This document shows positions 1 to 64,000 of a stretch of DNA of 64,000 nucleotides, in pieces. The position numbers were made by a program, and so were the translations under genes. The DNA is from an uncultured Granulosicoccaceae bacterium. GTDB taxonomy: Bacteria; Pseudomonadota; Gammaproteobacteria; Granulosicoccales; Granulosicoccaceae. Within the stretch, counting starts at the first letter, position 1; every line of letters starts with the position of its first letter. The DNA lies in the NCBI GenBank assembly GCA_938035125.1, contig CALHNS010000019.1, positions 1-64,000 on the forward strand, read 5' to 3'. The notes beneath the pieces are model-generated. The model saw only the letters and a list, made by a program, of their open reading frames with translations. It did not search any database and was not told the DNA's origin.

Positions 1-3000
1 GGTAATCTGGAATGCCGTCACCGTCTGTGTCACCAGCGCCTTCATCAGCATCTGGGATGCCATCACCATCAGCATCATCATCAAGATAATCTGGCGTGCC
101 ATCACCGTCGGTGTCATCAGCGCCTTCTGCAGCATCACCAACGCCGTCACCGTCAGAGTCGGTATCTAAGTTATCGGGGATACCATCACCGTCTGTGTCC
201 CCTGTGCCTTCGTCCGCATCAGGAATGCCATCGCCATCGGCATCTGCATCTTGGCTGTCTGGGATTCCATCGCCATCGGTATCGCCTGCACCTTCTTCAC
301 TATCAGGAATGCCGTCGTTATCTGAATCATCGTCTAAGTAATCCGGAATGCCATCACCGTCCGCATCGCCTGCACCCTCTTCACCATCAGGGATGCCGTC
401 GTTATCCGAATCATCGTCTAGATTATCGGGAATGCCATCGCCGTCAGAATCACCCGTGCCCTCGTCCGCATCAGGAATGCCATCGCCATCCGAATCTGCA
501 TCTTGGCTGTCTGGGATGCCATCGCCATCGGTATCGCCTATACCTTCTTCACTATCGGGTATACCGTCATTGTCCGAATCATCGTCTAAGTAATCCGGGA
601 TGCCATCGCCGTCCGCATCGCCTGCACCTTCTTCGCTATCAGGGATGCCATCGTTATCAGAGTCTTCATCTAAGTTATCTGGAATGCCGTCTCCATCCGC
701 ATCGCCAGTACCTTCTTCGCTATCAGGGATGCCGTCACCGTCGGAGTCTTCATCTAAATAATCTGGAATGCCGTCACCGTCTGTGTCCCCTGCGCCTTCG
801 TCAGCATCGGGAATGCCATCGCCGTCTGAATCGGTATCCAAGTTATCAGGGATGCCATCACCGTCTGCGTCCCCTGTGCCCTCTACATCATCAGGGATAC
901 CATCGCCATCAGAGTCTGTATCTAAGTTATCTGGGATTCCATCGCCATCGGTATCGCCTGCACCTTCTTCGCTATCGGGGATGCCGTCGTTGTCCGAATC
1001 ATCATCTAGGTTATCTGGAATACCATCGCCGTCTGCATCACCTGCACCTTCTTCACTATCAGGGATGCCATCGTTATCGGAGTCTTCGTCTAAGAAATCT
1101 GGAATGCCGTCGCCGTCGGTATCACCGGTGCCTTCGTCCGCATCGGGAATGCCGTCGCCGTCTGAATCGGTATCCAAGTTATCGGGTATGCCATCACCGT
1201 CTGCGTCCCCTGTGCCTTCTTCACTGTCCGGGATTCCGTCGTTGTCAGAATCGGTGTCTAAGTAATCAGGGATACCATCAAGATCTGCATCGGCTGCACC
1301 TTCGTCCGCATCAGGAATACCATCGCCGTCTGAATCTTCGTCTAAGTAATCAGGGATACCATCAAGATCTGCATCGGCTGCACCTTCGTCCGCATCGGGA
1401 ATACCATCGCCGTCGGAGTCTTCGTCTAAGTAATCGGGAATGCCGTCGCCGTCGGTATCACCTGCGCCTTCGTCGGCATCGGGAATGCCGTCGTTATCCG
1501 AATCGGTATCTAAGTTATCAGGGATACCATCGCCGTCTGAATCTGCGGTTCCTTCTTCGCTATCTGGGATGCCGTCGTTGTCTGAATCAGTATCTTGGCT
1601 ATCCGGGATGCCATCGCCGTCGGTATCACCGGCACCTTCTTCACTATCCGGGATGCCGTCGTTGTCTGAATCAGTATCTTGGCTATCTGGGATGCCATCG
1701 CCATCTGCATCGCCTGCACCTTCTTCACTGTCAGGGATGCCGTCGCCATCGGAGTCCTCGTCTAAGTAATCTGGGATGCCATCGCCGTCGGTATCACCGG
1801 CACCTTCTTCACTGTCAGGGATGCCGTCGTTGTCCGAATCATCGTCTAGGTTATCTGGAATGCCGTCTCCATCGGCATCGCCTGTACCTTCTTCACTATC
1901 GGGGATGCCGTCGTTATCTGAGTCTTCATCTAAGTAATCAGGAATACCATCGCCATCAGTATCACCGGCACCTTCTTCACTGTCAGGGATGCCGTCGTTG
2001 TCTGAATCATCGTCTAGGTTATCTGGAATGCCATCGCCATCGGCATCACCTGCACCTTCTTCACTATCGGGAATGCCGTCGTTATCGGAATCGGTATCCA
2101 AGTTATCCGGAATGCCATCACCGTCTGCATCGCCAGTTCCTTCATCCGCATCGGGGATTCCGTCGTTGTCTGAATCGGTATCTAAATAATCAGGAATGCC
2201 ATCAAGATCTGCATCAGCCGTACCTTCGTCCGCATCGGGAATGCCGTCGTTATCGGAATCGGTATCCAAGTTATCCGGAATGCCATCACCGTCTGCGTCC
2301 CCTGTACCTTCGTCCATATCGGGAATGCCGTCGTTATCCGAATCTGTGTCTAAGTTATCAGGAATGCCATCACCGTCTGCGTCTCCTGTGCCTTCTTCAC
2401 TATCGGGAATGCCGTCACCATCGGAATCGGTATCTAAATAATCAGGAATGCCGTCACCATCGGTATCACCATCGCCTTCTTCCGTATCGGGAATACCATC
2501 ACCGTCTGCATCATCATCTAAATAATCAGGAATGCCATCACCGTCTGCATCATCTGTACCTTCATCTGCATCTGGGATGCCGTCACCGTCTGAGTCTGTG
2601 TCCAGAGAGTCGGGGATACCGTCTCCGTCCGAATCAGCGCTACCCTCGACAGTGTCAGGAATCCCATCATTGTCATCATCAGGGTCTGTCGAATCAGGTA
2701 TTCCGTCTGCGTCAGTATCAAGTTCTAACGTTACGTTAAAGTTATCGAGTGTATCGAGTGTATCTGTTGTTGCGCTGAAACCGTCATCATCAACTGCAGT
2801 TATACGCACGCCTACTGGAAAGGTTCCCACATTGTCTGATACATAGGTAAGAGCACTTACATCCCAGCTCGAAATGTCCACCAACTCACTACCTGCAGCT
2901 GACGTGAACGTATTGACTCCATCGCTGATTGTATCTCCAGCAACCACTGTCAGCTCTGTCAATACCGTTTCTGATCCATCAGTATCTGTCAATGTCGTGC

Positions 3001-4864
3001 TAATCGCGGTTGAGATATCCACCGGAACGCGTTGAATGCCGCTTTGATCAGCTGTCGTTACAGCGGCACCATCGACCACTCTTTCCACATCGATGCTGAC
3101 CTCATCAAGCTGATCTTCGAAGGTGATTTCCAAATCGACGTTTTCACCGGAAAAATGCTCGTTAGGAATAAATTCCAGCGTCTCGATGTCTTCCACTGCC
3201 ACTGAAACGATGCCGGTAACCGGATCCTCAATACCTGAAGACAATTCGCCATTCTCAACAGCACCAGCGAAAAGAATGGGCTGAGGCCCTGACCACTGAG
3301 CGGCGAGGGTGAATAGATAGCGGGCAAGGTTATGTCCTGTGCCGTCGATGGTTGGAGCTGTGATAATCAGACCTTCGCTACCGTCTGACAATGTCCCCCT
3401 ATCGAACTTCAGGACTGCGCTAAATTCGTCTAAAAAATCAGCAGCAGCAGAGTGATTAGACACAGCCGAAGGATGGTCAAACAAAGGGGTTCCAAATGGT
3501 ACGTTACGCCAAGAAATCAAATCAGGATCTGATGATCGCATGGTTATAAATGAGCCGGACGTAGTTTCATTAATTAGATCGATAATGAAGGTTGCCGAAC
3601 CTGAATTCTCGTTGGTATCACTGCGACCATTGGCGTTGGTCATGAAAAGTGTGGCGCTGCCTGTCTCGGCGGCTAACGGTACAGCCAATTCGAAAGTGTT
3701 GGCATTTGAGGGATCGTCAATGTAACGCTCCGATACCGCAGTCGTCCCTACGTTCGCCGCAGCTGAGCCGATGGTAAGGCGGGTATAGCTGTTTGCAGAA
3801 TACTGATCTGAATATATGGCTGCATAGGCTGCCGGTCGGGTAATCGTCAACACATCGCCTGCAAGTTCAAATGTGAAATCAGGAAGTACATCTGCATCGG
3901 CTATTACATCACCTATAATATTAGCGCCACTGGACAGTAAAGATACACCCGAAGTTAAGTCGTAATCTGTGAAAGCAAAACTGCTACCGTCATTCTCGCC
4001 AGCACCATCGTGACTATAAATGACACCGCTGGCTAAATTAGTTGCCGAATCGACCACAATATAACCTGCGCTTTTGTCCTCCTCTTGGCCATCAGCACCC
4101 GTCGCGTTAGCGCCGGCCAGATAAATCACGGAGAAATCATGGCCAGCTTCTAGCGGTAGCGCAACACTGGTTTGATTCAGAGGACTTACCGCACTATTGG
4201 CCCCTAAATAATCTGAAGATGTGGCGCTGCTAGTCAAGTACTCAACGTGATACGCCTGATCAACTCGTGCTTGCGAATCCACTATTGATAATGTATTGCC
4301 TGCCAAGGATACAGTCCACTCGGAAGCACCGTCACTTGTGTCACCAATCGGAGCACCACTGGCAGAACCTGATCCTAGAGGTACATCGACGAAAGCGTAG
4401 TTGTCGCCTCCTACAAATTGAGTGATTACATGCGCGATATGGCCAGAGTAAGTCATATTTACAACGTCTACCACGACGCTGCCTCGTTGAAATTCTTCAT
4501 TTTGACTTAATGTAGAACCTGCAACCCCAACACGATCACCACCCATGGATGTGATACGCACAAAGCGTGCGTCTGCAGGTACCGTGAATGTGGTTGCAGC
4601 GGTGCCAGCTGCCGCAGGCCGGTATCCGACCTCACTACCAATGAAATCCAGCTGCGTCCCTCCGCTTAATAAAGCGGGGTCCAGAACCAGACCCAGAGGA
4701 ATACTGGTATCTTCTGTGGTAAAGAGCGTTGGATTGGTAACGGTAACCGCATCCGCCAACGCCTGTGTGCTTGCTAGCGCCATGATTGTTCCGAACACAG
4801 GACGTGCGACAGAACCAGCTAGTTGAAAATTTGTTCGAGAAATTATGGATTTCTTTTTACTCAT
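1..4864 (-). CDS. Giant secreted thrombospondin type 3 repeat protein (C-terminus beyond window)
   Basis: The reading frame is open from an ATG at 4864 down to the left edge, about 1,621 codons without a stop, so the C-terminus is outside the window. I checked the frame at the start, near 3,050, near 2,690 and at positions 1-60. The N-terminus has a lysine-rich start, then a hydrophobic stretch ending in a likely signal peptidase site (about residue 37, ...STQALA/DAV). Residues about 40-710 are Thr/Ser/Asp/Gly-rich beta-type sequence with loosely repeated modules, like bacterial adhesins; I do not recognise a named domain there. From about residue 715 the protein is a continuous TSP3 array (DxDGDGIPDxxE/xLD), whose Asp side chains bind calcium in this family. 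A cell-surface or matrix role is an inference. The gene may be co-evolving with the shorter TSP3 gene at 11374-14757. The array is almost unique in sequence to this locus, so assembly collapse is possible. Confidence 0.9.
2..2720 (-). repeat. 84-bp tandem repeat array encoding paired TSP3 motifs
   Basis: About 32 head-to-tail copies of an 84-bp unit encode 28 residues each. Within each unit two GIPD motifs alternate at 45-bp and 39-bp spacing, for example prolines at 8, 53, 92 and 176, with one replaced by glycine at 137. One half has an EEG/DEG linker and the other an xLD linker. Near-identical blocks recur: a variant unit with Leu instead of Gly before GIPD lies at about 1269, 1353 and 2193, the last two 840 bp (ten units) apart. 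The 5' end of the array, near 2,560-2,720, is the most diverged. Confidence 0.93.
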
Positions 4865-5700
4865 CGACACAGCGTAGGCCACTGCGTTTTTCTTGAACTT
4901 AAGTAATTCTTGGTATTTTTCGTTCCTAGACTTTGCTGACACAGCCAGCTCACTGGCTCGAGAAGGTGAACGAACTGTGAATAAGCTGCGCACCGCAGCG
5001 AACCGGTTTCGGTTTCTTCTGCTTCGGTTAGCAAGTCGCTGCATTAATCGTTGGTGTCTTCTAAATTTCATAGTTCGCTTAGCTCTGCGTTTTCATCGCT
5101 GTAAACAAACACTGCTTAGGCATCAAATTTAGGCCTTACAACGCAGTTCGTTTCGCAATGTCAATTGGAGAAGTACAGTTTCGGCTCTGTACTACGTTCA
5201 AAGTACTGAAATCAATTCTGGCAAGTACAAAGAACGACAGCCGGAGTTGATCAAATTCAAAACTCTTTAACGTTCTCGAATATTGGCCATATGACCTCAC
5301 CAAATTTTCGAAACACTTCTAATAAACAATCCTCACCGCCGGTAGCGACTCATTTCGCATATGCTTAAAATGGCTGGCAAGTTTGACCAACCCCAAAATG
5401 ATAAGTGGGTCACTTTATCGATCACTATCAGCCAAATAACCGCGTGTTAAGAATTGCCTTTGGCGACTAAGTACTGCGCAAACGCTGGTTTTACGCCGTG
5501 CCAAGAGGCATCTAGAGGCAAACCCATTGCCACAACAATTTACATTCAGGGGTCAATTTCATCGTTCGGCGCTGCGCCTAAAACACATACATCCGATGGA
5601 TCGGCGGCTTTTTAATTGGTGTAGTGATGATTAGCGGTGCGGGCTTCAAAATTGCATTACTCATCCAAACCCTACTTAGTGTTTTTTAGGGGAATCAGCG
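4865..5700. other. 836-bp non-coding stretch
   Basis: This lies upstream of the giant TSP3 gene (leftward) and the FixH-like gene (rightward) and should hold their promoters. I found no convincing long gene. Two perfect inverted repeats are visible: AGCCAG-4 nt-CTGGCT at 4943-4958 and AGTACAG-8 nt-CTGTACT at 5172-5193. Neither is followed by a T-run, so they are not typical terminators. The part from about 5340 to 5640 reads like interrupted coding sequence, but I could not identify a family. Confidence 0.5.
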
Positions 5701-5763
5701 ATGCCAATGGCCGAAATTTGGCGTAAAAATCCTTTACTCGTGATACCCAACATTCAACCTTAA
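5701..5763 (+). CDS. 20-codon ORF abutting the FixH-like gene, possible leader peptide
   Basis: An ATG at 5701 is followed by 20 sense codons and a TAA at 5761-5763, immediately adjacent to the ATG of the next gene at 5764. A strong ribosome binding site, AGGGGA, lies about 8 nt upstream. The next gene has no good site of its own, so its translation may be coupled to this ORF. The peptide (MPMAEIWRKNPLLVIPNIQP) resembles nothing I know. It is either a translated leader or a chance ORF. There is no cysteine or histidine cluster that would suggest metal sensing. Confidence 0.4.
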   Translation: MPMAEIWRKNPLLVIPNIQP

Positions 5764-6171
5764 ATGAAAAGTACATCCATCCTATTTGCGTTGGTATTAC
5801 TTGCCCAAGTAGCCACCGCTCAAAAAGATCCGCAGGTTTTGCATGCTTCAACAGAGCAGGGAATGTTTGCGCTTTCGCTTCAGCCCAGTAACGGTGAACC
5901 CGTGATCGGTGAGTATCACAGCTGGGTGGTTCACCTTAGAGATAAAAATAATATTGAAGTAGATAATGCAGAATTTCTTATTGATGGGGGTATGGCTGAA
6001 CACGGCCATGGCTTACCCACTCAGCCAAGGGTGACACGCTATCTTGGTGATGGAAAATACTTGATTGAAGGCTTGTTGTTTAACATGGCAGGCAGCTGGA
6101 CTCTAGCCATAACTGTAAGACATAACCATGTCATCGACAGCACCCTATTTAACATGACAATAAATCATTAA
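5764..6171 (+). CDS. FixH/YtkA-like periplasmic protein
   Basis: This 135-residue protein starts with a signal peptide (cleavage near residue 19, ...QVATA/QKD). The rest is a single small beta-sandwich-type domain with the pattern GMAEHGHGLPTQP and a later FNMAGSW segment, typical of FixH/YtkA-like domain proteins. Members of this group are often encoded next to cytochrome c peroxidases and may bind metal or assist redox proteins in the periplasm, but their role is not established. The HGH residues (about 79-81) could be metal ligands. Its stop codon overlaps the next start by one base (TAATG), so the two genes form a translationally coupled pair. Confidence 0.75.
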   Translation: MKSTSILFALVLLAQVATAQKDPQVLHASTEQGMFALSLQPSNGEPVIGEYHSWVVHLRDKNNIEVDNAEFLIDGGMAEHGHGLPTQPRVTRYLGDGKYLIEGLLFNMAGSWTLAITVRHNHVIDSTLFNMTINH

Positions 6172-7406
6172 TGATTCGCATCATCGGTTTACTCCTTGTA
6201 CTAATTAGCCAGGTCGCGATCGCGTCTGACACCTTATGGAGTGAAACCGAACTTCGCATTATAGAATCATTATCGATAAACCAAATCCCTAAGCGCCCTA
6301 TTAGTCCTTCCAACCAGTTTGCTAATAACGCTTTAGCTCAAGAGCTAGGGAAAAAGCTATTTTTTGATACTCAATTTAGTGGTAATAAGCAGCTCTCTTG
6401 TGCATCCTGCCACCAACCCGATAAATTTTTCACCGACGGGCTACCTTTAGCACGGGGGCTTCATGCCACGGGTCGTAATACCCCTACTGTTGTAGGAAGC
6501 GCATGGCAACGATGGTTTTATTGGGACGGACGAAAAGATTCCCTGTGGTCGCAAGCATTGATACCTTTTGAAGCACCCAATGAAATGGGAGGCAACCGAG
6601 TATCAGTTGTGAATACCATTTTCTCAGATAAGCAATACCGAGAAACCTACGAAAACCTTTTTGGCCCTTTTCCTAAAACGCTTAAGCATGCCGAGTTAAC
6701 CTTGGAGGCAGGCCCAATAGGAACCAAAGTAATGCAATCGCGTTGGAAAAAGCTGAATAAAGAAACGCAAGAATCCATTGACCGTGTTTACGTCAACATT
6801 GGTAAATCGCTTGCTGCATATCAAAGAACGTTGAGCTATCAAGCCACATCGTTTGATCATTACGCAGCGCAGCTAAAAGAAAACAACAATTCGAATAAAA
6901 AGTTAAAGAAAAACGCAATTAAATCTTTATTAACAGACGATCAAATTGCAGGCTTGAAACTGTTCATCAACCCTGAAAAAACATCATGCTTACAATGCCA
7001 CAACAGCGCCCTATTCACTAATCGGGGTTTTCACAATGTGGGCTCGGGAACATTCAGCGGCGCATCACTCGATTTTGGGCGCATGCTGGGGTTGCAGGCT
7101 GTTTTATTAGATGAATTCAACTGTTTAGGACCATACAGTGATGCTAATCCAAGTGAATGCACATCGCTTAATTACTTGAATAGGCGACAACATATACCGT
7201 TAAAAGGTGCTTTTAAAACGCCAGGGCTTCGAAACTTACGCAGCACTTCCCCATACTTTCACGATGGTCGTTTTAAGTCGTTGGAGGAAGTCGTTAATTT
7301 TTACAACAATCCACCAACCGACAATGGACCTCACGAATTATCACCACTGGGTTTAACGCGAGAAGAAGTTTCTCAGCTGGTGCATTTTCTAGATTCTCTG
7401 AATTAG
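6171..7406 (+). CDS. Di-haem cytochrome c peroxidase (MauG/CcpA family)
   Basis: This 411-residue protein has a short signal peptide (residues 1-19) and two c-type haem motifs, CASCH at 77-81 and CLQCH at 273-277. This is the layout of bacterial di-haem peroxidases, where one haem receives electrons and the other reduces hydrogen peroxide to water. Other family features are NTPTVVGSAW near 104, WDGRKDSLWSQA near 118 and the C-terminal TPGLRNLRSTSPYFHDG, followed by a conserved end segment. It should act in the periplasm with small c-type cytochrome donors. It is coupled to the FixH-like gene and faces the copper radical oxidase gene, a potential source of peroxide. A MauG-like oxidase role cannot be excluded. 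Confidence 0.9.
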   Translation: MIRIIGLLLVLISQVAIASDTLWSETELRIIESLSINQIPKRPISPSNQFANNALAQELGKKLFFDTQFSGNKQLSCASCHQPDKFFTDGLPLARGLHATGRNTPTVVGSAWQRWFYWDGRKDSLWSQALIPFEAPNEMGGNRVSVVNTIFSDKQYRETYENLFGPFPKTLKHAELTLEAGPIGTKVMQSRWKKLNKETQESIDRVYVNIGKSLAAYQRTLSYQATSFDHYAAQLKENNNSNKKLKKNAIKSLLTDDQIAGLKLFINPEKTSCLQCHNSALFTNRGFHNVGSGTFSGASLDFGRMLGLQAVLLDEFNCLGPYSDANPSECTSLNYLNRRQHIPLKGAFKTPGLRNLRSTSPYFHDGRFKSLEEVVNFYNNPPTDNGPHELSPLGLTREEVSQLVHFLDSLN

Positions 7407-7492
7407 CCTTAGCCCTTACACACACGAGCAATCAAAGCAGATTACTCATGTAGTCCTGTTAACTCTCTGCCAGTGAACTAGTAATTAACTAA

Positions 7493-9364
7493 TTACATTG
7501 AACCAATAAATGGCTGTATATCTTGCTTAACGATGGATGGCCCTTGTATCGATACATCCAGTGTATTAAGCCCCGTTCTTTCGAAGAAGGTCACCACGAC
7601 ATCGTGAGCACCGGCACTGAGATTGAGCGCTCCTTGCTTCTCTTTTGCCCCATGTAAACCATCATTGTCGACCACTAAGTTGCCATTGATAAACAACTGG
7701 CTACCATCATCAGATTTAGTGAAGAATGTATAGGCACCTGCATCAGTAATATTTAGCGATGCACTGAATCGATAAGCAAAGTTATCTTCCCGCTGTGCAG
7801 TCGCTAAACTAAAGTCGGTTTGATTACCTGTTGCCACTGGCGTTAAGCTATCAAAATCAGGCAAATTAGCCCAAACACCCTCATAGTATTCGTATGCAAC
7901 AAGATCCGTCGTAGAATTCGGCGGTTGTTGTACTGGAGGCGGCGTTACCGTTGAAGGTGATTGATTTAAAAATGCTTGCACAGGCTGCTTGGCCATTGTT
8001 GGCCCTTGTATCTGTACATCCAGATTATTAAGCCCTGTTCGTTCAAAGAACGTCACCACTATGTCATGTGTGCCCGCATTGAGGTTAACCACACCTTGGC
8101 GTTCTCGCGCTCCGTGCAAACCATCGTTATCAACCACTAACGCACCATCGATGAACAACTGACTACCATCATCAGATTTTGTAAAGAAAGTATAAGCACC
8201 TGCATCGGTTATATTCAGCGATGCACTAAATCGATACGCAAAGTTATCCGCGCGTTGTGCTGTAGCTAAACTAAAATCGTCTTGATTGCCTGTTGCCACA
8301 GGCGTTAAGCTGTCAAAATCAGGCAATTTTGACCAGATACCTTCGTAGTATTCGTAAGCAACCGCACCTACAGTTGGTTCTGGTGGTTGTACCTGCGCAG
8401 GTGGTGTAACCAAATCAGGCTGAAGCACAAGAAAGGCATGCACATCTTGCTTGGCAAGTAAAGGCCCTTGCATTTGCACATTCAGTGTATTTAAGCCTAA
8501 TCGCTCAAAATAGGTTACCTTAATTTCGTGCACACCAGCGGTAAGGTTGATCACCCCTTGTTTCTCAATTGCTCCGTGTAAGCCGTTGTTATCTACCACT
8601 AGGTTGCCATTGACAAAAAGCTGGCTTCCATCATCGGATCGGGTAAAAAAGGTGTAATCACCTGCAACAGCAATTTCTAATGATGCAGTGAACCGATAAG
8701 CAAAGTTATCTTCTTGTTGAGCTGCAGCTAAACTGAAATCGTCCTGATAGCCTGTGGACACCGGGGGTAGGTTGTCAAAATTTGGCAAGGCAGCCCACAT
8801 ACCTTCAAAATATTCATAAGCAACGAGGCCCGCAGGTGGTTGTGGTTGTGGTTGTGGTTGTGGTTGGGTTTGGGTCTGCGGTTGAGGCTGCGCAGGTGGC
8901 ATTGCCGAACCTTGCGAAGGCTCAGGTTGGGTTACTGAGCCATCCGCACCTTGATTGTTAGTTTGAACTAAGAACGTTTGCACATTTTGCTTAGCTATCG
9001 ATGGCCCTTCCATTGTCACATTTAGGGTGTTACCCCCTGCTCTTTCAAAATAGGTCACCACAATTTCATGGGTGCCAGCGTTAAGATTTATAGAGCCTTG
9101 TTTTTCTGTAATTGCGTGCAAGCCGTCATTGTTAACGACTAAGTCACCATCAATGAACAACTGACTGCCATCATCGGATTGAGTGAAGAAGGTATAAGCA
9201 CCGGCATCAGTTATTTCCAATTCGGCTGTAAATTTAAACGCAAAATTATCAGCACGTTGAGCAGTCGATAAGCTGAAGTCTGTTTGATTACCAAAAGCCA
9301 CTGGTGTCAAGTTGTCAAAATTCGGCAGCTTGGTCCATACGCCTTCGAAATATTCATATGACAC
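7493..9364 (-). repeat. Four tandem PA14-encoding repeats
   Basis: Four copies of a ~400-bp segment lie at about 7493-7897, 7967-8362, 8426-8824 and 8966-9364. Each encodes the order YEYxEGxWxxLPxFDxL, then TFFTxSDDGSQLF, then GLH, then TYFER or TFFER, and a final GPxxAKQ or GPxxVKQ. The two copies nearest the C-terminus are most alike, suggesting recent duplication. The linkers differ in length and are rich in Pro, Gln and Thr. Confidence 0.88.
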
Positions 9365-11134
9365 ACCGCTGAGCATCTCTTGCGCAGCCCCAATGTCGAC
9401 AGGTTCTTGTGCGCTTAAATCGCCCACTTCTGCAACAACTGGGTTGATCATAAGCGTTGAACCTTCCGAAGGAACTCCATCAGCATTTAACCCAAAAACC
9501 CAATAATTTCCAGGGATAAGCACATTAGCGTTCGATGGCAATTGCACGTCATAATTGCCCGGACTGGTTTCAAAAAAGTCTAATGGGATGTAACGTTGAT
9601 CGGTTGTGTGATGATGTGTTAGCGCAACTAAGCGAACCATCGAGAACGATCCCATTCCTGGGGTTGCAACAAGGCTAAGCGTATCTCCAGCAATAGCGTT
9701 CGTTGGGCCACTGCTAATTTGCGGCCGTGTAGCGGGCGTTCCATCCTCATTAAATAAATAAGGTGGTTCAAATATTTCACCATTTTGTTGGTTAATATTG
9801 CAGTCACCACACAATCCGCCACCCATCGCTGCAACCCGGCCGTCTTTTAGCAGTAGTGCGGTTGAGTGATAGTTGCGTGGCACCCGATGAGGAGCAAGCT
9901 CTTCCCATTGTCCTGTGGCTGGGTCCCAAAGTTCAGGAATTAACTGTGTGCCCACATCAGAAAATTGTCTTCCACTGCTGTTACCACCAATAACCAACAC
10001 TTTGCCATTGGGTAAAACGACAGAATTCTGCATTGCACGCGGGTAGGTCATCGATTCTATTGGTGTAATAACCGGCGCGCTACCATTTAAATCGATAGTC
10101 ATAGCCGTATTCACTGCTGGCTCGCCCCCACCAGCAATAAGCATTTTGCCAATGTCGTACATCACCGTTGTGTTGTACAAACGTGAGCTATGGTTCTCTT
10201 CTCGCTTACCGTAGTGGGTAATAACCGAATCGTTGTTGTACAAATCGAGGCTAAACAGCTCACTGGTGGGCCCAGGATGAAACAAGGTTCCATCAGGTGC
10301 TACGTTTAACGCAGGAAACCACCAACGACTAGCCTCAGAGGTCGTATCATCATTTCTAACCGATTCCAAGTTCGCTTCAGGCATAAGCTCCCAGCCTTCA
10401 TCTTGGGTCCAAAGCTCTGATACACCGGTGGTTCTTGAACCTAACGCGGTAAATACTTGGCCGCTGGGCAAGGTGGTGGACTGCGGATACCAACGCGGCT
10501 CGTTTAGCGGATCGGATAAATTCCAACTGTTACCATCAAAGATGCTGTTGGTTGTGATGGTTCGACCACCACCTGGCGTGAACACACTTCCGTCAGCCAA
10601 CATAGCAACACCTGCGCAAAAATTATTATGATTCTCATTTGGCATGTCGGTGAAGGTTTCTGTCACCGGATCAAAAATAGAACCAAAGGTGTAATTACGC
10701 GTGCCACCAAAGTCATCAGCGAACGAAGCTGACCAGGTTAGCACTCGGCCATCGGGCAAGTTCGCAGCGCCGGTGGCAATCTCAGGCCAATCGATTAAAT
10801 CATTCCAACGCCCAAGATTTATGTTTTCAGTGATAGGGTGAGCTGCGCCAAGTTCTGGGGGAATTTCAAATGCGGGTTCACCCTTGGCAAGCTCTTTAGC
10901 CAGTTCATCACCTTCTAACGTATCCAGAAAGGCCAGATATTCTTCCAGTTCGGTATCGCTACTAGAGCCGTTGAGCTGATCGCCTTCACCTTCGTTCTCA
11001 GTATTCGATTCAGCGCCGCCTTCAACACCTGCAATAAGTTCAGAATTATCGGGTAAGCCAACCACGCTACCACCATCGCACGCGGTTAGCGCTATGGCCA
11101 TCAGTGAATACGCAAGAACAGTTCTTATCTGCAT
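7493..11134 (-). CDS. Galactose-oxidase-like copper radical oxidase lipoprotein with four PA14 domains
   Basis: The 1,213-residue protein begins with a lipoprotein signal; the lipobox LTAC puts the lipidated cysteine at 19, followed by Asp at +2. Residues about 105-465 are kelch-type repeats and 470-565 are the DUF1929 early-set domain, the galactose oxidase/glyoxal oxidase architecture. All active-site positions align with the fungal enzyme: Cys173 (FCAG) and Tyr216 (RWYPQ) for the thioether cofactor, Tyr422-His423 (NYHS, followed by GGGLCGDC) and His507 (THHHTTDQR). This predicts oxidation of a primary alcohol or aldehyde with release of hydrogen peroxide; the substrate is unknown. Four PA14 domains at about 591-723, 771-903, 925-1056 and 1080-1213 probably bind carbohydrate. 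They are joined by Pro/Gln linkers. Confidence 0.88.
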   Translation of the reverse strand: MQIRTVLAYSLMAIALTACDGGSVVGLPDNSELIAGVEGGAESNTENEGEGDQLNGSSSDTELEEYLAFLDTLEGDELAKELAKGEPAFEIPPELGAAHPITENINLGRWNDLIDWPEIATGAANLPDGRVLTWSASFADDFGGTRNYTFGSIFDPVTETFTDMPNENHNNFCAGVAMLADGSVFTPGGGRTITTNSIFDGNSWNLSDPLNEPRWYPQSTTLPSGQVFTALGSRTTGVSELWTQDEGWELMPEANLESVRNDDTTSEASRWWFPALNVAPDGTLFHPGPTSELFSLDLYNNDSVITHYGKREENHSSRLYNTTVMYDIGKMLIAGGGEPAVNTAMTIDLNGSAPVITPIESMTYPRAMQNSVVLPNGKVLVIGGNSSGRQFSDVGTQLIPELWDPATGQWEELAPHRVPRNYHSTALLLKDGRVAAMGGGLCGDCNINQQNGEIFEPPYLFNEDGTPATRPQISSGPTNAIAGDTLSLVATPGMGSFSMVRLVALTHHHTTDQRYIPLDFFETSPGNYDVQLPSNANVLIPGNYWVFGLNADGVPSEGSTLMINPVVAEVGDLSAQEPVDIGAAQEMLSGVSYEYFEGVWTKLPNFDNLTPVAFGNQTDFSLSTAQRADNFAFKFTAELEITDAGAYTFFTQSDDGSQLFIDGDLVVNNDGLHAITEKQGSINLNAGTHEIVVTYFERAGGNTLNVTMEGPSIAKQNVQTFLVQTNNQGADGSVTQPEPSQGSAMPPAQPQPQTQTQPQPQPQPQPPAGLVAYEYFEGMWAALPNFDNLPPVSTGYQDDFSLAAAQQEDNFAYRFTASLEIAVAGDYTFFTRSDDGSQLFVNGNLVVDNNGLHGAIEKQGVINLTAGVHEIKVTYFERLGLNTLNVQMQGPLLAKQDVHAFLVLQPDLVTPPAQVQPPEPTVGAVAYEYYEGIWSKLPDFDSLTPVATGNQDDFSLATAQRADNFAYRFSASLNITDAGAYTFFTKSDDGSQLFIDGALVVDNDGLHGARERQGVVNLNAGTHDIVVTFFERTGLNNLDVQIQGPTMAKQPVQAFLNQSPSTVTPPPVQQPPNSTTDLVAYEYYEGVWANLPDFDSLTPVATGNQTDFSLATAQREDNFAYRFSASLNITDAGAYTFFTKSDDGSQLFINGNLVVDNDGLHGAKEKQGALNLSAGAHDVVVTFFERTGLNTLDVSIQGPSIVKQDIQPFIGSM
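8836..8866 (-). repeat. Hexanucleotide repeat encoding Gln-Pro
   Basis: About five copies of GGTTGT on the plus strand encode a PQPQ run (residues about 755-768) in the linker between the first and second PA14 domains of the copper oxidase. Six-base units keep frame when copy number changes, so linker length could vary without breaking the gene. Confidence 0.75.
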
Positions 11135-11281
11135 TTGAAAAACCTGAATTATCGTTGCTTGTCAGCGGTTCCATGCCACAGGCACTCTATGAGACCTATC
11201 GGCATTTCCGTGAATTTCCTAAACAGAGTTAATAACGTGACTGCACTCTCAAATTTTTTGCTGTGATTCTTGATTAGCGTG

Positions 11282-11325
11282 CAAAAAAAAGGGCATCGTT
11301 TTTATTTAAACGATGCCCTTTTAAT
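11282..11325 (-). terminator. Rho-independent terminator after the second TSP3 gene
   Basis: A perfect hairpin (AAAAGGGCATCGTTT and its complement around a short AT loop) is followed on the minus strand by eight T residues. It lies 48 bp beyond the stop of the gene ending at 11374 and insulates it from the copper oxidase gene on the same strand. Confidence 0.88.
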
Positions 11326-11373
11326 ATGGTTGTTAACCCAGTGCTGAGCACTATTCAGCGCAGGTTATTCGCT

Positions 11374-14300
11374 TTACTTTGTATACTCGAATGTTTTCAA
11401 TTTTCTTGTTCTACTTCTGCAAATCATGATCAAGGCTAAACCCACCATTATGATCAACGCTGGATCAATCGAGCCCGATCTGGATGAACCTGCAACACGG
11501 CATCCACTGCTTGACGTACCCAGTGCCAACGAATCTTCAGGCAATACCTGTCCAAGTTGATCAGCTCCGCCGTCAAGATGATCAGCTATTCCATTGTTAT
11601 CGCTATCTTCAAATTGAATGGGCGCGATACCAAACCCGTCGTCTAAGCCGTCGTTGTTGTTATCAACAAAATCATCCACCACGCCATCAGCGTTATCATC
11701 AAACGCAATACCACCGGCTTCGATTAAATCTCCGGTGTTGTCGTTATCGCTGTCGATATCTAAACGATTAGGGAATCCATCCCCATCTAAATCTTCGTTT
11801 TGAAGTGGCAAAATAGCAATGCCATCGTCTAGGCCATCGTTATTGGAATCTAGAAAATCATCAATACGACCATCACCATCAGTGTCTATGCCACCCGATT
11901 CAACGAGATCGGTAATACCATCATTATCGCTGTCTAGATCAAGATAATCGGGAATACGATCCCCATCAGAATTCATATTGGTTTCAACAGAGTCGAGAAC
12001 ACCATCGTTATCACTGTCTAGATCGATATAGTCAGGCACGCCATCCTCGTCTGAATCGATATCGTTTTCTACTGCGAGAGACGTTTCATCCTGATCCAGA
12101 ATTCCATCATTATCGCTATCAATATCCAAGTAATTCGCAAGACCATCTCCATCGCTGTCGATATTGCCTTCAACCGCATCAAGAACGCCATCGCCATCAC
12201 TGTCCACATCCAAATAGTCGGGAACACCTCTTGAATCAGAATCAGCGGTGCCTTCCACTGAATCAGGAATGCCATCGTTATCCGCATCTGAATCTAGGTA
12301 ATCAGGAATACCATCCAGATCAGCATCACCTGCACCCTCCAGCGAATCGTCAATACCGTCGTTATCAGAGTCATTGTCTAAAAAATCAGGGATTCCATCA
12401 AAATCAAAATCTGCCGCCCCTTCAATCAAATTAGGGATGCCATCATTATCTGAATCAAAATCAGAGAAATTTTCATCAACATCAGAACTAGAGCCTTCAC
12501 TGTTCTCATCGTTTTCTAAAACATCACCACTGTCTGGTTCTAGTTGCACTTCTGCTTCCACTTCTGCTTCCACTTCTGCTTGCACTTCTGCTTCCACTTC
12601 TGCTTCCACTGGAGCGACAACATCAGTCACAGAGACAGCTCCAAGATCATCAGGCGCTGTATCAATATCAACGGTCGAAATCAGCGAAATTTGCTCCTCT
12701 CTATCCACCACGACTTGAGAAACAAACGTCATTCGATCTCCGTGAATTGAATCATTTTCAGGAGATGCAAGATACGTATTAGTAACACCGTCTGGCAAAT
12801 ATTCATCCGCTCTATGATTCCCAGTTGAAACCAACACGGTGCCTGCTGGTAAATCACTTCCCGCGTAAGGGCCGCCGAAAAAAGTGGATCTTGCTTCCAG
12901 TGGAACTATCAACCAAGGGTTTTCTCCAGCATTTAATAAGGTCTTTGTCGAGTCTTTAGTAATCAATCGAACAGCGTTGACGTTATCAATGCCAATCAAA
13001 TGAGGATCGGTGTGCCAAACAACTCCTGGTGTATCGCATCGAAAATTTTGCAACGTATTCCAATTACCTTCGTATCGATTGCTTGCAGCATTAAAATCTA
13101 CAACTCCATCACCATTGCCATCTAAAGGATCCACATTAGATTGATCAACTGATGCGTATTCAATTTGCCATTCGGATGCCTCCATGCCACCTAAAAAACG
13201 AACGAACGCATAGCCACCCTCAACGTGCCCGATGTTGCTCCGATCAGTAATTTTCTGGGTTGAATTATCAAAGGTTGTGCACTGCATTGGATTATTCCAT
13301 GCCACACTACCCGTATTGAGTAGGTAATTAAAGTAGGCATAACCCTCACCCGCTTCCACCATGCCATCACCTGAATGGTTTGCAGTGATATACGGATCGT
13401 AACCCCATTGATTGTTGGCATCATAACGGGATATAGCTCGGTGGTTAAACTCAGCACCCGTGCGTAATGTTAAAGGCAAGGGGCCTGAGCAATTGTTGTG
13501 AGTTGGCTCTTGCGCCGCACCGTAATTTGATACGCCTTGCGTATCGATAGAGTCAAAATTATTAAAACATTGGGTAATACTTATAGCCCCAACACCGGGT
13601 TGCTCGTTCTCTCGGTTCACTTCAGAAAATGGAATGAAGAACAGTATTTGCTGTGCCATCGTAAAAAATGGCCCTTCTGTTAACGATTGACCACCTGCGC
13701 TTTGTGTTGGGTATCGAGTAACCGCGGTGTCAGTGTTTTCTACTAAAAATGTATAGCCATTTACTGGGTCACCACTAAACGTGCAACGGCCAGAGTCTGA
13801 CACCTTTTGCTCTACAGGCTTGTTAGGTAAAACAGTCTCACTACCAAAAACAGTATTATTCCATTCAAAAGTATTCGGTAAGCAATGCACAACTTCGGCT
13901 TCAATTGATAAAGCCGATAAACTATCACTGGCCGTGGCATTTAGATCGAAATCAAACGTAAACCGGTCGATTAGCTCAGATAAACCTCTGCCATAAGTGG
14001 ATGCATCCGCAGCCAAATGGGCAGTTGTGTACACATAGAAACCAGATTCAACACCCCGCCCTGTTCCCATATCACGAGCACCTACAATTGCGTTGTATAT
14101 AGGTTGTCTATCACCTATCAAATCCCAAGCAGGTGCTGTCGAAATTCGAAATACGTTTTCTCGCTGAGGATTGCTCGCTGTAATCACATTGCCATCAGCA
14201 TCTAACCCAGAAACAGTAACGGATGTTGAAAAGGTTGATCCGTTTTTCGATTCTGGCGTTGGTGTGATATCAATAACTAACGACTCTAGATTGTCGTTGT

Positions 14301-14757
14301 GAATTGAACCTAAATTACAATATAGAGTTATAGATTCATCCGCATTTAAGATTACATTCGATAATGGCGCATCGCCACGTGCACTTTCAGAAGATGACAA
14401 ACATTGTGATGGTATCGTTTTATATTCCAATACAGCACCTGCATTGGGGTGAATAGTATGCTCTACGACAATCGAAGTAATGGCAGAATTCTGAGCAGAA
14501 ACATCCGAGAACTCAACGGAGTAATAATGCGATTGTGTATCGCTGGTTCGAATGCGATTATCGCTTCCCGAACAATCATCACCTGGCTCTGTACACAAGC
14601 CACTAACATTAAAAGGTTTCGTGCCAGTTACAATACCAGCTCCAAAACGCTCAATATTGATACTTTGAGCATGCACGCTTGCACTAAAAAAAATGAATAC
14701 TACACATACAATCTTGCGGCGTAACCGCGCGCCGTGAATCCACGCGAAACGATTCAT
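11374..14757 (-). CDS. Secreted TSP3-repeat protein with Cys-type C-terminal sorting signal
   Basis: The product has 1,127 residues with an N-terminal signal peptide (about 1-30, ...ASVHA/QS). Residues 31-720 form a large beta-type extracellular region I cannot assign, with several Cys pairs. A short EVEA/EVQA repeat follows, then an acidic linker. Residues about 770-1065 hold TSP3 repeats ([17 protein letters not shown]), which bind calcium in characterised relatives. The C-terminus has Ser-Ser-Gly-Cys, an Ile-Asp-Pro segment, a membrane helix and a basic end (RSRTRK). This is like the JDVT-CTERM or related Cys-containing sorting signals cut by intramembrane proteases; the exact class is uncertain. 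No sorting protease is visible nearby. It is related in repeat type to the gene at 1-4864, but the repeats here are more diverged and older-looking. Confidence 0.87.
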   Translation of the reverse strand: MNRFAWIHGARLRRKIVCVVFIFFSASVHAQSINIERFGAGIVTGTKPFNVSGLCTEPGDDCSGSDNRIRTSDTQSHYYSVEFSDVSAQNSAITSIVVEHTIHPNAGAVLEYKTIPSQCLSSSESARGDAPLSNVILNADESITLYCNLGSIHNDNLESLVIDITPTPESKNGSTFSTSVTVSGLDADGNVITASNPQRENVFRISTAPAWDLIGDRQPIYNAIVGARDMGTGRGVESGFYVYTTAHLAADASTYGRGLSELIDRFTFDFDLNATASDSLSALSIEAEVVHCLPNTFEWNNTVFGSETVLPNKPVEQKVSDSGRCTFSGDPVNGYTFLVENTDTAVTRYPTQSAGGQSLTEGPFFTMAQQILFFIPFSEVNRENEQPGVGAISITQCFNNFDSIDTQGVSNYGAAQEPTHNNCSGPLPLTLRTGAEFNHRAISRYDANNQWGYDPYITANHSGDGMVEAGEGYAYFNYLLNTGSVAWNNPMQCTTFDNSTQKITDRSNIGHVEGGYAFVRFLGGMEASEWQIEYASVDQSNVDPLDGNGDGVVDFNAASNRYEGNWNTLQNFRCDTPGVVWHTDPHLIGIDNVNAVRLITKDSTKTLLNAGENPWLIVPLEARSTFFGGPYAGSDLPAGTVLVSTGNHRADEYLPDGVTNTYLASPENDSIHGDRMTFVSQVVVDREEQISLISTVDIDTAPDDLGAVSVTDVVAPVEAEVEAEVQAEVEAEVEAEVQLEPDSGDVLENDENSEGSSSDVDENFSDFDSDNDGIPNLIEGAADFDFDGIPDFLDNDSDNDGIDDSLEGAGDADLDGIPDYLDSDADNDGIPDSVEGTADSDSRGVPDYLDVDSDGDGVLDAVEGNIDSDGDGLANYLDIDSDNDGILDQDETSLAVENDIDSDEDGVPDYIDLDSDNDGVLDSVETNMNSDGDRIPDYLDLDSDNDGITDLVESGGIDTDGDGRIDDFLDSNNDGLDDGIAILPLQNEDLDGDGFPNRLDIDSDNDNTGDLIEAGGIAFDDNADGVVDDFVDNNNDGLDDGFGIAPIQFEDSDNNGIADHLDGGADQLGQVLPEDSLALGTSSSGCRVAGSSRSGSIDPALIIMVGLALIMICRSRTRKLKTFEYTK
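12545..12615 (-). repeat. 12-bp tandem repeat encoding EVEA/EVQA
   Basis: About five and a half copies of CACTTCTGCTTC (some with G for C in the last positions) lie in frame and encode alternating Glu-Val-Glu-Ala and Glu-Val-Gln-Ala. The segment separates the N-terminal region from the TSP3 repeats and could vary in copy number without a frameshift. Confidence 0.85.
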
Positions 14758-15106
14758 TTAAATCTTCTCTAGATCACACAGCCTTACGAAAAGACCGCTT
14801 AGAATTATATGCAACCGTTGACTAAGCAAAAAGCTTAGATATCAACGTTCCTCTGTTGCAATGCGACAAATTCCTTAACATTACGCTTAATTTGTTTTTT
14901 AAAATCTCATCCAACCCACAATACCTCGTATTGCAATCATCAAAGATTTACAAATTAAAATAGCTTGCCTCGATCAAGAGTAGCGGATATTTTTTCTGTA
15001 CCTTTAACAATACCTAAGAATCCCTCTCCACAACATGATCATCATTGAGAGCAATAATAAGAGCGGTCAAAGTTGGGTCTACTGAATTAACGGTAGTGAG
15101 TTGATG
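14758..15106. other. AT-rich non-coding stretch upstream of the TSP3 gene
   Basis: These 349 bases lie between the start of the TSP3 gene and a TSP3 relic. They should hold the promoter of the leftward gene. I see no gene, RNA or strong hairpin. Confidence 0.5.
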
Positions 15107-15289
15107 TTACGGTGAAACCATCAGCCGACAATCAGCCGATAAACAGGATATTGTCGTGTTTTCAGGTAAAGCTTCCACTAAGTTAACAGTACCATCATTG
15201 TTACCGTCAGTATCTAAGTGATCATGAGTACTGTCACCGTCGGTATCATCATTCGACCGACGGTTGAGAAACTGACTTAAACATCGTCG
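15107..15289 (-). pseudogene. Decayed TSP3-repeat fragment
   Basis: On the minus strand, a 60-codon open stretch with no start codon at its head reads NDDTDGDSTHDHLDTDG followed by NNDGTVNLVEA, a clearly recognisable but degraded TSP3 motif pair. It runs to a TAA at 15107-15109, and an in-frame TGA at 15290-15292 bounds it upstream. It lies just upstream of the second TSP3 gene on the same strand. It is likely the remains of a third TSP3 gene or a fragment left by recombination. Confidence 0.6.
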
Positions 15290-15319
15290 TCAATAGCTTC
15301 GCCCAAATGAGAGGTAGAA

Positions 15320-15751
15320 TTAAAACTCGGACGGTAAACTGCTTTTTATTTTCTGCACATGAGCTTCGATAAAATCTCGATCCTCATCACCAATAGATTC
15401 AAACGCGATTCGATAAGTGGGCTTATCACCATCGGCAATTTCAGGGGCATTGTTCGCTGATACCACACGCGCATCGGCAGTGACGGTGCGTTTTGATGGG
15501 AACAAGGTGATCTCCACAGTAATAAGTTCACCAGGTTGCATCAATGTTTCATGGGCAAACGCCAACCCAACAGAGGAAATGCTGCATTTGTGCGACGGCG
15601 CATCAATTCGAGATGAAGCCGATTGGGCTGCGGGCGCATCACCCGCTGCCGGCTTATCTTGCAAGCGAGTGATATGAATGCCAACAGCATCCTGCACACG
15701 ATCCGCTCTACGCCGTTCATTGACTACCGCTGGGCCTGAGGTTTGTGACAT
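15320..15751 (-). CDS. PilZ-domain protein
   Basis: The 143-residue protein has RRRADR near residue 13, matching the RxxxR motif of c-di-GMP-binding PilZ domains. A second motif, SISSVG, near residue 77 resembles (D/N)xSxxG but has Ser at the first position. The remainder, with PGELITVEI and VTADARVV segments and ending near FIEAHV, fits the small beta-barrel fold. It is cytoplasmic. It may link c-di-GMP to surface attachment, which would suit the neighbouring surface proteins, but this is inference. The altered second motif could weaken nucleotide binding. Confidence 0.75.
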   Translation of the reverse strand: MSQTSGPAVVNERRRADRVQDAVGIHITRLQDKPAAGDAPAAQSASSRIDAPSHKCSISSVGLAFAHETLMQPGELITVEITLFPSKRTVTADARVVSANNAPEIADGDKPTYRIAFESIGDEDRDFIEAHVQKIKSSLPSEF

Positions 15752-15831
15752 TTTCGGGTCCGCTTAGTGTTGTGTGTTCATAGTGTAGTTGCCAATCAAA
15801 GCATGCGAGTTCGCTATACTGTAATTGGCAA

Positions 15832-15908
15832 GTCTCGGTAGCTCAGCTGGATAGAGCAGCCCCCTCCTAAGGGGCAGGTCGGGGGTTCGAATCCCTCCCG
15901 GGACGCCA
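15832..15908 (+). tRNA. tRNA-Arg(CCT)
   Basis: The 77-nt gene folds as a cloverleaf with acceptor stem GTCTCGG paired to CCGGGAC (one G-T pair), a loop CTCCTAA giving anticodon CCT, a TTCGAAT T-loop and an encoded CCA. A TATACT element at 15815-15820 lies 11 bp upstream, with a TTGCCA 20 bp further away, as a possible promoter. Confidence 0.95.
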
Positions 15909-15960
15909 ATCTGGCGGCCCGCCCTCTGAAGCATACAACGTTCGCATACAACGTTTATGC

Positions 15961-17193
15961 CTATTCCAGTTTGTCAAACCCTTGATGGGTAATGGCTGTG
16001 GTGTCGTCCAAACGAGGATGCGAGGCTTTAAATTCTTCCGTTAAGTTGCTCGATTTATCCATCTCAAGTAACGTCTCTTTCAGTACGTGAATGGCTGCCA
16101 GCACATCGCCGGTATGGCCCGATTCGGAAATGGTGTGCATGTTTCGTGTAGGAAACCCCACCGATGTTGCCGCACAATCAATACTTGCTAACACACCCGC
16201 CATGCCATCGGTGCCGGTATCACGGCCACTAACATCCACCTGCATGGGAATATCATGGGCTTTTGCAGCCGTTTTAATTCTTGAATTCAATTGTTCGCTA
16301 ACAATTGCACCCGTGGTTAAGGTAAATCCTTTGCCCATGGTTAGTGGTTGCATCTTCCTATCACCAATTCCAGGAGCTGCAACGTAATCGTGATTCACAT
16401 CTACTGCGATTACAGCATCTGGTTGATGAACGCCGGCAATTACTCGGCTACCGAACCGCCCAATTTCTTCGTGCGAGGCAATAGCGAACATACAGCGAAC
16501 GTTGTTCGTACCTCCAGCTTCTGCAATGAGGCGAGCAAGTTCTGCGGTGACAAAACAACCCAAACCGTTATCAAGGTAGGCGCCGTAAAAAGTGTCCGGG
16601 CTAAATCCTCGTTTTATTGGCCGATCAAGCAGCAGTGTGTCGCCAGGTTTTACCCCTAAACGTTTTATTTGATCCGCCTTGTTTTTCCCATGCACTTGAA
16701 GATCAAGATACAGCTGAGTGGGTCGAATGCCTTTGTCGCCTGTGCGCTGTGCAGGGTCAGAAAAGTGAATGGCCCCCATCGCCTCAACCGTACCGCCCGA
16801 CAAAGAACGATAGCGGCCAGGGGTATCTGGGTCTTCACTAAACAACGTCACTTCATGGCCAATTAGCGTGCACGGTAGGAATGAATCGCTGTTGATCCAC
16901 ACTTTGCCATCGGAGCCAATGTTGCGCACTTGCATGCGAATTTTGTCGGCGTGACCGATTATCATCACAGAAAATTTTTCATCATCACCTGGGTGCGTAT
17001 CCCAAACAACGCTTGCGTTGCCGGTATGTTGATGCATGGCCCAACTGCTTGGCATGAAAGATTCAAAGTACGGTTTCAACACACCCAGCGTCATCGCCGA
17101 TTCCAAACCAACCGGGCTGGGCGCAGCAATAATGCGCTTCATCAAGTCAAATTGGGGTTCCGGCATGGATTGGGTCCAAACTGCATCGCTCAC
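15961..17193 (-). CDS. M42-family metallopeptidase
   Basis: This 410-residue cytosolic peptidase starts at GTG 17193 with GGGAG about 9 nt upstream. It has M42 motifs in order: GHADKIRMQV (metal-binding His), YLDNGLG (bridging Asp), ASHEEIG (catalytic Glu pair), AVDVNHD and RNMHTISESGH (C-terminal metal His). M42 enzymes are dinuclear aminopeptidases that form large tetrahedral particles and trim peptides. Annotation as endoglucanase in some databases is historical. It probably completes breakdown of imported peptides. Its neighbours are not obviously linked. Confidence 0.9.
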   Translation of the reverse strand: MSDAVWTQSMPEPQFDLMKRIIAAPSPVGLESAMTLGVLKPYFESFMPSSWAMHQHTGNASVVWDTHPGDDEKFSVMIIGHADKIRMQVRNIGSDGKVWINSDSFLPCTLIGHEVTLFSEDPDTPGRYRSLSGGTVEAMGAIHFSDPAQRTGDKGIRPTQLYLDLQVHGKNKADQIKRLGVKPGDTLLLDRPIKRGFSPDTFYGAYLDNGLGCFVTAELARLIAEAGGTNNVRCMFAIASHEEIGRFGSRVIAGVHQPDAVIAVDVNHDYVAAPGIGDRKMQPLTMGKGFTLTTGAIVSEQLNSRIKTAAKAHDIPMQVDVSGRDTGTDGMAGVLASIDCAATSVGFPTRNMHTISESGHTGDVLAAIHVLKETLLEMDKSSNLTEEFKASHPRLDDTTAITHQGFDKLE

Positions 17194-17249
17194 GTCAATG
17201 TTCTCCCAGAAAAATTAAGTTAATTTACGTAAATTTGTACGGGTAATTC

Positions 17250-18140
17250 TTAAGTATGTCGGCCACGGTAGCGGCCCACCGCGATACCGGACAGAATTAA
17301 CACTAACGCAACCCAAGTGATAGCCGCAGGCCATTCATTAAGCATAAGCCACGCCCAAAAAACTGCAAACACCGGTATTAAATAACCCGCGTTTGACATA
17401 AAGATGGCACCGTTAATTTTCACGATTTCTGCGCGCAATAAATAAGCCGCCGCCGTTGGGCCAATAGCCAAAAATACAACCGCAAGCCAAGCATCTCTAC
17501 CACCCGTTTGCTGCCAAGGCGGATGTAACCAAAACAGTAATGGAATGAGAAAACAGCAGCTCGTCAATAAGGACCCTAAGACGATGGCGAAAGTTCGCAA
17601 ATGTGACAACCGCCGAATCAATAGGCTTGAAAAGGCATAACAAAAGGCCGCTAACAGAATTAGCATCATGCCAAAGGTAGAACCTGGATTTACCGCGGCA
17701 TCGTGCCCTAGCAGCACCAGAACCCCAATAAAACCCAGTATTAACCCAAAAAACTTGTAGCGTGTGATTTTGTCGTCTGATGTCATGTAATGCGAAAGCA
17801 CTAAGGTGGTAAACGGCGTTGTGGCGATGAGAATGGCCGTTGTGGCACTGTCTACACTCCGTTGACCAAGACCAATTAACGTAAACGGCACAGCACTGTT
17901 CAGTAACCCAATTCCAGTGAACAAAATCCAGCTGGTTTTGTCCCACGGAAGCCGAACTTTTCTAAAGGCGCAAATTATGAGAACCAGTACTGTGGCAAGG
18001 CTCACACGCCAAGCGGTGATGGCCAATGGTGAAAAATCGACCAAGGCGATGGTGTTGCATAAAAACGATGTGCCCCAGATCGCGCTTACGAGCATCAATC
18101 GGGCTATATCCCACGCATTAGGCGCTCTTATAACTGTCAA
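17250..18140 (-). CDS. EamA-type DMT transporter
   Basis: The 296-residue protein has ten predicted hydrophobic segments arranged as two EamA halves, with the typical SAIWGTSF near the N-terminus and QRSVDSATTAILIATTPF in the first half. The start is TTG at 18140, supported by AGG about 7 nt upstream. It is an inner-membrane drug/metabolite transporter; the substrate cannot be told from sequence. It is divergent from the GH20 gene, with a 68-bp intergenic region. Confidence 0.88.
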   Translation of the reverse strand: MTVIRAPNAWDIARLMLVSAIWGTSFLCNTIALVDFSPLAITAWRVSLATVLVLIICAFRKVRLPWDKTSWILFTGIGLLNSAVPFTLIGLGQRSVDSATTAILIATTPFTTLVLSHYMTSDDKITRYKFFGLILGFIGVLVLLGHDAAVNPGSTFGMMLILLAAFCYAFSSLLIRRLSHLRTFAIVLGSLLTSCCFLIPLLFWLHPPWQQTGGRDAWLAVVFLAIGPTAAAYLLRAEIVKINGAIFMSNAGYLIPVFAVFWAWLMLNEWPAAITWVALVLILSGIAVGRYRGRHT

Positions 18141-18208
18141 AATATTGCCTAGGGCTCATTGCAAGGTGATTAGTACCACACGGCAACAAGCCATCCGCAA
18201 GGCATAAT

Positions 18209-21160
18209 ATGATTCATTCAATAGTACGCAGAGCCGCCATGTTTCGTTCAATTAAATTATCCATGTGTCTTGCCGCCGTTTTTAGCCTTAGCGCTTGCGG
18301 CAGCAGCGACAGTGATTCAGGCGATGGAGGTATTGTTAACAATCCTTCTGTTTCTGGTGATTCGAACACACCTGCCGCACCTGTCATCGTGGATCAAGGC
18401 CCAGGCCCTATTTCCCCGCCAACGAACAACACACCACAGGCGCCCATTGATTCAGGCAATGCCCCTACTTCCAGCGCCAATTCAGATATCGTCGCCTCTT
18501 TAAGCCACGCAGGCACTTTGATAGCAACAGGCCCAGCCGCTGGTATTAATGATCCGCTGGTATCAAGCGAAGGCAGAAGCCGAGCCGCAGCCCTTCCTCA
18601 GCCGTTGGGCGTGATGATGGAAGCCGTTGAAAATCATTCAGGTGACACAGGCGTTAGCTGCAAAGAGCTCGGCGCCGAATTCGCCTCATGCAGCGTGTTG
18701 AATTTACACATTAAAGATGGCAATGGGGTTTTAACCAATAACAACTGGAAAATCTACTTCCATAGCATTCGCCGCGTGCTGCGGGTTGACAGCGATCAGT
18801 TTGACGTTGTGTTAGTCAACGGTGATTTGAATTACATCACCCCGGCGGCAAATTTCCAACCGTTCGCTGGCGATGTGGCCAGTATCAAATTAATCACCGA
18901 ATTTAATTACTTGGTGGAAACTGATTTTATGCCGCGCTTTTGGTTGGTTCAAGAAGGTGGTGCGCCTGAACTTATCGCGAACACCGACAGCGAGACCGAT
19001 GAGAACGCTTATGCGTTAGAAATTCGTGGGCTGAACGCCAAAGCATGGGACCAAGAGCCCAACCCTTTAGCAACATCAACCACCCGATTTAGTAAAAATC
19101 AACCCGTCTCTACAGAAGCTAACGCCTTAAGTGCGCAAGACATACAACGTCGTGTGATACCACAAGTAAGCTCTCTTACTACCAGCGCAGGCACGGTATC
19201 TATAGCCAACGGCTTAGACTTTTCTGGCGGTGACTTATCAACCAATTCTGTTGCGGCTGTTCATGCACGGGCTGCCCAATTTTCAAGTAGCGCAAGAGGC
19301 ACGCCGGTATCAACCACACTGAACCCTAATCTTGCAGCGAACACTTACACGCTAAACATTAACGCCTCTGGAATTGCCATAACCGGTCAATCAGATGCCG
19401 ATTTATTCTACGGTGCACAAACCGTGTTAAGCCTAGTGCAACCCGGTGTTGGCACCTTACCGTATGTTTCTATCACCGATTCTCCACGCTTTGACTTTCG
19501 CGGTATGCACATCGACGTTGCCAGAAACTTTCATTCGTTGGATACGTTAAAGAAACTGGTTGACCAGATGGCCGCTTATAAGATGAATAAGCTGCACATG
19601 CATCTATCAGACGATGAAGGTTGGCGCTTAGAAATACCTGGCTTACCTGAACTGACACAAGTGGCTGCTCAGCGTCAATTCCAGCTTGATGCCGAAGGTA
19701 ACGTGACAGAGCGCTTTAGTCTAATGCCTCAGTTAGGTTCAGGCCCAAGCACCAACAACCAAGGCACAGGCTTTTACACTCGCGCACAGTTTATTGAATT
19801 ACTAAACTACGCCCAAGCTCGCCATGTTGATGTTATCCCTGAAATCGATATGCCAGCTCACGCACGAGCTGCCGTGGTTGCGATGCGTGCACGCGCTGCA
19901 AACTTAGGTAACCCTAATGACATCAATGTGCGCATTGATGATCCTGAAGACACCTCAAGATACCTTACCGTGCAGCACTACGATGACGGCATCATCAACC
20001 CCTGTGTACCAGGCACCTATAACTTTTTGAACACTGTGGTTACTGAAGTGGTTGCAATGTACAACGACGCTGGCTTGCAGTTAGAAGTGTTTCATATGGG
20101 TGGTGATGAAGCGAAGAACGTTCTTGAAGGCATAGGTTTTGAGGATATAACCTCTGGCGGCACTGTGCCTTGGCAAGGTAACACCGACAAAAGCCTAACC
20201 GACTTCCCTTGGGAGCGATCTCCTGCTTGCGCAAACTTAATTGCAACGAATGCATCGGTTGCTGATCGCGGCGCGATTACCCCTTATTTCATTGAACGTG
20301 TTGCAGAAATTGTGGCTGATGCTGGCGTACCTGCCCTTTACGCTTATCAAGATATCTACCGTGAAGATTCTGCCAACGGCAACTATGAAGTTTCACCAGA
20401 CGATTTAGCCACCACTCGTGCCGGGGTTGGTTTTTGGGAAATCATTTGGGATGGTGGTTTCAACACAGCTAATCTGTATTCCAACCTAGGGTTTGAAACG
20501 GTCATCGCTGTGCCCGATTATTTATACTTTGACTTCCCGTATGAAGTGGATCCAAAAGAGCGCGGCTTTTACTGGGCCACTCGTTTCACCGATACACACA
20601 AAGTATTCACTTTCGCACCCGAGAATTTACCGCAAAACGCAGAAACATCTGTTAATCGTGACGGCAGTGCTTGGTCGGCAACCGGTGATGTAGCTAACCA
20701 AGGGTTCATTGGTATGCAAGGCCAGCTTTGGAGTGAAACTGTGCGCACCCCTGAACAGTTTGACTACATGGTGTTCCCAAGATTGCTGGCTTTGGCCGAG
20801 CGCGCTTGGCACAAAGGCATTTGGGAAAACGATTACGAAGTGGGTGTTACCTACTCCGGCACCACAAATCGGGTGAACAAGAACGCTTTGAACGCAGACT
20901 TTGCAGGCTTCGCAGCGGCGCTGGGCACAAAAGAGCTACTTAAGTTAGACGCTGCGGGTATTCAATACCGTATTCCTGTACCGGGCACATCAGGTACTAC
21001 AGCAAATGTTGCCTTCCCTGGCTTACCGATTGAATACAGCGTTAATGGATCCACTTTTATCACATCACAAAACGGCGTTATTGATGCATCCGCTACGGCT
21101 ATCCGAGCACGATCGGCCGATGGTAGTCGAGCGGGAAGATCAACACTGATTACTCAGTAA
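18209..21160 (+). CDS. GH20 beta-N-acetylhexosaminidase lipoprotein
   Basis: The 983-residue protein begins with a lipoprotein signal (lipobox SLSAC, Cys about 30) and a Ser/Asp/Pro-rich linker. Then come an N-terminal chitobiase-type carbohydrate domain (about 110-280), a GH20b segment (about 310-420), and the (beta/alpha)8 catalytic domain with FRGMHIDVARNFH, HLSDDEGWRLEIPGL and HMGGDE, giving the catalytic Asp633-Glu634. A CHB_HEX_C-like end follows. It removes terminal GlcNAc from chitooligosaccharides or glycans at the cell surface. ATG 18209 was chosen for its AAGG ribosome binding site; ATG 18239 would also give a functional signal. The adjacent transporters may import products. Confidence 0.93.
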   Translation: MIHSIVRRAAMFRSIKLSMCLAAVFSLSACGSSDSDSGDGGIVNNPSVSGDSNTPAAPVIVDQGPGPISPPTNNTPQAPIDSGNAPTSSANSDIVASLSHAGTLIATGPAAGINDPLVSSEGRSRAAALPQPLGVMMEAVENHSGDTGVSCKELGAEFASCSVLNLHIKDGNGVLTNNNWKIYFHSIRRVLRVDSDQFDVVLVNGDLNYITPAANFQPFAGDVASIKLITEFNYLVETDFMPRFWLVQEGGAPELIANTDSETDENAYALEIRGLNAKAWDQEPNPLATSTTRFSKNQPVSTEANALSAQDIQRRVIPQVSSLTTSAGTVSIANGLDFSGGDLSTNSVAAVHARAAQFSSSARGTPVSTTLNPNLAANTYTLNINASGIAITGQSDADLFYGAQTVLSLVQPGVGTLPYVSITDSPRFDFRGMHIDVARNFHSLDTLKKLVDQMAAYKMNKLHMHLSDDEGWRLEIPGLPELTQVAAQRQFQLDAEGNVTERFSLMPQLGSGPSTNNQGTGFYTRAQFIELLNYAQARHVDVIPEIDMPAHARAAVVAMRARAANLGNPNDINVRIDDPEDTSRYLTVQHYDDGIINPCVPGTYNFLNTVVTEVVAMYNDAGLQLEVFHMGGDEAKNVLEGIGFEDITSGGTVPWQGNTDKSLTDFPWERSPACANLIATNASVADRGAITPYFIERVAEIVADAGVPALYAYQDIYREDSANGNYEVSPDDLATTRAGVGFWEIIWDGGFNTANLYSNLGFETVIAVPDYLYFDFPYEVDPKERGFYWATRFTDTHKVFTFAPENLPQNAETSVNRDGSAWSATGDVANQGFIGMQGQLWSETVRTPEQFDYMVFPRLLALAERAWHKGIWENDYEVGVTYSGTTNRVNKNALNADFAGFAAALGTKELLKLDAAGIQYRIPVPGTSGTTANVAFPGLPIEYSVNGSTFITSQNGVIDASATAIRARSADGSRAGRSTLITQ

Positions 21161-21185
21161 CGCACCGTTTCGCACCGATAAGTAC

Positions 21186-22409
21186 TTACGCCGCCGGTGA
21201 TAACCTTGCCAGCGGCTTTTCATCTATTGGCCAATGCACGATAGCGGCTACTAGCCCTAATGCTACGGCTGCCCACCACACACCGTCGTAACTACCGGTG
21301 TTTTCATAGATATAACCCCCTAACCAGATACCTGAAAAACTACCCAGTTGATGGCTTAGGAATACAATGCCAAACAAAGTGGCCATGTATTGAACGCCAA
21401 ACACCTGGGCAATAATGCCTGTGGTTAAAGGCACAGTAGATAACCACAGTATTCCCATACACGCAGCAAACAATAACAAGGTGGTTTCTGTTTTTGGTGC
21501 TACTAACAATGCACTGATAACAATGGCACGCATCAAATAAATTACGCTTAAACCGCGCTTTTTACTAAAACGTTGCCCAACAAAACCTGCCCCAAATGAC
21601 CCTGCGATGTTAAACAGCCCAATTAACATCAAAGACCAAGCACCAACGCTTGCTGGTAATTCTAGTGAGGCGATATACGGAGGGAAATGAACGGTGATAA
21701 AAGCAACGTGAAAACCACAAACAAAAAAACCTAATGTTAATAGCACATACCCCCGATGCGTTAAGGCTTCAGATAGCGCTTCTCCTAATGTTTGCTCAAC
21801 CAAATGCACAGCGCCTTCCCCACCGGTTTTGGGTAACACCATAGCCAACGGAATTAAGCTTAAAACAATCACTGCCAATGCCACTAAAGCCGATGACCAA
21901 CCCAGAGACTGGATAAACAATAACGCAATCGGTGAAAAAACGATTTGACCGGCAGAACCTGCTGCCGTACCCAATCCTAGAGTCATGGATCGTTTTTCTG
22001 GGCCCACCACTTTTACCATGGCAGCCATAGCAATCGAAAAGGCTGAAAACGCAATACCCGTACCGGCTAAAACACCGGCAAATAACACCATGGCGCTTGC
22101 AGAGCCTGCCACGGTCATACCGACAAGCCCTACGGCGTATACCAATGCCCCAGCAATAATGACAAGCCTTGCCCCGTAGCGATCAGCCAACGCACCCGCT
22201 ACAGGCAAACTTAAACCCCAGAATAAATTTTGAATGGCCAAGGCCAACGCTAAGGCTTGCAACGACCAGCCCGCCTCTCCCATCGGCGCAACGAACAAAC
22301 CCAATGTGGATCGCACACCGAACCCGATCAGAGAGATCAAGCTGCCAGCAATAAGAATAAACAGCGGGGTGCGCAATGAATAGCCAAACGGTGATGAATT
22401 AAGCGCCAC
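21186..22409 (-). CDS. MFS transporter
   Basis: The 407-residue protein has about 12 hydrophobic segments and the first-loop motif GALADRYGARLV. It starts at GTG 22409 with AAGG about 9 nt upstream. It resembles the nitrate/oxalate-formate-type MFS group (FGVRSTLGLFVAP, TAAGSAGQIVFSP), but the substrate is unclear. It converges with the hexosaminidase gene, 25 bp away. Confidence 0.88.
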   Translation of the reverse strand: MALNSSPFGYSLRTPLFILIAGSLISLIGFGVRSTLGLFVAPMGEAGWSLQALALALAIQNLFWGLSLPVAGALADRYGARLVIIAGALVYAVGLVGMTVAGSASAMVLFAGVLAGTGIAFSAFSIAMAAMVKVVGPEKRSMTLGLGTAAGSAGQIVFSPIALLFIQSLGWSSALVALAVIVLSLIPLAMVLPKTGGEGAVHLVEQTLGEALSEALTHRGYVLLTLGFFVCGFHVAFITVHFPPYIASLELPASVGAWSLMLIGLFNIAGSFGAGFVGQRFSKKRGLSVIYLMRAIVISALLVAPKTETTLLLFAACMGILWLSTVPLTTGIIAQVFGVQYMATLFGIVFLSHQLGSFSGIWLGGYIYENTGSYDGVWWAAVALGLVAAIVHWPIDEKPLARLSPAA

Positions 22410-22677
22410 AAGGGTTCGCCTTAAAATGCAAACAAGATTTTACAATCCTAACCCATCTAACGCGTGAGGCTCATCACAAAAGCGCCGCGAGTGCTATCGG
22501 GAAGCGCATCGATTTACCGATAAGAACCTAATCAATCCAGTCAGATTGTGAAGCTCATCTTTACGGACAACGCAAAAAAGCGACATTGAGGGTGTAAACG
22601 CATTGAACCAAAACCGATACCTTGGGTGTGGGTAACGGTTTACCCCTGACAAATGTGCCAATCCATAAAAATAATAA

Positions 22678-24354
22678 ATGAGCACCTATATGCATCTAAC
22701 AAAGACAACTGCAGCGGTTACCGCCCTACTCTGCATAGCACCGCTTGCGGTCAGCTACGCACAATCGAACACCGAGCTGTTCGCACCCGCCACCGCCAAT
22801 CTAGCGTTTAATGATGGCAAAGGAGCCACGACCGGGATATTGGGTGGCATCGGTTATGAAGTTATCGGCGGCCACGCTATCGCTGAAGGCGATATGGTGT
22901 TGGGTCGAGTCGACGGTCGGGGTAATGTTCTAGGCAATACCAACCGTGGTTTAGGTCAATCTCGTTTGTTAGATCGATGGGACAACGGCATCATTGCTTA
23001 TCAATTCAGTGCAGATATTACAGCGGATGAACGTGAATTGGCTGAACAGGCCGTGCAGCATTGGAACGACAACACCTCGATTAACATGGTGGCCATCACT
23101 GATGAGAATCAAGCAGAATTTGAAAACTACTTACTGTTTGAATCCAGCAACGGCTGTGCCTCTTACGTGGGCATGCGAGGTGGTGAACAACAATTGTGGA
23201 TTTCTGCCAGTTGCGGGGTTGGCAGCATCATTCACGAAATCGGTCATGCCGTGGGCCTTTTCCACGAACATACCCGCGCCGATCGAGACAACTTTATCAG
23301 CGTGCAGTGGAACAACATTGTGCCAGGTAAAGAATTTAACTTTGACGTTTTAAACGCAAACGTTACTACGCTGGGCGAATACGACTACGGTTCGATCATG
23401 CATTACGGTGAACGTTTTTTCAGCACTAACAATGAAAGTACCATTACCGTTCTTGATGGTGTGTCTGAAATCGGTCAACGCATTGCTCTTAGTGAAGCCG
23501 ATATTCAAAGCGTGAATGAGATGTACGCAACCGATTTAGCCCTACGGGTGAATGCCGGTAGCCCCAACGGATCTGGCGAATTAAACGCAGATATCAACGT
23601 CAGTAACCAAGGCGGATTGGGCGCGAACGGTTTATCGTTAGCCTTAACCCTCGGTGATGGCGGAACCTGGCTTGCCACATCAACCAACCCTGGTTGGGAA
23701 TGTGCGGCTAACGGCCCAGTGCTGAACTGTGAGCGAGATACACTCGAAGCCAGCGTAACCAGCGTGTTTACCGTAGCCGCCCAAACAAATGGTACATCGG
23801 GTAGTTCACTATCAGTTGAATTAACATCCAACACGTTTGATACCGACTATGGCAACAATGGTCACAACGCAACCGTTACTCAGCCTGCGGCAAACGAACC
23901 CGAAGCGCAAGCTGCAACACCAGAAGAGACCGGTGGTGCGTTTAATCAACCTTCTGCCCAAGAGCTAGAAGAACAAACCGAAACCATTGACGAGCAACCA
24001 GAAACGGAAGCTACCAATGAAGCAACCAACCAACCGGTTGTTGAATCAGAGAACGGAACAGAGACGGACGCCGAAGGTGATACCGTAGCGCCTGTGGATA
24101 CAGTACAACCAATAGCCGCACCTGATATCGCTCAATTGCCTGCTCAGCAATCGTCACAACCGATTGTTACTGAAGCTGAAACCACGGGCGTGACGAGCGA
24201 ACCTGGCACGCCAGCCCAAGCCTTACCGGAGGTGGAGATTGCCGCGGCAACTCCTACCAGTAGCTCTGGCGGTGGTGCCTTCTCACCACTGGGTGGAGTT
24301 GCGTTGTTTTTGCTCACTTTTGTGGCACGTGTGAGACGAAAAATAGCTGGCTAA
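22678..24354 (+). CDS. Astacin-like (M12A) metalloprotease with GlyGly-CTERM tail
   Basis: The product (558 residues, or 554 from ATG 22690, which has a GAG spaced 7 nt) has a signal peptide ending near ...VSYAQ. The catalytic domain carries HEIGHAVGLFH (His186, Glu187, His190, His196), RADRD and the Met-turn SIMHYG (Met241, Tyr243), the zinc and turn residues of astacins. A DUF11-like domain (about 285-395), then a Glu/Thr/Gln/Pro-rich linker (400-525), follow. The tail SGGGAFSPLGG, a membrane helix and RVRRK is a GlyGly-CTERM sorting signal, normally cut by rhombosortase after type II secretion. Secreted proteolysis is predicted. Astacins are less common in bacteria than other metalloproteases. 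Confidence 0.92.
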   Translation: MSTYMHLTKTTAAVTALLCIAPLAVSYAQSNTELFAPATANLAFNDGKGATTGILGGIGYEVIGGHAIAEGDMVLGRVDGRGNVLGNTNRGLGQSRLLDRWDNGIIAYQFSADITADERELAEQAVQHWNDNTSINMVAITDENQAEFENYLLFESSNGCASYVGMRGGEQQLWISASCGVGSIIHEIGHAVGLFHEHTRADRDNFISVQWNNIVPGKEFNFDVLNANVTTLGEYDYGSIMHYGERFFSTNNESTITVLDGVSEIGQRIALSEADIQSVNEMYATDLALRVNAGSPNGSGELNADINVSNQGGLGANGLSLALTLGDGGTWLATSTNPGWECAANGPVLNCERDTLEASVTSVFTVAAQTNGTSGSSLSVELTSNTFDTDYGNNGHNATVTQPAANEPEAQAATPEETGGAFNQPSAQELEEQTETIDEQPETEATNEATNQPVVESENGTETDAEGDTVAPVDTVQPIAAPDIAQLPAQQSSQPIVTEAETTGVTSEPGTPAQALPEVEIAAATPTSSSGGGAFSPLGGVALFLLTFVARVRRKIAG

Positions 24355-24397
24355 TGTGCGGCTACTTGAGTAGAGCACAATGAACTTAGCGATAAAG

Positions 24398-24436
24398 AAG
24401 GGGCGGCACATGATTTTATGTGCCGCCCCTTTTTTG
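24398..24436 (+). terminator. Strong Rho-independent terminator
   Basis: A hairpin with perfect 14-bp stem AAGGGGCGGCACAT and complement, followed by T6, lies about 45 bp after the astacin gene stop. It separates the accessory region from the lipid A-associated genes. Confidence 0.92.
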
Positions 24437-24500
24437 GCTTCAATAAAACAAAGCTCATTCTGACTTACAATGTCGTTCTATCCGATTGAATGGCCAGCCA

Positions 24501-25631
24501 ATGAGTTCAGTTCCAGCCGCCGTACCCATGGTAGATTTGCGCCAGCAATACCATGATTTAAAAGATGGTATCGATGCATGCCTTGCCGATGTACTTGAGC
24601 AAACTCAATTCATCATGGGCAGTAATGTTCAAGCATTTGAAGCCGAATGTGCAAGCTATTTAAACGTTAAACACGCTATCGGTTGTGCTAACGGTACAGA
24701 CGCTTTGCACTTGGCCATGCGTGCGCTTAAACTGGGCGAAGGTGATGAGGTCATCACCACACCGTTTACATTCATAGCCACCGCAGAAGCAATCGCTTAC
24801 GTGGGCGCAACCCCTGTTTTTGTAGACATAGACCCGAACACCTACAACCTATCCGTTGAAAAAGTTCAGGCAGCCATTACCGCAAAAACCAAGGCCATCG
24901 TGCCGGTGCACATCTTTGGCACCCCTTGCGATATGGCGCCTTTACAAGCATTGGCACAAGAGCACAACCTTTTTATCATTGAAGATTGTGCGCAAAGTTT
25001 TGGTGCCTTAACCGATAACCGGCAAACCGGCACGGTAGGCCATATCGGTTGCTTTAGTTTCTTCCCCAGTAAAAACTTAGGTGCCTTTGGCGACGGTGGC
25101 ATGGTTTGCACCAACGACGATGCCTTAGCGGCCGATTTAAACATGTATCGATCACACGGAAGTAAAGAGCGTTACATTCATTCAGTGGTGGGTTACAACA
25201 GCCGCTTAGATGAAATGCAGGCAGCCATACTGCGCCAAAAATTGCCACACATCGATCGCTACAATCAAGAACGCCGCCGTGTTGCTGCGCGCTACAATGA
25301 ATTGTTAAGCGACTTACCTGTACAGCTTCCCTTATTAACCGCCCCTGAATCTGAAACCCCTTCGGTTCCCGTATTTCATCAGTACACCTTACTCACCGAC
25401 CATCGAGAAAAGATCCAAGCGGCGTTAACAGCAGAACACATCGCCTGCGCTGTGTATTACCCCATTCCGTTGCATAAACAAGTGGCTATACAAAACGAAA
25501 TGACATCACAGCCTTCTTGCCCTGTCTCAGAAAGCCACAGTGAACGCTGTCTTTCATTACCCATTTATCCAGAACTGGATGATGCAACCATTGTGCGTAT
25601 TGCTGATACGGTTCGACGTGCTCTTTCCTAG
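24501..25631 (+). CDS. DegT/DnrJ/EryC1/StrS sugar aminotransferase, possible GnnB
   Basis: The 376-residue PLP enzyme (from ATG 24501; an upstream TTG at 24486 is possible) shows the class: MVDLRQQY, ANGTDAL, TPFTFIATAEA, EDCAQSFGA and FFPSKNLGAFGDGG with the PLP lysine. Family members transaminate nucleotide-linked keto-sugars (WecE, WbpE, GnnB). Its stop overlaps the lpxB start, so it is co-transcribed and probably acts on a sugar destined for lipid A. GnnB makes UDP-GlcNAc3N for amide-linked lipid A. Its usual oxidoreductase partner GnnA is not in the window, so this role is a hypothesis. Confidence 0.88.
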   Translation: MSSVPAAVPMVDLRQQYHDLKDGIDACLADVLEQTQFIMGSNVQAFEAECASYLNVKHAIGCANGTDALHLAMRALKLGEGDEVITTPFTFIATAEAIAYVGATPVFVDIDPNTYNLSVEKVQAAITAKTKAIVPVHIFGTPCDMAPLQALAQEHNLFIIEDCAQSFGALTDNRQTGTVGHIGCFSFFPSKNLGAFGDGGMVCTNDDALAADLNMYRSHGSKERYIHSVVGYNSRLDEMQAAILRQKLPHIDRYNQERRRVAARYNELLSDLPVQLPLLTAPESETPSVPVFHQYTLLTDHREKIQAALTAEHIACAVYYPIPLHKQVAIQNEMTSQPSCPVSESHSERCLSLPIYPELDDATIVRIADTVRRALS

Positions 25632-26788
25632 TGTCTAACACAGCACCGATGAAAAAACGCCCACTCATCATGGTGTCTGCCGGAGAGGCCTCAGGCGATC
25701 AACACGCCGCTCATGCTCTCAAAGCGCTAACACAGCAAGGCGTACAATTCGATGCGTTTGGAATGGGCGCTAACGAATTAGAAAACGCTGGCATGGAAGT
25801 ATGCGTTGACTGCCGTGAGTTGGCCGTAATTGGGTTAGTGGAAGTATTAAAAAATTTACCTGCGTTATACCAGCGCTTATTTCACTTAGTGGCGTTAATA
25901 AAAGCAAGGCAACCCGATTTAATCGTGTTGGTTGATTACCCCGAGTTCAATTTAAAACTTGCGTGGTGGGTACGTAAACTTAACATCCCCATTCTGTTTT
26001 ACATCAGTCCGCAAGTATGGGCATGGCGCACCAATCGGGTTCATAAAATTGGTAAACGCATAGATCACATGGCGGTAATTTTTCCATTTGAAGTACCCTT
26101 TTATGAACAAGCAGGGATCCCTTGCACCTACGTTGGGCATCCCCTCATAGATTCAGCAAAATGCCATTGGAATAAAACACAAGCCCGACAAGAACTATCA
26201 CTGCAGCCATCTGAGCACTGGGTTGCCTTACTGCCTGGTAGTCGAAATGGAGAGCTGCACAGAAATCTGCCTATCATGCTGGCAGGTGCTAAACGCTTGT
26301 TAGAGACGTTACCTAACACAGAATTTGTGATTCCCTGTGCACCCACTCTTGATAGGTCAGCCCTTGAAGCACTGGTTAATTCAAGTGGGTTGAACGTAAC
26401 GATTGTTGATGGCCAAATTTGCCCCGTTTTACGATCGGCCGATGCGGCCTTAACCGCATCAGGCACAGCAACTCTAGAAACTGCGCTGATGGGCACACCG
26501 ATGGCGATTGTGTATCGAGTGAATGACTTAACTTATAAGATCATGAGCCGACTGATTCAAATCGACAACATTGGCCTTGTAAATATTGTTGCCAACAAAC
26601 GCATTGTGCAAGAATTCATACAAGAGGATGCAAGCCCACAAGCTATTGCCCATGAGCTTCATCAGCTACTAACCAATAATAGCTACCGCGAGCAGATGAA
26701 AAAAGATTTAGCTGGTGTTAAACAAGAAATGGGGCACGGCGGAGCATCGGCGCAAGTGGCGCAATTGATGGAAAGTTTTTTAAAATAA
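25631..26788 (+). CDS. lpxB: Lipid-A-disaccharide synthase
   Basis: The 385-residue protein has GEASGDQHAA at the N-terminus, VDYPEFN, QVWAWR, PGSR and TASGTATLE, characteristic of GT19 LpxB. It joins UDP-2,3-diacylglucosamine and lipid X in the lipid A pathway at the inner membrane. A GTG at 25631 overlaps the upstream stop by one base (TAGTG); an in-frame ATG at 25649 is an alternative. It is on the opposite strand to lpxA, with 55 bp between the two stops, whereas in most Proteobacteria lpxA and lpxB are adjacent and collinear. An inversion or insertion is likely. Confidence 0.97.
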   Translation: MSNTAPMKKRPLIMVSAGEASGDQHAAHALKALTQQGVQFDAFGMGANELENAGMEVCVDCRELAVIGLVEVLKNLPALYQRLFHLVALIKARQPDLIVLVDYPEFNLKLAWWVRKLNIPILFYISPQVWAWRTNRVHKIGKRIDHMAVIFPFEVPFYEQAGIPCTYVGHPLIDSAKCHWNKTQARQELSLQPSEHWVALLPGSRNGELHRNLPIMLAGAKRLLETLPNTEFVIPCAPTLDRSALEALVNSSGLNVTIVDGQICPVLRSADAALTASGTATLETALMGTPMAIVYRVNDLTYKIMSRLIQIDNIGLVNIVANKRIVQEFIQEDASPQAIAHELHQLLTNNSYREQMKKDLAGVKQEMGHGGASAQVAQLMESFLK

Positions 26789-26843
26789 GGCCGAATGCTC
26801 ATAAAAAGGCCTTGTGTTCATAGGGCGGCCCACTCATAAATAT

Positions 26844-27614
26844 CTATCGAACAACACCTCGTTCACTGCTTTGAATAAATTCAATTAAACGCTGCACTTC
26901 GGCCACTTTAAGATCTTCTGGGTCCATGCTGTCTAGCGCTGCTTGGCGATCACCGCGTTGTCGAATCAATGTCATGTAAGCATGATGTAAGGCTTGGATC
27001 GTCTCATTGCTAAAACCACGACGACGTAATCCGTTTTTGTTTATCCCACGTGCGGTTGCGTAACTACCCACCGCAATCATGTAAGGGGCCACATCTCGAT
27101 TGGCAACCGAATTCAGCCCTAAAAAAGCATGCTCCCCCACCGTACAAAACTGATGCACTAACGCAAAACCTGCCAATATGGCGTGATCGCCCACCTCAAC
27201 ATGGCCTGCCAACGACGCCCCATTTGAAAACACCACATGGCTACCGATTTGGCAATCGTGCGCCACATGAATGTAGGCCATTAACAGGTTGTGATCGCCA
27301 ATGCGGGTAATGCCGCCACCACCCACGGTGCCACGATTGATGGTGGCGTACTCACGAATGGTGTTGTTATCGCCCATAATCAATTCAGTGGGCTCATCGT
27401 TATACTTTAAATCTTGCGGCTGTTCACCGATGGATGCAAATTGAAAAATTCGATTGTTTTTACCTAAGGTGGTTGGCCCCTTAACGACCACATGGGGCCC
27501 AATGACGGTGCCGGTATCTATCGAGACATGATCACCAATGACTGCATAAGGCCCTATCTCAACCCCATCAGCCACATGGGCGGTGCTGGCAACTATCGCA
27601 GTTTCATGTATCAA
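26844..27614 (-). CDS. lpxA: UDP-N-acetylglucosamine O-acyltransferase
   Basis: The 256-residue left-handed beta-helix protein is made of hexapeptide repeats. It contains HVAHDCQIG (catalytic His region), FASIGEQPQDLKY and GLRRRGFS near the C-terminal helical part, all close to E. coli LpxA. It starts lipid A synthesis by acylating UDP-GlcNAc with hydroxyacyl-ACP. It has ATINRGT where the E. coli protein, as I remember it, has TIHRGT. This may be neutral or relate to substrate choice. It is the last gene of the minus-strand operon. Confidence 0.98.
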   Translation of the reverse strand: MIHETAIVASTAHVADGVEIGPYAVIGDHVSIDTGTVIGPHVVVKGPTTLGKNNRIFQFASIGEQPQDLKYNDEPTELIMGDNNTIREYATINRGTVGGGGITRIGDHNLLMAYIHVAHDCQIGSHVVFSNGASLAGHVEVGDHAILAGFALVHQFCTVGEHAFLGLNSVANRDVAPYMIAVGSYATARGINKNGLRRRGFSNETIQALHHAYMTLIRQRGDRQAALDSMDPEDLKVAEVQRLIEFIQSSERGVVR

Positions 27615-27628
27615 GAGAATGACCCTTT

Positions 27629-28075
27629 TCAGTCGTCAATTTCATTTTCAGCAATGATAACAGTCGCTGTGCAAACCACTTTTTCATCCACAGTGGCCAC
27701 AGCAGAAAATTTCCAGATTCCGCGCCGTACTTTTTGCGTTTTCACATCAAACACCAACTGATCACCTGGAATCACTTGTTGTTTAAATCGGGCATCATCG
27801 ATGCCCACAAGCAAGTACAAGGTTTTTTCACTGGGATAGCCACCTTGGCTTTTAAACGCTAGCATGGCGCACGATTGAGCCATGGCCTCTAAAATGAGCA
27901 CCCCGGGAAAGATTGGGGCTTGGGGGAAATGGCCAGTAAATATAGGCTCATTAGCGGTAACGTTTTTAAGTGCTGTTAGCGATACATCTTTTTCGAACGT
28001 TAACACCCGATCAATCATTAAAAATGGATAACGATGCGGAAGATATTTAGTTATTTCACGAACGTCGTCAATCAA
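27629..28075 (-). CDS. fabZ: 3-hydroxyacyl-ACP dehydratase
   Basis: The 148-residue protein has LPHRYPFLMIDRV and GHFPQAPIFPGVLILEAMAQ, with the catalytic His and Glu of the hot-dog fold. It dehydrates beta-hydroxyacyl-ACP for fatty acid elongation and sits between lpxD and lpxA, 14 bp from the latter, the standard arrangement that balances phospholipid and lipid A synthesis. Confidence 0.98.
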   Translation of the reverse strand: MIDDVREITKYLPHRYPFLMIDRVLTFEKDVSLTALKNVTANEPIFTGHFPQAPIFPGVLILEAMAQSCAMLAFKSQGGYPSEKTLYLLVGIDDARFKQQVIPGDQLVFDVKTQKVRRGIWKFSAVATVDEKVVCTATVIIAENEIDD

Positions 28076-28101
28076 AGCTTTGCACTCGGCTGTAGTGTGG
28101 C

Positions 28102-29103
28102 TTAAGAGCGTTCTAGTTTTCGAACGCGTTTTACCAATTCATCAATTCGGCTTATAGCCGCATAGGTACGTCGCCATTTAGAGACAGGCAGCAATGGCAT
28201 GGCAGAACCATAACGCCCAGATTCAACAATCGATTGCGTAATGGTAGAGGCCGCATTAAGAACCACACCATCGGCAATGGCGATATGACCCACTATGTTA
28301 CACGCCCCACCGATTTGGCAATTTCGCCCAATAACGGTGCTGCCTGCAATGCCAACACAACCAGCAATGGCCGTATTCTCCCCAATCTTTACATTGTGCG
28401 CAATCTGGATTTGATTGTCCAAAATCACACCATCGGCTATGTCGGTATCGTCTAGCGCACCTCGATCGATGGTGGTGTTTGCACCCACGTGCACTCGGTT
28501 GCCAATCTTCACACGACCCACTTGATGAATCGCTTGCCAACCTTCAGAAGACGGTGCAAAACCAAAACCTTCGCTGCCGATCACAGCACCACTTTGGACT
28601 CTGCCATGCTCGCCAATTTCACAATGATCGGCCAACACCACCGAAGGCATTAAACGCGTGTGCGCCCCCACTCGCGCATGCTCACCCACATAACCGTTCG
28701 CCCCAATCACCGCATGCTCTTTAATGACAGCGTGCGCAGCCACCACCGCAAAATCGCCAATGCAGGCTGTGGGATGAACCGTTGCCTCTTTATGCACCGA
28801 GGCGCTAGTGGAAATTCCTGGTGCTGGGGTTGAATCGGGGTGAAGAATCCAACTGCATTGAGCATAAGCGGCATACGGGGATGCACATACGATAGCGGCA
28901 CACGGTGCATCGGCAACTAACGCCTCAGGTATCAGTACCGCACTGGCTTTTGTATTGCGTAAGGCGTTTATGTACTTAGCCGACACCACAAAGGTTAAGT
29001 CACCGGCTTGCGCGGTATTAAGGCTTGCTAGCCGATGGACATCCGTTTGACCATCACCCTCCACTGTTAAGGCTAGCTGATGCGCTAGATCGTGAAGTTT
29101 CAC
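28102..29103 (-). CDS. lpxD: UDP-3-O-acylglucosamine N-acyltransferase
   Basis: The 333-residue protein has an N-terminal uridine-binding domain and a hexapeptide-repeat helix containing GSEGFGFAP and QIAHNVKIGENTAIAGCVGIAGS, which includes the catalytic His. It transfers a hydroxyacyl chain to the 2-amino group in lipid A precursor synthesis. It is followed by fabZ after 26 bp. Confidence 0.97.
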   Translation of the reverse strand: MKLHDLAHQLALTVEGDGQTDVHRLASLNTAQAGDLTFVVSAKYINALRNTKASAVLIPEALVADAPCAAIVCASPYAAYAQCSWILHPDSTPAPGISTSASVHKEATVHPTACIGDFAVVAAHAVIKEHAVIGANGYVGEHARVGAHTRLMPSVVLADHCEIGEHGRVQSGAVIGSEGFGFAPSSEGWQAIHQVGRVKIGNRVHVGANTTIDRGALDDTDIADGVILDNQIQIAHNVKIGENTAIAGCVGIAGSTVIGRNCQIGGACNIVGHIAIADGVVLNAASTITQSIVESGRYGSAMPLLPVSKWRRTYAAISRIDELVKRVRKLERS

Positions 29104-29121
29104 AGGCGAACGACTATAGCG

Positions 29122-29697
29122 CTAGTTTGACGATCGGCGCTGCGCGATCTCAATCGTCAGTGCTTCCAAAATGCGTTCGGTAACATCAATGCGCTTATTG
29201 GCGTAAAGCACACCATCACTAACAATCAAATCGTAGTCGTGCTCACGACCAAACCTTGCTATGGCATCCAGCACTCGTTCCCTAACGTGCTTGAATTCGT
29301 TATTTTTTTGAATGTTTAATTCTTCTCGAAAATCTTGTTCACTGCGCTTAATACGTCGCTCTAAAGCTCGCACTTCACGATCAAGCTGTAAACGATCGGA
29401 TTCTGATAAATCGCTGTCTAAATCGATCAATTCGGCGCTCATCGCCGATAAACGCTCTCTCTCCTCGGCCAATTCAGCTTGGCGAGGCGCGAATTCAGCT
29501 TCTAATCTGCGCTCGGCTTCAACCGCCTGAGGCGCTTTTTGAATGAGGTACGGAATATCGACAAAACCCACGGCTTCACTGCCCTGCGCCTTGGCCGAAT
29601 TCATACCAATTAATCCGAAAGCCACTAAGCAAAGCACCTTGGCGAGTACACCACCAGAGGCCTTATGGCTTGTCTTCGTTGTGAGCATTTTATCCAT
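29122..29697 (-). CDS. skp: Periplasmic chaperone Skp/OmpH
   Basis: The 191-residue product is chosen from ATG 29697, just after the bamA stop; a longer reading to 29757 would overlap bamA. It has a signal peptide (...NSAKA/QG) and a long Glu/Arg-rich coiled coil (about 50-135) typical of the trimeric Skp jellyfish fold. It escorts unfolded outer membrane proteins to BamA, its upstream neighbour. Confidence 0.93.
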   Translation of the reverse strand: MDKMLTTKTSHKASGGVLAKVLCLVAFGLIGMNSAKAQGSEAVGFVDIPYLIQKAPQAVEAERRLEAEFAPRQAELAEERERLSAMSAELIDLDSDLSESDRLQLDREVRALERRIKRSEQDFREELNIQKNNEFKHVRERVLDAIARFGREHDYDLIVSDGVLYANKRIDVTERILEALTIEIAQRRSSN

Positions 29698-29713
29698 CGT
29701 CTTATTCGTCAGC

Positions 29714-32020
29714 CTAGAAGACCGACCCAATCGTGAACTGGAAAACCTCTGTAGCATCGCCTTCCCTTTCGTTATAAGGGTAGGCGATGCTGAATGTCAA
29801 TGGAGCCACTGGGCTTAACCACACAAATGCGATGCCGTAGGTACCTCGGATCTCATCTTCATCAAAGTTATCGACATCTTCAAACACATTACCAAAATCG
29901 GTGAACAGGCTAAAGCGAGTTGCCCCAGGGGTTTCGACGAACGGCGGCGGAAAAATTACTTCAATGGTGCCAAGCGTTCTAAAATCACCGCCGCTTGCGT
30001 TACCCCGAGAGTCTCGAGGCCCCAAAGTGCCGGTTTGAAAACCACGTAAAGTTCTCACACCACCTGCAAAATATCGTTTAAAAAATGGGATTTCATCTAA
30101 ATCGCCATAACCGGAACCGGTATCGACTCTTACGGTGGTGGAGAAGGTGTAACGTTCGGTTATCGGTTGGAAGAATTCAAAACGATAACCTAATTTAAAG
30201 TAGGTTAAATCGCTGCCCGGTACCGACACCTCAGCACTGATACTGTTGACAAACCCTTTGGTGGCAAACACCGTTCGGTTGCGAGTGTCGTACGAGAAAC
30301 CGGTGGTGAAATTGAATATGTCGTAGGTATCGCCGTTTTCATCAATGAATGCGTTGATATCGTCAGGTGTACCTGAAGTTGCAGACACTTCGGTTCGTTC
30401 ACCACCGCCACCGACACGCATGGTCGAAAATTCACTCAGTGGAATACCAAAATTAACGCTGGCCCCACGGGTGCTGCTTAAAAAACGCGTGGTGGAGGTA
30501 CTGGCATCTTCCGTATTCGTTTCTCGGATAAACGCGCGCACCGTTCGGCTGATGCCATCGTTAGTAAAGTATGGATCACGAAACGATGCTGACAACTGAC
30601 GCGTGGTGTCGGAGTTATCGAATGAGAACTGTAAGCTTTCACCGGTTCCAAATAAATTTTCTTGTGAGAACGACAAGTTCACTGTCGCGCCGTCGTTACC
30701 GTAACCTAAACCGGCCGCAAAAGACCCTGATGGCCCTTCCAATACACTTACCACTAAATCCACTTGATCATCGGATTCAGGTACCACGGCTGTGTCGATA
30801 CTGACGCTTTGCATAAAAGGTAAGCGTTGCAAACGAACACGCGAACGGTTCACCAACGCAGGAGAAAATCGGCTGCCTTCGAGTTGACGCATTTCACGTC
30901 GCAGCACTTCGTCACGTGTTTTGTATTGACCTGTAAAAGTGATACGTCGAACGTATACCCGCTTACCAGGGCTGATAGCAAAATTCAACGACACGGTTTT
31001 CTCATCATCATTGATATTGGGCACCACGTTCACTTCAGCAAATGCAAAACCATCTTGACCTAATCGATCTTGAATGGCCGAAGTGCTTTGTACAATATTC
31101 CCGCGCGAAAACACATCCCCTTTATTCACATTGATAAGCGCACGCAACTCCTCTTCGTCCACATCCACATCACCACTGATGTTTAACGATTCAATGGTGT
31201 ACTTTTCACCTTCACGAACATTAATGACAATGAAAATCTCGCGCTTATCAGGTGAGATAGATACCTGTGTGGAATCCACTTCGAAGCGGATAAAACCACG
31301 ATCTTGATAGTAAGAGCGCAGTATTTCTATATCGGCTTCTAGCTTCACTTGCGAATATTCATCGCGGGAGCTCAGTGGCCAGAATGGGTCTTCATCAGAG
31401 CGCAATAAACTGGTTAAGGTTTCTTCTGAATAGGTTTCGTTGCCAACAATATTGATATGACGAATGCGCGCCACAGCACCTTCAGTGATTTCAATGTCTA
31501 AGGCCACACGGTTTCGTGGTAACTCTTCTACATCCACACTCATTTCCATGCCGTAGTTGCCTGCACTGAAATACACACGGCGAACTTCACGCTCAACGGT
31601 TTCCAACACCGATCGATTAAACACTCGCCCCAAAGCAATGCCAGCATCGCGCAGCGAACGCTCTAATTCATCAGTGGGTATTTTTTTATTGCCATCAATA
31701 TCGATACTGCCAATGGATGGTCTTTCCGTAACATTAACCACCAGTGTGTTGGCACCACGCCGGCTGATTAAAACATCGTCGAACAAACCGGTATCGTATA
31801 AAGCTCTTAATGAACGTGAGCTATCACGAGAGGGGTCAAAACGGTCACGGGTTCGAACCGGTAGATACGTCAGCACCGTGCCTTCGTCAATACGTTCGTT
31901 ACCTTCAATGACAATGTCTGATACAACGAAGGATTCTGCCGATTGCGCGCTTGCAAACGATGCAGCCCCTAACAACAGCCAGACTAAGATGAAGAGGTTG
32001 AGAGTACGCAAAACGTTCAT
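29714..32020 (-). CDS. bamA: Outer membrane assembly factor BamA
   Basis: The 768-residue protein has a signal peptide (...ASFASA/QS), five POTRA domains (about 30-425) and a 16-strand Omp85 barrel ending in [12 protein letters not shown], with the terminal Phe required for insertion. The lid motif region includes [18 protein letters not shown] (VRGF-like). It is the core of the beta-barrel insertion machine. Its start overlaps the rseP stop by four bases (ATGA), showing translational coupling. Confidence 0.98.
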
Positions 32021-33387
32021 TGCATAAACCTACCGATATCGTTATAGAAAGCTAGAAACATCAACGCACCCAATAAAACAATGCCCAACTGTTGCCCCCA
32101 AATCTGAATGCGTTCAGGCACAGGTTTGCCGGTGATAGCTTCCACCGCAAAGTACACCAAATGCCCACCATCGAGCATGGGTATAGGCATAAGATTCAGT
32201 ACCGCAAGACTTAAACTGATCAGGGCCAAAAAGTTAATGTAATGATCGATGCCCACAGAAGCGGATTGGCCTGCGAACTGCGCAATACTGATAGGGCCAC
32301 TGATGTTGTCTAACGAGGCTTCACCCACTACCAACTTCACCAGCATTTGTAACGTAAGCGTCGTCATGTCGTAGGTGCGCTGAAACGCTTTACCCAGTGC
32401 TTGCAGAGGCGGATATTTAACCTTCACCTGCATGCGATCAAATTCAGCATCGGGTCGCTTCGGTGCAATACCGATTAGCCCTATGCTTTCACCGTTATGT
32501 TCAGTCGCTTTTGGCGTAACCGTGAAATCAAGCGCTCGTCCATCGCGGCGCACCGTAAAATCTATGGCTTGGTTGGCTCTGGGATGAACCATGCCCACAA
32601 GCTCTGTGAAGTTACCAATGGGTACATTATTCGCGGCAATAATTTCATCGCCAAGCGCTAAGCCTGCAACTTCTGCCGCACTGCCTTCAGTGAAAGCTCC
32701 GACAACGGCTGGGATTTCAGGGCGCCAGATGGTCAAACCCAAAACGTCAAAAGCATCAATTTCAGCATCGAGTAAAGAGGCTGCAGAAACATCTAACAGT
32801 CGTTGAGCAATTTCACCATTGGGCAATTCCACGTCTACTGGAATGGGTTCCGTGCGATCAATGCCTTCATCGATCAAGGTGATGCGCGCATCCGTCCAGG
32901 TATCGGTGCTGCGACCATTAATAGATAGAATTTTATCTTCCACTTGAAAGCCAGCCCGCGCTGCAGACGTACCTTCAGGGACCTCACCCACAATGGGGGC
33001 CACCCCAGAGATGCCCATCATCATCACTAACCAGTAGGCAAAAACGGCCAATATAAAATTTGCCATTGGGCCTGCCAACACCACAGCGGTGCGTGCCCAC
33101 AATGGCTTGTTATTAAACGCTCGGTGCTTTTCATGCGCTAACACCGTGCCTTCGCGCTCATCGAGCATACGCACGTAGCCACCCAATGGAATCGCTGCCA
33201 CCACAAATTCTGTGTTGTCGATTTTCCCGGTTCGGCGCCATAGCGGGCGACCAAAACCCAATGAGTAGGTAAGCACCTTAATGCCGACCTTACGGGCGAC
33301 CCAAAAGTGTCCATATTCATGGATGGATATGAGGATGCCGAGCGCGATTAAAAAAGCAATCGCACTGACGACAAAATTGCTCAACAT
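32017..33387 (-). CDS. rseP: Site-2 protease RseP
   Basis: The 456-residue inner-membrane metalloprotease carries HEYGH (about 23-27) and the distal LDGG motif near residue 405, which ligate zinc, with two PDZ domains between (about 130-310). It cleaves RseA after DegS to release sigma-E and clears signal peptides. It lies between dxr and bamA in the envelope operon, as in most Gammaproteobacteria. Confidence 0.97.
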
Positions 33388-33408
33388 AGTTAAGTTATAA
33401 ACTCAGGT

Positions 33409-34653
33409 TTAGCACGACAAACTGCTCAATTTTTCAGAAGCAATTTCTCGGGCGTTGTTATCAGCATTAATGATAGTGGGCAAATCGACAGCTGGGGTAA
33501 TTTTCGCCTGTGACAGTGTGTATTCGACGATCTCAGGTAGTTGTAAAAAAGCCACAGAGTCGTTCAAAAATGCATCAACACATACCTCATTTGCGGCGTT
33601 TAATACCGTTGGTGCGGTGCCCCCTTCACGCTGCGCTTCCATAGCCAATCGCAAACATGGGAAGCTGGTTAAATCCGGGGCTTCGAAGGTTAAATTGGCC
33701 AAAGTTAAGAAGTCGAGAGATTGCACACCAGAATGAATTCTGTGCGGCCATGACAAGGCGTGAGCAATGGGCGTTCGCATATCAGGCCTACCCAGCTGGG
33801 CTATGACCGATCCGTCGCTGTAAGCGACCATCGAATGCACCACGCTTTGAGGGTGCACTAACACCTCGATATCATCGGCCCCAACACCGAACAAATGACA
33901 GGCCTCAATAAGCTCCAAACCTTTGTTCATGAGCGTTGAGGAATCGATCGTAACCTTCGGCCCCATGGACCAATTAGGATGTTTCAAGGCTTGTTGCGGT
34001 GTTACAACAGAGAGCTCTTTTCGGCTCCAATTACGAAATGGACCACCAGATGCGGTCAGTAATATTTTTTCAACACCTGATAGATTCACACCTGTTACAT
34101 CTTGCGGCAGGCACTGGAAAATAGCGTTGTGCTCACTATCAACCGGCATGACTAAGCTGCCACTGGCTTTCGCAGAATCCATCAGTAGATCACCGCTCAT
34201 TACCAACGACTCTTTGTTTGCCAGCAACAAGCGCTTTCCAGCAGCCACAGCCGCAAGCGTTGAACGAAGGCCTGCGGCACCCACAATCGCCGCCACCACG
34301 GTGGTGACATTGTGCGCTTTCGCCGCATCAACCACCGCCTCATCTCCGCATTCAACACGGGTGGAGCTACCGGCCTCTTTTAGCAATTGACGCAGCTTTT
34401 CGGCAGCCTCTACTTGAATAAGAACCGCAACCTCAGGCTGATACTGAAGGCATTGTTCGAACATCAGTTGATACTGCGAATGAGCTGCCAGCGCATAAAC
34501 TCGGTAGTGTTCCGGGTGGTGATCAAGCACCGCTAAGGTGCTGGTGCCGATTGACCCTGTGGACCCCAAGATACTAAGAACCTGTGGCTCACTGGTTATC
34601 TGCTTGGGATGCTCGTTAGGGGCCGATGCAGATTGCTTGGATTGAGGCGTCAC
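33409..34653 (-). CDS. dxr: 1-deoxy-D-xylulose 5-phosphate reductoisomerase
   Basis: This 414-residue NADPH enzyme of the MEP isoprenoid pathway has SILGSTGSIGTSTLAV (Rossmann start), LANKESLVMSG, MPVDSEHNAIFQCL and an STLMNKGLE metal/substrate loop. GTG 34653 is chosen since GAGAG precedes it and it follows the cdsA stop by 7 bp. An in-frame ATG at 34719 would overlap cdsA by 59 bp. About 20 residues precede the conserved domain, longer than in E. coli. Confidence 0.95.
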   Translation of the reverse strand: MTPQSKQSASAPNEHPKQITSEPQVLSILGSTGSIGTSTLAVLDHHPEHYRVYALAAHSQYQLMFEQCLQYQPEVAVLIQVEAAEKLRQLLKEAGSSTRVECGDEAVVDAAKAHNVTTVVAAIVGAAGLRSTLAAVAAGKRLLLANKESLVMSGDLLMDSAKASGSLVMPVDSEHNAIFQCLPQDVTGVNLSGVEKILLTASGGPFRNWSRKELSVVTPQQALKHPNWSMGPKVTIDSSTLMNKGLELIEACHLFGVGADDIEVLVHPQSVVHSMVAYSDGSVIAQLGRPDMRTPIAHALSWPHRIHSGVQSLDFLTLANLTFEAPDLTSFPCLRLAMEAQREGGTAPTVLNAANEVCVDAFLNDSVAFLQLPEIVEYTLSQAKITPAVDLPTIINADNNAREIASEKLSSLSC

Positions 34654-34660
34654 TCTACTC

Positions 34661-35476
34661 TCAGGCAAGCCACAAGTAGATAGCGGTGAACATTGGCACC
34701 GCGGCCAGCACACCATCAATTCGATCTAGCACACCGCCATGTCCTGGTAACAGATCGCTGCTGTCTTTAGCACCTGCAGCTCGCTTCAATTGGCTTTCGA
34801 ACAAATCCCCCACCACAGAAAACGGGGCAGACACAATAGTGGCTAGAAAGATGGCTAAGAGCGTACCGTTTGGCCAACCCACAAACAAGACACTGATAAG
34901 AAACAACGAGCAGGCTGCAGCCACTCCACCGATCACCCCTTCACGAGTTTTACCAGGACTGATGCTTGGTGCTAATTTTGTGCGGCCAAAACGCTTGCCA
35001 GCAAAATAGGCTCCGGTGTCCATGACCCACACGAGCGATAAGCAATACAACAGTAACCACGCAGATGCATGTGGCGCATTGAAGCGTAAACTTTGCAAAC
35101 ACACAACGGTTATAACGATCAGAACAGAGCCAAGAACCACCCCGAACCAATCGGGCGAATGAATACTGCGCTTTACCGGCGCTGTTCTGAGCTTGTGCAA
35201 TGCAAACACCCAAAATGCCAAGCCTAACCAAGCTAGCACGCCAACTAATACAAGGTTTGACAACACACCCGTTAACAGCAAGGTGATAAAGCCCACCACC
35301 ACACTAACAATTTGACAACGCTTAGTATCTAATGCAGACAAGGACGCCCATTCGTAAGCAGCCGCTGCGGCAACAATTGCCATGGCTAACTGAAACACCC
35401 GTTCGCTTGCGAAAAAAAACACCGCAACAAATACGACCAGCAGCACAATGGCTGTAATCACTCTTTCTTTAAGCAT
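34661..35476 (-). CDS. cdsA: Phosphatidate cytidylyltransferase
   Basis: The 271-residue multi-pass membrane protein ends with the CDS signature (from SVVGDLFESQLKRAAGAKD to HGGVLDRIDG). It makes CDP-diacylglycerol, the branch point of phospholipid synthesis. It overlaps the upstream uppS stop by 8 bp. Confidence 0.96.
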   Translation of the reverse strand: MLKERVITAIVLLVVFVAVFFFASERVFQLAMAIVAAAAAYEWASLSALDTKRCQIVSVVVGFITLLLTGVLSNLVLVGVLAWLGLAFWVFALHKLRTAPVKRSIHSPDWFGVVLGSVLIVITVVCLQSLRFNAPHASAWLLLYCLSLVWVMDTGAYFAGKRFGRTKLAPSISPGKTREGVIGGVAAACSLFLISVLFVGWPNGTLLAIFLATIVSAPFSVVGDLFESQLKRAAGAKDSSDLLPGHGGVLDRIDGVLAAVPMFTAIYLWLA

Positions 35477-36209
35477 CGTTGTTCACCACTTGATCGCCGG
35501 TTTTGCCAAATCGCCTTTGCCGACCCGAGTAATAATTAATTGCGCGCTTTATTTCCTCCTCATTGAAATCGGGCCACAACACATCAGTAAAATACAATTC
35601 GGTGTACGCCAAATGCCAAAGCAAATAATTACTGATGCGCTTTTCACCACCTGTGCGAATGAATAAATCAGGTTCGCTAAGATGCGACAACGAAATGTAT
35701 TCGCCAAACAACGTTTGGTCGATGTCATCGACTTGCAATTTACCTTGCTGTACATCGGTGGCGATTTTTTTAGCCGCGTTAACAATGTCCCAACGTCCGC
35801 CGTAATTCACAGCGATAGCTAGCTTCAACCCATCGTTATTTAGCGTTTTCTTTTCCGCCTCGCTCATCTGCAATTGCAATTTGTCAGAAAACGCGGTTCG
35901 ATCACCAATAAACTGAATACGCACTTTGTTTTCATGCAACTTGGCAACTTCGGATTGCAGCGCACGCAAAAACAGATCGAGTAAGAACCCCACCTCTTTT
36001 TCAGGACGCTTCCAGTTCTCACTGGAAAAGGCAAACAGCGTTAGCGATTCGATTTGTAACTTAGCGCAGGCTTCAACGATATCGCGCGTGGTTCGAAACC
36101 CTGCTTGATGGCCATGGGCACGAGGCGCGCCACGTGAACGAGCCCAACGCCCGTTGCCGTCCATAATGACGGCAATGTGGCGGGGGCGATTGACAGAATC
36201 TTCAGACAT
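35469..36209 (-). CDS. uppS: Undecaprenyl diphosphate synthase
   Basis: The 246-residue cis-prenyltransferase has HIAVIMDGNGRWA with the catalytic Asp, SSENWKRP, and the C-terminal RTGGEKRISNYLLWHLAY, LYFTDVLWPDF signature. It makes the C55 lipid carrier for peptidoglycan and O-antigen synthesis. It starts 26 bp after the frr stop. Confidence 0.98.
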   Translation of the reverse strand: MSEDSVNRPRHIAVIMDGNGRWARSRGAPRAHGHQAGFRTTRDIVEACAKLQIESLTLFAFSSENWKRPEKEVGFLLDLFLRALQSEVAKLHENKVRIQFIGDRTAFSDKLQLQMSEAEKKTLNNDGLKLAIAVNYGGRWDIVNAAKKIATDVQQGKLQVDDIDQTLFGEYISLSHLSEPDLFIRTGGEKRISNYLLWHLAYTELYFTDVLWPDFNEEEIKRAINYYSGRQRRFGKTGDQVVNNDA

Positions 36210-36235
36210 GAGGGCAAAATAGTTTATTCAACAAC

Positions 36236-36793
36236 TTACACTTCCATTAAATCTTCTTCTTTCTTAGCCAATACATCGTCAACATTTTTGATGGCAGCAT
36301 CGGTAAGTTTTTGCACATCCTCTTCCGACTTACGCAATTCATCTTTAGAAATTTCTTTCTCTTTTTCTAGTTCTTTTAAATCTGAATTGGCGTCACGACG
36401 AATATTTCTTACTGAAATACGGGCGTTTTCTGCCTCACCGCGAACTACCTTCACCATATCTTTACGACGCTCTTCAGTCATCGGCGGCACGGGCACGCGA
36501 ATGATAGTGCCAGCGGTATTGGGATTCAAACCCAAATCAGAATTAATGATGGCTTTCTCAACCGCTTGCACCATCCCCTGCTCCCAAGGCGTTACGGTGA
36601 GCGTGCGCGCATCTTCAGTATTGATGTTGGCCACTTGCGATAACGGTGTTTCTGAACCGTAGTAATCCACTCGCACGTGCTCTAACAAGCTGGGATGAGC
36701 ACGACCTGTTCGCAATCGGCTCATTTCATTTTCTAATGCTTCAACGCTTTTTCCCATACGGACTTCTGCGTCTTTTAAAATTTCATCAATCAT
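36236..36793 (-). CDS. frr: Ribosome recycling factor
   Basis: The 185-residue protein matches the family length and has [27 protein letters not shown] and a charged C-terminal helix. It splits post-termination ribosomes with EF-G. It follows pyrH by only 9 bp. Confidence 0.98.
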
Positions 36794-36802
36794 CGTAGCT
36801 TC

Positions 36803-37525
36803 CTATTGAACCGTAGTGCCCACGTTCTCACCCATTACTAGGCGCATTAATTCACCAGACTCGTTCATATTGAACACCTTAACGGGCAAGTTGTTGTCAC
36901 GACACATCACAATGGCGGTAGTGTCCATAACGCCTAACTTTTGCTCAATAGCCTGATCGTACTCAATCACATCATAGCGTTTCGCATCATCGTGTTTCAT
37001 CGGATCTTTGTCATATATCCCATCAACCTTAGTGCCTTTGATCATCACGTCTGCAGCAATTTCCACAGCTCGCAAACTGGCTGCAGAATCGGTGGTGAAA
37101 AACGGGCTGCCAGTGCCGGAGGCAAATAACACGATGCGCCCTTTTTCTAAATGCCTAACCGCACGACGGCGAATGTAATCTTCACACACAGAATTAATCG
37201 GCAACGCTGACATTACTCGGCAGTAGGCACCGATATTTTCCAACGCATCTTGCATAGACAAACAATTCATCACAGTGGCAAGCATCCCCATGTGATCCCC
37301 GGTTACGCGATCCATTCCAGCTTCGGCTAAACCAGCGCCACGAAAAATGTTTCCACCACCAATGACCATGGCAACTTCAACGCCGATATCCGATACAGAC
37401 TTAACTTCCTTAGCTAAGCTTCGAATGTAGGCGGGATCGATACCGTAATCGTATTGCCCCATCAGGGCCTCACCGCTTAGTTTTAGTAAAATGCGATTAA
37501 ATTTAGGTATGGGGTTGTCAGACAT
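36803..37525 (-). CDS. pyrH: UMP kinase
   Basis: The 240-residue hexameric kinase has [44 protein letters not shown] and a [13 protein letters not shown] segment typical of bacterial UMP kinases (amino-acid kinase fold). It makes UDP for nucleotide and envelope synthesis. It sits downstream of tsf after a hairpin. Confidence 0.98.
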
Positions 37526-37548
37526 AGAATGATTACCTTAAATATGAC

Positions 37549-37573
37549 AAAGCCGGGCGATTGCCCGGCTTTA
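37549..37573 (-). terminator. Hairpin between tsf and pyrH
   Basis: A perfect 10-bp stem AAAGCCGGGC with a 5-nt loop lies between the tsf stop and the pyrH start. The trailing T-run on the minus strand is short (TTTG), so it probably attenuates rather than fully stops transcription, as expected if pyrH and later genes are partly read through from rpsB-tsf. Confidence 0.65.
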
Positions 37574-37602
37574 CTCAATTGCAAATTATCTTCAGCAACG
37601 AA

Positions 37603-38472
37603 TTACTCAGCGCCACGTACCTGCGCCATAACTTCGTCAGCAAAGTTTTCTTCTTTCTTCTCGATCCCTTCACCCACTTCCAAACGATGGAACGCTTTCA
37701 CGCTAGCACCAGCCGCCTTCAAAAGCTGCGCAACCGTTTGATCAGGATCTTTTACAAAAGGCTGACCCACCAAAGTGACTTCAGCTAGGTATTTACGAAT
37801 TCGACCTTGCACCATTTTTTCAATGATGTCGGCAGGCTTGCCACTGTCAGCAGCTTCAGCCATAAGAATCTCTTTCTCTTTTTCCAACAATTCTGCTGGA
37901 ACATCTTCTTCAGCAATGCAAACCGGCTTCGAAGCCGCCACGTGCATAGCGATATCCTTTGCAAGGCTTACATCCCCGCCTTCCAGTTCAACCACAACGC
38001 CAATGCGGCCCCCGTGAGAATATTCACCCAAAGCACCCGATGTTTCGCCAGTTGCGAAACGACGTACTTGGATGTTTTCGCCGATCTTTGCCACCAATGA
38101 TTTACGCACCTCTTCAACCGGCTCGCCGTTGATCACAATCGAATCGACATCGGCTGGTGAATCGTTTAGCACCGAATCGGTAACGGCGCTAACAAAGCCA
38201 ACAAAGTCTTCTGCTTTGGCTGCAAAGTCAGTTTGACTGTTGATTTCAACAATGGCGAAACGCTTACCATCATCGGATACTTTGATGCTAACAACGCCTT
38301 CGGCTGCGGTATTACCGGCTTTCTTGTCTGCTTTCGCAAGACCAGAAATGCGCATTTGATCTGCCGCGGCTTCCATATCGCCGCCTGCTTCTGTGAGCGC
38401 CTTCTTGCACTCCATCATGCCAGCGCCTGTGCGCTCGCGTAATTCCTTGACCATGGCTGCAGAGATTTGCAT
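37603..38472 (-). CDS. tsf: Elongation factor Ts
   Basis: The 289-residue product starts at ATG 38472 with GGAGAG about 8 nt upstream. It has [17 protein letters not shown] and SDFAAK-like ([14 protein letters not shown]) motifs that contact EF-Tu, followed by the core and C-terminal coiled-coil regions. It recycles EF-Tu GDP. It is 88 bp after rpsB, its usual partner. Confidence 0.98.
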
Positions 38473-38560
38473 GCCCGTGCTCTCCAAAAATAATTCGTGA
38501 ATGAAAACTGATTAAAACGCTGCGACAGAGAAGCCCCTGTCGCACCGCTTGATTCAGTGA

Positions 38561-39445
38561 TTAAGCGCTTGGCGTATCGCCAGCACCTGTAGTTTCAGCA
38601 GCCGATGCATCAGCTGCTGGAGTTTCTGCTGTAGCCGGTGCCGCCGCATCTGCAGTGGCTGCAGGAGTAGCGGCCGGAGTTGCCTCTTCAGCTGCTGGCT
38701 CAGGCTCTGCAGCTACCGCCGCGTTAGCTTCTGTAGGTTGGTCGTAGGCTTGAACCCCACCGGATGCAACACGTGCATCTCTCACCGCTCCAGCCATCGC
38801 ATCTGCGTATAGCTGAATGGCACGGATAGCATCGTCGTTACCGGGGATTACGTAGTCCACACCATTGGGTGTGTTGTTCGAATCAACCACCGCAATAACG
38901 GGGATGCCCAATTTGTTCGCTTCTGAAATCGCAATGCGCTCATGACCCACATCAACCACGAATAATGCATCGGGAAGGCGTTCCATGTGCTTGATTCCGC
39001 CCATGCCTTTTTCAAGCTTATCCAGCTCTCGCTGCAAGCCTAATGCTTCTTTCTTGCTTCGTGAATCCAGGCTGCCGTCAGCGGCCATGGCTTCTAATTC
39101 CAACAAACGACGAACCGATTGCTTCACCGTTTTGAAGTTGGTCATTAACCCACCGGACCAACGGCGGTTAACGTAAGGCATACCGCAAGAATCGGCCGCT
39201 TCCTTGATCGGATTGCGAGCCGCACGCTTGGTGCCTACGAACAGAACCTTGCCGTTCTTGCCAACCACTTTTCCGATGTAGTTCGCAGCGTCTTGCAGCG
39301 CAGGCAAGCTCTTTTCAAGGTTAAAGATATGGATGTTGTTGCGCTCACCAAAGATATAGGGAGCCATCTTTGGTGACCAATAACGAGTTTGGTGGCCAAA
39401 GTGCACGCCAGCCTCAAGCATCTGGCGCATAGTGACGTCAGTCAT
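38561..39445 (-). CDS. rpsB: 30S ribosomal protein S2 with long C-terminal tail
   Basis: The first ~230 residues match bacterial S2 ([50 protein letters not shown]). About 55 C-terminal residues are Ala/Pro/Thr/Glu-rich and absent from typical ~240-residue S2. Such low-complexity tails occur in some Gammaproteobacteria and are probably disordered. The gene heads the rpsB-tsf operon, divergent from map. Confidence 0.97.
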
Positions 39446-39545
39446 TTACATAATTCCTGTAACGGGTTAAGCCTCCACCGTTCGGGTTGAAAGACCTGCG
39501 CTAAATTGCAGGCACCCAATCAAACCTCTGTTGAACGGTGTGTGT
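39446..39545 (-). promoter_or_regulatory. Structured rpsB leader, t44/S2-leader-like
   Basis: The rpsB 5' region contains an 8-bp perfect inverted repeat (CACCGTTC at 39476-39483, GAACGGTG at 39533-39540) enclosing a second hairpin (CCTGC at 39495-39499, GCAGG at 39508-39512). GGTGGAGG and CAGGAA lie near the start. Gammaproteobacterial rpsB leaders carry the t44 element, used in S2 autoregulation, between map and rpsB. The position and nested-stem layout fit that, but I could not run a covariance search. Confidence 0.55.
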
Positions 39546-39641
39546 AGTTTTTTGTGCGGTTAGGCACAGCCAGACTTTATAACACATTCAGGGCCATCTC
39601 GGTAAAATAGCCGCTCCACCCTACGCCTTGAAATATCCGCT

Positions 39642-40412
39642 ATGTCCTCCATCAAACTCAAAACCGCCGACGAAATCGACAAGATGCGCGTGGCTGGCCA
39701 ACTGGCCTCTGAGGTGTTGGACCTAATAGAACCCCATGTGGTGCCAGGTGTTACCACCGATGAGCTCAATACGATTTGCCATGATCACATCGTGAATGTG
39801 CAGAAAGGCACCCCCGCAACGTTGGGATACAAAGGGTTCACCAAATCCATTTGCACCTCCATCAACCAACAGATTTGCCATGGCATCCCAAGCGATCGCA
39901 AGCTGAAAAAGAACGACATTGTGAATATCGATGTCACCGTTATAAAAGACGGCTACTTTGGCGACACCAGTCGAATGTACTTCGTCGGCCCGCCCCAGCC
40001 GCACGCCCAGAAATTGTGCGATACGGCCTATGAGTCGATGGTGGCAGGCATCGAAGTGGTAAAACCTGGCGCCACCTTGGGCGATATTGGCCACGCCATT
40101 CAAACCTTGGTGGAAGGCAGGCATTACTCCGTGGTGCAAGAGTATTGCGGCCACGGCATTGGCAGCGCATTCCACGAAGAGCCCCAAGTGCTTCATTTTG
40201 GTCGCCCTGGCACCGGCATCGTATTAGAAGCTGGCATGACGTTCACTATCGAACCGATGGTTAACCAGGGCAAACGCCACGCTCGCGTATTAGCCGACGG
40301 TTGGACGGTGGTCACCAAAGATCGCAGCCTATCGGCGCAATGGGAACACACCGTTTTGGTCACAGACACAGGCTATGAACTTCTTACCCTAGGCGCTGGA
40401 AAATCACTGTGA
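39642..40412 (+). CDS. map: Type I methionine aminopeptidase
   Basis: The 256-residue enzyme has HGIPSDRKLKKNDIVNID, DTSRM, YCGHGIG and FTIEPMV, carrying the metal-binding Asp, His and Glu residues of the pita-bread fold. It removes the initiator Met from nascent proteins. It is divergent from rpsB across 196 bp. Confidence 0.98.
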   Translation: MSSIKLKTADEIDKMRVAGQLASEVLDLIEPHVVPGVTTDELNTICHDHIVNVQKGTPATLGYKGFTKSICTSINQQICHGIPSDRKLKKNDIVNIDVTVIKDGYFGDTSRMYFVGPPQPHAQKLCDTAYESMVAGIEVVKPGATLGDIGHAIQTLVEGRHYSVVQEYCGHGIGSAFHEEPQVLHFGRPGTGIVLEAGMTFTIEPMVNQGKRHARVLADGWTVVTKDRSLSAQWEHTVLVTDTGYELLTLGAGKSL

Positions 40413-40482
40413 AACACATTGCATTCATAGCGATAGGCGTAAATCCTGTAATAAAGACGCAGCAATCGGTTTAACAGCGCCT

Positions 40483-43137
40483 GTGAACCCTAAACAAACT
40501 AAGGTGCAACATTCAGCGTTTGATATCCAAGCACTGGGGCAGCCAGTTCGTAACGCCCCACAAGACATTGCAAGCTATCGCGAGGTGCTTAAAAACGGTC
40601 GCGAAGCGATTCACAAAGTGTTTGAAAACGGTGCCGCTGCGCACGATCTTCTAACGCTTCAAACTGAACTTACCGATTTCGTACTCACCCAATGGTGGCA
40701 TCACTCTGGGGTGAATTCAGATCAGTACGCTTTGGTGGCGGTGGGAGGATACGGCCGAGGGGAGCTGCACCCTGGCTCTGACATCGACATTTGCATACTC
40801 ATTCAAGATCGCAGTGTGGCCGAGAATGACCCCAATTTAGGTGCATGGATCACAAGCCTTTGGGACTTTGGCTTAGACATTGGGCACAGCGTAAGAACCC
40901 TTGCCGATTGCGAAGCAGAAGCAGCGTCCGATTTGACCGTCATCACCACGTTGATGGAAAGTCGATACTTGTGTGGTAACAACACGCTATACCTGCAAAT
41001 GGATCAAGCCATAGCGCCGAATAACCTGTGGCCATCGAACGTTTTCTATGAAGCTAAAATGGCTGAACAAGAAGAGCGTCGCAAGCGCTACCTAACTAAC
41101 GCCTATTTACTCGAACCCAATGTAAAAGAAAGTACCGGCGGGCTTCGTGATATCCAAATGATTTCCTGGGTATTTCAGCGTCAGTTCGGCACCAATGATT
41201 TGCGCGATCTGGTTAAAAACGAATTACTAACCGCCGAAGAATTCTCAACGCTTTGGGACGGCTTGGAATTGCTATGGCGCATTCGCTACTTACTGCATCA
41301 CATCACCCAGCGCCGCGAAGATCGCTTGCTGTTTGATCATCAACGCGCCATCGCTGTGGAATTCGGTTTTTTAGACGAAGGCAATAATCAATGCATTGAA
41401 CAGTTAATGCAGCGCTACTATCGGACCGTAATGCAGCTGCAACGACTTAACGATATTTTGCTACAAGGCATTGGCGGGGTTATTTCTGGAATAACAGCAG
41501 CTTCCCCGGTGCAATCAATAAACGAACGCTTTCAATTAAGAAATGGATTTTTAGAAGTTACCCATGAAGATGTATTTCAACAAACGCCTTCTGCGTTGTT
41601 TGAAATTTTTATTGTGTACGGCAAAACCAATGGCGCTTTGGATATTCGCTCCAACACCATACGGCTTATTAGAGCCAGCTTACCGCTTATTGATGATGAT
41701 TTTCGTAACAACCCTGATGTGCAAGCTCAGTTTCTAGAAATCTTTGCAAGCCCAATAAAACTAACGCGCTTAATTCGCATGATGAATCGCTACGGCGTGC
41801 TTGCCGCCTACATTCCTGCCTTTGATGAAATTGTTGGACGAATGCAATACGATTTATTTCATGTATTCACTGTCGATGAACACACCACACGTGTTATACG
41901 AAATTCACGCCGTTTTGCATTAAAAGAGCACGATCAAGAACTCCCGCATTGCTCGCACGTGATGTTACAAGTGGATAAACCAGAGCTGCTTTATTTAATT
42001 GGTTTGTTCCACGACATTGCCAAAGGTCGTGGCGGCGATCACAGTGAATTGGGCGCTGTGGACATGCACAACTTCGCAACCGCCCATGCGCTTAACGACG
42101 ATGATGTCGACCTGTGCACTTGGGTGGTTCGAAATCACTTATTGATGTCTACTACCGCGCAACGTAAAGACATTACTGACCCTAACGTGCAGTTAGAATT
42201 TGCCCGCGAAGTAGGCAGCCTTAGAAGATTGCATTACTTATATTTATTAACCGTGGCAGACATTCGAGCCACCAACCCAGAATTGTGGAATTCGTTTAAA
42301 CAAACCCTACTGCAATCGCTTTACACCGCTTGCAGTAAAATTTTAAACAGAGGATTACAACAAGCCTTAGATGAAGCCGATGTTATCAATGCTCGGCAAA
42401 GCCACGCATTGGCCTTGTTGGATGCCAATGGGGTTAATCGCGGTGACATACAAATGCTTTGGGATACGTTTCGTTCTGATTATTTTCGTCAATATCAATC
42501 CATAGAAATTGCCCGCCAAACAGAAACTATTTTAAGCCACGACGATGCCAATACCACGTTGGTATCCACGCGCCATTCCGTATCACGCGGTGCCACTGAA
42601 ATTCTGATTTACACACCCGACTCACCAACGCTCTTTGCTATGGTGACAAGGGCATTAGAATCATTGCAATTGGATGTTATGTCCGCCAATTTAACCACCA
42701 CGCGTATCGGGCACGCCATGAACGTGTTCTACGTACTGGAAGCCGATGGTTCCAGTATCGACAATTCGGTTCGACTTGAACAGATACGCGAAGGCATTAT
42801 TAATCGATTGGCTGAATCACACGATTTGGCTGACATTGCCATTGGTCATGTCCCAAGGCAAGCACGCCACTTTGATGTAGTGGTTGAGGTTCAATTCGAC
42901 AACGACACCGCACACGATGGCACAGACATTTATATCTCTGCCGCCGATCGTCCTGGCATTTTAAGTTCCATCGCTCGAATTTTTAATGAGCGGCTGTTAA
43001 TTATTAACGGTGCGCGCATCACAACCTTAGGGGAGCGCATTGAAGATGTGTTTTCCGTGTTCACGCACGATGGGACACGCTTAACTGATATTGAGCAGCA
43101 AAACCAATTAGCCCAGCGACTACAAGAAGAGTTGTAA
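40483..43137 (+). CDS. glnD: Bifunctional uridylyltransferase/uridylyl-removing enzyme
   Basis: The 884-residue protein starts at GTG 40483. It has the nucleotidyltransferase motif GGYGRGELHPGSDIDI (about 87-102), an HD hydrolase domain with GLFHDIAKGRGGDHS (about 507-521), and two C-terminal ACT domains (about 705-785 and 815-884) that sense glutamine. It uridylylates or deuridylylates PII protein to set nitrogen status. It follows map as in many Gammaproteobacteria. Confidence 0.98.
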   Translation: MNPKQTKVQHSAFDIQALGQPVRNAPQDIASYREVLKNGREAIHKVFENGAAAHDLLTLQTELTDFVLTQWWHHSGVNSDQYALVAVGGYGRGELHPGSDIDICILIQDRSVAENDPNLGAWITSLWDFGLDIGHSVRTLADCEAEAASDLTVITTLMESRYLCGNNTLYLQMDQAIAPNNLWPSNVFYEAKMAEQEERRKRYLTNAYLLEPNVKESTGGLRDIQMISWVFQRQFGTNDLRDLVKNELLTAEEFSTLWDGLELLWRIRYLLHHITQRREDRLLFDHQRAIAVEFGFLDEGNNQCIEQLMQRYYRTVMQLQRLNDILLQGIGGVISGITAASPVQSINERFQLRNGFLEVTHEDVFQQTPSALFEIFIVYGKTNGALDIRSNTIRLIRASLPLIDDDFRNNPDVQAQFLEIFASPIKLTRLIRMMNRYGVLAAYIPAFDEIVGRMQYDLFHVFTVDEHTTRVIRNSRRFALKEHDQELPHCSHVMLQVDKPELLYLIGLFHDIAKGRGGDHSELGAVDMHNFATAHALNDDDVDLCTWVVRNHLLMSTTAQRKDITDPNVQLEFAREVGSLRRLHYLYLLTVADIRATNPELWNSFKQTLLQSLYTACSKILNRGLQQALDEADVINARQSHALALLDANGVNRGDIQMLWDTFRSDYFRQYQSIEIARQTETILSHDDANTTLVSTRHSVSRGATEILIYTPDSPTLFAMVTRALESLQLDVMSANLTTTRIGHAMNVFYVLEADGSSIDNSVRLEQIREGIINRLAESHDLADIAIGHVPRQARHFDVVVEVQFDNDTAHDGTDIYISAADRPGILSSIARIFNERLLIINGARITTLGERIEDVFSVFTHDGTRLTDIEQQNQLAQRLQEEL

Positions 43138-43147
43138 GAAAACAGCG

Positions 43148-44293
43148 ATGACAACACAAGACGCAACTGACGCAACAATCGATCTTTTAAAAGAACTGGT
43201 GCAACGCCCATCAGTAACTCCAGAAGATTCAGGTTGCCAAGATCTATTGGCCGAGCGTTTAGAGGGAGTAGGTTTCTCGATAGAACACATGCCTTGCGGA
43301 GAGGTTAAAAACCTTTGGGCACGCTACGGCAGTGAAGCCCCTTTAGTGGTGCTTGCAGGCCACACCGATGTGGTGCCCACAGGCGATGAAAGCGATTGGA
43401 AAGTGAATCCGTTTAGTGCAGAAATAATTGACAACAAAATGTACGGTCGAGGCACATCGGACATGAAAGGTGGTGTGGCAGCAATGGTAACCGCCGCTGA
43501 ACGATTGTTATCAAACCACACCAACATCAAAGGCTCTATCGCATTTTTAATCACCAGTGATGAAGAGGGCCCCGCCATTGATGGCACGCGACACGTGGTG
43601 GAGACCTTGCGCTCACGCGGGGAAAAAATTGATCAATGTATCGTGGGTGAACCCAGCAGCAGTGAACAGCTGGGTGATGTTATTCGTCACGGCAGACGCG
43701 GATCACTGGGTTGTCGATTAGTAGTACGAGGCATTCAAGGGCACGTGGCCTACCCTCACCTTGCTAGAAACCCCGTTCATGAGGCCGCGCCCTTTCTTAC
43801 TGAACTGGTTAGCATCGTATGGGATGAAGGTAACGATTACTTCCCACCTACCACGTTACAAATTTCCAACATTCACGGCGGCACGGGGGCAACCAATGTG
43901 GTGCCCGGCACGCTGACTATCGATTTTAATTTGCGCTATTGCCCCGACACCACGCCCGATCACATCCGCTCAACAATTGAACAACTGGCTCACTCACATG
44001 AACTAGAAGCTGACTTCACTTGGGTAGACAGTGCCAATCCGTTTATCACTAAACCAGGCCCACTAACAGCTGCTGTAGAACGCGCTGTAACTCAAGTCAC
44101 AGGTGTTACCGCAAAGCTGAATACCGCCGGCGGGACGTCTGATGGACGATTCATCGCCACCTTAGCCGAAGAAGTTATAGAATTCGGAACCACCAACGCC
44201 ACCATTCACCAAGTGAATGAGTGTGTGGACTTGGACGAACTGACCACCGCGTCCATCATTTACGAACGCGTCTTAACCGACCTACTGACATAA
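43148..44293 (+). CDS. dapE: Succinyl-diaminopimelate desuccinylase
   Basis: The 381-residue M20 enzyme has [22 protein letters not shown] and [11 protein letters not shown] with the zinc-binding His/Asp and catalytic Glu residues. It also has [10 protein letters not shown] and [13 protein letters not shown] near the end. It makes L,L-diaminopimelate for lysine and peptidoglycan. It begins 10 bp after glnD. Confidence 0.97.
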
Positions 44294-44304
44294 GGAACAC
44301 CACC

Positions 44305-45090
44305 ATGGGCATGCTTGAAGGCAAACGCGCTTTAGTTATTGGCGTCGCCAGTAATCGATCCATTGCATCCGGTATCGCAGAAGCCATGCATCGTGAAGGT
44401 GCGGAAATGGCGTTCACCTATCAAAACGATCGACTCAAAAGTCGCGTTGATAAAATAGCCGAAGAATGCGGCTCATCCATCGTGTTGCCGTGCGATGTAG
44501 CTGAAGACGAACAAATTGATGCCATGGCCAAAGGCTTACAAGCGCACTGGGACAACATCGACGTAGTGGTGCATGCCGTAGCTTTCGCGCCACGCGAAGC
44601 ACTAGACGGCGATTACCTGGACGCGGTGGATAGAGAATCGTTTCGCATCGCCCACGACATTAGCTCATACAGTTTTGCAGCCGTTGCTAAAGCGCTTCGC
44701 CCCATGCTCAATGAAGGCGGAAGCTTATTAACCTTATCGTACTTAGGTGCCGTTCGCGCCATGCCGAACTACAACGTGATGGGCTTAGCTAAAGCCTCGT
44801 TAGAGGCGAACACTCGCTTTATGGCAAACTCTTTAGGGCCACAAAAGGTGCGCGTAAACGCCATCTCTGCAGGCCCTATCAAAACGCTTGCAGCCGCAGG
44901 CATTGGGGATTTCAAAAAGTTATTAAACCATGTAGCAAGTGTTTCCCCCATGCGAGAGAACACAACCATTGAAGAAGTAGGTAATACCGCAGCGTTTCTT
45001 GGCTCACCGTTAGCATCGGGCATAACTGGCCAAGTCATCTACGTAGACGGCGGGTTTAACATTGTTTCTATGCCAGACCTTAGCGAATAA
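44305..45090 (+). CDS. fabI: Enoyl-ACP reductase (NADH)
   Basis: The 261-residue SDR enzyme starts at ATG 44305 (preceded by AAGGAA), with [13 protein letters not shown] and the catalytic YNVMGLAK Tyr-x6-Lys pair. [11 protein letters not shown] and QVIYVDGG follow. It performs the last step of fatty acid elongation and is the triclosan target class. It follows dapE by 11 bp. A longer reading from 44221 would overlap dapE and is unlikely. Confidence 0.97.
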
Positions 45091-45165
45091 TCTTAACTTG
45101 GCTTTTCGGCCTCGCCCTATTGTGTCAATCCTCTGACCAATAGCCAGCCAAAGGGTTAAAAACAT

Positions 45166-45197
45166 GCCAGCAACGCGAATGCGTTGCTGGCTTTTTT
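45166..45197 (+). terminator. Rho-independent terminator after fabI
   Basis: A perfect 11-bp stem GCCAGCAACGC, loop GAAT and T6 follow fabI. The other strand has a weaker T-run (ATGTTTTT), so it may also serve the convergent mscL gene. Confidence 0.93.
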
Positions 45198-45212
45198 ACA
45201 CCCAATACAAAA

Positions 45213-45584
45213 TTAACGCTGTTTTAACAAATCTCGAATTTCAGTTAATAACGCCGTGTCTGCGCTGAGCTCTTCTTCCTCTTCAGCGCCTGATTTTTTC
45301 ATGTTATTCAGCATTTTTATGATCATGAAAATGACGAATGCCACAATCAGAAAATCGATCAAAGCCTGTAGGAACGCCCCATAACCTACACTGGCCTCAC
45401 CCACCTGAATGGCCAGTGAAGAGAAATCAACCCCACCCATAGCCATACCCACCAAGGGCATTAATATGCTGTCCACCAAGGCACCCACCACCTTGCCAAT
45501 GGCTGCTCCAATTATTATTCCCACCGCCATATCGACCAAACTGCCTTTCATGGCAAATTCTTTGAATTCAGAAATCATACTCAT
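45213..45584 (-). CDS. mscL: Large-conductance mechanosensitive channel
   Basis: The 123-residue protein has FKEFAMKGSLVDMAVGIIIGAAIG in the first helix with its small-residue gate, a second membrane helix (about 70-95) and a Lys/Glu-rich cytoplasmic helix. It forms a pentameric inner-membrane pore that opens at high tension to save cells from downshock. Confidence 0.97.
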   Translation of the reverse strand: MSMISEFKEFAMKGSLVDMAVGIIIGAAIGKVVGALVDSILMPLVGMAMGGVDFSSLAIQVGEASVGYGAFLQALIDFLIVAFVIFMIIKMLNNMKKSGAEEEEELSADTALLTEIRDLLKQR

Positions 45585-45635
45585 TTGTTTTATCCATCCA
45601 AAAACCGTTATGTGTCCTAGCAGTGTAGACAGGAA

Positions 45636-46076
45636 ATGAGCAACCCAAAAAAGAGAGTGAATTGGAGGACACGACGCAAGCTCTCAGAATCGGAGCGCGC
45701 ATCCCGTGTCGCCACCGGTCGCGAAATCGAAGAATACCTGTTGTACCTTCGATCGCCATGGCGAGTCATGGCGGTTAATTTCTTCGCTGGAATGATGCGA
45801 GGCCTAGGAGCCGCCGTAGGAGCAACCGCTGTGGTTGCGCTATTGGTGTGGGTAATGGCAAAAGCTGTCGCACTGCCCTTCGTTGGGGAGCACTTTACAA
45901 ACCTTCGCGATACCGTAGATGAGTTGGTGGAAGAGGCGCGCTTTGCCGATGATTTTCAGCGAGTGGAGTTTGTGCTGAGACGCATCGAAAGAAACACAGC
46001 CGATGCGTTGGCCCTGCAACAAGAGGCCGACTCAGCAGAAATTCCGTCTGACAGTACCGCAGAACTTGCCGATTGA
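45636..46076 (+). CDS. DUF5665-like membrane protein
   Basis: The 146-residue protein has a basic N-terminus (KKRVNWRTRRK), a segment with AVNFFAGMMRGLGAAVG, one membrane helix (about residues 60-82) and a charged C-terminal coiled region with DTVDELVEEARFADDF. This looks like the DUF5665 family, whose function is unknown. It is divergent from mscL and converges with ppiD, with 14 bp between their stops. Confidence 0.75.
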   Translation: MSNPKKRVNWRTRRKLSESERASRVATGREIEEYLLYLRSPWRVMAVNFFAGMMRGLGAAVGATAVVALLVWVMAKAVALPFVGEHFTNLRDTVDELVEEARFADDFQRVEFVLRRIERNTADALALQQEADSAEIPSDSTAELAD

Positions 46077-46090
46077 ATACAACTTATCGA

Positions 46091-48019
46091 TTAATAAGCT
46101 GAACCGGCTCCTGGCACCAACGCACTATCGTTTAAATCAATTTTGGCTCGTGAGCGCATGGATTGAACCATGGCGGTGAATGCTGCACTGCCCGCACGAG
46201 GATTCGCAACGGCAGCAACAGGTGCATCTTCTTCTGGGCTTTCAGCTAATTCAATCGAGCGAATGGCGTACACCACACGATCCCCATTAGCGGTTGTAAT
46301 GTTAGACACCGTAGCAGACCCTTCAGTAGGTTTTGCAGCAGAGAAAATTGAATTAACGACAGAGCCATCTAGTGCAGATCCACTACGCTCTACCGACTCA
46401 CCCAACTGGGCGGTAATCGCATCGTCAGCTTCTGCAAGAGCAGCCATGTCTTCACCTGCGGATACTTTATCTTTTAACTCGGCCGCTAACGCATCTAGCT
46501 GCTCAGCTGCTCGCATACTTTGCAGCGTGGTTTTAATTTCGTCACGAACGTCATCAATCGTTTTAGGCCGTGGGCCTTCACTATCTAACACCCTTAACAC
46601 AACGACATGTTTTGGCGCCAGCTGAATCACTTCCGAATTCAATCCGTCCAGCAGCACCTCGTCACTAAATACCGCTTGCATCAAAGCTGAATTAGAAAAC
46701 AATTCACCGTTATCTGATTCCACATCAACCCAATCGGTGGTCTGCACTTCAAGACCCGTTTCAGCAGCAGCGGTGGTTAATTCATCCGAGAAATCAAACG
46801 CCGTCTCTTCCAGCTGCTCACGAATTTCATTAAATTCTTGATCGGATTGATTCTGTTTTAACGTTGCTACGATATCGTCTTTAACTTCTTCAAACGGTTT
46901 ACCTGATTCAGCCTGAATTTCGTCAAGCTTAATAATGTGCACACCGTACTGACTGATCACCGGCGCACTGATACCACCAATGTCAGTTAAATCGTTCACT
47001 GCATTTTCAAATACCGGCACCATTTGCCCAGGCAAAATCGGCCCTAAGCTACCACCAGCATCAGCAGAGCCTGGATCATCTGAAAATTCACTAGCTAAGG
47101 CAGCAAAATCTCCGCCTTCATTTAATTGTGCGATGAGATCCGTTGCTTGTTTGGTTTTCTCTTCCACTTCACTGTCGCCATCGGCTTCCAACAGTATGTG
47201 AGAGACGCTACGCTGTTCAGGCGTTACGTAAGTGCGTTTGTTGTCTTCATAATACGCTAATGCGTCTTCATCCAGTATGTCGATGGCTTCGGCTTGATCG
47301 GTGGCATTCAATTCGATGTACTGAACTTTTGCACGATCTGGAAATTGATACGAATCGGCGTTTTCATCAAAGTAGGCTTGGATGTCTTCATCGCTAACTT
47401 CAATGCCTTCTTGCTTAGCCGCTAAACTTAAATTCAGAACATCTACTTTGCGAATTTGACGAGACAGCTCGTCGGCACGTTTCGCCTCACCTGGTAAGGT
47501 AAAGCCTGACTCAACCAAACCTTCGCTGAATTGATTTAATGCCGTTTGCGATCGCAAATCTTGTTCGAACTGAGCAGGCGATCGACCACCGCCTTGCAAG
47601 GCGCGTCGGTAAGCTTCTTGATTGAATTGCCCATCCAGTTGGAAGGCAGGATTATTTTGAATGGCACGCGCAAGCGTTTGATCACCAACAGCAAAGCCTG
47701 CCTCTTCAACAGCACTCTGTACAACCGATTGGTTAATCAATTGATCACGAGCTTGCTCGCGAAGCGCAGTATCGCTTGCTAAGCCTTCGGGAAGTTGGCC
47801 ACCAAACATTTGAGCCAGTTGTGCACGTTGAAAACGATAGGCTTGGTCAAGCGCAACCTGGGAGATCTCTTCGCCATTCACCGTTGCAACGGGCGGCGCT
47901 GAACCACCGGTTAAATACGAACCGATTCCCACTAAGGCAAACGGAATACAGATGACCGTGATCAGTGTGTATTTGATCGGTTTAGAGTTACGAACCTTTT
48001 CGCGTAAGTCGAGCAGCAT
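46091..48019 (-). CDS. ppiD: Periplasmic folding chaperone PpiD
   Basis: The 642-residue protein has one N-terminal membrane helix (about 17-38), a SurA-like N domain, and a parvulin domain around residues 255-360 (SVSHILLEAD, FSDDPGSADAGGSLGPI, QYGVHIIKLDEI). Further SurA-like C domains follow. It is anchored to the inner membrane and helps proteins leaving SecYEG. It is the last gene of the tig-clpP-clpX-lon-hupB region. Confidence 0.96.
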   Translation of the reverse strand: MLLDLREKVRNSKPIKYTLITVICIPFALVGIGSYLTGGSAPPVATVNGEEISQVALDQAYRFQRAQLAQMFGGQLPEGLASDTALREQARDQLINQSVVQSAVEEAGFAVGDQTLARAIQNNPAFQLDGQFNQEAYRRALQGGGRSPAQFEQDLRSQTALNQFSEGLVESGFTLPGEAKRADELSRQIRKVDVLNLSLAAKQEGIEVSDEDIQAYFDENADSYQFPDRAKVQYIELNATDQAEAIDILDEDALAYYEDNKRTYVTPEQRSVSHILLEADGDSEVEEKTKQATDLIAQLNEGGDFAALASEFSDDPGSADAGGSLGPILPGQMVPVFENAVNDLTDIGGISAPVISQYGVHIIKLDEIQAESGKPFEEVKDDIVATLKQNQSDQEFNEIREQLEETAFDFSDELTTAAAETGLEVQTTDWVDVESDNGELFSNSALMQAVFSDEVLLDGLNSEVIQLAPKHVVVLRVLDSEGPRPKTIDDVRDEIKTTLQSMRAAEQLDALAAELKDKVSAGEDMAALAEADDAITAQLGESVERSGSALDGSVVNSIFSAAKPTEGSATVSNITTANGDRVVYAIRSIELAESPEEDAPVAAVANPRAGSAAFTAMVQSMRSRAKIDLNDSALVPGAGSAY

Positions 48020-48072
48020 GACGTATAGATTCCGAGCCAGCTATAGATGTAAGGCTATAGTTAATAGTAGAA

Positions 48073-48099
48073 AGAAAAAAGGGTGCCTATAAGCACCCT
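48073..48099 (-). terminator. Rho-independent terminator after the Val-Asp tRNAs
   Basis: A stem AGGGTGC / GCACCCT with a 6-nt loop is followed on the minus strand by TTTTTTCTTTC. It lies 17 bp beyond the tRNA-Asp 3' end and 54 bp before the ppiD start, so ppiD needs its own promoter or read-through. Confidence 0.88.
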
Positions 48100-48115
48100 A
48101 ATTCTCTATATCAAT

Positions 48116-48192
48116 TGGCGGAGCGGACGGGACTCGAACCCGCGACCCCCGGCGTGACAGGCCGGTATTCTAACCAACTGAACTACCGCTCC
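48116..48192 (-). tRNA. tRNA-Asp(GTC)
   Basis: The 77-nt gene has acceptor stem GGAGCGG paired with CCGCTCC, anticodon loop CTGTCAC giving GTC, a TTCGAGT T-loop and an encoded CCA. It is 6 bp from tRNA-Val. Confidence 0.96.
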
Positions 48193-48198
48193 AACTTT

Positions 48199-48274
48199 TG
48201 GTGGGTGCTGAGGGGATCGAACCCCCGACCCTCGCCTTGTAAGGGCGATGCTCTACCAGCTGAGCTAAGCACCC
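48199..48274 (-). tRNA. tRNA-Val(TAC)
   Basis: The 76-nt gene has acceptor stem GGGTGCT paired with AGCACCC, anticodon loop TTACAAG giving TAC, a TTCGATC T-loop and an encoded CCA. It is only 12 bp after the hupB stop on the same strand. Confidence 0.96.
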
Positions 48275-48286
48275 CAACTGAACTCC

Positions 48287-48559
48287 CTAGTTTACAGCAT
48301 CTTTTAGAGCTTTGCCAGCTTTAAACGAAGGTGCATTTGATGCTGGGATGTTTATAGTTTCACCCGATTGCGGGTTTCTTCCTTGACGAGCTTTTCTAGG
48401 TCGTACAAGAAAAGTGCCAAAGCCAACCAATGTAACTTGATCACCTTTAGACATTGCGTCTGTTAAAGAATCTAAAACGGCGTTGACCGCAGTTTCTGCT
48501 TCTGATTTTGTGATCTCACCTTTCGCTGCAACTGATTCGATGAATTCTGCTTTGTTCAT
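48287..48559 (-). CDS. hupB: DNA-binding protein HU-beta
   Basis: The 90-residue protein matches HU length and has MNKAEFIESVAAKGEITKSEAE, GFGTF, RKARQGRNPQSGETINIPAS (arm and tip) and PSFKAGKALKDAVN. It bends DNA and compacts the nucleoid. It is the usual neighbour of lon and ppiD. The tRNA-Val immediately downstream suggests a joint transcript. Confidence 0.98.
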   Translation of the reverse strand: MNKAEFIESVAAKGEITKSEAETAVNAVLDSLTDAMSKGDQVTLVGFGTFLVRPRKARQGRNPQSGETINIPASNAPSFKAGKALKDAVN

Positions 48560-48733
48560 GTCTCATTCCCCTATGGTAATCAATGAAGCTCTACGTAATA
48601 AAGAAGAGCAAGTTTGTATGGTACGGATTGTAGGTCAAAAAACCGCGTTCTATAGGCATCAAGGGTGTGTATAAATGTAATTAACGCCTAAAATCGCCGT
48701 TTTTTGACCAATTTTTAGTCATCCGGCAGAAAT

Positions 48734-51193
48734 TTAATGATGCTGAAGCCCAGAACCCGGTGCTTGCGGTTCCGTCTTATCACTGTCGGTTGGGTTAGAT
48801 CCGCCATCAATAACGGCTTTATCCGATGGTGAATTCGCTAAGGCGATATCAAAAACTTCGTCTATCCATTGCACCGGTTTGATGGTTAAACCCGACGTAA
48901 TTTCATCAGAGATTTCGCTTAAGTCTTTTTCATTTTCAATCGGAATTAAAACGGTCTTGATACCACCACGCTGAGCGGCAAGCAGTTTTTCCTTTAAGCC
49001 ACCAATAGGCAACACTTCACCACGCAAAGTTATTTCACCGGTCATTGCCACATCAGCACGAACAGGCACATTAGTTAAGGCACTCACCAGCGCCGTGCAC
49101 ATTCCAATGCCTGCACTTGGCCCATCTTTAGGTGTGGCACCCTCGGGTACGTGAACGTGCAGATCGGTGTTTTCATGAAAATCTGGTTTCACCCCTAACA
49201 CTTCTGCACGGCTTCGAACCACCATCATCGCCGCCTGGATTGATTCCTTCATCACATCGCCTAGCTGACCGGTGTATGAGAACTTACCCTTACCCGGCAC
49301 CACAGAGGTCTCGATGGTGAGTAGCTCACCACCCACTTGTGTCCACGCAAGGCCGGTAACCTGCCCAACCTGATCGTCTTTATCTGCACGCCCCCATCGA
49401 AAGCGAGTAACGCCTAAATACTCACCCAAATTTTCTTCGGTTACGCGAATTTGCGGAGGAGACTCCACATCCATCACCTCACGCACCACCTTGCGGCACA
49501 CCTTGCTGATCTCGCGCTCTAAATTTCGAACACCGGCTTCGCGGGTATAGCTACGAATGGTTTCAATGATGGCATCATCGGCTACCACTAATTCGGATTC
49601 ATCTAAACCGTTGTCTTTCATTTTTCTTGGCAATAGATATCGCTTTGCAATCGCTGCTTTTTCTTGCTCGGTGTAACCTGGAATTCGAATCACTTCCATT
49701 CGATCTAGCAATGGCTCTGGAATGTTCATGGTGTTAGCTGTGGCCACGAACATCACCTCGGATAAATCGTATTCCACTTCTAAGTAGTGATCGGTAAACG
49801 TATGGTTTTGTTCAGGATCAAGCACTTCAAGCAAAGCCGATGAGGGGTCACCGCGAAAGTCTGTCGACATTTTATCGATTTCATCGAGCAAGATAAGCGG
49901 ATTACGCTTACCCACCTTCGTTAAACTTTGGATGATTTTCCCAGGCATAGAACCGATGTAGGTGCGACGATGGCCACGAATTTCAGCCTCATCTCTTACC
50001 CCACCTAACGCCATGCGCGAGAACTTTCGACCCGTTGCGCGAGCAATCGAGCGGCCCAGCGATGTTTTACCCACCCCAGGAGGTCCTACCAAACACAAAA
50101 TGGGACCTTTGGCTTTTTTAACGCGTTTTTGAACCGCTAAATATTCCAAAATGCGTTCTTTTACTTTTTCTAAACCGTGGTGATCATCTTCTAAGATGCG
50201 TTCTGCATCAGCCATAGTTTTCTTAAGCTTTGACTTCTTCTTCCATGGCAAACCCACAAGCGTATCGACATAATTTCGAACGACCGTGGCTTCAGCCGAC
50301 ATCGGCGACATCATTTTCAGCTTGTTAAGTTCTGCCGTGGCTTTCTTTTTAGCCTCTTTCGATAAACCGACCTTTTCAATTTTTTCGGCAAGCTCTTCGG
50401 TTTCATTGGGTACATCGTCCATCTCGCCCAATTCTTTTTGAATGGCTTTCATTTGCTCATTCAAATAATATTCGCGCTGGCTTTTTTCCATTTGCTGCTT
50501 AACGCGGCCACGAACCCGTTTTTCAACCTGCAATAAATCAAGCTCAGATTCCATCAAATTCAGCAGATGCTCTAAACGCTCTTTGGCTGAAAACAATTCT
50601 AAGATGGTTTGTTTTTCATCAACCCGAAGCGACATTTGAGCTGCGATCATGTCCGCCAATCGATCCGCATCATCAACACCCGATAAGGTGCTAAGCACTT
50701 CGGGTGGAACCTTCTTGTTCATCTTGACGTATTGATCAAACATGTTCGTCACTGAGCGAACCAATACGGCGGTTTCTTTTTCAGAATCATCTGGGCCCAT
50801 TGACGGTGCGGTATGGCAAGTTGCCGTAAAAAAACCATCGGACTCATGATCGTTGAGCTCATCGATGTGTACGCGCTCAACGCCTTCGACCAACACCTTA
50901 ATGGTGTCGTCAGGCAGTTTCAGCAATTGCAAAATGTTGGCAACCGTGCCCACTTTATGAATATCGTCGGCGGTGGGGATATCCACCTTGGCGCTGGTTT
51001 GCGCAGACAACAAAATTCGCTTATTGGTGTTATGCGCAGCATCCAATGCCTCAATAGATTTTTCGCGACCAACAAATAATGGGATGACCATGTGCGGATA
51101 AACCACCACATCTCGCAGCGGTAATACAGGCAGCTGATAATCGCTCTGCTCTGTTGATGTTTCGTCAGCGTCGTTTGATTCGTGTTCAGACAA
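48734..51193 (-). CDS. lon: ATP-dependent Lon protease
   Basis: The 819-residue protein has the N-terminal substrate domain (about 15-215), Walker A GPPGVGKTS (about 370), LLDEIDKM and the S16 catalytic domain with KDGPSAGIGM carrying Ser and the Lys about 43 residues later. It degrades misfolded and regulatory proteins. The start is TTG 51193, supported by GAGG 7 nt upstream; no ATG lies close. The Ser/Asp/Pro-rich tail is a short extension. Confidence 0.98.
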   Translation of the reverse strand: MSEHESNDADETSTEQSDYQLPVLPLRDVVVYPHMVIPLFVGREKSIEALDAAHNTNKRILLSAQTSAKVDIPTADDIHKVGTVANILQLLKLPDDTIKVLVEGVERVHIDELNDHESDGFFTATCHTAPSMGPDDSEKETAVLVRSVTNMFDQYVKMNKKVPPEVLSTLSGVDDADRLADMIAAQMSLRVDEKQTILELFSAKERLEHLLNLMESELDLLQVEKRVRGRVKQQMEKSQREYYLNEQMKAIQKELGEMDDVPNETEELAEKIEKVGLSKEAKKKATAELNKLKMMSPMSAEATVVRNYVDTLVGLPWKKKSKLKKTMADAERILEDDHHGLEKVKERILEYLAVQKRVKKAKGPILCLVGPPGVGKTSLGRSIARATGRKFSRMALGGVRDEAEIRGHRRTYIGSMPGKIIQSLTKVGKRNPLILLDEIDKMSTDFRGDPSSALLEVLDPEQNHTFTDHYLEVEYDLSEVMFVATANTMNIPEPLLDRMEVIRIPGYTEQEKAAIAKRYLLPRKMKDNGLDESELVVADDAIIETIRSYTREAGVRNLEREISKVCRKVVREVMDVESPPQIRVTEENLGEYLGVTRFRWGRADKDDQVGQVTGLAWTQVGGELLTIETSVVPGKGKFSYTGQLGDVMKESIQAAMMVVRSRAEVLGVKPDFHENTDLHVHVPEGATPKDGPSAGIGMCTALVSALTNVPVRADVAMTGEITLRGEVLPIGGLKEKLLAAQRGGIKTVLIPIENEKDLSEISDEITSGLTIKPVQWIDEVFDIALANSPSDKAVIDGGSNPTDSDKTEPQAPGSGLQHH

Positions 51194-51275
51194 GTGAGCA
51201 CCTCAGGTGTTAAGCGTTTTCGCGCATTTTAGAATACACGAGATGGTAGCGGACCAAGGTGATTTCAAGTGTTAG

Positions 51276-51307
51276 AAAAAGAAAAAGGCCCGGATTTACC
51301 GGGCCTT
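51276..51307 (-). terminator. Rho-independent terminator after clpX
   Basis: A stem AAGGCCCGG / CCGGGCCTT with a 5-nt loop is followed on the minus strand by TTTTTCTTTTT. It ends clpX transcription before lon. Confidence 0.92.
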
Positions 51308-51337
51308 CACGTAACTAGCACAAAACTTAAGCGCTAA

Positions 51338-52633
51338 TTAGTCATCAGATGCCGCTTTCCGGTACTTCTCTTCTTCCATGACCTTTTCTTGGCCTTCTAA
51401 GAGTAGATACGGTTTAGATTCTCCGCGGACCACTGCAGCGTCGAGAATAACTTTCTTGACGTTCTCAATTCGCGGCAATTCGTACATGGTATCAAGCAGT
51501 ACATTTTCCAAAATGGTGCGTAAACCTCGCGCTCCAGTTTTGCGCTCCAGTGAGCTTTGAGCAACCGCTTGCAGAGCATCTTTACGGAATTCAATGTCCA
51601 CATCTTCCATGGACAACAAACGCTCGTATTGCTTAGTGATGGCATTCTTGGGTTCAACCAATATGCGCACCAAGGCCTCTTCGTCCAATTCTTCCAAGGT
51701 TGCACAAACAGGTAACCTGCCAACAAATTCTGGAATAAGACCGAAGCTAATCAAATCTTGCGCTTCTACATCATGAAGTAACTCACCGATGTTTTTGCTG
51801 TCATCCTTGGAAGTGACTTCGGCGCCAAAACCAATGCCGCCCTTCTCAGAACGATCTTGGATAATTTTTTCCAAACCGGCAAACGCACCGCCACAGATGA
51901 ATAGGATATTGGAGGTATCCACTTGCAAAAATTCTTGCTGTGGATGCTTACGACCGCCTTGCGGTGGCACTGAAGCAACGGTGCCTTCAATCAGTTTTAA
52001 TAGAGCTTGCTGAACACCTTCACCCGATACATCTCGGGTAATGGAAGGGTTATCTGATTTACGCGAAATTTTATCAATCTCATCGATGTAGACGATACCG
52101 GTTTGCGCTTTTTCAACGTCGTAATCGCATTTTTGCAGTAGCTTTTGAATGATGTTTTCTACATCTTCACCCACATAACCCGCTTCAGTTAACGTGGTGG
52201 CATCGGCGATGGTGAAAGGCACGTTTAAAGTGCGAGCGAGCGTTTCAGCCAATAACGTTTTACCGGAGCCAGTTGGGCCGATTAACAGGATATTACTTTT
52301 CGCAAGTTCTACTTCACCACCTTTTTTGTCCTTGTACTCAAGACGCTTGTAGTGGTTGTAAACCGCAACCGATAATATTTTCTTAGCCGTGGCCTGGCCG
52401 ATTACATAAGAATCAAGCAGCTCATTTATTTCATGTGGCTTCGGCAGCTCACTGTCACCATTGTCTGAGGTATCTTGCATCTCTTCGGTGATGATGTCGT
52501 TGCATAAATCAACGCATTCATCGCAGATGAATACAGACGGGCCTGCGATGAGTTTTCTAACCTCATGCTGGCTCTTACCGCAGAACGAGCAATACAACAG
52601 TTTGCCGTCGTCTTTTTTATCTTCGTCAGTCAT
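51338..52633 (-). CDS. clpX: ClpX ATPase subunit of ClpXP
   Basis: The 431-residue unfoldase has a C4 zinc domain (CSFCGKSQ ... CDECVDLC, residues 15-44), Walker [20 protein letters not shown] and LLKLIEGT, with ClpP-contacting IGF-type loop IGFGAE. It unfolds tagged proteins for ClpP. It is downstream of clpP with a 144-bp spacer. Confidence 0.98.
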
Positions 52634-52777
52634 AAAACGAGCTCTTTACCTTATCCCTAACCTTGCCGTGTTTTTCCAGAATTTTCAAGCAACCATACGC
52701 CCTAATGTGAAGGTGATTCCGAGACATACAACACATCACGAAACCAGACACAATTAGACACATTTGGACACACCTCA

Positions 52778-53503
<726 letters not shown>

Positions 53504-53519
53504 GTTGTGTCATTCCGTA

Positions 53520-54875
53520 TTAAGTGGTTTCGGCGGTGCCCTCCTCCTTTTGTGCGGATTCAGGCGCCGGCGGATTCATTACATCTGCGAAAGCACGAGA
53601 TTCTTCGGTAACCGATGATTTTTCAACCACCACCTGAGTAACCGTATCTTCAAGTACTAGACCTTCAATGTTCTGCAACAGTTCAGGATTACTGTAATAG
53701 TAGTCGATGACTTGCTGCGGATCTTGATAAGAGGCGGCCATGTGCTCAACCTGCTCTCGCACCTTACCCGCATCTGCCGTAATACTGTCGCGTCGTACTA
53801 TCTCTCCAACGATTAGGCCAAGACGCACACGTCGCTTGGATTGTTCTTCAAAAAGTTCATCGGCCAACATGGATGTATCGGGCTCACCTTGCATTTGACC
53901 CTGCATTTGCTGCAAAAATTGCTCACGTTGGCGACCAATTTCTTCTTTCACTAATGCGGCTGGCACATCCATTGGATTGAGCTCTAAAAGACCATCCATA
54001 ACCTGTGTTTTCACATCGTTATCAAGTCGCGCTTTTAGTTCTCGCTCCATGTTTTTAGTTATATCGGCCCGAAGTGTCTCGACGTTACCGTCTTCAATAC
54101 CAAAACTCTTCACCAGTTCCTCATCTAGCTTAGGAATGGTGGATTCTTTGACTTCGTGCACAACGATATCGAATTCACATTCTTGGCCTGCTAAATTTTC
54201 AGCCTGGTAGCCTTCAGGAAATGTGACCTTGATGGTTTTGTTATCACCTGCTTTCATACCCACCAGTTGCTCTTCAAACCCTGGGATCATTTGATTGGAT
54301 CCCAACACAAGTGGTGCTTTTTCGGCCTTGCCGCCGTCAAATTCTTCACCGTCCTTTCGGCCAGTGAAGTCGATCACGATTTGGTCACCATCTGCTGATG
54401 CTCGATCAACCGTGCTGAATTCCTTGCGCTGCTCAAGCAGCTTGTTGATCATTTCATCAACATCAGAGGATTGAATTTCAACCACAGGGCGCGTGATTTT
54501 CAAGGATTCGTCGAACTTTGGATCGAATTCTGGATAAACCTCGAAGGTCGCTTCGTAGCTGAAGCCTTCATCGTCTTCGCTGGCACCTTCCAGTGGTTTT
54601 ATTTCAGGCTGACCCGCAGGGCGCAGGGATTCTTGCTGCACCGCTTTATAAAACGAATCATTAATCAAGGCACCCAGGACTTCGCCTTTGACCTGCGGCT
54701 CAAAACGCTTTTTCACCACGTTCATGGGCACTTTGCCCGGGCGAAAGCCATTAATTTTGGCTGTCTTACTGATCGACTTAAGGCGTTCATTCACCTTAGA
54801 GTCGATATCAGTTTGCGGCAGCTCAATGGTCATTTTACGACCGAGGCTATCGATGGTTTCAACGGATACTTGCAT
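53520..54875 (-). CDS. tig: Trigger factor
   Basis: The 451-residue chaperone starts at ATG 54875 (MQVSVETIDSLGRKM); a longer reading to 54941 runs into tRNA-Leu. It has the ribosome-binding GFRPGKVP loop, the FKBP-type PPIase domain (about 150-240, VLGSNQMIPGFEEQLVGM) and a helical C-terminal body. It meets nascent chains at the ribosome exit. clpP follows after 16 bp. Confidence 0.97.
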   Translation of the reverse strand: MQVSVETIDSLGRKMTIELPQTDIDSKVNERLKSISKTAKINGFRPGKVPMNVVKKRFEPQVKGEVLGALINDSFYKAVQQESLRPAGQPEIKPLEGASEDDEGFSYEATFEVYPEFDPKFDESLKITRPVVEIQSSDVDEMINKLLEQRKEFSTVDRASADGDQIVIDFTGRKDGEEFDGGKAEKAPLVLGSNQMIPGFEEQLVGMKAGDNKTIKVTFPEGYQAENLAGQECEFDIVVHEVKESTIPKLDEELVKSFGIEDGNVETLRADITKNMERELKARLDNDVKTQVMDGLLELNPMDVPAALVKEEIGRQREQFLQQMQGQMQGEPDTSMLADELFEEQSKRRVRLGLIVGEIVRRDSITADAGKVREQVEHMAASYQDPQQVIDYYYSNPELLQNIEGLVLEDTVTQVVVEKSSVTEESRAFADVMNPPAPESAQKEEGTAETT

Positions 54876-54899
54876 GATGAATAAATCGTCGTTGTTGTA

Positions 54900-54984
<85 letters not shown>

Positions 54985-55080
54985 ATAAGGCTTTTCGTAT
55001 TGCTACATAATTATAGCGGAAAAGCAGGGCTTACCGTGGCACCCAAGAGATATTGCACACAGTAAAAAACAAAGGGAAAT

Positions 55081-55156
55081 TGGGGTGGACGATGGGGATC
55101 GAACCCACGACCACAGGAATCACAATCCTGCGCTCTACCGACTGAGCTACGCCCAC
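55081..55156 (-). tRNA. tRNA-His(GTG)
   Basis: The 76-nt gene has acceptor GTGGGCG, anticodon loop TTGTGAT giving GTG, a TTCGATC T-loop and CCA. It is 96 bp from tRNA-Leu. Confidence 0.95.
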
Positions 55157-55356
55157 ACCAGAAAGACTATGTTAGCGCAATCTGAGAGTTCTGTGTGCAG
55201 CGCATCAACCGCTATTTGGCATAGAATTTATTTTACGCGGAAAAAAAATTCAGCGCCTCGGGTAATGACAAGCGCAATGGGCGATGACAGATGAGGTGAT
55301 GAAAGCTGGACTGGCGATGACGACTGATATTGACGACTGGGCGGCCGCTAGATGGA

Positions 55357-55433
55357 TGGCGCGCCTGGCAGGACTCGAACCTGCTACCCTCGGCTTAGAA
55401 GGCCGATGCTCTATCCGGATGAGCTACAGGCGC
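55357..55433 (-). tRNA. tRNA-Arg(TCT)
   Basis: The 77-nt gene has acceptor GCGCCTG, anticodon loop CTTCTAA giving TCT, a TTCGAGT T-loop and CCA. A 200-bp gap separates it from tRNA-His; I see no gene in it. Confidence 0.95.
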
Positions 55434-55469
55434 GAAGCGTTGTGTAGCGAAGGGAAAATGTGGTGAAAG

Positions 55470-55546
<77 letters not shown>

Positions 55547-55582
55547 AAGAACCTTCACAACAAGCCTTATTGTATAGGATTT

Positions 55583-55777
55583 TTAATCCGATTCGTCAAT
55601 CCATGCCATTTGAATTGCTTCTAAGATGCGTTCGTTTGAGCCTTCCGGATCATCATCAAAACCCTCAATGGCAAGCACCCACGCATGCATGTCGGTGTAC
55701 CGAACATACTGTGGATCCACGTCTGGATGGCTTTCACACAATTCGATAGCGATATCTAACGTATCGGTCCACTTCAT
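55583..55777 (-). CDS. iscX: Iron-sulfur assembly regulator IscX
   Basis: The 64-residue acidic protein starts MKWTDTLDIAIELCE and has HPDVDPQYVRYTDMHAWV and FDDDPEGSNERILEAIQMAW, matching IscX. It binds IscS and iron and modulates cluster assembly rate. It is last in the isc operon, 23 bp after fdx. Confidence 0.95.
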   Translation of the reverse strand: MKWTDTLDIAIELCESHPDVDPQYVRYTDMHAWVLAIEGFDDDPEGSNERILEAIQMAWIDESD

Positions 55778-55800
55778 AATGGGCTCCTTTTTGTCACGCT

Positions 55801-56139
55801 TTAGTGATTTTCCTTCACCATGTTTATTGTGTAGCGAGGGATCTCGATTTCTAAATTTTCATCAGCAACGATCGCCTGACAACTTAATCGAGAGTCAGGA
55901 TCTAAACCCCACGCTTTATCTAAAAAATCTTCTTCCAGTTCATCGGCTTCTTCAATACTGTCCGCACCGACTCTAACGTGCACATGACACGTGGTGCACG
56001 CACACGATTTTTCACAGGCGTGTTCAATCGACACCCCATTACGAAGTAAAGCATCACAAACTGAAACACCCGCATCTACCTCAAACGATTTACCGTCGGG
56101 ACAATAATCAGGGTGTGGCTGTACGGTTATGGTTGGCAT
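55801..56139 (-). CDS. fdx: ISC-type 2Fe-2S ferredoxin
   Basis: The 112-residue ferredoxin has the four cluster cysteines in CEKSCACTTC (the second, third and fourth Cys plus the first) and LSCQAI, with the ISC-type HVHV spacing. It donates electrons during cluster assembly. It begins 1 bp after the hscA stop. Confidence 0.95.
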   Translation of the reverse strand: MPTITVQPHPDYCPDGKSFEVDAGVSVCDALLRNGVSIEHACEKSCACTTCHVHVRVGADSIEEADELEEDFLDKAWGLDPDSRLSCQAIVADENLEIEIPRYTINMVKENH

Positions 56140-56140
56140 G

Positions 56141-58042
56141 TCAGTTGTCTTCCGATTCTTTTAGTTGGGCGGCCACAACATCCACGTGCTGACCCGCCAT
56201 TAATTGTTTAACGCTTGCGTTCATGCGCCGTTCTACAAATTCAGCGCTGCCTTTTTCTAATGCCTCTACAGATGCTTTTATAGCGTCGGTATTATCATCC
56301 TTTATAGTGTCCGCAACGGCTGCAATACAGCCATCAATAGCTGCACGCTCATTCTCGTTAAGATGCACATCGCCATCCGCATCCAGTGCACTGCCGATGG
56401 CCTCAATAACACGCTCAGCATCCACTCGCTGTTCTTGCAATAAGCGTTTTTGCATATCTTCGGCGGCATAATCCATTGAGTCGCTCAGCATGGTTTCTAT
56501 TTCACCGTCACTAAGCCCATAGCTTGGCTTCACATCAATACTGGCAAGCACCCCACTCTCTTTTTCCATGGCACTAACGGTAAGTAAGCCATCGGCATCT
56601 ACCTGAAACAATACCTGTATACGCGCAGCCCCTGCCACACGCGGCGGAATACCTGTGAGTTCAAATCGCGCTAACGATCGGCAATCTTCAACTAGCTCAC
56701 GCTCACCTTGCACAACGTGCAACGCTAAGGCGGTTTGCCCATCTTTGTAGGTGGTGAATTCTTGCGCCCGCGCTATGGGAATGGTGGTGTTGCGCGGAAT
56801 AACTTTCTCGGCCAATCCGCCCATCGTTTCCAGCCCTAGCGATAGTGGAATGACATCGAGCAGCAATAGATCGTTGTCGGGTTTATTGCCAGCTAACACA
56901 TCGGCTTGAATCGCAGCACCCACAGCAACCACTTGATCAGGGTCAATAGAGGTGAGCACGGTTTGTTCAAAAAATTCACTAACAGAATCTCGCACTAACG
57001 GCACGCGAGTGGAGCCACCCACCATAACCACCGCTCGAATATCCGATTTTTCCACATCGGCATCGCGCAAAACGCGCCGACATGGCGATAAGGTTTTTTT
57101 AACCAAAGGCAAAATGATCGCGTTCAGTTGATCGCGAGTGACCGTTCCATCCCAATGCTTGCCCTCTTCAATATCCCAATGTACATCCACCGCTGCAGCA
57201 TCACTTAACGCCTCTTTTATGCTGCGAGCCTGTTGCAAAGCACGACGTTGCGCAGATGGATTTTTAAGAGCATCCACACCGGCTTGCTCAGACAAATAAG
57301 CAACCACCGCCTCATCAAAATCATCACCACCTAATGCGGTATCACCGGCTGTAGCGAGCACTTCAAATAAGCCGCGCTGCATCTTCAAAACAGAGATATC
57401 AAACGTTCCGCCACCTAAATCGTAAACGACCACAGTGCCAGTTTCATCGTTATCAAGGCCATAGGCCACCGCAGCAGCGGTAGGCTCATTGATTAAGCGC
57501 AGTACCGACAACCCGGCCAAGGTGGCGGCATCTTTTGTGGCTTGTCGCTGAGCGTCGTCAAAATAGGCAGGCACAGTGATAACCGCCCCAACTAAATCAC
57601 CGCCCACAGAACGTGTGGCCACATCTTTAAGTTTTGACAAAATAGCCGCAGATACATCGATGGCTGTTTTATTGCCCGCCTGGGTAACAAACGCTGGAAT
57701 GGCTGCAGCTTCGGTGTCAAATTCGTAATGACTGGCTAGCCACGTACCTTCCAAATCGGCTGCACCTTTACCCATCAATCGTTTGGCTGAACGCACCGTA
57801 TTCAGCGGATCACTAACCGCCTTTTCTTGCGCTGCCGCACCTACGGTTACCGTTCCATCGACGCCAAAATGAACCACCGACGGGGTGGATTCATTGCCCT
57901 CATCGTCAGCTAATACCGTTGGACTGCCACTTCGTAAGGTGGCCACCAAAGAATTGGTGGTGCCCAAATCAATGCCCACCGCATCTCTGCGCTGATGCGG
58001 AGCGGGGGCTTGCCCGGGTTCTGAAATTTGTAGTAAGGCCAC
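56141..58042 (-). CDS. hscA: Fe-S chaperone HscA (Hsp70)
   Basis: The 633-residue Hsp70 has [26 protein letters not shown] and [10 protein letters not shown] in the ATPase domain, then the substrate-binding and lid domains. It works with HscB to release clusters from IscU. It follows hscB after 28 bp. Confidence 0.98.
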
Positions 58043-58070
58043 GTGTTATCGAATCTGCGGTTGCTGTTGG

Positions 58071-58604
58071 TTAGTCATCAAGTCGTGCTTCAATAACTTT
58101 TACTTCGCGCTTTAATTTATCGAAAAACTGCCACTCTCGTACAACCACTCTTGCGCTGTCCCAGCTGGAAGAAACTGATGCATCGGCGAATTTTTTAGCG
58201 CAACTGCTGATTCCTTCACTTAACGAATGACGTACTTTATCTAGTGCTGCGAAAGGATCTGCCGCATCCGGTGCGTCACCGATCGCTTCACGTAATTCCA
58301 TTTGCTGCATCAAAAACATCGGATCCATCTGCGTATCGGTTTCTTCATCGATACTGATGTTGTTCAATTCAAGCAAGTAACTGGCACGAGTTAACGGGTT
58401 GCGTAGTTTCTGATGCGCCTCATTTACAAGACTAGCGGCTTGCATAGACCAACGCTTCTCGCTAGCCGTGGCTGAGGCAAAGCGATCTGGGTGAAGTTCA
58501 CGTTGTAGCGATTGAAAGCGATCACTCAACTGAACTTCATCGATGTGAAATGCAACCGGTAAATCGAACAACTCGAAGTGATTATTGGAAAAATCAACTG
58601 ACAT
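58071..58604 (-). CDS. hscB: Fe-S co-chaperone HscB
   Basis: The 177-residue J-protein has the HPD motif in LQRELHPDRFA (about 35-45) and a C-terminal three-helix domain that binds IscU. It recruits IscU to HscA. iscA lies 30 bp upstream. Confidence 0.96.
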   Translation of the reverse strand: MSVDFSNNHFELFDLPVAFHIDEVQLSDRFQSLQRELHPDRFASATASEKRWSMQAASLVNEAHQKLRNPLTRASYLLELNNISIDEETDTQMDPMFLMQQMELREAIGDAPDAADPFAALDKVRHSLSEGISSCAKKFADASVSSSWDSARVVVREWQFFDKLKREVKVIEARLDD

Positions 58605-58634
58605 GCGGGCGATGGCTTAGGAGAACCCCAATCA

Positions 58635-58958
58635 CTATATGGTGAACGATTCTCCGCACCCGCATTCATCTTTCACATTGGGGTTGCGGAACAAAAAGCC
58701 TTCATTAAGCCCTTCTTTTTGAAAGTCGAGCTCGGTGCCACTTAAGTACACCAAGCTTTTCTTATCAACAATGACTTTAATGTCGTGATCTTCAAAGACT
58801 TCATCGTTGGCAGCCACTTCGTCGGCAAATTCCAACACATAAGCCAAGCCAGAGCACCCAGTGGTGCGAACGGCCAGCCGAAGACCTACCCCTTTACCGC
58901 GTTGATCTAAGTGCCGCTGCACATGGGCAGCAGCACTGTCAGTCATGGTTATGCTCAT
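58635..58958 (-). CDS. iscA: A-type Fe-S carrier IscA
   Basis: The 107-residue protein has the three conserved cysteines in TTGCSGLAY (about 35) and CGCGESF (about 99-101). It receives clusters from IscU and passes them to target proteins. It follows iscU after 26 bp. Confidence 0.96.
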
Positions 58959-58984
58959 AGCAATACTCCTTCGTTAGAAGGCGA

Positions 58985-59377
58985 TTAGCTGGCCTTCGCA
59001 GTTTGCTTTTCTTTCAAATCAGCAATGGCTGCCGCTATCGCATCTTCTGCTAATACCGAACAGTGAATTTTTACTGGTGGCAGCGCCAACTCATCAGAAA
59101 TATCTTTGTTCTTAATGGCTTCTACTTCAGCCAAGGTTTTACCCTTAACCATTTCAGTAACCAAAGAAGATGAAGCAATGGCCGAACCGCAGCCATAGGT
59201 TTTAAACTTTGCATCTTCAATGCGGCCATCATCGCCCACTTTGATTTGCAGACGCATAACATCACCACAAGCCGGTGCGCCAACCATACCCGTGCCTACG
59301 CTTGGGTCGTCTTTATCAAGAACACCCACGTTACGTGGATTTTCGTAGTGATCTAATACCTTGTCGCTGTATGCCAT
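58985..59377 (-). CDS. iscU: Fe-S scaffold IscU
   Basis: The 130-residue scaffold has the three cluster cysteines in GAPACGDVM (about 37), KTYGCGSAIAS (about 63) and IHCSVLAEDAI (about 106). The LPPVK motif just before the last Cys binds HscA. It assembles clusters with IscS. Confidence 0.98.
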   Translation of the reverse strand: MAYSDKVLDHYENPRNVGVLDKDDPSVGTGMVGAPACGDVMRLQIKVGDDGRIEDAKFKTYGCGSAIASSSLVTEMVKGKTLAEVEAIKNKDISDELALPPVKIHCSVLAEDAIAAAIADLKEKQTAKAS

Positions 59378-59430
59378 GTTTCTAGTCTCCGTCGAGAATT
59401 CAAGTTATAAGTCGAATTCAAAAAATAATG

Positions 59431-60654
59431 TTAGTGATGCGCCCATTCGACCGTGTCTAGATCGATGCCTTCTTTGTACATATCCCATAGTGGGGACAAA
59501 TCGCGTAACTTCGACACCGCATTCTTAATTAAATTAACAGTGTAATCCACCTCTTCCTCGGTGCTGTAGCGACCCAATGTAAAGCGAATTGAGCTACTGG
59601 CTAATTCATCAGCTCGCCCTAATGCCCGAAGCACGTAGGAGGGTTCTAAGCTGGCACTGGTGCATGCCGATCCGCTGGATACCGCAATGTCTTTTAATGA
59701 CATGATTAGGCTTTCGCCTTCAACGTAACTGAAACTGATGTTTAAGTTACCTGGTATACGCTGCTCTAAATCACCGTTGATGTAGATCTCTTCTAGATCT
59801 TTAATACCATCAAGCAAGCGATCGCGTAACTTGGATAGCCGCTCGTGTTCTGACGCCATTTCTTCTTTCGCAATGCGAAACGCTTCCCCCATACCCACAA
59901 TTTGATGGGTTGCCAGCGTTCCAGAACGAAAACCGCGCTCATGACCACCGCCGTGAATTTGTGCTTCTAAACGCACGCGAGGCTTTCGTCGAACGTACAG
60001 CGCGCCGATGCCTTTAGGCCCGTACACTTTGTGAGCGCACAAAGACATCAAATCAACGTTCATGTCTTCAACATCGATGGCCACTTTGCCAGGGCTTTGC
60101 GCTGCATCAACGTGGAACACAACACCCTTCTCACGGCAAATCGCACCCAATGCTTTTAAATCTTGGATAACACCAATTTCATTGTTTACGTGCATGACTG
60201 AGGCAACCGTGGTGTCTTCACGCAAAGCGTTGCGAAATTGCTCTAAATCGACCAAGCCATTCTCTAAGGGGTCGAGATAGGTGACTTCAAACCCTTCACG
60301 CTCAAGCTGACGGCAGGTATCGAGAACGGCCTTATGTTCAGTTTTCACGGTAACAATGTGCTGGCCTTTCTTTTTATTGAAATGCGCAGCGCCTTTGATG
60401 CCTAAGTTGTCCGATTCTGTGGCGCCAGATGTCCAGATGACTTCACGCGGATCGGCGCCAATAAGATCGGCAACGTTTTTACGCGCCTCTTCCACCAGCT
60501 CTTCAGCCTGCCAGCCAAAGCTGTGTGAACGCGATGCTGGGTTACCGAAGTAGCCTTGCATGGTTAGGCACTCACCCATTTTCTTTGCCACGCGCTCATC
60601 AACTGGCGTAGTGGCTGAGTAATCCATGTAAATGGGGATGTTCAATGAACTCAC
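59431..60654 (-). CDS. iscS: Cysteine desulfurase IscS
   Basis: The 407-residue PLP enzyme has the Schiff-base lysine in [10 protein letters not shown] (about 206) and the mobile catalytic cysteine in [13 protein letters not shown] (about 330). It takes sulfur from cysteine for clusters and tRNA thiolation. GTG 60654 is chosen with AGAGG about 10 nt upstream; TTG 60663 is an alternative. The product is near the usual 404 residues. Confidence 0.96.
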
Positions 60655-60747
60655 GTTATACAAACCTCTAATTAAAGTACGCTGCCGCTTTACGCAGGAT
60701 TAAATTCGATTAGTACCATATTGACCGGTGAATCGCTGCTGGCGATA

Positions 60748-61218
60748 TCACTGAGCCCCCATGGCCATTGGCTGCTGCACCATTTCTTTTACCTGCAGCA
60801 CCGATATGGTTTTTACGTTTTCTTGGTGAATCAGATCTTCCAAAGATACACCACTTAAAAATTCTTCGATTTGCGCGCTAAGGCCTTCCCACAAATCATG
60901 AGTAAGACATCGGCCCCGCCCACTGCAATTTTCTCGACCACCACATTGGGTTGCATCGACCGATTCATTAACGGCCCCAATGATCTCTGATACCACCACA
61001 TCGGCCAACGGTCTGGCAACGCGATAACCGCCGCCCGGCCCTCGCGTGCTGCTTACGAGCTTGTGCTTGCGCAATTTTGAGAAAAGCTGCTCAAGGTAGG
61101 ATAAGGATATGCCTTGGCGTGCAGAGATTTCACCTAATGACACGGGATTTTCCTGAGCATGCAACGCCAAGTCGAGCATGGCGGTTACGGCGTATCGACC
61201 CTTAGTTGTCAGTTTCAT
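60748..61218 (-). CDS. iscR: Fe-S regulator IscR
   Basis: The 156-residue Rrf2-family protein has an N-terminal winged helix and the cluster ligands Cys92, Cys98, Cys104 and His107, in CGGRENCSGRGRC. With a 2Fe-2S cluster it represses its own operon; without one it acts at other sites. It heads the isc genes and has its operator immediately upstream. Confidence 0.97.
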   Translation of the reverse strand: MKLTTKGRYAVTAMLDLALHAQENPVSLGEISARQGISLSYLEQLFSKLRKHKLVSSTRGPGGGYRVARPLADVVVSEIIGAVNESVDATQCGGRENCSGRGRCLTHDLWEGLSAQIEEFLSGVSLEDLIHQENVKTISVLQVKEMVQQPMAMGAQ

Positions 61219-61252
61219 GAAAATTCCTTCAGCGAAGAACCGCTAACTTCTC

Positions 61253-61277
61253 ATAACCCAGTAATTCAGTCAAGTAT
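61253..61277 (-). promoter_or_regulatory. IscR type 1 operator upstream of iscR
   Basis: On the minus strand this 25-bp site begins ATACTTGACT and ends ACTGGGTTAT. It follows the type 1 consensus (ATASYYGACT-R-WWW-Y-AGTCRRSTAT) closely, apart from the right AGTC reading ACTG. TTGACT within it could be the -35 element, so bound IscR would block polymerase. It is 35 bp before the iscR start, between iscR and cysE. Confidence 0.82.
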
Positions 61278-61289
61278 TAGCGCGCATCC

Positions 61290-62015
61290 CTAGCCGCAAT
61301 TCTTTTCCAAGCTCTCGTGAGCGCCACGCACAGCCGCCAGCTCAGTGCGCAAATTGGCAATTTCATCACGCAATTCCTCAATCGGATCGACTGTTTCGCT
61401 GCTGACTTCATCGACCCCATAGGCATCAAAAATGGTTTTCGGTGCTTCACTACCGACTTGATCTCGAACTAGCTCAACGCAGCGTTGGTTTGCATCACGG
61501 CAGCGCACCACTCGCGCAGGAATGCCCACCACGGTTGCACCTTCTGGCACCTCGTCGAGCACCACGGCATTTGATCCGATGCGCGCACCTTCACCAATCG
61601 TAAAAGGCCCTAAAATTTTTGCACCCGCGCCTATGATGACGTCGTTGCCGATCGTAGGGTGACGTTTGCCTTCGTTTAAGGTGCGCCCGCCTAAGGTAAC
61701 GCCTTGATATAGAGTCACATCATTGCCCACAATCGCGGTTTCACCGATTACGACGCCTGTGCCATGATCGACAAAAAAACGTCGCCCCACTTGCGCCCCA
61801 GGGTGTATTTCAATGCCCGTGAACAAACGCGCCATATTGCCCATAAATCGGGCCGGCCAACGCAGCCCTTTGCCCCATAGCCAATGATTGATGCGGTGCA
61901 TCAAAATGGCATGAACCCCGGCATAACAGGTAAGCACCTCAAAGCGGTTACGAGCGGCTGGATCTCGCTCGAAGATGCACGACACATCTTCTTTCATCAA
62001 CGTCCACACACTCAT
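61290..62015 (-). CDS. cysE: Serine O-acetyltransferase
   Basis: The 241-residue enzyme has an N-terminal helical domain, then hexapeptide repeats with [36 protein letters not shown] and [13 protein letters not shown]. It makes O-acetylserine for cysteine, the sulfur source of IscS. Its position beside iscR is common in Proteobacteria. The C-terminus has a coiled Glu/Arg-rich extension. Confidence 0.95.
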
Positions 62016-62082
62016 GTTTGCCTCACCTTCCTATGATTTGCCGCAACTTCAGGCTTAAACTCCAATGATAGACCGATCTTTC

Positions 62083-62865
62083 TTACTCAGGTTCTACCCT
62101 TGTGTCTAGTTTTTTAGACATAGGATTTTCAACGGAACTCAAAATCCCACGCCAGACGTTCATTTCAGTCTCATCCGGCCGATTTCGTTCGAAATAGTGT
62201 CGTAATCGACGCATCAAGTGTTTTGGATTATCGGGATCAAGAAAGCCTGTCTTGAGCAACACACGCTCTAAATGATCGAATAATCGCTCCATGGCCGCAC
62301 TATCAACACTCGCTACAGGGGCCGCATCGTCGGTGGTATCTCGCAACGCGTGTAGCCCAGCAGAGCACTCATAGGCCAATACTTGTACCGCACTACCCAA
62401 ATTTAAAGAGCTGAAATCGGGATTCACAGGAATTTGTACTAAATGCGTACAGCGATCCAACTCATGGTTGTTCAACCCCGAACGTTCACGGCCAAACACT
62501 AGCGCTACTCGTATTGGCGCATCATTCGATGCACCCGTGTTGGTGTCACTTTGGGCAATTCGGCTTAAGGTTTTGGGTAAATCGCGGCTGCTGAGCATGG
62601 GTACCGCAAGATTTCTAGGGCGTGCGCTGGTTCCAATCACGGCGTGACAATCGGCTACAGCCTCTTCCAATGAATCAAAGCGCGTTGCTCCAAGCAGCAC
62701 ATCATCGGCACCTGAAGCTCTTGCCTTGGCCTCATCCGTTCGGTTAGAGCACGCTTGCACCAAACGAAGTGATGAATACCCCATGGTTTTCATGGCCCGC
62801 GCTGCAGCACCGACGTTTCCTGTGTGAGTGGTGCCAATCAGCACAAAACTTAGTTCTAGGTTCAT
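62083..62865 (-). CDS. trmJ: tRNA (cytidine/uridine-32-2'-O)-methyltransferase
   Basis: The 260-residue SPOUT methyltransferase has VLIGTTHTGNVGAAARAMKTMG, LVFGRERSGLNNHEL and IPVNPDFSSLNLGSAVQ, forming the SAM-binding knot. It modifies position 32 of several tRNAs. ATG 62865 is chosen as the conserved sequence starts there; GTG 62889 is an alternative. It is divergent from suhB. Confidence 0.95.
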   Translation of the reverse strand: MNLELSFVLIGTTHTGNVGAAARAMKTMGYSSLRLVQACSNRTDEAKARASGADDVLLGATRFDSLEEAVADCHAVIGTSARPRNLAVPMLSSRDLPKTLSRIAQSDTNTGASNDAPIRVALVFGRERSGLNNHELDRCTHLVQIPVNPDFSSLNLGSAVQVLAYECSAGLHALRDTTDDAAPVASVDSAAMERLFDHLERVLLKTGFLDPDNPKHLMRRLRHYFERNRPDETEMNVWRGILSSVENPMSKKLDTRVEPE

Positions 62866-62959
62866 AACAGCTAAGTGTAAATGACTCACACTAACTCATC
62901 GCGTTTTCAGACTACAATTCCATACCGCTTCTTCGTTTCTCTTGAGATTATCCAACGCA

Positions 62960-63760
62960 ATGAATCCGATGCTGAACATCGGTGTTCGTGCCGCGCGCGC
63001 TGCTGGCCGAGTCATCACAAAACACATGGGCCGTCTGGATTCACTTCGAATCGAGAAAAAAGGCCATAACGATTTTGCCTCGGAAGTGGACCGCGAAGCC
63101 GAAGCCGAAATTGTTGAAACCTTATTAAAGGCCTACCCAGATCATGGCGTAATGGCTGAAGAGAGCGGCCAACTGGGAAACGCCGATTCTGAGTATCAAT
63201 GGATCGTCGATCCGTTAGACGGCACCATGAACTACTTACATGGCTATCCTCATTTCAGTGTATCGATTGCCTTATATGAAAAAGGTCGCCCATATCAAGC
63301 CGTGGTTTATGACCCAGTTCGACAAGAATTATTCACAGGCGGTAAGGGCGAAGGGGCTTACTTAGACGGCAAACGGGTTCGTGTAAGCGGGGCTGCGAAA
63401 TTATCGGACGCCTTAGTGGGTTACACCTACCCGTACAAACAAGGTGATGATTTAACCTTACCTTTAGCCACATTGAAAGCACTGACCGAAAATACCAGTG
63501 GTGTTCGGCGCGAGGGCTCAGCCGCCTTAGATCTTGCGTACATTGCAGCGGGCCGTTTGGACGGCGCTTGGATGCACGGCTTAAAGCAGTGGGACTTTGC
63601 TGCAGGTGCGTTACTAGTAAGAGAAGCTGGCGGATTGGTTAATGATTATCAAGGCGGTGATAGCTGGATGCAATCGGGCAATTTGATTGCCGCATCGCCC
63701 AAAGTGCATCATGGTTTACTGCAAACTTACGCAAGTGTTCAGCGAGAACACAGCGAATAG
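62960..63760 (+). CDS. suhB: Inositol-1-monophosphatase SuhB
   Basis: The 266-residue enzyme starts at ATG 62960 (MNPMLNIGVRAARAAG). It has EESG, WIVDPLDGTMNYLHGYPHF and WDFAAGALLVREAGG, the metal-binding motifs of the IMPase family. In E. coli it also supports rRNA antitermination. A TTG at 62942 would add six residues. Confidence 0.97.
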   Translation: MNPMLNIGVRAARAAGRVITKHMGRLDSLRIEKKGHNDFASEVDREAEAEIVETLLKAYPDHGVMAEESGQLGNADSEYQWIVDPLDGTMNYLHGYPHFSVSIALYEKGRPYQAVVYDPVRQELFTGGKGEGAYLDGKRVRVSGAAKLSDALVGYTYPYKQGDDLTLPLATLKALTENTSGVRREGSAALDLAYIAAGRLDGAWMHGLKQWDFAAGALLVREAGGLVNDYQGGDSWMQSGNLIAASPKVHHGLLQTYASVQREHSE

Positions 63761-63791
63761 CACCCGCGCTAAGCGGATGCTAAAACAAGCC

Positions 63792-64000
63792 TTATGGGGT
63801 GGATTCTAAATCGGCCCCTTCTTTCTCCACCGGCATTAATTCTTCTTTGGTAATTCCCAGCGCTAATACCGCGGTACTGGCCACAAAGATAGACGAGTAA
63901 GTTCCTACCACCACACCAATGATGAGCGCTAATGCAAAGCCATTGATGATTTTACCGCCAAGAAAAAACAACGACAAAAGCACCAATAACGTGGTGAATG
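63792..64000 (-). CDS. secF: Protein-export membrane protein SecF, 3' end
   Basis: The visible C-terminal ~68 residues read [15 protein letters not shown], then [22 protein letters not shown] and an acidic tail. This matches the last two membrane helices of SecF, which with SecD pulls proteins through SecYEG. The gene runs off the right edge. suhB-secF-trmJ neighbourhood is common. Confidence 0.93.

Follow-up and report, generated by a model that had tools for sequence, protein, structure and literature searches.

A predicted surface copper radical oxidase and its neighboring YtkA-MauG pair: a plausible bacterial activation system

Copper radical oxidases require a one-electron oxidation for activity, and in the laboratory horseradish peroxidase supplies it. 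A natural activating partner could be located in the literature only for plant-pathogenic fungi. In the tandem Perox-AlcOx system of Colletotrichum, whose two genes adjoin, the peroxidase was shown to activate the oxidase (PMC9770985). In the mtoX-SCO1-mauG operon, genes for a copper chaperone and MauG, sometimes fused, accompany that of a copper oxidase (PMC5739008), and YtkA/CtaK acts in CuA assembly (PMC13344008). A targeted full-text search of the literature found no report of a copper radical oxidase coupled to a MauG or di-haem protein. Here, we describe a locus from a 64,000-nucleotide stretch of DNA (the window) of an uncultured Granulosicoccaceae bacterium. As in Colletotrichum, a gene for a predicted copper radical oxidase adjoins a haem enzyme gene. 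However, the fungal partner is a class II peroxidase of different origin, while the partner in the window is of the di-haem MauG type. Compared to the mtoX operon, which pairs an SBP56 methanethiol oxidase with SCO1, the window pairs the copper radical oxidase with YtkA.

The oxidase, termed P0001 (1,213 amino acids), is encoded by an open reading frame that spans exactly positions 7493 to 11134 of the minus strand, with the plus strand there interrupted by many stops. Its signal peptide (11078 to 11134, minus strand) ends in the lipobox LTAC, with a predicted lipidated Cys19 and Asp at +2. The first-pass annotation had called the protein a lipoprotein. A lipobox recurs in the other inspected members of the family, and P0001 is a predicted surface-anchored lipoprotein. 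The catalytic domain (residues 102 to 564; 9443 to 10831, minus strand) consists of a kelch propeller and a galactose oxidase-like E-set. Both were recognized by Pfam, as a Kelch motif and a galactose-oxidase E-set domain (E = 3.5e-17).

We aligned this domain with that of Fusarium galactose oxidase (AA5_2). On the minus strand, Cys173 (10616 to 10618) corresponds to the thioether partner Cys228, Tyr216 (10487 to 10489) to the radical tyrosine Tyr272, Tyr422-His423 (9866 to 9871) to Tyr495-His496, and His507, the first residue of a His507-His508-His509 run (9608 to 9616), to His581. The same five residues had been proposed as the complete Cys-Tyr/His ligand set of a bacterial copper radical oxidase, together with a flanking GGGLCGDC. 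All five lie where they were placed, and the GGGLCGDC stretch is identical in galactose oxidase. Equivalents of F194 and F464 are retained as well. P0001 thus has the cysteine and tyrosine of the thioether cofactor, the axial tyrosine, and the two histidines that define AA5 copper radical oxidases. It could be argued from its adhesin-like architecture that P0001 is a catalytically dead kelch/PA14 adhesin; we consider this highly improbable, as no catalytic domain compared lacks any of the five ligand residues.

The annotation had suggested overlaying a predicted structure on galactose oxidase and GlxA. The AlphaFold model of P0001 (pLDDT 85.7) matched Pseudoarthrobacter siccitolerans galactose oxidase (PDB 9g43, 9g8h) with a Foldseek TM of 0.91 to 9g43, and Streptomyces GlxA with a TM of 0.81 to 0.82. 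The P. siccitolerans enzyme, which shares the fold and ligand set, is the best match in both sequence and structure. Because the phmmer E value to this oxidase is 3e-88 and the TM is 0.91, the likeness of P0001 to galactose oxidase is far beyond chance. Both the sequence and the modeled fold carry the catalytic scaffold, with its Kelch propeller and E-set, and the ligand set. Taken together, P0001 is very probably a copper radical oxidase.

The identity of the substrate is a separate matter. The Trp290/Arg330 pair is the mark of galactose 6-oxidases (PMC11267884). P0001 has Arg234 and Ser269 at these positions, with the alignment near R330 being loose. The pair is present in the P. siccitolerans enzyme, which lies in the galactose-oxidase clade of our tree and apart from P0001, and a P0001 paralogue on contig C33 of the genome keeps it too. 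As the pair found in Fusarium galactose oxidase is absent, galactose is unlikely as the P0001 substrate, and we rejected a galactose specificity. P0001 also scored below the thresholds of the other described groups, with 28.5 bits for the Pfam Glyoxal_oxid_N domain of glyoxal oxidases (AA5_1; gathering score of 37.5) and 136 bits for the GlxA model NF052501 (equivalog cutoff of 800). The latter was the best NCBIfam match, consistent with the earlier remark that homologues are underannotated; plasmid-borne ones are either unannotated or labeled as “discoidin” or “RICIN” proteins.

Following the catalytic domain are four PA14 domains, as previously counted. Pfam (1.4e-58) places them on the minus strand at residues 585 to 724 (8963 to 9382), 766 to 904 (8423 to 8839), 920 to 1058 (7961 to 8377), and 1074 to 1212 (7499 to 7915). 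Fusarium galactose oxidase has no PA14 array, and none is seen in the matched P. siccitolerans chain. Within the well-supported clade of P0001, however, one to five PA14 copies are the rule, and the suggestion that the array is unusual did not hold. A marker of this clade is the motif THHH(T/S/A)TDQ at His507 to His509. An attractive but unproven idea is that the extra histidines, His508 and His509, provide a second site for a metal or for protons.

The PA14 array may tether P0001 to a polymer or surface. With the surface lipoprotein anchor, this is consistent with a glycan-modifying enzyme like Streptomyces GlxA that oxidizes the cell's own or an algal polysaccharide during attachment. GlxA shares the bacterial AA5 fold and copper-ligand set. 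The Marinobacter relative lies, by our own reading of the sequences, among glycosyltransferase-like and exosortase-like genes, and relatives are drawn from a family that is common on kelp (PMC9238374). Yet the cslA linkage of GlxA is not seen at the P0001 locus, we recognized no polysaccharide-synthesis genes adjoining the P0001 gene, and the GlxA equivalog score is far under its cutoff. We regard a glycan substrate of this kind as possible but on the unlikely side. It addresses the substrate and can stand alongside our preferred explanation, namely an oxidase activated by its YtkA and MauG neighbors.

These neighbors were absent from the first-pass annotation, and we judged them the more informative feature of the locus. 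On the plus strand, positions 5764 to 6171 encode a secreted YtkA-like protein of 135 amino acids. It scored 35.6 bits against PF13115 (cutoff of 25.9), placing it in the YtkA/CtaK family, and no other PF13115 gene was found in the genome. Its model matches the Cu/Ag-binding protein CrdA with a TM of 0.81 when normalized to the target and 0.66 when normalized to the query, and Met77, His80, His82, and Met108 are invariant. The mauG gene (6171 to 7406, plus strand) overlaps the ytkA stop and is convergent with the P0001 gene, with 86 bp between the two stops. Its 411-amino-acid product scored 148.8 bits against PF03150 (cutoff of 25.6) and has CxxCH motifs at residues 77 and 273, as expected of the CCP/MauG superfamily.

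We compared the di-haem enzyme at the position that we take to be the second-haem axial ligand in MauG and BCCP. The window sequence is LEEVVNFY and that of the di-heme enzyme 6e1c is LEEVIDIY, versus LEQAVETM in BCCP. The tyrosine in place of methionine, which is also found in the oxidase-group MauG homologues compared, assigns the enzyme by sequence to the MauG/MbnH type rather than to BCCP. MauG and MbnH share with it the superfamily, the two CxxCH motifs, and the second-haem tyrosine. It falls under both equivalog cutoffs (132 bits versus 444 for MauG and 363 for MbnH), scoring 132.5 bits against the cutoff of 443.85 of TIGR03791, the model for MauG sensu stricto of TTQ biosynthesis.

Upstream, on the other side of the oxidase gene, positions 11374 to 14757 of the minus strand encode a secreted protein, P0002, with TSP3-like DxDxDG repeats and no Pfam match. 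We rejected an operon of P0001 with P0002, since direct reading of the minus strand between them (11283 to 11318) found a hairpin and T-run (GGGCATCG...CGATGCCC-T8), a likely terminator whose 12-base loop kept it from being listed by the hairpin scan. P0002 is probably unrelated to P0001.

Coupling of such oxidases to di-haem proteins extends across the family. Seventeen relatives carry a fused di-haem domain with its two CxxCH motifs about 130 amino acids apart. In the first fused clade (nine loci), there is no adjoining MauG. In the second, one protein combines the copper radical oxidase, a beta-propeller, and the di-haem domain, and a MauG-type gene adjoins in six of six loci with usable flanks as well as in Marinobacter salarius. 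A YtkA-type protein whose fold is copper-binding and CrdA-like is also encoded at most of these seven loci. In our tree, MauGs adjoining oxidases split with 97/98 support from those beside other partners, and the window MauG falls in the oxidase-associated subfamily. Within a 369-genome sample of the class, oxidases were found in 4/5 genomes with this subfamily versus 4/364 others (Fisher, 5e-7, a value that ignores shared ancestry). For the 121-genome family of G471, all three MauGs of the subfamily adjoin the three fused oxidases. We downgraded what had appeared as a perfect 9/9 co-occurrence there to three of nine, because the examined g473 MauGs fall into the other branch of the MauG tree and lie beside LVIVD propellers. 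Sequence and fold together establish the gene neighbors and the oxidase-haem coupling at the level of the family.

For P0001 itself, the picture is more mixed. A MauG conserved beside direct P0001 orthologues was not found at the orthologous loci; among PA14-array loci with readable flanks, the window alone has a MauG nearby, and the subfamily is absent from several orthologue-bearing genomes (G010, G018, G039, and G040). P0001 may be a stand-alone, H2O2-generating lipoprotein, with the YtkA-MauG pair lying beside it by chance and serving a different secreted protein. The oxidase and mauG genes converge and do not form an operon, and G236 and G340 have oxidases and this MauG type on different contigs. 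Related YtkA-MauG pairs also adjoin unrelated partners, including copper amine oxidases (as at the G121 locus), LVIVD propellers, and nucleotidase-like proteins. Against this, the window MauG is a member of the oxidase-associated subfamily, which is tightly linked to oxidase-bearing genomes, and the pair contains the one YtkA that was found in the genome. We consider the stand-alone arrangement a substantial possibility, well short of even. As the closest orthologues have no MauG neighbor, the activation of the window gene product by YtkA-MauG is only plausible, by analogy; a functional partnership with P0001 stands slightly below an even chance, while one with the fused relatives is likely.

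The di-haem partner could instead be an electron acceptor, with the copper radical center acting as a dehydrogenase, or an H2O2 remover. The haem domain is covalently attached in the fused relatives, its axial position is His and not Tyr in 16/16 aligned domains, which suits electron transfer, and in Marinobacter-type genomes a separate MauG exists alongside the fused haem domain. However, P0001 has no fused haem domain, its neighbor has the MauG/MbnH-type tyrosine, and known AA5 enzymes pass electrons directly to O2. We find this role improbable.

In the activation model that we prefer, Tyr422, His423, His507, and the Cys173-Tyr216 radical cofactor would hold a copper ion delivered by the YtkA-like neighbor. 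P0001 would then oxidize a primary alcohol or aldehyde other than galactose by radical chemistry, reducing O2 to H2O2. By analogy to the activation of alcohol oxidase by its fungal peroxidase partner, the MauG-type enzyme may oxidize the Cu(II)-tyrosine state, which is inactive, and so generate or restore the active Cu(II)-tyrosyl radical. For this it may draw on the H2O2 made by P0001, in the manner of horseradish peroxidase in vitro and of the tandem peroxidase acting on AlcOx. A point against the proposal is that galactose oxidase is known to need only copper and O2 to form its thioether, which makes a maturase chemically dispensable. We view the whole proposal, an AA5-type surface oxidase loaded by YtkA and activated by MauG, as evenly balanced between right and wrong. 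More tentatively, and less likely than not, YtkA and the MauG-type enzyme could be a general two-part module that loads copper into and oxidatively activates or matures secreted tyrosine-cofactor copper oxidases, both radical (in this family, partly with the di-haem domain fused) and amine. It would then be the equivalent in bacteria of the fungal pairing of peroxidase and oxidase.

The P0001 family represents a marine bacterial branch of AA5 that is distinct from the galactose oxidases. Within a bacterial family that is common on seaweeds, single genomes show as many as 11 database matches. The fused or adjoining di-haem enzyme and the copper-binding YtkA make the question of bacterial activation directly testable, and the set of oxidase, di-haem enzyme, and YtkA would offer biotechnology a self-contained, activatable oxidase. 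If the activating roles are true, they would answer how bacteria switch on their copper radical oxidases.

The first-pass annotation had read a copper radical oxidase at window positions 7493-11134, and we confirmed this ORF on the minus strand, encoding 1213 aa. The five active-site residues it named (Cys173, Tyr216, Tyr422, His423, and His507) lie at those positions, and alignment places them opposite galactose oxidase's Cys-Tyr thioether pair, its axial Tyr-His, and its second His. Pfam identified four PA14 domains, a GO-like E-set domain, and a Kelch motif. An AlphaFold model of the catalytic domain, built from 17 relatives (pLDDT, 85.7; pTM, 0.89), matched the crystal structure of the Pseudoarthrobacter galactose oxidase (PsGalOx) with a TM score of 0.91, Fusarium galactose oxidase (GalOx) with 0.89-0.90, and Streptomyces GlxA with 0.81-0.82. 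The first 19 residues close with a lipobox, which is also found in the other members of the family that we inspected. The initial observation was correct, and the protein is a further member of an already known kind of enzyme. Its clade carries the motif THHH(T/S/A)TDQ, in which two further, nearly invariant histidines come directly after the ligand His507.

The PA14 array had been considered unusual, which was not borne out. The window's clade in our tree (support, 100/100) has nine members, each with at least one C-terminal PA14 domain; the number per protein ranges from one to five, making the array a family trait. We infer that the array binds a polymer. Where relatives of the best matches carry a name, they are uncultured Granulosicoccaceae, a family with abundant members on kelp (PMC9238374). 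Matches occurred in 37 of 48 genomes of this family, up to 11 per genome (some to PA14 only), and the genome that the window comes from holds four genes for copper radical oxidases.

The Trp290/Arg330 pair is the key indicator of galactose 6-oxidases (PMC11267884). In the window oxidase, these positions hold Arg234 and Ser269 (the alignment is loose around R330). Alignment with galactose oxidase also showed that the Tyr405/Gln406 loop is absent and that the F194 and F464 equivalents are kept. A paralogue in the same genome (L034; contig C33, 31851-33284) retains the Trp/Arg pair and groups with GalOx and PsGalOx, apart from the window clade; it is a natural positive control for galactose activity. 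Because the pair is replaced and the tree separates the window oxidase from this paralogue, we expect from sequence that its substrate would be a primary alcohol or aldehyde other than galactose.

Two overlapping plus-strand genes are convergent with the oxidase, 86 bp separating the stop codons: one (5764-6171) is YtkA-like, and the other (6171-7406) encodes a MauG/CCP di-haem protein. At the position held by Met in cytochrome c peroxidases, the di-haem protein carries Tyr, the MauG/MbnH signature; it scored below the equivalog cutoffs for both MauG and MbnH. Three clear CCP_MauG genes, this one included, were found in the genome, and no YtkA gene was found besides the one described here. The YtkA model (pLDDT, 92.5) matches copper-binding CrdA of Helicobacter pylori, and Met77, His80, His82, and Met108 are invariant across 19 homologues. 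Bacillus YtkA/CtaK is involved in CuA assembly (PMC13344008).

Elsewhere in the window, an ORF that extends past the beginning of the contig (2-5071, minus strand) has more than 60 calcium-binding-type DxDxDG (TSP3-like) repeats, with long open frames antisense to it. A secreted TSP3-repeat protein (11374-14757, minus strand) has at its C terminus a hydrophobic segment and a basic tail, which may together act as a sorting signal. PilZ, M42 peptidase, EamA, and GH20 genes (15320-21160) are syntenic with four orthologous oxidase loci (L045, L046, L047, and L052), where the oxidase is inverted.

Many oxidase relatives are 1700-3200 aa long, with a YVTN-type propeller and then a di-haem domain C-terminal to the oxidase domain. 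The di-haem domain matches CCP_MauG, with two CxxCH motifs about 130 aa apart and His at the axial position, and these domains are clearly homologous to one another. Such fusions occur in two oxidase clades, both well supported, and in one further sequence on a long branch (L171); the PA14-array clade sits between the two clades. At all second-fused-clade loci with usable flanks (genomes G033, G091, G471, G807, G897, and SZUA-146), a MauG gene lies within 0.8 kb of the oxidase, and in Marinobacter salarius within about 2.5 kb, in varying orientations. YtkA accompanies MauG in G033, G091, G807, and M. salarius and was not detected at the G471 or G897 loci; the SZUA-146 contig stops within MauG. 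Three ORFs share the oxidase and propeller-di-haem part in M. salarius, with the oxidase split into overlapping ORFs (L061, 10756-10807). Since G471 and G897 have one ORF there, this split is possibly a frameshift or sequencing error.

In the MauG tree, a 97/98 branch separated a first type, comprising oxidase-adjacent MauGs and those of most oxidase-bearing genomes, from a second type whose neighbors are, among others, copper amine oxidases, nucleotidase-like proteins, or LVIVD propellers. Across 369 genomes of the class, a copper radical oxidase was present in four of the five that carry the first MauG type versus 4 of 364 others (Fisher, 5e-7, ancestry uncorrected). Within the window's family, first-type MauG co-occurred with fused oxidases (9/13 versus 4/35; Fisher, 2e-4, ancestry uncorrected). 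Among 121 genomes of G471's family, oxidase and MauG queries matched exactly the same nine (ancestry uncorrected). Six belong to one genus, where the MauGs examined are of the second type and unlinked; we therefore counted only the three linked genomes.

YtkA-MauG pairs also occur in other settings. At L133 (G121:C38, 9363-14654), the pair comes immediately after two proteins with copper amine oxidase domains (Cu_amine_oxid, 2e-44 and 2e-36), one of which, by eye, retains Tyr at the TPQ position while the other does not. YtkA and MauG are joined as a single ORF in two genomes of one family (L073, 888-2624; L103, 6010-8055) and again at L135. The pair adjoins large nucleotidase/metallophosphatase-like secreted proteins at L134, L135, and L143 and LVIVD propeller proteins at L217, L218, and L220.

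In our model, the copper radical oxidase would generate H2O2 during substrate oxidation, and one-electron reduction would leave it in an inactive Cu(II)-tyrosine state. An H2O2-fed MauG-type enzyme would reoxidize this state, and YtkA would supply copper. Horseradish peroxidase activates copper radical oxidases in vitro, and a fungal tandem peroxidase activates AlcOx, as seen by activity titration and EPR (PMC9770985); the activation step proposed here for the MauG-type enzyme is the one that peroxidase performs. Similarly, a copper chaperone and MauG adjoin the copper-dependent methanethiol oxidase (PMC5739008), as YtkA and MauG do here. For the fused clade, a functional partnership with YtkA-MauG is probable. 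For the window oxidase it is a good, still tentative hypothesis, weaker because this oxidase is unfused, its MauG is convergent, none of its orthologues with readable flanks has a MauG neighbor, and several orthologue-bearing genomes lack this MauG type. We found no report of coupling between this oxidase family and di-haem proteins in the literature searched, which left out preprints and most subscription papers, and as far as that literature shows, the coupling is undescribed. It opens a long-standing question to testing.
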